Source: Candidatus Poribacteria bacterium (GTDB taxonomy: Bacteria > Poribacteria > WGA-4E > B28-G17). From it: a DNA stretch of 33,593 bases. The translations under genes and the position numbers were made by a program. This document shows positions 1 through 33,593 of this stretch, piece after piece. The notes beneath the pieces were generated by a model. The model was not told where the DNA came from. It saw only the letters and a program-made list of their open reading frames with translations, and searched no databases. Positions within the stretch are counted from its first letter, which is position 1. Each line of letters starts with the position of its first letter. The stretch spans positions 1-33,593 of the forward strand of contig JAGGXZ010000070.1 in the NCBI GenBank assembly GCA_021162805.1. The letters are read 5' to 3'.

Positions 1-76
1 CCCGGAAGACCAATTCAGCTACTTTCAGATCCTCTTCAGCGAATCTGATCCATCTCTGTGCTTCGCTGAGCATCAT
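1..76 (-). CDS. HEPN-domain protein, N-terminal fragment (runs off the left edge)
   Basis: Reading leftwards from the ATG at 74-76 gives 25 codons with no stop: a tandem Met start, then a stretch reading AQRWIRFAEEDLKVAELVF. This W-x-R-x-A-E-E-D-L-x-x-A-E pattern is the usual first helix of HEPN proteins, the RNase-like toxins paired with minimal nucleotidyltransferases. An AAGGTG sequence lies upstream of the start. The start lies inside the end of the upstream nucleotidyltransferase frame (41-nt overlap), the normal translational coupling of MNT/HEPN pairs. The catalytic R-x4-6-H motif lies outside the window, so activity cannot be judged. Family assignment is inference from 25 residues plus context. 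Confidence 0.6.
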   Translation of the reverse strand, partial: MMLSEAQRWIRFAEEDLKVAELVFR

Positions 77-399
77 AGAGCACCTTCGCCTTCTTCAGGA
101 TCTCCTCCTTGAAAAAGAGCCTTTCACTACAAAGTTGTTCAAATTCCTCCGGCGTATACACGAATACATCCAGGGCTTCCCGCGGTTTTGATCAAGCGCA
201 ACACCTCAGCGATACGGTCCAGAAAGCGTTTGTCGGTCTGTTTGATGACGATGAGGTCGATATCCGAGGACTCACCAGCTCGTCCCTGTGCCAGGGGACC
301 GAAAAGGAGGATACGCTGGGGGCGGTAGTGTGTGATCAGCAGATTCAGCCATCGCTGTAGCTCAACCTCTAACCGTTGTTGAGGCATCTGAGCGCTCAT
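36..399 (-). pseudogene. MNT-type minimal nucleotidyltransferase (HEPN partner), frameshifted
   Basis: The ATG at 397-399 opens a frame with the nucleotidyltransferase fold signature: LFGPLAQG followed by SDIDLIVI, i.e. the G-S/x-xARG and D-x-D motifs of the pol-beta-like MNT family. After residues LIK the frame runs into nonsense and stops at 139. Dropping one base in the four-T run at 186-189 restores PREALDVFVYTPEEFEQL and then about 32 further residues to a stop at 36-38, which is the expected C-terminal half of the family. It is therefore a single-base frameshift of a protein of about 120 residues. MNT proteins act as antitoxins that AMPylate HEPN toxins; here the partner starts at 76. 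The usual Ser after the first Gly is Pro. A sequencing indel is possible but cannot be tested here. Confidence 0.75.
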
Positions 400-422
400 G
401 TTCTACACCTCTCAGCTTGACC

Positions 423-581
423 CTACCGGCCGGAGACTATCCGTTGGGCTTTCTTCATGATGTCCTCCACTTCCAAACTCACCTTCATCTGCTCCTCTGC
501 TGGTTGCAAGCGTGTTGCCAAGCTCTGGATGATATAGAACTGCGGTTTGTAACAGCTACATAAGCGAGGATAATATACCAC
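423..581 (-). other. Leader of the MNT/HEPN unit with possible small ORF or gene remnant
   Basis: Between the predicted promoter at 572-600 and the nucleotidyltransferase start, the minus strand is open from a GTG at 579-581 to a TAG at 423-425 (52 residues). The second half looks protein-like (VSLEVEDIMKKAQRIVSGR), and an internal ATG at 486-488 with GAGGAG just upstream would give a 21-residue peptide. I do not recognise it. It may be a short leader peptide, the tail of a lost gene, or chance. Confidence 0.25.
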
Positions 582-600
582 AAATCCACGTGAATCTCAA
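572..600 (-). promoter_or_regulatory. Predicted sigma70-type promoter for the MNT/HEPN unit
   Basis: On the minus strand TTGAGA (600-595), 17 nt, then TATATT (577-572). Transcription would begin near 565, about 165 nt before the nucleotidyltransferase start. It begins right after the stop codon of the glycosidase-like gene at 601. Confidence 0.5.
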
Positions 601-2196
601 TCACCGGATGGGGATCGCCTTCATGATCCTCATCTCACCGCCATCCAATCCGATCTCCGCATACGTCCGGCCGTCAGCATGCCAGAAATCGATCTTCGAG
701 GCCGACCCGTCCGGGTTTATCCCCTCAACCTTCATCTCGCTTTCGATCTCCATGAGCACGTCCATGTGGGAGTCGCTCAGGCTCATCAGGATGAGAAGAT
801 CCGAGTCGCCGAACGATCTACGCTGGATCAGGATGGACCTCGCCGGATAGTTCATGCTTCTCTCATAGAGGTTCACGCCGCGGTTGACGCTTCTCGAGAG
901 GAACCGCTCCAGATCCAGAGGCTCCCTTATGATCTTCACCCTTCTCCATAACATCTCCTCGAGATCGAATGCGCTCTGTCCCCCCATGCCGTCAACCAGG
1001 TAGGGCGGCGGATGGATAGCCGCCACCTTCCCCCGCTTCGTGAACCCCTTCAGCGATCTCACCGTGTCGGAGGCGAGCGTCTGGCATGACGGAATGATGA
1101 TCACTTGGTATTCCGATCCAGCCCTGAACTCCGATATCGGCTCGGGTATCAGATCGAAGTCATACCCCATCTCCATCAGGTTTAACGTCAGATCGGCAAG
1201 CCCCTCGACCGTCCGTTCCCTCTCCCCATCATCAGGGGTTCCCAGGATCGATAGGGTTGGATAGATCACACCTATCTCGCCGGCCGCTCGGGTTGATCCC
1301 ATGATCTCTCCGAGCCCAAGGGCGATATCCCGCCTGTCGATCCGGCCTTTAGTATAGATGCCGATGGCCCGTTTCGAGGAGAGGGCGAGCTTGACGAGTA
1401 GAGCTCTCCTCTTGAAGGAAGACCCATCTCCTTCGTCTAAGACGGCGGTCGATAAATTCGATAGATCGACGATCGCCGCGCTGTAGAGCATCCTCTTGAC
1501 CAGGGGGATCGCGACCTTACAGCCGAGATGCTGAACCGATTCCGAGAACATCCTCCCGGCAACCTTCCAGAAAAACCCCAGATCGCTCAGGGTCTCGTGG
1601 GTCGTGATGAACAGGTATGGCATCTTCTCGAAGAGCTCCTCCCCGCAAGCCTTCTTGAAAGCCCCCGGCAGCCGATCGTCCCATGGAAGGAGAAGGGAGG
1701 ATATGATCGAACCGTTGAGGAGTTTAGGGGGGAGGAGATAAACGGAGTTGAGGACGATCTTCGGAGATATGGATTCGATAAACCCCCGGAGCCAGTCGAG
1801 CTTAAGCGGCGATAGCTCCTCCCTCCCCTCCCTGTAGATAGCCAACACCTCGCGGCCGGAGAGCCTATCCGCGATCCGTTTATCCCCTTCGGCGCATCGC
1901 CTTATCCTGTCCGTGGCGTCGGGGTATCTCCAGTTATCGCTCCTGATATAGAACCTGAAGGCTCCCCTTTCGAGAGCTCCTCTGACCCTTTCGATGTTTC
2001 CCTCGGCGGGTCCCTCGAACCGGATCAGTTCGGCGGAGATCCGGCTCAACGGCAGCGCATCGATCTCCAGAATCAGATCGATCCCTTCCCCTGCCCGCCT
2101 GATAGCTTCCTCGGCGGTGAGGGAGGGGTTTTCGAGCATCTCCTCCCGTAGAGGCAGCCTGACGATTTTCAGTCTATCAATCCCCCCGACCAGCAT
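601..2196 (-). CDS. Glycosidase-like protein (TIM-barrel plus flavodoxin-like domain), uncertain
   Basis: 531 residues, no signal peptide. I do not recognise a named family with certainty. The middle (about 170-240) has the shape seen in distant glycoside hydrolases related to rhamnosidase-like families: a D-D-x-L-P-G-A-F segment, then MPYLF, then a W-x-x-A-G-R-M-F-S-E helix. Residues about 315-410 resemble the flavodoxin-like domain that follows the barrel in GH42-like enzymes (GVIYPTLS ... IIIPSCQTL). The C-terminal 80 residues look like the closing beta-sandwich of such proteins. No catalytic acid pair can be named. It follows the SDR gene with a 28-nt overlap and is last in the trmO-SDR operon. 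An alternative start at the ATG encoding Met20 would remove the overlap. Confidence 0.5.
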   Translation of the reverse strand: MLVGGIDRLKIVRLPLREEMLENPSLTAEEAIRRAGEGIDLILEIDALPLSRISAELIRFEGPAEGNIERVRGALERGAFRFYIRSDNWRYPDATDRIRRCAEGDKRIADRLSGREVLAIYREGREELSPLKLDWLRGFIESISPKIVLNSVYLLPPKLLNGSIISSLLLPWDDRLPGAFKKACGEELFEKMPYLFITTHETLSDLGFFWKVAGRMFSESVQHLGCKVAIPLVKRMLYSAAIVDLSNLSTAVLDEGDGSSFKRRALLVKLALSSKRAIGIYTKGRIDRRDIALGLGEIMGSTRAAGEIGVIYPTLSILGTPDDGERERTVEGLADLTLNLMEMGYDFDLIPEPISEFRAGSEYQVIIIPSCQTLASDTVRSLKGFTKRGKVAAIHPPPYLVDGMGGQSAFDLEEMLWRRVKIIREPLDLERFLSRSVNRGVNLYERSMNYPARSILIQRRSFGDSDLLILMSLSDSHMDVLMEIESEMKVEGINPDGSASKIDFWHADGRTYAEIGLDGGEMRIMKAIPIR

Positions 2197-2954
2197 CCCA
2201 GGAACCCACCGTCGACGAATATGATCCCTCCGGTGATGTAATCCGAGGCGTCTGAGGCCAGAAAGACGGCCGCCCCTATCAGATCTTCGACCTTTCCGAA
2301 CCGTTTCATGGGTATTCTGCTGAGAGCCTTTTCGACCCAGCTCTTGTTTTTAAATAGATCCTGTGTCATCTCCGTCTTGAAATATCCCGGTCCGATGCAG
2401 TTGACGTTGATCCCGTATCTCGCCCATTCTCCCGCCAGGGCTCTGGAGAGCTGTAACACGCCTCCCTTGGAGGCCGAATAGGGAGCTATCGTTCCTATCC
2501 CGATTTGGCTGGTGAGCGAGCCGATGTTTATGATCTTGCCTCCACCCTGTCTGATCATGACTTTCCCGACCGCCTGACAGCAGAGGAAGGTGCCCTTCAA
2601 ATTGGTATCCAGGATCGTATCCCACACCTCCTCCGGAACCTCCTCGGCGGGAAAACGCCTGTTCACCCCGGCCGCGTTCAGCAGGATATCAATCCTTTTG
2701 AACCTCTCCAGGACGGCCTCGACCATCCGCCGGACGTCCTCGGATTTGGTGACGTCGGTTCGAACGGCCAGTCCTTCCCTTCCGAGCTCATTGATCTGGC
2801 GGACGGTTTCCTCGAGCCGCTCCGATCTTCTTCCGGCGACGGCCACATCCGCGCCCGCGTTGGCGAATCCGAGCGCGAGCGCCTTTCCGATTCCGCTGCC
2901 GCCGCCCGTCACCAGCGCGACCTTTCCATCCAATCTGAAGGTCGGAAATCTCAT
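2169..2954 (-). CDS. SDR family NAD(P)-dependent oxidoreductase (gluconate 5-dehydrogenase-like)
   Basis: 261 residues, a normal length for a classical short-chain dehydrogenase. The dinucleotide-binding TGGGSGIG is at 16-23, NAAG at 93-96, and the catalytic triad is Ser146, Tyr159 and Lys163 in the YSASK box. The C-terminal VDGGFL is typical of the FabG/gluconate 5-dehydrogenase/2-deoxygluconate 3-dehydrogenase branch. The segment around PGYFKTEMTQ resembles gluconate 5-dehydrogenase (IdnO) and KduD enzymes, so a sugar acid substrate is likely, though unproven. The gene starts 12 nt after the TrmO-like gene and overlaps the glycosidase-like gene by 28 nt. The pairing with a glycosidase-like protein supports carbohydrate breakdown. 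Confidence 0.85.
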   Translation of the reverse strand: MRFPTFRLDGKVALVTGGGSGIGKALALGFANAGADVAVAGRRSERLEETVRQINELGREGLAVRTDVTKSEDVRRMVEAVLERFKRIDILLNAAGVNRRFPAEEVPEEVWDTILDTNLKGTFLCCQAVGKVMIRQGGGKIINIGSLTSQIGIGTIAPYSASKGGVLQLSRALAGEWARYGINVNCIGPGYFKTEMTQDLFKNKSWVEKALSRIPMKRFGKVEDLIGAAVFLASDASDYITGGIIFVDGGFLGCWSGGLID

Positions 2955-2966
2955 CCTCGCTCCTCC

Positions 2967-3320
2967 TCAACCCGATTTGATATCTATGACGGGGGAGCCG
3001 TCTAAGGCGTCGAGCCCCTCAACGAGGAGCCTATTTCCCCTCACCTCTATCAGCTTCACCCTTGTGACCCCTATAGGGTTAGGTCTCATGGGGCTTCTCA
3101 GGACGAAAACGCCGAGCTTCTCCCTGGTGGTGTCGCCGCGCGGGTGAACCTGCATCATCCTCCGATGTGATGGCGTAAATCTGTGCATCCAGAACAGTAT
3201 CAGCAGATGCTCCATCCGATCGACGCCCTTCAACGCCTCTGAGAACCGCGGCAGCAGCTCGATCTCTGACCTCGATTCGTCGAGCTTTCTGACGTACCCG
3301 ATGGGATAAACATCGAACAT
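2967..3320 (-). CDS. TrmO/TsaA-family SAM-dependent methyltransferase
   Basis: The start is the ATG at 3318-3320 because GGAGGGG lies 8-9 nt upstream; a longer open frame to 3404 has no such site and no family similarity. The protein has 117 residues. It carries the family core: YPIGYVR near the N-terminus, Asp-Arg-Met-Glu-His at 34-38 and the hallmark RSPMRPNPIGVT at 75-86. TrmO adds the N6-methyl group of m6t6A at position 37 of some tRNAs reading ACY codons. The E. coli enzyme is about twice as long, with a C-terminal extension; this is the short single-domain form, ending at IDIKSG where relatives often continue a few residues. It is the first gene of an operon with the SDR gene. Confidence 0.8.
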   Translation of the reverse strand: MFDVYPIGYVRKLDESRSEIELLPRFSEALKGVDRMEHLLILFWMHRFTPSHRRMMQVHPRGDTTREKLGVFVLRSPMRPNPIGVTRVKLIEVRGNRLLVEGLDALDGSPVIDIKSG

Positions 3321-3429
3321 CGTATCACCCCTCCACGAGCTGAACGATTCCTCAAATTCCCTTTGAGCGTAGCGTTTACCAGAGATTAATCGCCCGCCGT
3401 TCATAGCTCAAGGGTCTTTTGTGATCATT

Positions 3430-3475
3430 AGGTCATTTGGCTTCGCCGTCATTATCAGATGACTACAAATGACCT
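3430..3475. repeat. Nested inverted repeat, possible operator
   Basis: AGGTCATTTG at 3430-3439 is perfectly inverted as CAAATGACCT at 3466-3475. Inside it GTCAT at 3448-3452 pairs with ATGAC at 3459-3463. The four half-sites share the core GTCAT and overlie the promoter at 3451-3479, as expected for a repressor or activator site. It could also fold as an RNA hairpin. Confidence 0.5.
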
Positions 3476-3479
3476 GCAA
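3451..3479 (-). promoter_or_regulatory. Predicted promoter for the trmO-like/SDR/glycosidase operon
   Basis: On the minus strand TTGCAG (3479-3474), 17 nt, GATAAT (3456-3451). The expected start near 3444 leaves a leader of about 125 nt. The same TTGCAG-N17-GATAAT arrangement occurs at 19660-19688. Confidence 0.4.
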
Positions 3480-3624
3480 GCGGCGGACAGTCGACTGTGG
3501 ACGTTGCTACACTCAACGATAACATGAGCATAACGATTTTACCTCAATTCCACCTGCATGTCCAGGCGGCCGGGCGTTTGCGCTCCACGGTTTCATCTTC
3601 CGGTCTGATATCCCGGCTGGGGTT

Positions 3625-6600
3625 TTACCGCGATCGGCGGGAATTGATGAGCTCGATCAGATCCTCCGCCTCCTTTGTCTTCTTCAGCGAGAGCGCCATC
3701 TCGGCCTGATCCAACGCCTCCTGCAGTTTGCCCTTCCCAAGCAGCACCTTTGCGAGGTTCAACCTGACCTCGTATACGTTCGGATTCACCCTGATCGCCT
3801 CTCTGAGCACCTTTTCGGCCTCATTTAGCCTCCCATGGGCGGAGTAGATGGAGGCCAGATTAACTCGGGGCGCGAGCAGCTTCGGATCGAGCTTCAGCGC
3901 CCTCTTAAGTTCCGATATCGCCTTCTCATCCTCGCCCTTGTCCATATAAAGTGAGCCGAGCATGCTGTGGGCTAAAGCGAGATTAGGCTCCTTCCTCAGA
4001 ACTTTTCTTATCTCCTCTATCGCTCTATCGAGATCCCCCTTCTTCTGATAGAGGGTAGCGAGGCTGCCGTGAATAAGGGGCATATCGGGGGCGAGTTTAA
4101 GAGCGTCCTCATACTCCTTTATGGCCCCGTCGATATCCCCCCTCTTCTCAAGGAGCATACCGAGGCTCAGCCGCGCCTGTAGATCCTTCGGATCGAGCCT
4201 TTTAACATGCCTGCAGGCGCTTATGGCGTCATCCACCTTATTCATCTCCTGATAGATCGAAGCGAGCTTACGCCAGGAATCCAGATCCTCCGGATCGCCC
4301 CTCACCTTTCGCCTCAGCCCCTCCGCTATCTTCTCCAACTGGGCATCTATCCCGGCTATAGCCACCCTGCGGGCCACCTCCATGTTATACCGTATCGTCC
4401 CGTCCTTGGGGTTCATCTGCCAGGCTTTGTAGGCCAGCTCAGCCGCCCTTTCGTAGTTGTGCCTGGCATACTCGATCTGAGCATCTATCAGGACCTGGGT
4501 GGCATCAAAGTATCTCTTCAGCTCCTCCTCGATCCTTTTCCGCTCCTGAGGGGTATCGCCGTAGTTCGTCAGATATGGCATCACGCTCTGTCTAAACGGC
4601 TTCATCGCCTCGATGTTGCGGGCGGTGGTGTCCGAAAGGCCAGGGCCGAAGAATTCGAGGTATGGATGGGAATCGGTGTGTACCCTGCCGCCATCCACAA
4701 ACCGTCTGATCGTCTCCTCGTCCATCATGAAGGAATCCAGGAGTGAGATGGCGTCGAGATCGTCATGCGCCAGGCCCTCCCTCACGCCAGGCTGATTTGC
4801 CCTCCGGACGAAATCCCTGTAATTTATCCTCAGGGGTTTCGGGGTGCCGATGAGGATCACGAAATCAGGCGTGTATTTATACCATAAGGTGGTATGCGGG
4901 AAGACGTCGATGAAGGTGCGGATGATCATCTTGAAATACTTCTCCGGAAGGCGGTGGAGCGGAACCCATTGACACATCACCCCGTTCGGGGTGAGGATTC
5001 GCTTACATAGCTCGTAGAAATCCCTGCTGTAGATGTTCGAGCTTCCGGAGCTGACGAGGGGATGGATTATGCCGGTGGAGATCATATCGTATTTTCGATC
5101 TGTCGTCAGTATGAAGTTACGTCCGTCCTCCACGAATAGATGAAGCAGAGGGTTTTCCAGGACGTTCCCGTTGACATGGGCGAAGAACCGCCTCGCCGCC
5201 TTCACCACGCCCGGGGAGATCTCCACGGCGTCAACCTTGACGTTGTGCTGGGTTATCGAATATGACGTCACGCCCATGCCGAAACCGACCACCAGCGCCC
5301 GTTTGGGATCGGGATGAAGGAGGAGGGGGAGGTGGGCTATGACCCTATGCGACGGCGAATCCCAGCGCGAGTCCTCGGCCGCCTGATTGGTATCGACGTA
5401 GAGCAACCTTGTGCTGTCCTCATCCTCCAGCACGGTCACGCTGGCGTCGACCCCTTCATCGTAGAAGAGCAACCTGCCCTTGGGTCTCTGGTATCGAAAG
5501 ATAGCGCTTTTCAGGACTATGGGGTTATGGCTGACGGCGAACATCGCCCCCTCCGATCCCAGAAGCAGTATCAACGTGAAAAGCAACATGCCCTTAGCCA
5601 AGCCGCTCCGCTGAAGCAGCCACCACCCGAGCCCGATGTTCAAAAGCGATACGATCAGCACGCCCCGCTGGATGCCGATTAAGGGGATGATGATAAATCC
5701 GGCCACGAACGAGCCGAATATCGATCCTAAGGTATTAGCAGCATAGACCGAGCCCACGTCCCTGCTGACCCGAGATATGCCGGCGACGAAGAGCTTCACG
5801 ACAAGCGGAAAGGTCGCCCCCATCAGAAAGGTGGGCGGAAACATCATGACGAAGGCAGGGAAAAAGCGGCCCGTGATGAAGTTGAACCAGTTCGGCCTCC
5901 TGAAAAGCGCTCCGATCGAGTAGATCTCGCCGAAAAGCGGCAATAACAGCATGGCGAACAGGCCTATGAGCATCTGAACGACGCCTAAGGCCAGGAGATG
6001 TCTCGTCCATCGATCGGAGAGCTTTGCGAAGATGAAGCTGCCGACCGCTATCCCGAGGAGAAAGGCCGAGAGCATGGTCGTAAAGGCATATGTCGTGCTG
6101 CCTAGGAAGAAGACCAGTATCCTGGTCCAGAAGACCTCATACGCCAACGCGCAGAAGCCGGAGATGGCGGTGATCCAGAGGGCGAGGGCTCTATAGGGGT
6201 TAGTGGTTAGTGGTGAGGAATGAGGAGGAATCCCTTCGCGCTCTCCCGGCTCATCTGTCGTTTTTCGCTGCAGATACACGGCAAGTCCGGCGACGGCGAA
6301 GTTAAGCAGCGCCGCCAGGGCGATCGTCCACGGGATGCCTAACAATTTCATCAGGGCGAATCCCGCCCCGAGCGTCCCGATCACCGCTCCGAAGGTGTTT
6401 AAAGAATAAAGTCCGCCCACATCCCAGCCCAGATCCTCCATCCTTTTGACAACTCCTCTGCTTATGGCAGGAAGGGTGGCGCCCATGAGCGTGGTGGGGA
6501 TAAGCAGGACGAGGAAGGCGAGGATGAAGCGGATGAGGGATATGACGTAAAATGAAAAGCCCACGGATCTATGTATCGCGACGTAGAGGGAGGTGAGCAG

Positions 6601-6878
6601 TCTGAGGATTCCGGGGAAAAGGAGGGCAAAAGCGCCTATACCCACTTCAAGGGCGGCATACAGGAGAAGCGGACGACTTAAGCGGTCGGCCCTCCTTCCC
6701 AGGAGAAAGCTGCCCAGAGCCAGTCCGCCCATGAAGGCGGTCAACACGGTGGAGGTTGCATAGACCGTGCTTCCGAAGACCAGCGTGAGCATCCGGCTCC
6801 AGACCACCTCATAGATGAGCCCGGCCGCGCCGGATACAAAGAAGATAACCAGAGCGAGCGGTTTGATCCTTCTACCCA

Positions 6879-6882
<4 letters not shown>
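3625..6882 (-). CDS. Membrane-embedded spermidine-synthase-like protein with C-terminal TPR domain
   Basis: 1085 residues in three parts. Residues 1-450 form two homologous hydrophobic halves, each opening with a similar G-x-x-x-L-x-YE-V-x-W-x-R segment (20-30 and 242-254). Residues about 465-700 are a spermidine-synthase-like Rossmann domain. Residues about 775-1085 are consecutive TPR repeats. The synthase part looks catalytically altered: GFGMGVT (533-539) replaces the SAM/dcSAM-binding GGGDG, and the catalytic Asp loop reads STGIIHP (602-608) without Asp. It is therefore probably not a polyamine synthase. A linker at 217-230 (PPHSSPLTTNPY region) is encoded by a short tandem repeat. The start overlaps the nadE stop by 4 nt (ATGA), so the two are translationally coupled. 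Likely an inner-membrane protein of unknown role. Confidence 0.85.
6196..6234. repeat. Short tandem repeat inside the linker of the spermidine-synthase-like protein
   Basis: Read on the plus strand, GGTTAGT occurs twice in a row followed by GGTGAGGAATGAGGAGGA. The tract encodes the low-complexity linker (residues about 217-230) between the two membrane halves. Its composition differs from the flanking coding DNA, suggesting an inserted simple sequence that kept the frame. Confidence 0.5.
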
Positions 6883-8615
<1,733 letters not shown>

Positions 8616-8631
8616 GCCGTTCACCTCTGTT

Positions 8632-9123
8632 TCAGCTTATGCCCTCCTCTATCCTTTTGGCCTTGTCGGGGTTGAACTCAACTATCAGAAGCTTGGCGTC
8701 CTCTTTGCCCAACTCCTTAAAGGCCCTTTTCGATCCATCGACCACCTTCCGGGCAGCCTTGACGGGATCGAGCCCCCCGATGCCGGCACCGTGGATGATG
8801 GTCGCCACGACCTTTGCCCCCTCCTCTAAAGCCCTTTTGGCAGCGGCATAGGAGGCCCTTTCGACCTCGTCGTAGCCAAAAGCGGATGCGTTTCCCAACC
8901 CGACGACCATGACCTTCTTCGCCTTGACGTTTCCTCCCCCTTCAAGGAGAAGACAGTCTCCGAGATCGCCGTCGAAGCTGATTATGGATCGGGTTATCGC
9001 CCCTCCCAACGCCCTATCCATGGCGCCCGTCGCCCCGCCGGGATGTTTGACGCCCCTGAACAGGTTCACCACGGCGACGTCGCACTCGACATCGGTTATC
9101 GATCCCTGCTTGACCTCGACCAT
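8632..9123 (-). CDS. Stand-alone M17 leucyl-aminopeptidase N-terminal (macro-like) domain protein
   Basis: 163 residues that match only the N-terminal domain of M17 leucyl aminopeptidases: VVNLFRGVKHPGG, then LGGAI, then the beta-strand KVMVVGLGN, then the A-A-x-RAL helix and ATIIHGAGIGGLDP. The metal-binding catalytic domain is absent and no frameshift follows, so this is a deliberate single-domain protein. That domain has a macro-domain-like fold, which in other proteins binds ADP-ribose and related nucleotides. Being first in an operon with NAD synthase makes a nucleotide-binding or regulatory role plausible, but that is inference. GGAGG precedes the ATG, and a promoter is at 9160-9188. 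Confidence 0.8.
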   Translation of the reverse strand: MVEVKQGSITDVECDVAVVNLFRGVKHPGGATGAMDRALGGAITRSIISFDGDLGDCLLLEGGGNVKAKKVMVVGLGNASAFGYDEVERASYAAAKRALEEGAKVVATIIHGAGIGGLDPVKAARKVVDGSKRAFKELGKEDAKLLIVEFNPDKAKRIEEGIS

Positions 9124-9159
9124 CTTCCCAGCCTCCTTTCACATCTTTCCGGCGGAATA

Positions 9160-9188
9160 TTGATACCATATCGGGAACGGCAAGTCAA
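9160..9188 (-). promoter_or_regulatory. Predicted promoter of the M17N-nadE operon
   Basis: On the minus strand TTGACT (9188-9183), 17 nt, TATCAA (9165-9160). Start expected near 9153, giving a leader of about 30 nt before the ATG at 9123. It is divergent from the promoter at 9254-9282. Confidence 0.6.
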
Positions 9189-9253
9189 TGACGGGATGTC
9201 GGGATGTTGGGGGATCAAGCTTATGCACCCATATTGTGGCGATGATTTGAGGA

Positions 9254-9282
9254 TTGATGTGCTCTCCTGGAAGAGGTATAAT
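9254..9282 (+). promoter_or_regulatory. Predicted promoter of the hydroxyacid dehydrogenase unit
   Basis: TTGATG (9254-9259), 17 nt, perfect TATAAT (9277-9282). Start expected near 9289, about 40 nt before the ATG at 9330. One of the best promoter matches in the window. Confidence 0.7.
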
Positions 9283-9329
9283 AGCCCCATCGCCGAGCAG
9301 CGATGTCCGTCCGAAGGGAGGATTAAGAG

Positions 9330-10355
9330 ATGAGAAAATTCAAGGTTGTGGTTTTCCCTTGTGACTACGAGGTCTTGGACATTGAAAGAGAGGTGCTCGA
9401 GCCGATCGGCGCTGAGGTCGTTCGGGTCGATTCATGGGATGAGAGGGACCTCATCGAGACGGCCAGGGACGCGGACGCCGTCCTCGTTCAATATACTAGG
9501 ATCGACGACCGGATCCTCTCGAAGCTGGAGAGATGCAAGGTGATGGTGAGATACGGGACGGGATATGATAACTTCGATCTGGAGGCCATGACGCGACACG
9601 GCGTCTATGCCGCATATGTCCCCGATTACTGCGTTGACGAGGTCTCCTCGCACACGCTCGCCCTCCTGTTGGCATTGGAGAGGAAAATCGTCAGATACAA
9701 CGATGATGTCAGGGCCGGCATATGGAGCTCGCACAGGGAGAGGCCGATTTACAGGACGAAGGATCAGACCCTTGGGATAATTGGGCTCGGCAGGATCGGG
9801 AGGGCTTTCTGCCTAAAGGCCAAACCCATCTTCGGCCAAATCGTCGCCTGTGACCCCTATATCCCCGATTCGGTCTTCGACGAATACGGCGCTCGGAAGG
9901 TGGATCTGGATGAGCTGTTGGACATATCAGACGCTATATCGCTCCATGTGCCGCTTATAAGGAAGCCCACAGGCGTTTACCGAAGCACCTATCATCTGAT
10001 CGGCGAAAGAGAGATAAAGCTGATGAAGCCCAACGCCTATATCGTTAATACGGCCAGAGGGCCGGTTGTGGATAACGCGGCGCTATGTCAGGCGTTGAGG
10101 GAGGGACGAATAGCCGGGGCGGCGCTCGACGTGTTGGAGGATGAACCCCTCACTGAGAACGGCTCGTCCGTTGCCGAGAGGTTCAAAGATCTGCTGGAGT
10201 CGGGTAGGCTTATCATAACGCCTCATAGCGCTTATCTTTCCGAGAAATCGCTGAGAGATGTCAGAAGGATGGCCGCTGAGGAGGTGACAAGGGTGCTGAG
10301 GGGGGAAACTCCCAAGGCATGGCTTAATCCACACTCGTCTTTCAGGAGCCTTTAG
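9330..10355 (+). CDS. D-isomer-specific 2-hydroxyacid dehydrogenase, CtBP-like
   Basis: 341 residues. The NAD-binding motif GLGRIG is at 152-157 with the acidic residue of the next strand in CDPY. The catalytic Arg is in NTARGPVVD, the Glu in the EDEPL segment and the His in TPHSAYLSE, so the active site is complete. The RYGTGYDNFDL and the SAYLSE endings resemble the C-terminal binding protein (CtBP) branch more than SerA: there is no ACT domain, so feedback regulation by serine is unlikely. The substrate is unknown. GGGAGG lies upstream of the ATG. The stop codon at 10353-10355 abuts a hairpin, and the next gene starts 81 nt on. Confidence 0.88.
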   Translation: MRKFKVVVFPCDYEVLDIEREVLEPIGAEVVRVDSWDERDLIETARDADAVLVQYTRIDDRILSKLERCKVMVRYGTGYDNFDLEAMTRHGVYAAYVPDYCVDEVSSHTLALLLALERKIVRYNDDVRAGIWSSHRERPIYRTKDQTLGIIGLGRIGRAFCLKAKPIFGQIVACDPYIPDSVFDEYGARKVDLDELLDISDAISLHVPLIRKPTGVYRSTYHLIGEREIKLMKPNAYIVNTARGPVVDNAALCQALREGRIAGAALDVLEDEPLTENGSSVAERFKDLLESGRLIITPHSAYLSEKSLRDVRRMAAEEVTRVLRGETPKAWLNPHSSFRSL

Positions 10356-10412
10356 CCCTGGATCGCCTGAGCTAAAGTTGAACGGGGGACAAGCTTACCG
10401 GCGATCCAGGGC
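10355..10412. repeat. 13-bp perfect inverted repeat between dehydrogenase and DUF5107 genes
   Basis: GCCCTGGATCGCC at 10355-10367 is exactly inverted at 10400-10412, separated by 32 nt. It begins at the last base of the dehydrogenase stop codon. There is no U-run after it, so it is more likely an mRNA-processing or attenuation structure, or a protein site, than a classical terminator. Confidence 0.55.
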
Positions 10413-10436
10413 GGAAACCGGAGAGGAGGAGGTCTA

Positions 10437-13415
10437 ATGGGTGAATTATACGCCCGGATTCGGGAAGAGGATATCCGGATCCCCACCTATCATATACGTG
10501 AGGACCCCAATCCGCCGCTCTTCACCCCTTTAGCTCCTTGGGTCTATCCCTATCCCAGACAGGATGAGATCCTCAGGCCGCGGGACGAGGAGGTAAGCTA
10601 CCGCGCCGTGGTGATGGAGAATCCATACCTGGAGGTGACAGTGCTCCCACAACTGGGGGGAAGGGTCTATTCTGCATACGACAAGACGGCCGGGCGGGAG
10701 ATATTCCACAAGGTGGATGTGATCAAACCCGCCCTCATAGGGCTGCGAGGGGCCTGGATCTGCGGAGGCATCGAGTTCAACTTCATCCGCGGCCATCACG
10801 TGATGACGATGTCTCCTGTGGATTACCTGATCAGGGAAAACTCCGATGGAAGCGTCTCGGTCACGGTGGGACATATGGAACGCCGATCCCGATCACGGTG
10901 GAACGTCACGCTCACCCTCCATCCCGATCGCTCCTACCTACAGGTGGACCTCAAATTGTATAACCGTTACCGATATCGCCTTGATTTCTATCAATGGAGC
11001 AACTCGAGCGTGGAGGCGAGGGAGGATCTCTTTTACCCATATCCCACCGAATACATCATCAGCTCCGGGCGACGGCTATACCGCTTCCCCATCCAAGGAG
11101 GGTTGGATATCAGCCGCTGGAAATCCATCCCGATCGCGCACGATCTCTTCGCTATCGGGACGGAGGCCGATTTTATGGGGATCTATTATGAGGATGCAGA
11201 TGTCGGCATGGTCCACTACGCCAACCATCGCCAGGTCCCCGGCAAGAAGATATTCACCTGGGGAACGGATGACGCCGGACGCATCTGGGATTACATCCTG
11301 ACCGACTCCGACACCCCTTATGTTGAGCCTCAGGCGGGGAACGTGGTGGATCAGCGCACCTTCCGCTTCCTACAGCCTCATCAGACGGTCAGGTGGCGCG
11401 AGTACTGGTGGAGCATACGGGGGATGAGAGGATTCGTGCAGGCCAATGAGAAGGCGGCTCTCAACTTAGCTCCTATCGGCGAAGGGAAAACCCTGATAGC
11501 GGCGAACACCACGAGGGCCATCAACGGCGCTCATCTATGTCTGATGGTCAACGGGGAGAAGACCTACGAGGAACGGTTCGATATCTCACCTCATGCTCCT
11601 TATGCCAGGGAGATCGATCTGCCACATGCGTCCTGGCGTGAGGCCGATGTCAAACTTATACTGAGCGATGAGAGGGGGCGGGAATTGATCCGATATCACA
11701 AACCTCCGCCGAACCTATGGGCTAAGGTGGAGCTGCCCAGGCCTTTTGAGCCCAGGGTGGATGGACACAGCAGCGTCGAGGAGCTGATCATCGCCGGCCG
11801 CGAGGCTGAGAAGCTCCGGAGATATAAGAGGGCTGAGGAGCTTTACAGAAAGGTTTTAGCCCTCGATCCGGGTAACGCCGAGGCTCATGCGAGCCTGGGG
11901 GCGCTTTACAACCATAAGGGGCTTTACAGGGAGGCATATCGTGAACTGAAAACGGCGCTGGAAAGAGATCCTGACCACGGCAGAGCTCATTATCACCTCG
12001 CCATAGCCTGTCGCGAGCTCGGCGACCTTAAAGCGGCGCGGGATCATTTCTGGGCACTACAACTGGACCCCGCCTATAACGGCCAGGGATTTTACTTTCT
12101 CGGCGAGATGGCCTTGGCCGAGGGGAATCCGGAGGAGGCTGAAGAGCTGTTCCGCGTCTCGCTGAACCATAATGCACTTCACGTCAAGGGATATGATATG
12201 CTGGCTATGGTCCTGCGCAAGATGGGACGGATAGGGGAAGCTCAGGAGGTGCTGGAGAAGGTGCTCCAAGAGGTGGAGCCGACCGACGTGCTGGCACAGG
12301 CCGAGCTCTGGTTCCTGAGTTCCTCTCCGGCTCAACGGGATACCTTGATCTTGCGCATCGGCGAGGATGCGCAGGTTCTGCTGGAGCTGGCCTGTGATTA
12401 TATGGGCGTCGCCCAATGGGAGGAGGCCATCCAGATCCTCCGGCTCTGGCCGGGCGCCGCTCAGGAGGGGGAGGCTCATCCGATGATATACTACTATCTG
12501 GGTTACTGTTACGATAAACTGGGCGAGATGGAGAGGGCGAGGTATCTCTATGAGCTCGCCTCACAGATGAGCCCGGACTATGTCTTCCCCCATCGTCTGG
12601 AGGAGTTGACCATCCTGGATCGGGCGTTAGAGGTTAATCCGACCGATGCCAGAGCGCATGCCTATCGGGGCACGCTCCTCTATGCCCTTGGACGCAAGGA
12701 GGAGGCCCTTAAGTCGTGGCGGAGATCGCTCACTATGGAGCCAAACGCCGTGGTTTACCGTAACGTGGGCAAGACCCTATGGAGGGACAAACGGGATCTG
12801 GTGGCCGCCGAGGAGGCATATCGCAGGGCGATCGAACTGGCTCCGAACGATCATCGTCTGTATGCCGATTTATATGACGTGCTCGTCGAGCTGGGGAGGT
12901 CCGCTCAGGAGAGAGTATCCCTGCTGGAGAGGGCGCCGCAGCACTGTCGTATCCAGGCTCGGCTGGCCTCCGCCCTGGTGGAGTTGGAGGAGTGGGATCG
13001 GGCGATCGAGGTGCTCCGTTCGATGCAGTTCGATCCGTATGAGGGCGAGCGAAGCACGCGTCCCACCTACTATGCCGCGTATATCGGGCGCGGGCTCAAG
13101 CGATATCATGAGGGCGATCTTCAGGGCGCTCTTAGGGATTTCGAGGCGGCCTTAGAATATCCCAGGAACGTAGGTGTGGGCAAGTCGTACTTCGCTCAGG
13201 ATTCAAAGGCGTTATATTGGGCCGGCGTGGTTGCCGAGGAGCTAGGAGATCATGAAAAGGCGCTGCGATATTGGAGGGAGGGCGCCGCGATCCGACAACG
13301 GCCTCAGGATGACCCCGCTTCACCTCGCGATGGATATGAACCGGAGGCGCGGTATTACAAAAGCCTCTGTCTGCAGAGGCTGGGCAGGGCCGATGAAGCC
13401 GCTCAACTTTTCTGA
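10437..13415 (+). CDS. DUF5107 domain protein with C-terminal TPR repeats
   Basis: 992 residues. Residues 1 to about 430 match the DUF5107 architecture, a galactose-mutarotase-like beta-sandwich: ENPYLEVTVLPQLGGRVYSAYDK is the typical first strand set, followed by GGIEFNF and GHHVM. From about residue 440 the protein is a long array of TPR units (for example AEELYRKVLALDPGNAEAHASLG). DUF5107-TPR proteins are thought to act on or bind carbohydrates; no enzyme activity can be assigned from sequence. No signal peptide or membrane segment is seen. GGAGAGGAGGAGG lies just before the ATG. It probably shares the transcript of the upstream dehydrogenase unless the hairpin between them ends it. Confidence 0.85.
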   Translation: MGELYARIREEDIRIPTYHIREDPNPPLFTPLAPWVYPYPRQDEILRPRDEEVSYRAVVMENPYLEVTVLPQLGGRVYSAYDKTAGREIFHKVDVIKPALIGLRGAWICGGIEFNFIRGHHVMTMSPVDYLIRENSDGSVSVTVGHMERRSRSRWNVTLTLHPDRSYLQVDLKLYNRYRYRLDFYQWSNSSVEAREDLFYPYPTEYIISSGRRLYRFPIQGGLDISRWKSIPIAHDLFAIGTEADFMGIYYEDADVGMVHYANHRQVPGKKIFTWGTDDAGRIWDYILTDSDTPYVEPQAGNVVDQRTFRFLQPHQTVRWREYWWSIRGMRGFVQANEKAALNLAPIGEGKTLIAANTTRAINGAHLCLMVNGEKTYEERFDISPHAPYAREIDLPHASWREADVKLILSDERGRELIRYHKPPPNLWAKVELPRPFEPRVDGHSSVEELIIAGREAEKLRRYKRAEELYRKVLALDPGNAEAHASLGALYNHKGLYREAYRELKTALERDPDHGRAHYHLAIACRELGDLKAARDHFWALQLDPAYNGQGFYFLGEMALAEGNPEEAEELFRVSLNHNALHVKGYDMLAMVLRKMGRIGEAQEVLEKVLQEVEPTDVLAQAELWFLSSSPAQRDTLILRIGEDAQVLLELACDYMGVAQWEEAIQILRLWPGAAQEGEAHPMIYYYLGYCYDKLGEMERARYLYELASQMSPDYVFPHRLEELTILDRALEVNPTDARAHAYRGTLLYALGRKEEALKSWRRSLTMEPNAVVYRNVGKTLWRDKRDLVAAEEAYRRAIELAPNDHRLYADLYDVLVELGRSAQERVSLLERAPQHCRIQARLASALVELEEWDRAIEVLRSMQFDPYEGERSTRPTYYAAYIGRGLKRYHEGDLQGALRDFEAALEYPRNVGVGKSYFAQDSKALYWAGVVAEELGDHEKALRYWREGAAIRQRPQDDPASPRDGYEPEARYYKSLCLQRLGRADEAAQLF

Positions 13416-13459
13416 ATTTTATTCCTCAGCCCTGGCAAGCTGCGATGTTGTTTGTCAGA

Positions 13460-13765
13460 TCACCGTTTGATCACCTCGATATGGCTGAGGGGATACCAAC
13501 CGTCTTCGCCTCTTCCGGCTATGGCCAGTTGGATCGCCGGCTCACGCGTGAGCGGATCGAGCAGGCCCAACGCAAACTCATATCGTCCACCAGATCCAGG
13601 TCGGGATAGCCGTCATATCGTCTTCTGAGCTCCTCGATCAGCCTCTCCCTTGAGCGGCGTTATCTCATATGCTATCATCATCCTCGCCCGTTATCCTCTG
13701 GCGACGATGTAATTCGCTTCTCCCTGCGGTTCAAACAGGGCGAGGGTGGGCAAATGATGGAGTGA
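13460..13765 (-). pseudogene. Decayed gene remnant of unknown family
   Basis: No intact gene fills 13416-13819, but the minus strand reads as one protein once two frameshifts and one stop are bridged: ALFEPQGEANYIVARG, stop (TAA at 13691-13693), MMIAYEITPLKGE, shift near 13645, RLIEELRRRYDGYPDLDLVD, shift near 13580, then YEFALGLLDPL, REPAIQLAIAGRGEDGWYPL and SHIEVIKR to a TGA at 13460-13462. I do not recognise the family. The N-terminal part is missing. The rest of the 404-nt gap shows nothing further, except the ribosome binding site of the next gene. Confidence 0.5.
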
Positions 13766-13819
13766 TTTTAGTCATCCGAGGAAAAGAGACGGGAAACCGT
13801 AGAACGGAAGGAGGAGATT

Positions 13820-14581
13820 ATGAAGATAACTTTCATCGGGGTTTCAAGCTGCATTCCGGATAGGGGTATGGATACGGCCTGTTTCGTGATAAACGGCAGA
13901 CATCTCGTGGATACGGGCTGGGGTGCTGTTCTGAAAATGCGCGAATACGGCATAGATCCGCTCGAGATCCGGTCGGTTATCCTGACACACCTCCACCAGG
14001 ATCATTATATCGGCCTGCCGCAGTTCCTCTTCTACAGGGCGCTTCGAGGGCGTAGGAGGACGGATTTGGCTCCCTTACATGTCATCGGACCTCAGGAACA
14101 CCTCGCTCGGGTGCTCAAGGCGGCTTTGGATTTCCTCCAGATCTCACGATTCCCTGAGCTAAAGGAGGAGTACACGCTTATGCCGTTGAACCCGGGAGAG
14201 GATTTTGAACTCGATGGCCTTCACTTTGAAACCCGCGCGGCGAGACACGTCTCGGGCGAGGGAGTCCCAGAACAGGCACTGGCCTATAAGGTGGTGGAAC
14301 GGGCCGGCGGTTCCGGATTTGTTTTCACCGGGGATACCTCCTTTCATCCCCCCATAGCGGAATTCGCTAAGGGGATGCAGCTTCTCATTCACGATGCGGC
14401 CCACACTTCGGCGCGCGATGCCGCCATGATCGCCAAGATGGCAGGGGTTGAGCGTCTATTTCTGATCCACTATTCTCAGGAGCAAGCTGATCGTCTCTTG
14501 ACCGAAGCAAGGGAGGTTTTTCCCGATACGTTCCTCGCTAGAGAGGGAGAAACTCTGATGCTCGCCGGAGAGAGGGGATGA
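13820..14581 (+). CDS. MBL-fold metallohydrolase (RNase Z-like)
   Basis: 253 residues of a metallo-beta-lactamase fold enzyme. The metal-binding THLHQDH motif follows ILTHL near residue 57. The further ligands are the His of RAARHVSG, the Asp of FTGDTSF, and the His of LIHYS near the C-terminus. This set and the N-terminal FIGVSSCIP (G-T-S-x-x-P in relatives) resemble the RNase Z/arylsulfatase-like group. A true tRNA 3'-processing role would need the flexible arm, which I cannot identify, so a general phosphodiesterase or hydrolase is safer. AAGGAGGAG precedes the ATG. The stop codon runs into a hairpin shared with the convergent operon. Confidence 0.82.
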   Translation: MKITFIGVSSCIPDRGMDTACFVINGRHLVDTGWGAVLKMREYGIDPLEIRSVILTHLHQDHYIGLPQFLFYRALRGRRRTDLAPLHVIGPQEHLARVLKAALDFLQISRFPELKEEYTLMPLNPGEDFELDGLHFETRAARHVSGEGVPEQALAYKVVERAGGSGFVFTGDTSFHPPIAEFAKGMQLLIHDAAHTSARDAAMIAKMAGVERLFLIHYSQEQADRLLTEAREVFPDTFLAREGETLMLAGERG

Positions 14582-14591
14582 CAGGTAAGGT

Positions 14592-14617
14592 GAGGCATTC
14601 GCTGATTTGAATGCCTC
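14592..14617. terminator. Bidirectional hairpin between convergent genes
   Basis: GAGGCATTC at 14592-14600 pairs perfectly with GAATGCCTC at 14609-14617 across an 8-nt loop. It sits between the MBL gene stop (14581) and the DUF4159 gene stop (14620), where a shared terminator is expected. A long U-run is lacking on both strands. Confidence 0.6.
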
Positions 14618-14619
14618 GC

Positions 14620-15762
14620 TTACATATTCCCCGTGGATTTGGATGTCAGCGTATAAACGATCAGATTAACGCCCCAACGAAGCCATCTCTCATTCTTTCC
14701 CTTTTCCATCCACCTCAACCCTATCCCTGCTGCATCGTAGACGACGGCGATCCGCCCGTTCATCCGGAGGGCGTAAAATCGGCCCCGCTTTTCATCCACC
14801 AGCGGGGGGCCTTTTTTAAACGGGAAAAAGCTGAAGCATATGGGATCATCTCGTCCAACTGGACGCAGGGGGGAGATATCGCCGAGGATCCTCCAGAGTT
14901 CGAAGCGGATCGAGTTTGCGACCGCCCCTCGATCCCCCCAGTTCAGTGAGATATCGGAGAAGAACACCGTTCCTCCGTCCCGCAGATATCCCCTCAGATT
15001 TGCCCGTTCCTTCTCTGAAAACGCGAACGCTCCTCTGGCGGCGATAAAGAGGATCGGGATATGTCGGATGGCGGGATCATCCAGAGGGATACTCCTGGGT
15101 AGCAATCGGGTTCGGACGTTCGTCCATCGGTTCATCGCCCTGACGAGATTGCTCAGCATTCCCGCCCGGATGATATCGGCGGTGTCCTCATACCGCACGG
15201 TGACGATATCGTAGTAACCGGCGATGTCTCTTCCGGTTCCTTTGACGTTCACCTGCGGCCTTTTCGACCATCTCGGTCCTTCCGGCCAACCGATCCTCCG
15301 CCCGTCTTTCGATCTTCGATATCCGGGACGGGATCGGCCTATTTGGACCCTCGTGGGCGTGCGTCTAGACCGATTCCTCAGATCGAGGGGGCTTAACCGG
15401 GCCGATAGATCCTCAGGTATATCCTCGGTCAGGGGAGGTAGAGCTAGATCGGTTAGAGAGGTGGAGATGAAACTGGCGCCTGTGTTAAGTTGAATATACC
15501 TCGGCCGAGTCATATTTTGAGGTTTAATGAGCTCAGATGTCTCATTGAATGGCAAAACGCTCAGATTGGGCTCACGTTGAACGGCTTGATGTTTAGCCGG
15601 CATCTTTCGCGGGAGATGGATGATATCCACCTGTATCGTCCTCTCCGACCGCAGGCCGTATTGACGGAAAACAAGGGCGATCAGAAGAACAAGAAGCAGG
15701 TTCAAGATTATGGAGATCAGGAATGAAGCAAATGTGATCTTCCGGGGATAGCGCAAGGGCAT
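14620..15762 (-). CDS. DUF4159 domain protein with N-terminal membrane anchor
   Basis: 380 residues. A single membrane helix at about 10-32 puts the rest outside the cytoplasm. A proline- and charge-rich linker (about 35-180) leads to the DUF4159 domain (about 190-375): YYDIVTVRYED, then HIPILFIAARGAFAFSEKE, then LRGYLRDGGTVFFSDI. This fold is related to glutamine-amidotransferase-like domains and occurs in membrane proteins near MoxR/VWA clusters; its function is unknown. No MoxR or VWA gene lies in this window. The gene starts 7 nt after the beta-propeller gene and ends the DUF362-propeller-DUF4159 operon. Confidence 0.8.
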   Translation of the reverse strand: MPLRYPRKITFASFLISIILNLLLVLLIALVFRQYGLRSERTIQVDIIHLPRKMPAKHQAVQREPNLSVLPFNETSELIKPQNMTRPRYIQLNTGASFISTSLTDLALPPLTEDIPEDLSARLSPLDLRNRSRRTPTRVQIGRSRPGYRRSKDGRRIGWPEGPRWSKRPQVNVKGTGRDIAGYYDIVTVRYEDTADIIRAGMLSNLVRAMNRWTNVRTRLLPRSIPLDDPAIRHIPILFIAARGAFAFSEKERANLRGYLRDGGTVFFSDISLNWGDRGAVANSIRFELWRILGDISPLRPVGRDDPICFSFFPFKKGPPLVDEKRGRFYALRMNGRIAVVYDAAGIGLRWMEKGKNERWLRWGVNLIVYTLTSKSTGNM

Positions 15763-15769
15763 ATCATTC

Positions 15770-17195
15770 TCACCTCGCCGCCGTTCTATAACTGGCCGTG
15801 AGATATCTCGTCCATAACCCCGTTCTCTTATCGTATCGACACACGCCGGCAGAGAAGGTGCCGAACCAGACGTATCGTTTATCTACGACGATATCGCGGA
15901 TATTATGATCCGCTAGACCATCTTCGATTTGAAAGCTTCGCCACTTTCCGTTTTCCTTATCGTATCGGGAGACCCCTTTGTCGGAGGTGCCCACCCAGAC
16001 GAATCTCCCATCCACGGCGATGGCGCTTACGTGCGGGCTTACGAGGCCGTCCTCAACCGTGAATCGTTTCCAGAGGAAAGTCCCGGACTGATATCGGAAG
16101 AGGCCGTTCCGCGTGCCAATCCAAAGGACGCTCCCGTCCTCGTCCTCGGCGATATCGGTAACCTTTATCCCCTCAAGCGGTTTGGGGATGGCGATATCGA
16201 CCTTCCGATGCCTTTTCGGATCGTAAACGGTCAGGCCCCTATCCCTGCCGATCCAGATCTGGTCTTTCAGGATCACCATACACGTTGCCCTTCTTATCCC
16301 CAGGTCCTCCGGCGCCTTTTTAGTGCGCGCTACTCCGTTGACCATCTCCACGCGCAGTGACCCGTGGACGCTCACCCAGATATCCTCCCTCGCCTCACGA
16401 TACATATGGATCAACTGATCCGGACAGAGAAACCAGACCCCTCCGCGGGTGACCTCTATATCTCGAACGGGGGCGTAGCGCTCCGGCTGGCGGGTGGAGA
16501 GCACAACCTTTCGGATGATGTCAGGGACAGAGCTGAGATTGATCCGCACGAGTTCCCTCGAGGCGGTGTCATATAATGCCAGCCCTCGATGTGTGCCAAT
16601 CCACAGGAACTGTCCATCCGGGGCGATGGATCGAATTGAGAAAATCCCCGGCAGTTGGATCCTCTCCCAGGTGCCGTTTCGCTTATCATATAGCGAAAGT
16701 CCCAGACGCGTGCCAACGAACAGGTAATCTCCGACCTCCGCCAGCGATTTCACGTTAGGGCTTAAAAGCTCAGCGGATCTGGTCTCCCTTCCACGTCTCG
16801 GAGCGCTGTGGAACAGGGTCCACACATCCTTATCCCAATCGTAACGTGCGAGTCCCGAGTCGGTGCCGATCCAAACGAAGGGTGAGTCCACGGATATCGC
16901 CTGTACGTTATCCCCAGGAAGGCCGTTTTCAGACGTAAACTGTTCCGCGGGCAGATCGCGAACTAAATCATACAGCGTCAATCCGAATGAGGTTCCGAAC
17001 CATGCGTAGTTGCGTCCGATGGTAACGCGTTACCCCCTTATCGGTCGCTATCCATACATCATCCGCATCCGATGCTATATCCCGAACCTCGTTGCCTATT
17101 AAGACGTTTAAGTTCCCCTCATCCGCGGCGAACCCTCTTGAGATGGGAGACAGAGATAGAAGACATAAGATCAAAACGCAGGCCGAATACCGCAT
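15770..17195 (-). pseudogene. Two-component-regulator-type beta-propeller protein, frameshifted
   Basis: Two frames together give one protein of about 474 residues. The ATG at 17195 (AGGAGGG upstream) opens a signal peptide of about 24 residues ending near GFAADEG, then the first blade (DVWIATDKGVTRY). Near 17021-17022 one extra base throws the frame off. In the next frame the protein resumes as IGRNYAWFGTSFGLTLYDLV and continues through about nine more blades of the form VWIGTDSGLARYD, with xSENGLPGDNV-type linkers, to the stop at 15770. These are the Reg_prop repeats of sensor or secreted propellers. No kinase or other output domain follows. If the indel is real, only a 75-residue secreted stub is made; a sequencing error is also possible. 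Confidence 0.75.
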
Positions 17196-17242
17196 CGTTA
17201 TTCCCTCCTGTTTCTGTTCCGGAGGGATGGGATTAACATTCG

Positions 17243-18196
17243 CTATACGGTTAATTTCACGAGGGCGATCCGTCTCGGATCGTTGACGCCTAGGCCTCGT
17301 CCTGCTGCTGTTTTCAGATATTTCAACGCCCTGGGATCTCTCCTGAGCTCTTCACCTCGGTGCTGAGACCGAGCTCGATCCACAAGTTCCGCTCCAATTG
17401 TGTCCAGCGCCACCGGATCGAAGCTGAGGAAGATGGAATTCAGAAACCATTGAAATTGGGGCGGAGGAGGCTCGGCGCCTCGATCGAAGATGCCCTTTAG
17501 GCCGTTAGAGATATGGAAGCGGATCTTCTCCCTGATCTCCTTAACGGCATAGATATCCGCTATGTAGGGATCACAACTGTTGGTGTGAAACCGATTCGGC
17601 CCCTCCATGATCGTGCCTCCGGCGTGTGAGATATTCTTCAGCGCTCCAGTGAAACCGGCCAGCGGATGCTGCTTAATGTTGGGAACGTTGATGAGGGCGT
17701 CAATCTGATTGACGATGAAATTGGAAAGACGGGTTTTGCCCGATCCGAAATCCACTCTTTTTGCCCAACCATCTTTAGGCTTCCCCCCGTCGAACCTGAC
17801 TCCAATTGCCTCAACCACGATGATGTTCCTTCTAGGGATTCCGACCGAGGTTAGACCTGAGACGATAGCATCCACAAGGGCCTGATTGGCTCCTGTGAAA
17901 TCTCTGGAGATCCTGTTGAACTTGATTCCTACCACTTCCTTGGGAGAGAAGAGAGATCGCCATGCGGCTTCAGGTGTTTTTTTGTTTGTGAGCCTCATCA
18001 TTCCCTTATCTATCATCCTTTTGATGATCTCAGCGTTAACCTTCCCATTGGATCTGCACCATCTTTTTGATCTCACCTGCACTACGAGGCTCTTGGGCTC
18101 GGCGATCACCTCATAGTTGAAGGCGCCACCTAAAACCAGACCCGCTGTCATAGAAACGGTCTTTTTCAAAAACTTCCGACGGTCAAACCTATCCAT
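17243..18196 (-). CDS. DUF362 domain protein with Tat signal
   Basis: 317 residues starting at the ATG 18194-18196, which follows GGAGGAGGAAGAG. The N-terminus is a twin-arginine signal (DRRKFLKK at 5-12, then a hydrophobic stretch TAGLVLGG), so it is exported folded. The rest fits DUF362: VGIKFNR, the VDAIVSGL helix, NVPNIKQHPLAGFTGALKN, and the late FDPVALD block. DUF362 proteins often occur with ferredoxins or as exported proteins of unknown role; no 4Fe-4S cluster motif is present here. First gene of the operon, 47 nt ahead of the propeller gene. No convincing promoter was found upstream. Confidence 0.82.
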   Translation of the reverse strand: MDRFDRRKFLKKTVSMTAGLVLGGAFNYEVIAEPKSLVVQVRSKRWCRSNGKVNAEIIKRMIDKGMMRLTNKKTPEAAWRSLFSPKEVVGIKFNRISRDFTGANQALVDAIVSGLTSVGIPRRNIIVVEAIGVRFDGGKPKDGWAKRVDFGSGKTRLSNFIVNQIDALINVPNIKQHPLAGFTGALKNISHAGGTIMEGPNRFHTNSCDPYIADIYAVKEIREKIRFHISNGLKGIFDRGAEPPPPQFQWFLNSIFLSFDPVALDTIGAELVDRARSQHRGEELRRDPRALKYLKTAAGRGLGVNDPRRIALVKLTV

Positions 18197-18318
18197 CTCT
18201 TCCTCCTCCATCATCGAGGGATCTATGAGGTGATGCTAAGATAATCTGCAAGAATATAGATGCCTCAAAATGCCGAGAGGTCAGACTATCCTCCCGCGTT
18301 TTAAACAGATGTTAGGAA

Positions 18319-18332
18319 TGCAAGGCCTTGCA
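18319..18332. repeat. 14-bp perfect palindrome
   Basis: TGCAAGGCCTTGCA reads the same on both strands, and a related TGCCTTGC follows about 12 nt downstream (18344-18351). It lies in the gap between the secreted coiled-coil gene and the DUF362 gene, where an operator would be plausible. Confidence 0.45.
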
Positions 18333-18407
18333 GCCGCTCCTAAATGCCTTGCTGTAAGCGAGGTTGATATCGATAAACCGGGCCTACTGCTGATGAGCCT
18401 ATAGAGG

Positions 18408-18448
18408 GTAGAGCGTAATGTGGACGTATGAGGCACATTACGCTCTAC
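18408..18448. repeat. 15-bp perfect inverted repeat (strong hairpin)
   Basis: GTAGAGCGTAATGTG at 18408-18422 is exactly inverted at 18434-18448 around an 11-nt loop. It begins 19 nt past the stop of the minus-strand gene ending at 18468, which suits a terminator or 3'-end stabiliser. There is no U-run. A REP-type element is the alternative. Confidence 0.65.
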
Positions 18449-18467
18449 ACCTTACGATTTACGGAGA

Positions 18468-19550
18468 TCAAGGTGAAATCCTCCATGCCTGATATTTCAC
18501 CTTCAATCGGTCGCCTTCAGCCTGTATGATCTCATATTTTATTCCCCAGTCAGCTCGTCTGGGATCGGGATGGGCTATGATCTCGGCGGGTCTATTCAGC
18601 TTCGATCTGCCGGTGAGCTCCCTATCGCCCCACTTTATCCTGAGCTCCACCTCATCGTCCTTGAGAACAGGTTGGAAGGTGACGGATACCGGTCGATCTG
18701 TGTTCACAAAAAGCCTCTCGGTGTGTCTCTCTCCCGGTTTGACGTTGAACTCACCCCTGAAGATCTGCCTTTTGTGTTTTCCCGGTGTTTCCCTTTCAAC
18801 TTTCTCCCTTTCCGGTCTTTCGACCTGTCTTTCCCGCCCTCTCTCGATCTCACGCCCTTCAGCTCTTCCTCTTTTTATCCTTTCCCTCATCCTCAATCGT
18901 CTTTCAGGGGGTTGTCCTCTGACAGGCCGCTTAAGCTCCGGCACATCGATACGGTGGATTATCTCTTCGATATCGGCGAGGTATTCGGGAAGGTCTCTTA
19001 CGATCAGCAGGTTGATCGGCTCCACCGGGACTACTTTCCCCATACGTGATTTGAATTCCCCGACGATATCGACGGCGTATCTTGCGGGGATGTGCTCTAG
19101 TTTGAAAATCCTCAGCTCGCCTTTCACCCTGACAGCTTCCTCTATGGGCGGCATCTCAGGAGGGGACGGAGCATGCTTCGCCATCTCCTCGAGCTTTCTT
19201 ATTTCATCCCGGAGCTCGTCTGCCCTTCGTTCGAGCCTCTCGATCTCAGGCGAATCTGGATTTTCCCTTTTTAGCTCGTCCAGTCTACGTTCCGTCTCGG
19301 CCAGTTGATCCTGCAGTTCCCTTAACCTTCCTTCAAGATCGGTTCGCGGTCTGCCTTTAGCCTTGATCTCCTCGATCCGTTTTCTGATCTCCTCAATTCT
19401 CCCTCTGACGTGTTCGGGCGGGGGTTTTCTGATCCCCTCCCCTTTCGCCTTTGGTTTCATATATTCAGGCTCGCCGGATAACGCTGTCGATACGCCGAAG
19501 GCGATGAGAAGGAGGGCAGATATGATTAAGGTCACCGATAATCTCCTCAT
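18468..19550 (-). CDS. Secreted coiled-coil protein with secretin-N-like domain
   Basis: 360 residues from the ATG at 19548-19550, chosen for AAGGAGG 8 nt upstream. Residues 1-26 are a signal peptide (RRLSVTLIISALLLIAFG). Residues about 40-125 form a highly charged coiled coil (RIEEIRKRIEEI). Residues about 145-215 resemble a secretin N-terminal repeat: LRIFKLEHIPARYAVDIVGE ... INLLIVRDLPEYLADIEEII. A long Arg/Glu-rich linker (about 220-275) leads to a C-terminal beta domain (about 280-360). It lacks the outer-membrane secretin barrel, so it is not itself a secretin; the role is unknown. Periplasmic or surface location is inferred. Confidence 0.7.
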   Translation of the reverse strand: MRRLSVTLIISALLLIAFGVSTALSGEPEYMKPKAKGEGIRKPPPEHVRGRIEEIRKRIEEIKAKGRPRTDLEGRLRELQDQLAETERRLDELKRENPDSPEIERLERRADELRDEIRKLEEMAKHAPSPPEMPPIEEAVRVKGELRIFKLEHIPARYAVDIVGEFKSRMGKVVPVEPINLLIVRDLPEYLADIEEIIHRIDVPELKRPVRGQPPERRLRMRERIKRGRAEGREIERGRERQVERPEREKVERETPGKHKRQIFRGEFNVKPGERHTERLFVNTDRPVSVTFQPVLKDDEVELRIKWGDRELTGRSKLNRPAEIIAHPDPRRADWGIKYEIIQAEGDRLKVKYQAWRISP

Positions 19551-19659
19551 GGTCTTCCCCTCCTTGCAGAATCTAAGTTTCATCGATTTGGACGTTGCGG
19601 TCCCGATAAAGTTTAGATCATCTCCGCGTCGATCTCCCGAAAGATGAACGTCGCTAGCC

Positions 19660-19688
19660 TTGCAGATCACCGCCACTTCGGCGATAAT
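19660..19688 (+). promoter_or_regulatory. Predicted promoter for the 29-codon ORF
   Basis: TTGCAG (19660-19665), 17 nt, GATAAT (19683-19688). A start near 19695 would place the GGGGAGG site at the 5' end of a short leader. Confidence 0.35.
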
Positions 19689-19718
19689 ATGAGCGAATCT
19701 CCATGGGGAGGTGCGCGC

Positions 19719-19808
19719 ATGATATCGATAAAGGCCTCCAAATTGTTGATCTATCGGGAGGTTTGGCGTGATCCGACGATGCGAGCTCGCGCGCCCATAT
19801 CATCTTGA
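19719..19808 (+). CDS. 29-residue small ORF, peptide or gene remnant
   Basis: ATG at 19719-19721 preceded by GGGGAGG with good spacing, ending at TGA 19806-19808. The start region (MISIKASKLLIYREVWRDP) reads like the N-terminus of a larger enzyme cut short, with some resemblance to radical SAM proteins of the spore-photoproduct-lyase type. It may be the stump of a deleted gene, or a translated peptide. The rest of the 330-nt gap (19551-19880) holds two promoters and nothing else I can identify. Confidence 0.35.
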   Translation: MISIKASKLLIYREVWRDPTMRARAPISS

Positions 19809-19833
19809 CAAAGCCAAATCCTCATGAGACAAT
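19805..19833 (+). promoter_or_regulatory. Predicted promoter of the URO-D/DapA-like operon
   Basis: Perfect TTGACA (19805-19810), 17 nt, GACAAT (19828-19833). Start near 19840, about 40 nt before the ATG at 19881. The -35 overlaps the stop codon of the small ORF. Confidence 0.6.
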
Positions 19834-19880
19834 AAGTGGGATGATCGGACAAAACGGACCGGGGAGGAAGGGCGACGGAG

Positions 19881-20936
19881 ATGAAGGAAAGCATGACCCC
19901 TAAGGAAAGGTGGCTCGCCGTCCTGAACAGGAAGAAACCGGATAGGATCCCGATGGACTATTGGGCCACCGGAGAGGCAACTGAAAAGGTGATGAAATAT
20001 CTGGGTTGTTCCAGCGTGGATGAGATGTTTAAGAGACTACACATAGATAGGGTCATCGGCGTTGGACCCAGATATATCGGCCCCCCGATAGAGCCGGGGT
20101 ATGACATGTACGGGTGCCGGTACGAAAAGGTCAACTACGGCACGGGGGTGTATTCGGAATGCGTCTATCATCCCCTTGCCCAGTATAACTCGATCGAGGA
20201 GATCGAAAGGAACTACACGTGGCCGACCGCCGATTGGTTCGACTACTCCGTCATACCAGATCAGATCAAAGGCAGGGAGATGTATCCCATCAGGGGTGGA
20301 GGCTCTGAGCCGTTCCTGACCTATAAGAACCTCCGCGGGATGGAACAGGCATACATGGATCTGATCCTCAATCCGGATCTGGTTCACTATTGTCTGGATA
20401 AGCTCTTCGACTTCTGTTATGAAAACACGCTCCGCATATATGAACAGATACCCGGTAAGGTGAACATCTCATATGTGGCCGAGGATTTCGGCTCGCAGGA
20501 GGGGTTGCTGATATCCCGCGAGCATATAAGAGAGTTTTTCATACCGCGGATGAAACGTATGATAGACCTCGCCCATCAGGCAGGGGCGTATGTTTTCTTC
20601 CACAGCGATGGGGCCATAAGGGAGATCATACCCGATATGATCGAGGCCGGAATAGACGTGCTCAACCCGATCCAGTGGCGATGTAAGGGGATGGATCGCA
20701 AGGGGCTAAAACGGGATTTCGGCGATAAGGTGATCTTCCACGGCGGTGTCGATAACCAGTATACCCTTGCTTTCGGAACCGTCGAGGAGGTACGCGAGGA
20801 GGTGATATACAACATCCAGGTCCTGGGGGAAGGAGGAGGCTATATCCTGGCGCCGTGTCACAACATCCAGGCGGTCAGCCCGCCTGAAAACGCGGTTACC
20901 ATGTATGAAACCGGATATGAATACGGATGGATCTGA
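19881..20936 (+). CDS. Uroporphyrinogen decarboxylase family protein
   Basis: 351 residues with the URO-D fold: MTPKERWLAVLNRKKPDRIPMDYW at the start is characteristic (split here: MTPKERWLAVL, KPDRIPMDYW), then EDFGSQEGLLIS, then FFHSDGAIREIIPDMIEAGIDVLNPIQ and KVIFHGGVDNQ. This subgroup is distinct from the haem enzyme HemE and is common beside catabolic genes, where members transfer methyl groups from corrinoid proteins or act on unknown substrates. No corrinoid protein gene is nearby. It is followed 16 nt later by a DapA-like aldolase and shares its promoter. GGGGAGGAAGG lies ahead of the ATG. The actual reaction is unknown. Confidence 0.85.
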   Translation: MKESMTPKERWLAVLNRKKPDRIPMDYWATGEATEKVMKYLGCSSVDEMFKRLHIDRVIGVGPRYIGPPIEPGYDMYGCRYEKVNYGTGVYSECVYHPLAQYNSIEEIERNYTWPTADWFDYSVIPDQIKGREMYPIRGGGSEPFLTYKNLRGMEQAYMDLILNPDLVHYCLDKLFDFCYENTLRIYEQIPGKVNISYVAEDFGSQEGLLISREHIREFFIPRMKRMIDLAHQAGAYVFFHSDGAIREIIPDMIEAGIDVLNPIQWRCKGMDRKGLKRDFGDKVIFHGGVDNQYTLAFGTVEEVREEVIYNIQVLGEGGGYILAPCHNIQAVSPPENAVTMYETGYEYGWI

Positions 20937-20952
20937 GATCAAGGAGGAGAGG

Positions 20953-21906
20953 ATGGACGATATAATCAGGCCGTTGATTGTGCCCATGTACACTCCGTTC
21001 GACAGAGATGGCGCTCTGGACGAGAGAGGCGTGGTTGAGCTGATAGGATGGCTCATCGAAAAAGGCGTCCGATCCTTCTACGTGCGGAGCGGTGTCGGCG
21101 GGAAATGGCTGATGGGAATGGAGGAGGTGAAAAGGCTCGCCGAGCTATCCGTCGGGGCGGCCAAAGGTAAGGCTAAGATCATCGTCGGATGTGAGGGCGA
21201 ATGGGACGGCGATCTGAGAGGACGACCCGATCCCGAAACCTATCTGAGCCAATCATGTGAGCTGGCATTATATGTTCAGGATATCGGCGCGGACGGCGTA
21301 TTTTTGACCATGCCGTTCGCACTCAAACCCGGCCAGGGTGAATCGGCGATCGATATCTCGTTGAGATATTTCGCCGAAGTCCGCCGCTCCACTTCCCTTC
21401 CCATACTCCTTCATCAGATGAGGAACGTCCCTGAGGAGTTCAAGCTAAGCCCGGACATGCTAGAAGGGCTACTTACACTGGGCGGATTCGTCGGCATCAA
21501 GGTCTCAACTGATAGCGCGAGTGAGCTGGAAAAATTCAGCGAGATGGTGAAAGGGAGGGATTTCGCCCTCATATGCGGCAACGAGGCTCTGTGGCTCGAG
21601 GGGATCAGGATGGGCGCGATATCCGTCATCGGCGGCGGCTGTAACGTCTATCCTGAGGTCATCGGTGCGGTCTGGGATAGATTCCAGGCCGGCGATGAGA
21701 AGGGGGCGCGAAAGGCACAAAACGCCGTCATAGCCGCTTTGAAAGCCCCTGGGGGGCTTTCAGGGATCATCTGGAGACAGTATCTGATCCGAAAGGGCGT
21801 GAAGATGGAACCGTATGATCGGTCAGGCAGCGAGCCATATCCCAAAACCATCGTCGACGAGTTCGAGGCGAAGGTGGACGGGATCATTCGTCCATATCAA
21901 GGGTGA
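20953..21906 (+). CDS. DapA-like (dihydrodipicolinate synthase family) lyase/aldolase
   Basis: 317 residues from the ATG at 20953-20955, chosen because AGGAGGAG precedes it; an earlier ATG lies inside the URO-D gene. The TIM-barrel family is clear from PMYTPFDRDGALDERGV and the Schiff-base lysine in GFVGIKVSTDS. The tyrosine that shuttles protons in family members (normally L-Y-N-x-P) is replaced: the strand reads PILLHQMRNVP. The Thr-Thr/Gly-Glu loop after the second strand is also changed (VRSGVGGKW). It is therefore unlikely to be a true dihydrodipicolinate synthase. The stop overlaps the convergent membrane gene by 10 nt. Confidence 0.82.
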   Translation: MDDIIRPLIVPMYTPFDRDGALDERGVVELIGWLIEKGVRSFYVRSGVGGKWLMGMEEVKRLAELSVGAAKGKAKIIVGCEGEWDGDLRGRPDPETYLSQSCELALYVQDIGADGVFLTMPFALKPGQGESAIDISLRYFAEVRRSTSLPILLHQMRNVPEEFKLSPDMLEGLLTLGGFVGIKVSTDSASELEKFSEMVKGRDFALICGNEALWLEGIRMGAISVIGGGCNVYPEVIGAVWDRFQAGDEKGARKAQNAVIAALKAPGGLSGIIWRQYLIRKGVKMEPYDRSGSEPYPKTIVDEFEAKVDGIIRPYQG

Positions 21907-24185
21907 TCCCGGCGGGTCCGCCGCGCATCCAGGGCGATCCATACCAACACGCAGAAGCCCAAAATGGCGGTGAGAAAGCATGTGTCGTATATGCCCAATA
22001 ACGGTATCAGGAAAGCGCTCGTCAGAAAAGCCCCGAGGCAGGAGCCGAAAAGATCCAGGCCGTATAGCAGCCCGACCACCTTCCCTACACGCGGGAGACC
22101 TGCCAGGACGATGTCGTTGGCGAGGGGGAACTGGAATCCCCCTATGAATCCGGCGATGATCGGGAGGAGGGAAAAGGCGGTCTGAACGCTCAAAAATGCG
22201 GGTTTGCCGCCCCCGAATCGGGCAAGGAAGGCTATCACGAGAGCCAACATCAGCGGATACAGACAGATCGAAACCTGAACCCAGATGTAAGTCCTGATCT
22301 TATCGCGGGATCTGTCCATCCATCCGCTTACCGCCCAACTGCCGAAGACAAGACCGATCATGAAGGATGTCAGGATGATGCTGAGCTTATAGTAGACATA
22401 GCCGTATAGAACCTGGAAGGCCAGCATCACCACAACCTGAAAGGATATCTCCGAAAACCCTGTCGTCCCGATGGAAAGCGCTATACCGCTTATGCCCTCA
22501 CGATTGAGCCTCCTCGCCAAAAGGAAGCCGACTGCTGAAACGATAAGGATCAACGCGGCCAGATGCCAGGTTCTCACCCCTGTGATCCATCCCGCCAACC
22601 TTCCCCCTTCCGTCCTCTGTCTGAACTGCGAGCTCCATAACGCCATATCGTAGAAATATCCTATCGGCCGATAATCCCTGTTCAACCTGACCTTGCCGGG
22701 TTTTTCAAGCACCTTCCTGAGATAATCCACCCTATCCGGTGTGAGGCGGTAGGGGATGTAGTATTCGCTGACGAAGAGGGTTTGAATTTTCCTCTCCTTA
22801 AGCCTTGAGATCAAAACACTAGGGTTCAGGGTCAAATTCCGACCGTCGGGCTTTTGACCGATGATGAAGTTCACCCCTCCGGGCAGAACCACCACATCGG
22901 GGAAAACCTTGAACATCGTTCTCTGTATGGATCTGAGGAGCTCTCTCTGCTCGAAACTCAGGTAGTTTTCCGATGAGGTTAAACTCAGGGATATGATCCC
23001 ACCGGGGTTCAATATCCGGTTGGCCTCCTTGAAGAACTCCAGCGAGTAGAACCTGTTCAGCATTGCGGTATGTGGATCGGGAAGATTGATTATGATCACA
23101 TCGAATCTCTCCTTTGTCCTCTTGATGAAGAACCTTGCGTCGGTATGGATCAGCTTAACCCTCGGATCGCTCAGGAACTTCAGTTCATCTCTGAGATATC
23201 TGCGGGCGATGCGAACAAGGGTGGGATCGAGCTCGATGTAAATCAATTTCCCTATCCCGTGCTTTAACACCTCATTCCCGCTGCCGTTAAGCCCTCCGCC
23301 GATGAGCAAAACGTTTTTGGGATGAGGATGCTCGAGCATCACGTAATGGACGCTCTCCTCGGCCGAAAGCCTATCGCCGGAGGTGAAAACCCATATGCCG
23401 TTCTCGAAGAAGTTATACTGTGAATCGTAGGAGGTGACGACGATATTGCCGTAAACCGAGTTCCTGTTTTCCTCCACCTTCATTCCCCTCCACTGTATGG
23501 CGGAGGAGAACTCGTTGAGCTTTTCCGGAATGCCAGGAGGGATGGAACATATCAGCAAAGCCAAAAAAAGAGCTGTAAGCCCAATCGGTATGGGATCTCT
23601 ATGTGGGACTTGGAGGATCAAGGCTGTTAGGAAGCATACCGTTCCCACCACGGCGGCTATCTCGAAGGGATTGAGCATCCTGATCAGGATTAACCCCGCC
23701 AACAATCCTCCGATACTGGCTCCCAATCCTTCAAACAGATAGGCTTTCCCGACACCTGAGGAAAGGCGGTCCGTGGATGAGGCGACGGATCTGGCGACGA
23801 GCACGAAGAGGTATCCCAACGTCAGGCAGTAAAGCGACAACACTAGGAAGACCGAGCCGATCATATAGGGCAATCCCATGATCTGTCCGGGCGTCAGCTT
23901 GAATATGAGTTTGACACTTCTGGCGGCGAATATGGAGATCGATAGGATGAAGGGGAGGGCGATTTGAATGAGGGAGATGAGCCTAGTTCTATTTTTCACC
24001 GAATCCGCCGTCTTCCCCAGCGCCCAGCTCCCCACGCTTCCCCATAGCAGCCATGCGCCGAGGGCAAGACCGAGAGCGAGTTCGTTGCCGTAGAAGACAA
24101 CCATCAGCTCCCGCATCAACACTATCTGACCGATCATGGATGAAAATCCGACCAAAAAGGCGCTTAGAAGCAGAGCGACGGGCAT
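21897..24185 (-). CDS. Membrane-embedded spermidine-synthase-like protein
   Basis: 762 residues. N-terminal membrane helices (1 to about 215), a spermidine-synthase-like domain (about 235-450), then a second set of helices (about 510-755). The cofactor loop reads GGGLNGSG (about 296-303) rather than GGGDG, but the acidic residue binding the substrate ribose (IYIELDP) and the Asp of NLPDPHTAMLNRFYS (about D370) are kept. It is thus closer to a working aminopropyl- or methyltransferase-like enzyme than its paralogue at 3625. Start at the ATG 24183-24185, with AGGTG 7 nt upstream, rather than the GTG one codon earlier. It stands alone with its own promoter. Inner membrane; substrate unknown. Confidence 0.85.
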   Translation of the reverse strand: MPVALLLSAFLVGFSSMIGQIVLMRELMVVFYGNELALGLALGAWLLWGSVGSWALGKTADSVKNRTRLISLIQIALPFILSISIFAARSVKLIFKLTPGQIMGLPYMIGSVFLVLSLYCLTLGYLFVLVARSVASSTDRLSSGVGKAYLFEGLGASIGGLLAGLILIRMLNPFEIAAVVGTVCFLTALILQVPHRDPIPIGLTALFLALLICSIPPGIPEKLNEFSSAIQWRGMKVEENRNSVYGNIVVTSYDSQYNFFENGIWVFTSGDRLSAEESVHYVMLEHPHPKNVLLIGGGLNGSGNEVLKHGIGKLIYIELDPTLVRIARRYLRDELKFLSDPRVKLIHTDARFFIKRTKERFDVIIINLPDPHTAMLNRFYSLEFFKEANRILNPGGIISLSLTSSENYLSFEQRELLRSIQRTMFKVFPDVVVLPGGVNFIIGQKPDGRNLTLNPSVLISRLKERKIQTLFVSEYYIPYRLTPDRVDYLRKVLEKPGKVRLNRDYRPIGYFYDMALWSSQFRQRTEGGRLAGWITGVRTWHLAALILIVSAVGFLLARRLNREGISGIALSIGTTGFSEISFQVVVMLAFQVLYGYVYYKLSIILTSFMIGLVFGSWAVSGWMDRSRDKIRTYIWVQVSICLYPLMLALVIAFLARFGGGKPAFLSVQTAFSLLPIIAGFIGGFQFPLANDIVLAGLPRVGKVVGLLYGLDLFGSCLGAFLTSAFLIPLLGIYDTCFLTAILGFCVLVWIALDARRTRRDHP

Positions 24186-24224
24186 CACGCATCACCTGAG
24201 GGTTGAGGCTATCTATCAGCAGGG

Positions 24225-24254
24225 ATTATATCACAGGCTATCCCGTCAGGGCAA
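24225..24254 (-). promoter_or_regulatory. Predicted promoter of the second spermidine-synthase-like gene
   Basis: On the minus strand TTGCCC (24254-24249), 18 nt, perfect TATAAT (24230-24225). Start near 24218, about 33 nt before the ATG. Confidence 0.6.
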
Positions 24255-24300
24255 ACCCGGCGGCTTCCCCACACACGCCTTAAGCTCGGCTTTAGAGCCA

Positions 24301-24770
24301 TTACCGGGAAAGTCCATATAGCTCCATGGGATTATCCCGCAGCATCATCCGTGCCAGATCCAGGGCTGTCTCTTTGCTCAGGAAATCCCTCTCAACCTTC
24401 TCCGCCAGCACATCCGCCAGACAGGATCCCGCCATGATCAGATGTCCGTAGACGAACTCGGGGTAGCCGACGTCGGAGCCGAAGCCCAGGATGCGTTCGG
24501 CGGGCACTAGGTCGATCCATTCGCTCAGTATCTGACGGCTGCCTGCCATGGTGATCACGTACATCCAACACATGTTGAGCCAGACGTTCGGATAATGTTT
24601 CCCCAACATCCCTATCTCACGGCTGTAAGGATACCCGGCGTGGAAGAGGTCGAATCGCGTTTTGCGATGTGAACGGATCAGCGGTATAGAAGCGGATTGG
24701 AATCGGGTATGTTGCCCCAGTTCGTCTGAACGCCGAGTGGATCTGAAAGACAGATGCTAGCTCCAAGGTC
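24301..24770 (-). pseudogene. Amidohydrolase-family pseudogene (C-terminal part, two frameshifts)
   Basis: The last 130 codons are open and typical of a TIM-barrel amidohydrolase: RFDLFHAGYPYSREIGMLGK, PNVWLNMCW, EWIDLVPAERILGFGSDVGY, and a C-terminal LLRDNPMELYGL-like helix ending at the TAA 24301-24303. Upstream the protein continues only across shifts: near 24681-24692 to GVQTNWGNIPDSNPLL, and near 24731-24736 to FQIHS. The N-terminal half with the first metal-binding histidines is gone, its place taken by the end of tyrA. The ATG at 24609 would give only 102 residues of a barrel, not a working enzyme. Confidence 0.75.
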
Positions 24771-24801
24771 TCCACCACACTTGGCGGTAATATGGGCGAA
24801 T

Positions 24802-25653
24802 TCAATTGACCGACTCCCTTATCCTTTTGGCGATCTCCAGTTTCCTCTCCAGCCCCTCGGCGTCGCCGTTTGAGAGCAGCCTTCTATACTCGATGAGAAC
24901 CTCGATCAGGGTGTCGATCATCGGCACGATCATATCCGCATTCTGCGAGAGTATCTCCCTCCACAGTTTAGGCGAACCTGAGGCCACACGGGTGACGTCC
25001 TTGAATCCGGTCGCCACCAGGTCCAAGGCCTCATCCATTTTGCCGACCGTTTCGGCCAGCGCCGATGCCGATACGTGCGGCAGGTGACTGGCAGCGGCTA
25101 TGAGCTGGTCATGTCTGTGCGGGGATAGGATCAGGGTTCTTGCCCCCACAAATTCCCACATCTCCCTCACCACATCAAGGGCCGAAAGAGGGGTCGAATC
25201 GGTGGGGGTGAGGATGCATCTTGCATCCTCAAACAGATCCGCCTTCGCCGCCAACACGCCCGATCTTTCGGAGCCTGCCATCGGGTGTCCGCCGACAAAC
25301 GGCACGGATGGGTTGGCCGATCTGAGTATCGCCTCGGCGCGTTCAACCACCTTTCTTTTGACGCTGCCGACGTCGGTGATCACACACCCCGCTTTAGCCG
25401 ACGGGGCAATTCTCCCCACCATGTCAGGGATCGCATCCACGGGCGTACATATGACGACCACATCGGCTCCTCCCGCCTCCTCAAAATCGAGGCTGATCGT
25501 GTCAACGGCTCCGATCTGTAACGCCAGCTCAAGCGTACTTCGCCGTCTGCCGTATCCCTCGATCACCCCATCAAATCCCTTTCGTCTCAGGGCAAGACCG
25601 AGTGAGCCGCCTATCAACCCCACACCGATGATCGCTATCCTTTCCGGTCTCAT
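24802..25653 (-). CDS. tyrA: Prephenate dehydrogenase
   Basis: 283 residues, the usual length for the single-domain enzyme without chorismate mutase or ACT domain. The NAD-binding loop is GVGLIGGSLG near residues 10-19. The prephenate-binding region has GGHPMAGSERSG with the conserved His and Ser/Arg, and ASHLPHVSASAL with its conserved His pair. It oxidises prephenate (or arogenate) in tyrosine synthesis, in the cytoplasm. Its start overlaps the hisC stop by 4 nt (ATGA), so the aminotransferase and dehydrogenase are made together. No feedback-regulatory domain is visible. Confidence 0.92.
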   Translation of the reverse strand: MRPERIAIIGVGLIGGSLGLALRRKGFDGVIEGYGRRRSTLELALQIGAVDTISLDFEEAGGADVVVICTPVDAIPDMVGRIAPSAKAGCVITDVGSVKRKVVERAEAILRSANPSVPFVGGHPMAGSERSGVLAAKADLFEDARCILTPTDSTPLSALDVVREMWEFVGARTLILSPHRHDQLIAAASHLPHVSASALAETVGKMDEALDLVATGFKDVTRVASGSPKLWREILSQNADMIVPMIDTLIEVLIEYRRLLSNGDAEGLERKLEIAKRIRESVN

Positions 25654-26750
25654 TCCGCCGGCTCCACCCTATCGATCGCCTCTTTGAGGGCTGCTATGAA
25701 CCTCCTGTTCTGTTCCATCATGCCGACCGTCACCCTTATGGAATTTGGGAAGCTGTATCCCCCCATAGGTCTCACTATAACGCCGAGCTTCATCATCTCC
25801 TGGAAAACCGCATCAGCGGGACGGTTCAAATGGACCAGTATGAAGTTGGCCTGGGAGGGGACATACTCCAGCCCGATCTTCTCCAGCTCCTCATATAGAA
25901 ACCTTTTGCCCATGCTGTTGATACGCCGGCTTTCATGTACGTGTTCGACATCCTGGAGGCTGGCCCTCGCTGCCTCCTGAGCCAGGAGGTTGACGTTGAA
26001 GGGTTGACGAACTCTGTTGAGGAGATCTATGATCTGCGGGGTGGATATGCCGTATCCCACCCTCAGACCGGCAAGAGCATAGATCTTCGAGAAGGTGCGG
26101 AGCACGATCACGTTTCTCCCCTCACGGACATACCTCAAAGTATCCGGATACTCCGAATCCTCGACGTATTCATAATAGGCCTCGTCGAATACCACGAGCA
26201 CGTTCTCGGGAACCTTCTCCATGAAGGCGTCGACCTCCTTCTGGGTGACGATGGTGCCGGTCGGGTTGTTCGGATTGGCTATGAAGACGACCCTGGTAAA
26301 CGGAGTGATCTCCTCGGCCATCGCCTGAAGATCATGGGTATAGTTGCGAAGCGGGGTTGTCATTTCTTTCGCCCCACAGATCCTGGAGACGAGCATGTAA
26401 ACCACGAAGGCCTGCTCCGAATAAACCACCTCATCGCCGGGCGATATGAAGGTGTCGCCTATGATCTGAAGGACGTCGTTGGAGCCGTTGCCCAGGATGA
26501 TCTGCTCCGGAGGGAATCCGATGTGCATCGATATGTCCTGTTTGAGGTAGTAGGCATTGCCGTCGGGATATAGGTTTATCTTTGCGGCAGCATGTTTTAT
26601 GGCCTCGACGGCGAGGGGAGAGGGCCCGAGCGGGTTTTCGTTCGAGGCCAGCTTAACCACATCTTGTAGCCCCAGCTCCCTCTGTACCTCCTCGATCGGT
26701 TTGCCGGGTTGATACGGTATTATGCTCTCTATGCCCGGTTTGGCTCTCAT
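25650..26750 (-). CDS. hisC: Histidinol-phosphate aminotransferase (HisC-like)
   Basis: 366 residues from the ATG at 26748-26750, with GGAGG 8 nt upstream; a longer frame to 26807 overlaps the promoter and is not used. It has the class II/HisC pattern: LASNENPLGPSP at the N-terminus, the NPNNPTG box, FDEAYYEY, and the PLP lysine in TFSKIYALAGLRVGYG. Coupling to tyrA by a 4-nt overlap suggests that it (also) serves as the aromatic aminotransferase for tyrosine and phenylalanine, a known second role of HisC-type enzymes; no other histidine gene is in the window. Confidence 0.9.
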   Translation of the reverse strand: MRAKPGIESIIPYQPGKPIEEVQRELGLQDVVKLASNENPLGPSPLAVEAIKHAAAKINLYPDGNAYYLKQDISMHIGFPPEQIILGNGSNDVLQIIGDTFISPGDEVVYSEQAFVVYMLVSRICGAKEMTTPLRNYTHDLQAMAEEITPFTRVVFIANPNNPTGTIVTQKEVDAFMEKVPENVLVVFDEAYYEYVEDSEYPDTLRYVREGRNVIVLRTFSKIYALAGLRVGYGISTPQIIDLLNRVRQPFNVNLLAQEAARASLQDVEHVHESRRINSMGKRFLYEELEKIGLEYVPSQANFILVHLNRPADAVFQEMMKLGVIVRPMGGYSFPNSIRVTVGMMEQNRRFIAALKEAIDRVEPAE

Positions 26751-26778
26751 CCGATACCTCCAGGGGATTTCTCGGTCA

Positions 26779-26807
26779 ATTTTATCATCTCCGCAGATCG
26801 GCGTCAA
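26779..26807 (-). promoter_or_regulatory. Predicted promoter of hisC-tyrA
   Basis: On the minus strand TTGACG (26807-26802), 17 nt, TAAAAT (26784-26779). Start near 26772 with a leader of about 20 nt; this excludes the upstream in-frame start. Confidence 0.65.
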
Positions 26808-26818
26808 CTGTGGAGCTG

Positions 26819-27000
26819 CTATAGTCTCAGTTTGATCCCTTTAAAGATGCTGGGATGTCCCTCTTCCGCCGCCGATCTCGCTCAACTCCAGCTTCTTAAT
26901 CGGACATATCTCGATTGCCTGAGTGTCAACCCTCTGGTGTAAGGAGCCTGGGCTCGGAGAGCAGGATGAGGATGATAGCTGCTATCCTTGAGCCTCTCAT
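26819..27000 (-). pseudogene. Remnant of a secreted protein gene (signal peptide plus fragments)
   Basis: The ATG at 26998-27000, with GAGGTG upstream, opens a signal-peptide-like start (RGSRIAAIILILLSE) and stops after 24 residues at 26926-26928. One base out (at a GGG run) the reading continues as VDTQAIEICPIKKLELSEIG to a TAA at 26841-26843, then a further shift gives PSIFKGIKLRL to a TAG at 26819-26821. This looks like the 5' end of a gene whose body was deleted. I do not recognise the family. Confidence 0.4.
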
Positions 27001-27003
27001 GTC

Positions 27004-27660
27004 TCACACCTCATCGGATTTTGCAATGGAGATACCCGCTCCGGTCAGAAGGTAATACTCATCTCCGGCGCATTCGATACAGACGAATTTGCCGCCTCTA
27101 ACTCTGGCTCTGGTCTCCATAATCAGTTCGCCGCAGATAGCACACCGCACCGATGAGAATATCGGGGCATATTCGGGCACTTTTATCCTCTTGCGTTCGA
27201 TATCGAACATCTCCTCCTCAGGTACTCCAGTTCTCTGATGGACATCTCCTTGAAGACCTGCATGAGCCTCTCCTGTTCTTCGGGCGTCGCCTTTTCCCTT
27301 CGGACGACGATCTTATCGAATAGCTCCGCGGCCTCGGGATAGACCTCATAGCGGGATTCGGCGAAATCAGGTTTAAGCGATATTCTTATGGCATCTCCAT
27401 TTCTTTTAGCCACCAAAGGAACACCCCGTCACCATCTGCACGCCATCGCTGAAACAGTTGTTCGTCTCGACGATAGCCACGATCTCTTCCATGCCAAGAT
27501 GTTCTATCACCCCCAGCTCACGCATGGCGATGTATCCCGCTTTGACCCCATAGGCGGAATATCTGCAGAAATGCCCGTGAAGCTCGCCTGTCTTCTCGAG
27601 CAACCCCTTCAGATCTCCTCTCATCTCCTCTATCTCTTTCCTGAACGGATTGCCCCTCAT
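27004..27660 (-). pseudogene. FmdE-family protein gene in three pieces
   Basis: Three successive open frames add up to one protein related to formylmethanofuran dehydrogenase subunit E. Piece 1 (27660-27406) has GELHGHFCRYSAYGVKAGYI and the ETNNCFSDGVQMVTGCSFG motif of the FmdE N-terminal domain. Piece 2 (27416-27183) resumes at AKRNGDAIRI; about 15 codons between the two seem deleted. Piece 3 is reached by one shift near 27216 (EYPEEEMFDIERKR) and ends in a zinc-ribbon: CAICGEL ... FVCIECAGDEY, two CxxC knuckles. The proline after the first HGHxC is Arg. It starts 3 nt after the methyltransferase stop with AGGTGAGGA, so it belonged to that operon. Other members of the methanofuran pathway are absent. 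Confidence 0.75.
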
Positions 27661-27663
27661 TCC

Positions 27664-28173
27664 TCACCTTCTAGCCACACATAGCAATCTCTTCCCATCC
27701 AAAGGTCTAACGGAGACCTCCTTAAAGTTGGCCTTCTCACATAGCTCCTTCATCTCCTCAAGGGAAAGGGGGTGTTGCCAGGGGACCACTCTGGCGCCTT
27801 TACCCCAATCGAGGCAGATGAAGGTGCCACCCTTTTTCAACACGCGATATATCTCCTTGATCCCCCGAAGCTGGTCATCGAGCTCGTGAACGGTGAAGGC
27901 CGAGACCACCACATCGAAGGATTCATCCTCCAGATCGATCTCCTCTGCCTTTTGCGCTTGGAAGGACAATCTGCTTCCCAGGCCCTTTCGGATTGCCGCC
28001 GATCGAGCGGATGAGATCTTAGAGGATTTCTTATCCACCCCGGTGCAGTTCACCCCAAACCTCTCGGCTATCTCCAAGAGCAGCTCACCCTTGCCGCATC
28101 CCACGTCCAATACCTTCTGAAACTCGCCCCTTAACTTCTCCAGCTCATCGATGATAGGTTGATATCTATCCAT
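27664..28173 (-). CDS. Class I SAM-dependent methyltransferase
   Basis: 169 residues from the ATG at 28171-28173, which follows GGGAGGAAAAG; upstream in-frame ATGs lack such a site and add unlikely sequence. Motif I is VLDVGCGKGELLLEI (21-35), the acidic end of strand 2 is CTGVDKKS, motif IV region is FDVVVSAFTVHELDD, and the post-motif helix leads to LKKGGTFICLDWGKG. This is the Methyltransf_11/25 type with no feature fixing the substrate. It is just upstream of the broken FmdE gene and downstream of the promoter at 28354-28382. Confidence 0.82.
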   Translation of the reverse strand: MDRYQPIIDELEKLRGEFQKVLDVGCGKGELLLEIAERFGVNCTGVDKKSSKISSARSAAIRKGLGSRLSFQAQKAEEIDLEDESFDVVVSAFTVHELDDQLRGIKEIYRVLKKGGTFICLDWGKGARVVPWQHPLSLEEMKELCEKANFKEVSVRPLDGKRLLCVARR

Positions 28174-28211
28174 CTTTTCCTCCCTTAAAGCCATAAGTTT
28201 CCTCATAGCTT

Positions 28212-28307
28212 TCATCCAGCAGGAAGCCTGGTGGCCTCTTCCGCCCAGCAAAGCTGCAGCAGTGAAGCGGCGAGCAGCGATATAGATACGATGAAGCTCT
28301 TTATCAT
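28212..28307 (-). CDS. 31-residue ORF consisting mainly of a signal peptide
   Basis: ATG at 28305-28307, TGA at 28212-28214. The peptide (MIKSFIVSISLLAASLLQL, then CWAEEATRLPAG) has a positively charged start, a hydrophobic core and an A-E-E cleavage-like end, i.e. a complete signal peptide with a tail of about nine residues. It is the first ORF after the promoter at 28354-28382 and ends about 40 nt before the methyltransferase start. It may be the stump of a deleted secreted protein, or a leader peptide. Confidence 0.4.
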   Translation of the reverse strand: MIKSFIVSISLLAASLLQLCWAEEATRLPAG

Positions 28308-28353
28308 CTCCCAAACCTCTCATCCTCACAGAGCTGATGTTACATTTTATAAG

Positions 28354-28382
28354 ATGATAGCACATGGAAATATGCCGGTCAA
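28354..28382 (-). promoter_or_regulatory. Predicted promoter of the methyltransferase/FmdE unit
   Basis: On the minus strand TTGACC (28382-28377), 17 nt, TATCAT (28359-28354). Start near 28347. Divergent from the tldD promoter 43 nt away. Confidence 0.6.
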
Positions 28383-28424
28383 GATGAAATGTTCAACCGG
28401 AGTGAATAAGTGAATACATTTAAT

Positions 28425-28454
28425 TTGACACTTCAGGCGGAGTTGTTGTATCCT
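28425..28454 (+). promoter_or_regulatory. Predicted promoter of tldD
   Basis: Perfect TTGACA (28425-28430), 18 nt, TATCCT (28449-28454). Start near 28461, about 38 nt before the ATG at 28499. Confidence 0.55.
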
Positions 28455-28498
28455 TTAACGTCAACAGATGTCTTCCATTATCCTACGAGGTAGGGGTT

Positions 28499-29941
28499 AT
28501 GAGGGAGTTCACAGATCTCGCTCTGGACACGGCTAAGATGCACGGAGCGACATACGTCGACATAAGGATCATCTATACCCAAATCGAAACCGTATCCGTC
28601 AAAAACGGCAGGATATCTGAGCTGAGAAGACATGATGATCTCGGCTTCGGCATAAGGGTTATCGCTAATGGCGCCTGGGGTTTCTCGTCAAGTGGAACTC
28701 TATCGAAGGAGGAGATCCAGAGGGTAGCTGTGGAAGCGGTTCAAATCGCCAAGGCGAGTGCTACAACCAAGATCAAAGAGGTAACCCTGGCGTATGAACC
28801 TCCTCACGTGGACGTATGGCGGACGCCGATAAAAAAGGACCCCTTTAAGGTGCCGATCGAACGGAAGGTGGATCTGCTCATGAAGATCAACGACGCCGCC
28901 ATGAAGGTCAAGGGGATAAGTGTCGTAGAGGCGATGATGGACTTCACGCGCGAACATCAGTTTTTCGCATCCACTGAGGGAAGCTTCATCGAACAGGAGA
29001 TATATTTCGCCGGCACAGGATATCACGTGATCGCTGTCGGAAACGGTGACATGCAACGTAGATCGTATCCCGCCTCCTTCAGAGGGCAGTACATGACGAA
29101 AGGGTATGAGCTGGTGGAGGAAATACCGCTTCTGGAGAACGTCGAGCGGGTGGCTGACGAGGCGGTGATGTTGTTGACGGCAAAGAAGTGCCCCGAGATG
29201 GTGACCGATCTCATCCTTGACGGCTCTCAACTGGCGTTGCAGATCCACGAATCGATCGGGCATCCCTCCGAGCTTGATAGGGTCCTCGGAACGGAGGCGA
29301 ACTATGCCGGCACTAGCTTTCTGACGATCGATAAGCTCGGAAAGCTTCGATATGGTTCCCCGATCGTCAATGTGGTCGCCGACAGCACCATACCGAACGG
29401 TCTTGCTACGGTGGGGTATGACGATGAAGGGGTGGAGGCGCAGAGATGGCATCTTATAAAGGATGGCATTTTCGTCGGATATCTCACCTCCCGTGAGACC
29501 GCATCGGCCATAGGCGAGGAGAGAAGCCGTGGATGCATGCGAGCGGACGGGTGGAGCAGGATACCGCTGATACGCATGACCAATATCAGCCTTATGCCAG
29601 GGGAATGCACGCTGGATGAGCTGATAAATGACACCAAAGATGGCGTCTATATGGAGACGAACAAAAGCTGGAGCATAGATCAAAGGCGCATTAACTTCCA
29701 ATTCGCCACAGAGCTTGGCTGGAGGATTAAAAACGGCAAAAAGGTCGAACCGCTTAAGAACCCCTCATATCAGGGGATAACGGTGGAGTTCTGGAACTCG
29801 TGCGACGCCATCTGCAACGAGGATCACTTCGTGCTCTGGGGCATAAACAACTGTGGCAAGGGCCAGCCGGGCCAGCGGGCGCAGATGTCCCACGGGGCAG
29901 CGCCGGCGAGGTTCAGAAAGGTCAGAGTGGGAGTGGCATGA
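28499..29941 (+). CDS. tldD: TldD family metallopeptidase
   Basis: 480 residues, full length. The zinc site HESIGH is at 250-255 (H-E-x-x-x-H), the third ligand is expected in the C-terminal half near the CRRADGWSR-like region (here GCMRADGWSR). TldD normally works as a heterodimer with TldE (PmbA), cutting unfolded peptides, including maturation of microcin and degradation of antitoxins. TldE usually lies directly after TldD; here the next genes are a toxin-antitoxin pair, and no TldE is in the window. GAGGTAGGGG lies ahead of the ATG. Confidence 0.9.
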   Translation: MREFTDLALDTAKMHGATYVDIRIIYTQIETVSVKNGRISELRRHDDLGFGIRVIANGAWGFSSSGTLSKEEIQRVAVEAVQIAKASATTKIKEVTLAYEPPHVDVWRTPIKKDPFKVPIERKVDLLMKINDAAMKVKGISVVEAMMDFTREHQFFASTEGSFIEQEIYFAGTGYHVIAVGNGDMQRRSYPASFRGQYMTKGYELVEEIPLLENVERVADEAVMLLTAKKCPEMVTDLILDGSQLALQIHESIGHPSELDRVLGTEANYAGTSFLTIDKLGKLRYGSPIVNVVADSTIPNGLATVGYDDEGVEAQRWHLIKDGIFVGYLTSRETASAIGEERSRGCMRADGWSRIPLIRMTNISLMPGECTLDELINDTKDGVYMETNKSWSIDQRRINFQFATELGWRIKNGKKVEPLKNPSYQGITVEFWNSCDAICNEDHFVLWGINNCGKGQPGQRAQMSHGAAPARFRKVRVGVA

Positions 29942-29979
29942 GGTCGGCGGTTCGCAGACCAACAAAGGTAGGTGAAAAC

Positions 29980-30210
29980 ATGAGGTTCTCTCGTATTACA
30001 GTAGACCCGAAACAGATGGGGGGGGTACCTTGCATTCGCGGATTACGTATCCCTGTAGCAACGATCGTTGCCATGGTAGCAGACGGGATGACAGAGGAGG
30101 AGATCCTTAAAGCATATCCTGATCTGGAATCTGAGGACATTCGGGAAGCCCTGCTTTACGCCGCTGAAGCGGTGCGCGAGCGAGAGCTGCCCTTGGTAAC
30201 GATTTCATGA
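29980..30210 (+). CDS. DUF433 antitoxin (VapB45-like)
   Basis: 76 residues from the ATG at 29980-29982, with AGGTG 5 nt upstream. The whole length is a DUF433 domain: [26 protein letters not shown], then [16 protein letters not shown], then [11 protein letters not shown]. This is a winged-helix DNA-binding fold acting as antitoxin and autorepressor. It overlaps the next gene by 4 nt (ATGA). An in-frame ATG at 29938, itself overlapping the tldD stop, would add 14 residues with no family similarity; the inner start is preferred. No separate promoter is seen, so it may be read from tldD. Confidence 0.85.
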
Positions 30211-30590
30211 AGTTCCTGATAGATAACGCCCTTTCTCCCTTAATAGCTGAAGGATTGCGTCAGGCGGGACATGATGCTGTGCATGTTCGGGATTATCTGC
30301 TGCAATGGGCAGATGATGAAACGATCTTTGCTCGTGCTGCTGCCGAGGACAGAGTGTTAGTTTCAGCCGATACTGACTTTGGAACCCTATTGACACTCCG
30401 ACAGGAGAAAAAGCCATCTGTGATCCTATTTCGTCGAACGACAGAACGACATCCGAAGCGACAGGTGACTCTTCTTTTGGCTAATCTGCCTGCCATTCAA
30501 GAGATGCTGGAGCAAGGAGCAATCGTCATCATCGAGCAACAGCGGATCAGGGTTCGTCTGTTGCCTATCGGCGTCGACCTCAGCTTTTAA
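30207..30590 (+). CDS. DUF5615 PIN-like toxin
   Basis: 127 residues. The N-terminal [19 protein letters not shown] with Asp6, the HVRDYLL segment, and the [14 protein letters not shown] block with further Asp residues are the acidic metal-binding pattern of the DUF5615/Mut7-C-like PIN nucleases. Such proteins are the toxins of DUF433-DUF5615 (VapBC45-like) pairs and cut RNA. Translationally coupled to the antitoxin by a 4-nt overlap. No frameshift or missing acidic residue is obvious, so the pair looks intact. Confidence 0.85.
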
Positions 30591-30609
30591 GGGCATCAAG
30601 GCGATGTCG

Positions 30610-30639
30610 TTCAAAACATATTATGGAATATGCTAATAT
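30610..30639 (+). promoter_or_regulatory. Predicted promoter of lysA (extended -10)
   Basis: TTCAAA (30610-30615), 18 nt, TAATAT (30634-30639) with TG one base upstream of the -10, i.e. an extended -10. Start near 30646, leaving room only for the GAGGTGAAAGGAG site before the ATG at 30661; so no riboswitch fits. Confidence 0.5.
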
Positions 30640-30660
30640 AGCAGCATGAGGTGAAAGGAG

Positions 30661-31920
30661 ATGGACAGGTTTGAGTATCGGGATGGTGAGCTTTATTGTG
30701 AAGAGGTGAGCGTAGAGGAGATATGTAGGGATGTCGGAACGCCCGTCTACATCTACAGCCATGGAACGATACTCGACCATTACACCAAGCTGGAGAGAGC
30801 TTTCAGCGAGATCGATCATCTGATCTGTTTCTCCATAAAGAGCAACTCCAATCTGGCCGTGATAAGATCCCTGGTGAAGGCGGGCTCCGGCGTGGATATC
30901 GTATCAGGAGGGGAGCTGTATAGGGCGCTCAAAGCCGGTGCCGATCCTCGTAAGATCGTCTACGCCAGCGTCGGGAAAACCTATGACGAGATCCGAGCCG
31001 CTCTGGAGACGGGGATATTGATGTTCAACGTCGAGTCCCGCCCTGAGGCTGAGGCGATAGATAAGGTCGCCGGGGAGATAGGAGTGAAGGCCAAAGTGGC
31101 CTTCAGGATCAATCCGGATGTCGATCCCCATACCCACAGGCACATCACCACCGGCAAAAAGGAGACCAAGTTCGGGATACCTATAGATAGGGCCCTCGAG
31201 ACGTATATATGGGCGAGGGAAAATTTGAAAAGCCTCGACATCTGCGGCGTCCACTGTCATATCGGATCACAGATCACCTCCGTCCAGCCATATGTCAAAG
31301 CCCTTTCAAGGGTTGTTCCGCTCGTAGAGGAGTTGCGTCGGGCCGGGTTCCAGATAAACACGCTCAACATCGGCGGGGGATTGGGGATAATCTACAGGGA
31401 TGAGACGCCGTCAACGGCGGATGATTTCGCTGAAGCGATCCTGCCGTACATCAAGAAGACTGGATGTAAACTGCTGCTTGAGCCGGGCAGGTTCATAGTT
31501 GGCAATGCCGGAATACTCGCCACGGAGGTCATATACGTCAAACGCACGCCGACCAAGAACTTCCTGATCGTCGATGCGGCGATGAACGATTTGATCCGCC
31601 CTGCTTTCTACGACAGCTATCACAGGATCCAACCGGTCAAGATCCGAACTGACCGTAAGGATCTCTTCGATGTGGTGGGGCCGGTGTGTGAGACGGGCGA
31701 TTATTTCGCAAAAGACAGGGAGGTGAACTTCGTCGAGCCCGGAGAGTTCCTGGCCATATTCAGCGCGGGGGCATATGGGTTTACGATGTCATCCAATTAC
31801 AATTCTCGACCCAGAGCAGCTGAGGTGATGGTGATCGACGATAGATACTACATCGTCAGAAAACGGGAGACATATCTCGATCTCATCAGAGGCGAGGCGA
31901 TTCCAGGAGAGCTGATGTAG
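30661..31920 (+). CDS. lysA: Diaminopimelate decarboxylase
   Basis: 419 residues, usual length. PLP-dependent fold III decarboxylase that makes L-lysine from meso-diaminopimelate. The PLP lysine is K60 in CFSIKSNSN (YAxKAN in most relatives), followed by the HIGSQ box, LNIGGGLGI for phosphate binding, EPGRFIVGNAG, and the GPVCETGDYFAKDR segment that carries the catalytic Cys. GAGGTGAAAGGAG lies before the ATG. The next gene starts 17 nt downstream, so both are likely on one transcript. Confidence 0.95.
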   Translation: MDRFEYRDGELYCEEVSVEEICRDVGTPVYIYSHGTILDHYTKLERAFSEIDHLICFSIKSNSNLAVIRSLVKAGSGVDIVSGGELYRALKAGADPRKIVYASVGKTYDEIRAALETGILMFNVESRPEAEAIDKVAGEIGVKAKVAFRINPDVDPHTHRHITTGKKETKFGIPIDRALETYIWARENLKSLDICGVHCHIGSQITSVQPYVKALSRVVPLVEELRRAGFQINTLNIGGGLGIIYRDETPSTADDFAEAILPYIKKTGCKLLLEPGRFIVGNAGILATEVIYVKRTPTKNFLIVDAAMNDLIRPAFYDSYHRIQPVKIRTDRKDLFDVVGPVCETGDYFAKDREVNFVEPGEFLAIFSAGAYGFTMSSNYNSRPRAAEVMVIDDRYYIVRKRETYLDLIRGEAIPGELM

Positions 31921-31937
31921 TAAAGACCGAGGGGAGT

Positions 31938-33542
31938 ATGCCCAAAGGCCGAGATCTCAATCCCGGAGTTACCAAAAGATCAGTTCTCATAGGGCTGATC
32001 CTCATCCCTCCGAATATCTTCTTTCTGGTGAACAATCATGTTACGCTCAGCGGCCTACCCACCACCCTCTCCCTGTTTTATAACGTCATAATCGTGCTTC
32101 TGCTTATGGTGGCGTTTAACTCCGTCCTGAGGTTTTTTCTCCCTTCCGTGGCCCTCAAGGAAGGGGAACTCCTGACCGTCTATGTGATGTTGTCGATAGC
32201 GAGCGCGATGTCAGGACATGATATGATGCAGACGGTGGTGCCAGCGCTTACACATGGGTTCTGGTATGCTACGCCTGAAAACGACTGGAAATCACTCTTC
32301 TGGAGATATCTGCCCGATTGGCTGGTGATGTCGGACGAGAGGGAGTTAAAGATATACTATTTCGGCGGCGTATCGCTCTACTCCATGGCGAGAATCGAAC
32401 ACTGGATCAGACCCGTGCTGATGTGGACCTCTTTCTTCACCGTCCTCGCAACGGGTATGGTCTGCATAAACTCCATCCTCAGAAGGCGATGGATAGAGCA
32501 GGAGAGGCTCTCCTACCCGATCGTTCAACTGCCGCTGATGATGAGCCGAAGAAACGGGATGCTGTTCAGGTCGAAGCTGATGTGGATGGGGTTTGCCCTC
32601 GCAGGCGGGATAGATCTATTGAACGGGTTGCATATCATATTCCCCGTTCTACCGGAAATACCCGTGAGGAGATATGAGATCGGAAGGTATTTCACCTCCA
32701 AGCCGTGGAACGCTATAGGATGGACGCCGACCTATGCCTTCCCCTTCGCTATCGGCCTCTCCTTCTTCATGCCGCTCGACATGTCTTTCTCCTTCTGGTT
32801 CTTCTATCTGATCTGGAAGATGGAAAAAGTTTTGGGAAGCGCGCTGGGATTATCCAGCCTTCCCGGATTCCCTTATTCGGGGCAACAGGCGATAGGGGCG
32901 TATCTGATGCTGGCAATCATAGCTCTCCTCTCGAGCCGCAGGTATCTGAGCGGTGTCGTCCGAGCGGCCCTCAGAGGTGTTAAAGCTCCCGATGAAGCGA
33001 TGAGCTACAGGAGTATGCTGATAATACTCCTTCTAGCCTTCGGGTATCTTCTGGGCTTCACCTTCAAGGCTGGAATGGCGCTATGGGTTGGAACGATCTA
33101 CTTTCTGCTCTACTATCTGATCGGCATAAGCATAACACGGATGCGCGCCGAGCTAGGGCCGCCGACTCACGAGATGTTCCCCGTCACACCGCATAACATC
33201 ATGGTTCTCACGATCGGCTCACGCAGGTTAGGTGCACAGAATCTAACGGTTTTCGGGCTTCTGTGGGGATTCAATCGTGGATATAGGGCGCATCCGATGC
33301 CACATACGCTGGAGGGATTTAAACTGGCGGAACAGGCCGGGATTAACCTCCGACGGCTGTTCCCCGTCATGATCCTTGCCGCTGCCCTGGGGACCTTCTG
33401 TGCCTTTTGGGCTTTCATAGATATGTGTTACAGAGAGGGCGGAGTTATCTATCCTCCGTGGGGTGGTGTTTTTGTCAACCGAAAAGGGGCCCATTTGACA
33501 ATCGAAAAGAGGCCCACTTCGGGCACACTTTCCGAACTTTGA
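31938..33542 (+). pseudogene. DUF6785-like membrane protein, 3' end replaced by an insertion sequence
   Basis: 534 codons, of which the first about 510 are native. At least ten hydrophobic segments and the DUF6784/DUF6785-type features are seen: LKEGELLTVYVMLSIASAMSGHD, the FYATPEN-like FWYATPEND, RLSYPIVQLPLMM, and TRMRAELGPPTHE. These are polytopic membrane proteins of unknown function, oligopeptide-transporter-like, typically about 600-650 residues. After about residue 510 (IYPPWGG) the frame reads 24 residues encoded by the repeat-rich DNA that begins near 33467, then stops. The last membrane helices and tail are lost. GAGGGGAG precedes the ATG. Confidence 0.75.
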
Positions 33543-33593
33543 CAATTGAAAAGGGGCCCATTTGACAATTGAAAGCGAGCCCACCCCCTCAAA
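33467..33593. mobile_element. End of an insertion sequence, IS21-like (runs off the right edge)
   Basis: Four degenerate copies of a 22-nt unit close to TGACAATTGAAAAGGGGCCC lie at 33473-33494, 33496-33517, 33540-33561 and 33563-33584. Multiple terminal repeats of this sort are characteristic of IS21-family ends, which serve as transposase binding sites. The likely outer boundary is the TG at 33467-33468, inside the DUF6785 reading frame. The transposase genes would lie beyond the window; no target duplication can be checked. Confidence 0.65.

Follow-up and report, generated by a model that had tools for sequence, protein, structure and literature searches.

In the large URO-D superfamily, numerous proteins of uncultured bacteria lack an assigned substrate. 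In the accessible portion of PMC10418091, the S-methyltransferases of the superfamily are described as using His-Cys-Cys, and the O-methyltransferases as having one or both Cys swapped for Asp/Glu or for non-coordinating residues. The accessible portion of PMC13222342 names MtvB, OdmB, VdmB and MtoB as corrinoid-dependent O-demethylases of the superfamily and describes certain of its demethylases as being without zinc. No report of corrinoid-dependent demethylation of sugars was found among the titles and abstract openings listed from the open-access literature.

The DHDPS/NAL enzymes include DapA (4-hydroxy-tetrahydrodipicolinate synthase, EC 4.3.3.7), with its Thr-Tyr-Tyr triad and GTTGE box, YagE, a 2-keto-3-deoxy sugar acid aldolase, and L-2-keto-3-deoxyarabinonate (L-KDA) dehydratase. 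According to the accessible text of PMC9795676, L-KDA dehydratase has a Schiff-base Lys171 and a base, Glu173, and dehydrates its substrate with no cleavage. For the residue at the Tyr place, the accessible texts of PMC9795676 and PMC13398020 differ (Gln143 in one, Glu174 in the other). L-KDA dehydratase is a precedent for a Schiff-base dehydratase that lacks the Tyr and is nonetheless active.

A two-gene operon on a poribacterial contig

The window, that is, the whole stretch of 33,593 nucleotides that was analysed, is one contig (C70) of a 4.3-Mb assembly of 232 contigs. It carries a plus-strand pair of genes flanked on either side by minus-strand genes. The earlier note had described this pair as a URO-D gene coupled with a DapA-like gene whose product reads LLHQ, and both were confirmed at the positions it gave.

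19881..20936, plus strand: URO-D superfamily protein, 351 aa (ORF list, Pfam/NCBIfam matches, homologues)
20905-21906, plus strand: DHDPS-family ORF as listed, its opening overlapping the URO-D gene (ORF list)
20940..20952, plus strand: purine-rich ribosome-binding stretch, AAGGAGG, before ATG 20953 (sequence)
20953..21906, plus strand: DapA-like (DHDPS/NAL fold) protein, 317 aa, from its likely start onward (homologue alignment, tree, model)

Judged from the sequence, ATG 20953 is the likelier start of the DapA-like gene, rather than 20905. This ATG follows AAGGAGG and lies about where the alignment with the homologue begins, so the gap between the two genes is probably 16 bp. Scans for repeats, promoters and terminators gave nothing telling, with 3 promoter-like sites against 2.2 expected. 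Two other window genes caught our attention: positions 21897-24188 encode a 763-aa protein with a spermine-synthase-type domain (Pfam) between hydrophobic stretches, and positions 3625-6882 encode a longer protein that resembles it by eye.

The URO-D protein belongs to an apparently undescribed clade

The URO-D protein matched PF01208 with 85.1 bits (E 6e-24, cut-off 23.9), the best stretch covering residues 140-347 only; the genome holds 18 URO-D matches. Its best named models were methylcobalamin:CoM methyltransferase and MtaA/CmuA, at 56 and 48 bits, both below cut-off. No HemE model was among its four NCBIfam matches at E <= 0.01, and PDB 3cyv matched at E 4e-4. The closest of the named models and the best match in the PDB (4ay7) are MtaA/MtbA methylcobamide:CoM methyltransferases, but the score is 56 of 244 bits and these enzymes have His-x-Cys where the URO-D protein has His-x-Asp.

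20601..20609, plus strand: His241-Ser-Asp243, putative metal ligands (His-x-Cys in MtaA); H and D in 13/13 clade members
20856..20861, plus strand: Cys326-His327 (P-C-H-N), putative third ligand region; in 13/13 clade members, with H327 near-invariant in a wider set

Among 84 poribacterial genomes we found three orthologues, at 71, 67 and 65% identity, the next best match being at 41%. A set of 386 genomes yielded further orthologues at 67-76% in G110, G128, G121 (two) and G364, and four additional genomes of the G110 phylum carry one (5/17 in total). The resulting clade of 13 sequences, including that of the window, spans at least four phyla and separates from 19 other URO-D proteins with 100/100 support. 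H-x-D-G and P-C-H-N occur in all 13 members. The His-Cys-Cys zinc site of the MtaA/MtbA S-methyltransferases is absent from the clade, which has His-x-Asp throughout, and a carboxylate takes the place of the Cys ligand as in the UroD-superfamily O-demethylases, as far as alignment position tells. The third ligand is uncertain, since phmmer aligns the Cys of P-C-H-N one position away from that of MtaA; the structure model of the URO-D protein (pLDDT 42) was too poor for use. The clade is apparently an undescribed enzyme group. Elsewhere in the phylum, one genome (G082) had 75 first-look URO-D candidates, whereas 73 of the 84 genomes had 0-4 each, a strong lineage-specific expansion.

Corrinoid, folate and glycosidase genes lie near some URO-D orthologues

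We examined the surroundings of 12 orthologues from 11 genomes, in stretches of 5.9-20 kb, several of which end at contig ends. A RACo-type corrinoid activator lies 2-4 kb from three of the 12 (G110, G526, G514). In G070, a same-strand run holds a second URO-D gene, an MTHFR/Pterin_bind fusion, FTHFS, DUF1638 and the orthologue; this is the one orthologue of the 12 with DUF1638 nearby. The accessible part of PMC5764234 reports fitness data that tie DUF1638 to B12 reactivation, its authors proposing no specific role, and that of PMC12478193 likewise links DUF1638 to B12 reactivation.

Carbohydrate genes recur at other orthologues. GH4 is just downstream in G525 and G516, the latter also having a solute-binding protein and a sugar-type ABC permease, and a GH106 gene is just downstream in G514, with a homologue 6 kb away in G110. 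A second URO-D gene lies just upstream of the orthologue in G110, G526, G525 and G516. The remaining contexts are mixed: an AAA/MinD-type ATPase upstream of one of the G121 copies, DUF6807 and a penicillin-binding protein in G007 (DUF6807 is near the G070 orthologue too), NadA adjoining the orthologue in G364, with another URO-D gene 6 kb away, NadA also near in G110 and G526, and nothing telling in G011. The carbohydrate bias of these contexts is partial.

A corrinoid protein was found near none of the 12 orthologues when all open frames were compared with a profile of four poribacterial corrinoid proteins. G000, G070, G007 and G011 each have one corrinoid protein, on a contig other than that of the clade member; in the genome of the window, the single match shares a contig stretch with an MTHFR-like gene.

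The ligand set in 13/13 clade members (H-x-D/P-C-H), together with the corrinoid activators, folate C1 enzymes and glycosidases near several orthologues, suggests O-demethylation. Counting against it are the activator near only 3/12, DUF1638 near 1/12 and a corrinoid protein near 0/12, and the methionine-type or unrelated neighbours of some orthologues. On balance of sequence evidence, corrinoid-dependent O-demethylation is the most likely role of the URO-D protein, with methylated sugars or sugar derivatives as possible substrates. Within its barrel, a metal bound by His-Asp-Cys(-His) would polarise the oxygen of the methyl ether; a Co(I) corrinoid on another protein would take up the methyl group, which would then move to tetrahydrofolate. 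In the G070 run, the fusion (L107, 11025-13517) is an 830-aa MTHFR-DUF5981-Pterin_bind protein, the last part resembling methyl-THF:corrinoid methyltransferase, and a one-chain folate-to-corrinoid route through it is conceivable.

It is quite unlikely that the URO-D protein is instead a methyltransferase of methionine or thiol metabolism. Such a role would fit G128, where Cys_Met_Meta_PP and Abhydrolase_1 genes, which we take to be metY/metX-like, are divergent from the orthologue, and G526, where a homocysteine S-methyltransferase gene is. It would also fit the use of a RamA-like protein and DUF1638 by B12 methionine synthase, mentioned in the accessible part of PMC5764234. The glycosidase contexts speak against it, as does the Asp that stands for the first Cys of His-Cys-Cys in 13/13 sequences, under the ligand rule given in the accessible portion of PMC10418091. 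The O-demethylase that we prefer would share with MtvB, OdmB, VdmB and MtoB the superfamily, the carboxylate ligand pattern and, at 3/12 orthologues, an activator nearby, a likeness by description. Those enzymes take methoxylated aromatics, whereas several contexts of the clade hold glycosidases.

The DapA-like protein has lost the DapA triad and retains the Schiff-base lysine

The DapA-like protein matched PF00701 with 100.7 bits (E 8e-29, cut-off 22.1). It scored 76.1 bits with the DapA equivalog TIGR00674, below the cut-off of 206.15. The genome has five DHDPS matches; a separate, canonical-looking DapA lies on another contig (C212, 370 bits).

21088..21102, plus strand: SGVGG, replacing the GTTGE box (alignment)
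21313..21321, plus strand: PFA, replacing PYY (alignment)
21412..21414, plus strand: CAT codon of His170 (ORF numbering), at the catalytic Tyr position (alignment)
21499..21501, plus strand: AAG codon of Lys199, the retained Schiff-base lysine (GIK) (alignment)

We take PYY to be Tyr106-Tyr107 and the catalytic Tyr to be Tyr133 in E. coli DapA numbering. In an alignment of 38 rows (35 other DHDPS proteins, the window protein twice and its G001 homologue once), the DapA-like protein reads LLHQ (PILLHQ) where relatives have LYN or LYQ, and His170 aligns with a Tyr present in 35/35 others. Lys199 is conserved in every row. All three triad positions (GTTGE Thr, Tyr107, Tyr133) are substituted and the GTTGE box is absent, SGVGG and PFA going beyond what the earlier note had seen. 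The G001 protein (L025/L076), from another poribacterial assembly and about 60% identical, has LLHQ, PMA and SGVGG; since its His is identical, a sequencing error is unlikely.

A two-sequence AlphaFold model of the DapA-like protein (pLDDT 81) gave a full (beta/alpha)8 barrel. Modelling of the His in place of Tyr had been proposed, and in this barrel the His ends strand 5 and the Lys ends strand 6 (H154 and K183 in 317-aa numbering). The domain, the barrel and the strand-6 Lys place the protein in the DHDPS/NAL superfamily (PF00701). Compared with known structures (VIA), the model scored Z of about 30 against sialic acid aldolases and against YagE (29.8); NAL, YagE and DapA tie at Z 28-30 and so are not separated, and Foldseek also returned matches. 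The best 50 VIA rows contain no L-KDA dehydratase entry (3FKK, 3FKR, 7C0C), which excludes nothing. With DapA, the protein has PF00701, the fold and the Lys in common, whereas all three residues of the Thr, Tyr, Tyr triad are replaced.

From the sequence and the barrel model, we infer that Lys199 would form an imine with a sugar-derived 2-keto acid, and that His170 may take over proton transfer from the absent Tyr, in a lyase or a hydro-lyase. Like the DapA-like protein, L-KDA dehydratase retains the Lys but not the Tyr, and its substrate box has diverged. It has Glu at Lys+2, whereas the DapA-like protein has His170 and K199-V-S; with that Glu missing, the DapA-like protein is not an L-KDA dehydratase. 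A decaying or non-catalytic protein is improbable: all three triad residues are lost in both the window and G001, but identity of about 60% across two genera, with the Lys, the His and the surrounding motifs kept, an intact frame and a ribosome site argue otherwise.

The His is a lineage-specific change within a divergent DHDPS subfamily

A two-sequence profile run on 386 genomes found clearly stronger relatives in G364 (tandem copies, 2e-68 and 1e-60) and G359 (4e-49), and weaker matches at E <= 1e-25 in G064, G128, G302, G083 and a third G364 gene. With a five-sequence profile, the subfamily was found in 51/68 genomes of the G359 phylum, some hits being contig-end fragments, and, among 64 genomes of the G364 phylum, in G364 and G400 (one genus), the remaining matches there being weak (E 1e-30 to 1e-37). 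We aligned 30 loci of the G359 phylum, four G364/G400 proteins, the window and G001 (36 rows).

The members share an RSGxG-like box, an insertion, usually with RPD, after the usual G-x-G loop, P-x-A/P-x-G, (I/L)YQ, K-x-S and IGQG (IG[QG]G); the GTTGE box and Tyr107 are missing from the 36 aligned rows. The window protein has the RSGxG box, a P-D insertion and xQ at the Tyr place. In the tree, the 36 members form one clade (100/99), with the G064, G128 and G302 proteins as sister group, and the window and G001 proteins pair at 100/100. Tyr followed by Gln occurs in 34/34 aligned non-poribacterial members and His-Gln only in the window and G001, indicating that the His is a lineage-specific change within an already divergent subfamily. 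We found no name for this subfamily, which is apparently undescribed.

The protein could still be an ordinary sugar-acid aldolase with the His doing the job of the Tyr, which we consider doubtful. Of the sequences in the PDB, YagE comes closest to the subfamily profile, the Lys is present in 36/36 and the Tyr in all the non-poribacterial members aligned. However, the triad is changed at all three positions, the GTTGE box is gone and the insertion follows the G-x-G loop. YagE itself, at about 22-23% identity, keeps the Tyr and GSGGE, and with the window protein by itself, DapA 6xgs scores slightly above YagE.

Among 20 regions of the G359 phylum, L156, L155, L076 and the window, the subfamily genes had no widely recurring partner. 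By eye, sugar ABC-type genes adjoin two of them (L208, L210) and a cysteine-synthase-like gene adjoins two others (L213, L216). In G001, the nearest relative examined and of the same family as the window genome, the DapA-like gene is followed by a xylosidase/arabinosidase-like gene, broken at the contig end, with HepT/MNT-like genes (by eye) divergent from it. Viral and plasmid collections held no close relative, plasmid matches being below 60% identity and about 25% in the rows displayed. A genome scan with back-translated patterns matched only the G001 record; the scan was insensitive, as the G359 and G364 families came up only with the profiles.

Two side observations concern DHDPS genes. 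The tandem subfamily pair in G364 (L155, 9753-11851) has a counterpart in G400, and its copies are quite unlike each other in the tree. In L054 (1557-4049), a Tyr-bearing DHDPS gene lies between two PhyH-dioxygenase-like genes (by eye); demethylation by PHYHD1-type dioxygenases is reported in PMC12709175, the accessible part of which mentions Poribacteria.

The operon is real in form and the pair is not conserved

The proposal that neither protein carries out its namesake reaction is supported by the DapA score far below cut-off, the absence of HemE from the models listed as matches, the lost catalytic residues and the canonical-looking DapA elsewhere. With that separate DapA and the 18 URO-D matches, neither gene appears, on present evidence, to be required for lysine or haem. 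The earlier note had set as its counter-case a close and characterised homologue that shares the substitutions, and none was found; the distant L-KDA dehydratase lacks the Tyr and has other residues there.

The further suggestion that the pair defines a catabolic step was not supported. Phylogeny and neighbourhoods of both families showed that each protein forms its own clade and that the pair is not conserved. Among all open frames of the stretches around the 12 URO-D orthologues, a DHDPS gene was near none, and the G001 DapA-like locus, a contig of 3,390 bases, has no URO-D gene. The best URO-D match anywhere in G001, a 76%-complete assembly, is at 39%, so that no close orthologue was found there. 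A single co-operonic occurrence is weak evidence, since about 0.04-0.05 URO-D/DHDPS adjacencies are expected by chance (an estimate from 18 URO-D, 5 DHDPS and an assumed ~4,000 genes).

We rejected the pair as a conserved module for now: in a set of 146 loci (84 URO-D, 47 DHDPS), some repeating one place and many with only 1.5-kb flanks, both genes occur only in the window copies and L145. In a set of 58 loci, URO-D with DHDPS was seen, besides the window, in L192 (G468, divergent), L151/L157 (one place, G302) and L155 (7 kb apart). Given the adjacencies in G082 (L145) and G302 (L157) and the divergent genes in G468, a loose tendency of the two gene types to meet is possible. Two of these places stand out in themselves: L145 (2804-13242) has GFO/IDH/MocA, DHDPS, URO-D, NagA-like (by eye) and corrinoid-protein genes on one contig, and L157 (2503-7784) has DctP and DctM (TRAP transporter), two URO-D genes, one just below the Pfam cut-off, and DHDPS in a row.

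The two proteins might serve a single pathway, in which an O-methylated sugar acid would lose its methyl group to the URO-D protein and the resulting 2-keto-3-deoxy acid would be dehydrated or cleaved by the DapA-like protein. The 16-bp spacing, with the DapA-like gene having its own ribosome site, speaks for this, as do GH4/GH106 by four URO-D orthologues and the glycosidase-like gene by the G001 homologue. The adjacency in L145, the G302 TRAP-transporter run, whose DHDPS belongs to the sister group, the divergent G468 genes and the presence of both gene types in G364, on different contigs, can be added. Nevertheless, we consider a single pathway unlikely in view of the 0/12 count and of G001, and because the two genes meet in so few of the 84 URO-D loci, the L145 and G302 cases being of other subgroups.

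Discussion

We tentatively favour two separable enzymes encoded in a two-gene operon, at somewhat less than even confidence: a corrinoid-dependent methyltransferase of the O-demethylase type and an enzyme that would form a Schiff base with a 2-keto acid of sugar origin. A wider scenario, rather unlikely, is that uncultured Poribacteria and several other phyla use the URO-D clade for anaerobic corrinoid-dependent O-demethylation of methylated sugars, and that in the window a DHDPS enzyme with His for Tyr would receive the product and dehydrate or cleave the sugar-derived keto acid. If such a joint methyl-sugar pathway were true, it would comprise two enzyme types not yet described.

Each family also has an interest of its own. 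The URO-D clade offers a sharp, testable assignment, O-demethylation, possibly of sugars, and the DHDPS subfamily, with neither the GTTGE box nor Tyr107 and with a branch in which Tyr became His, is a natural experiment in the rewiring of a class I aldolase active site.
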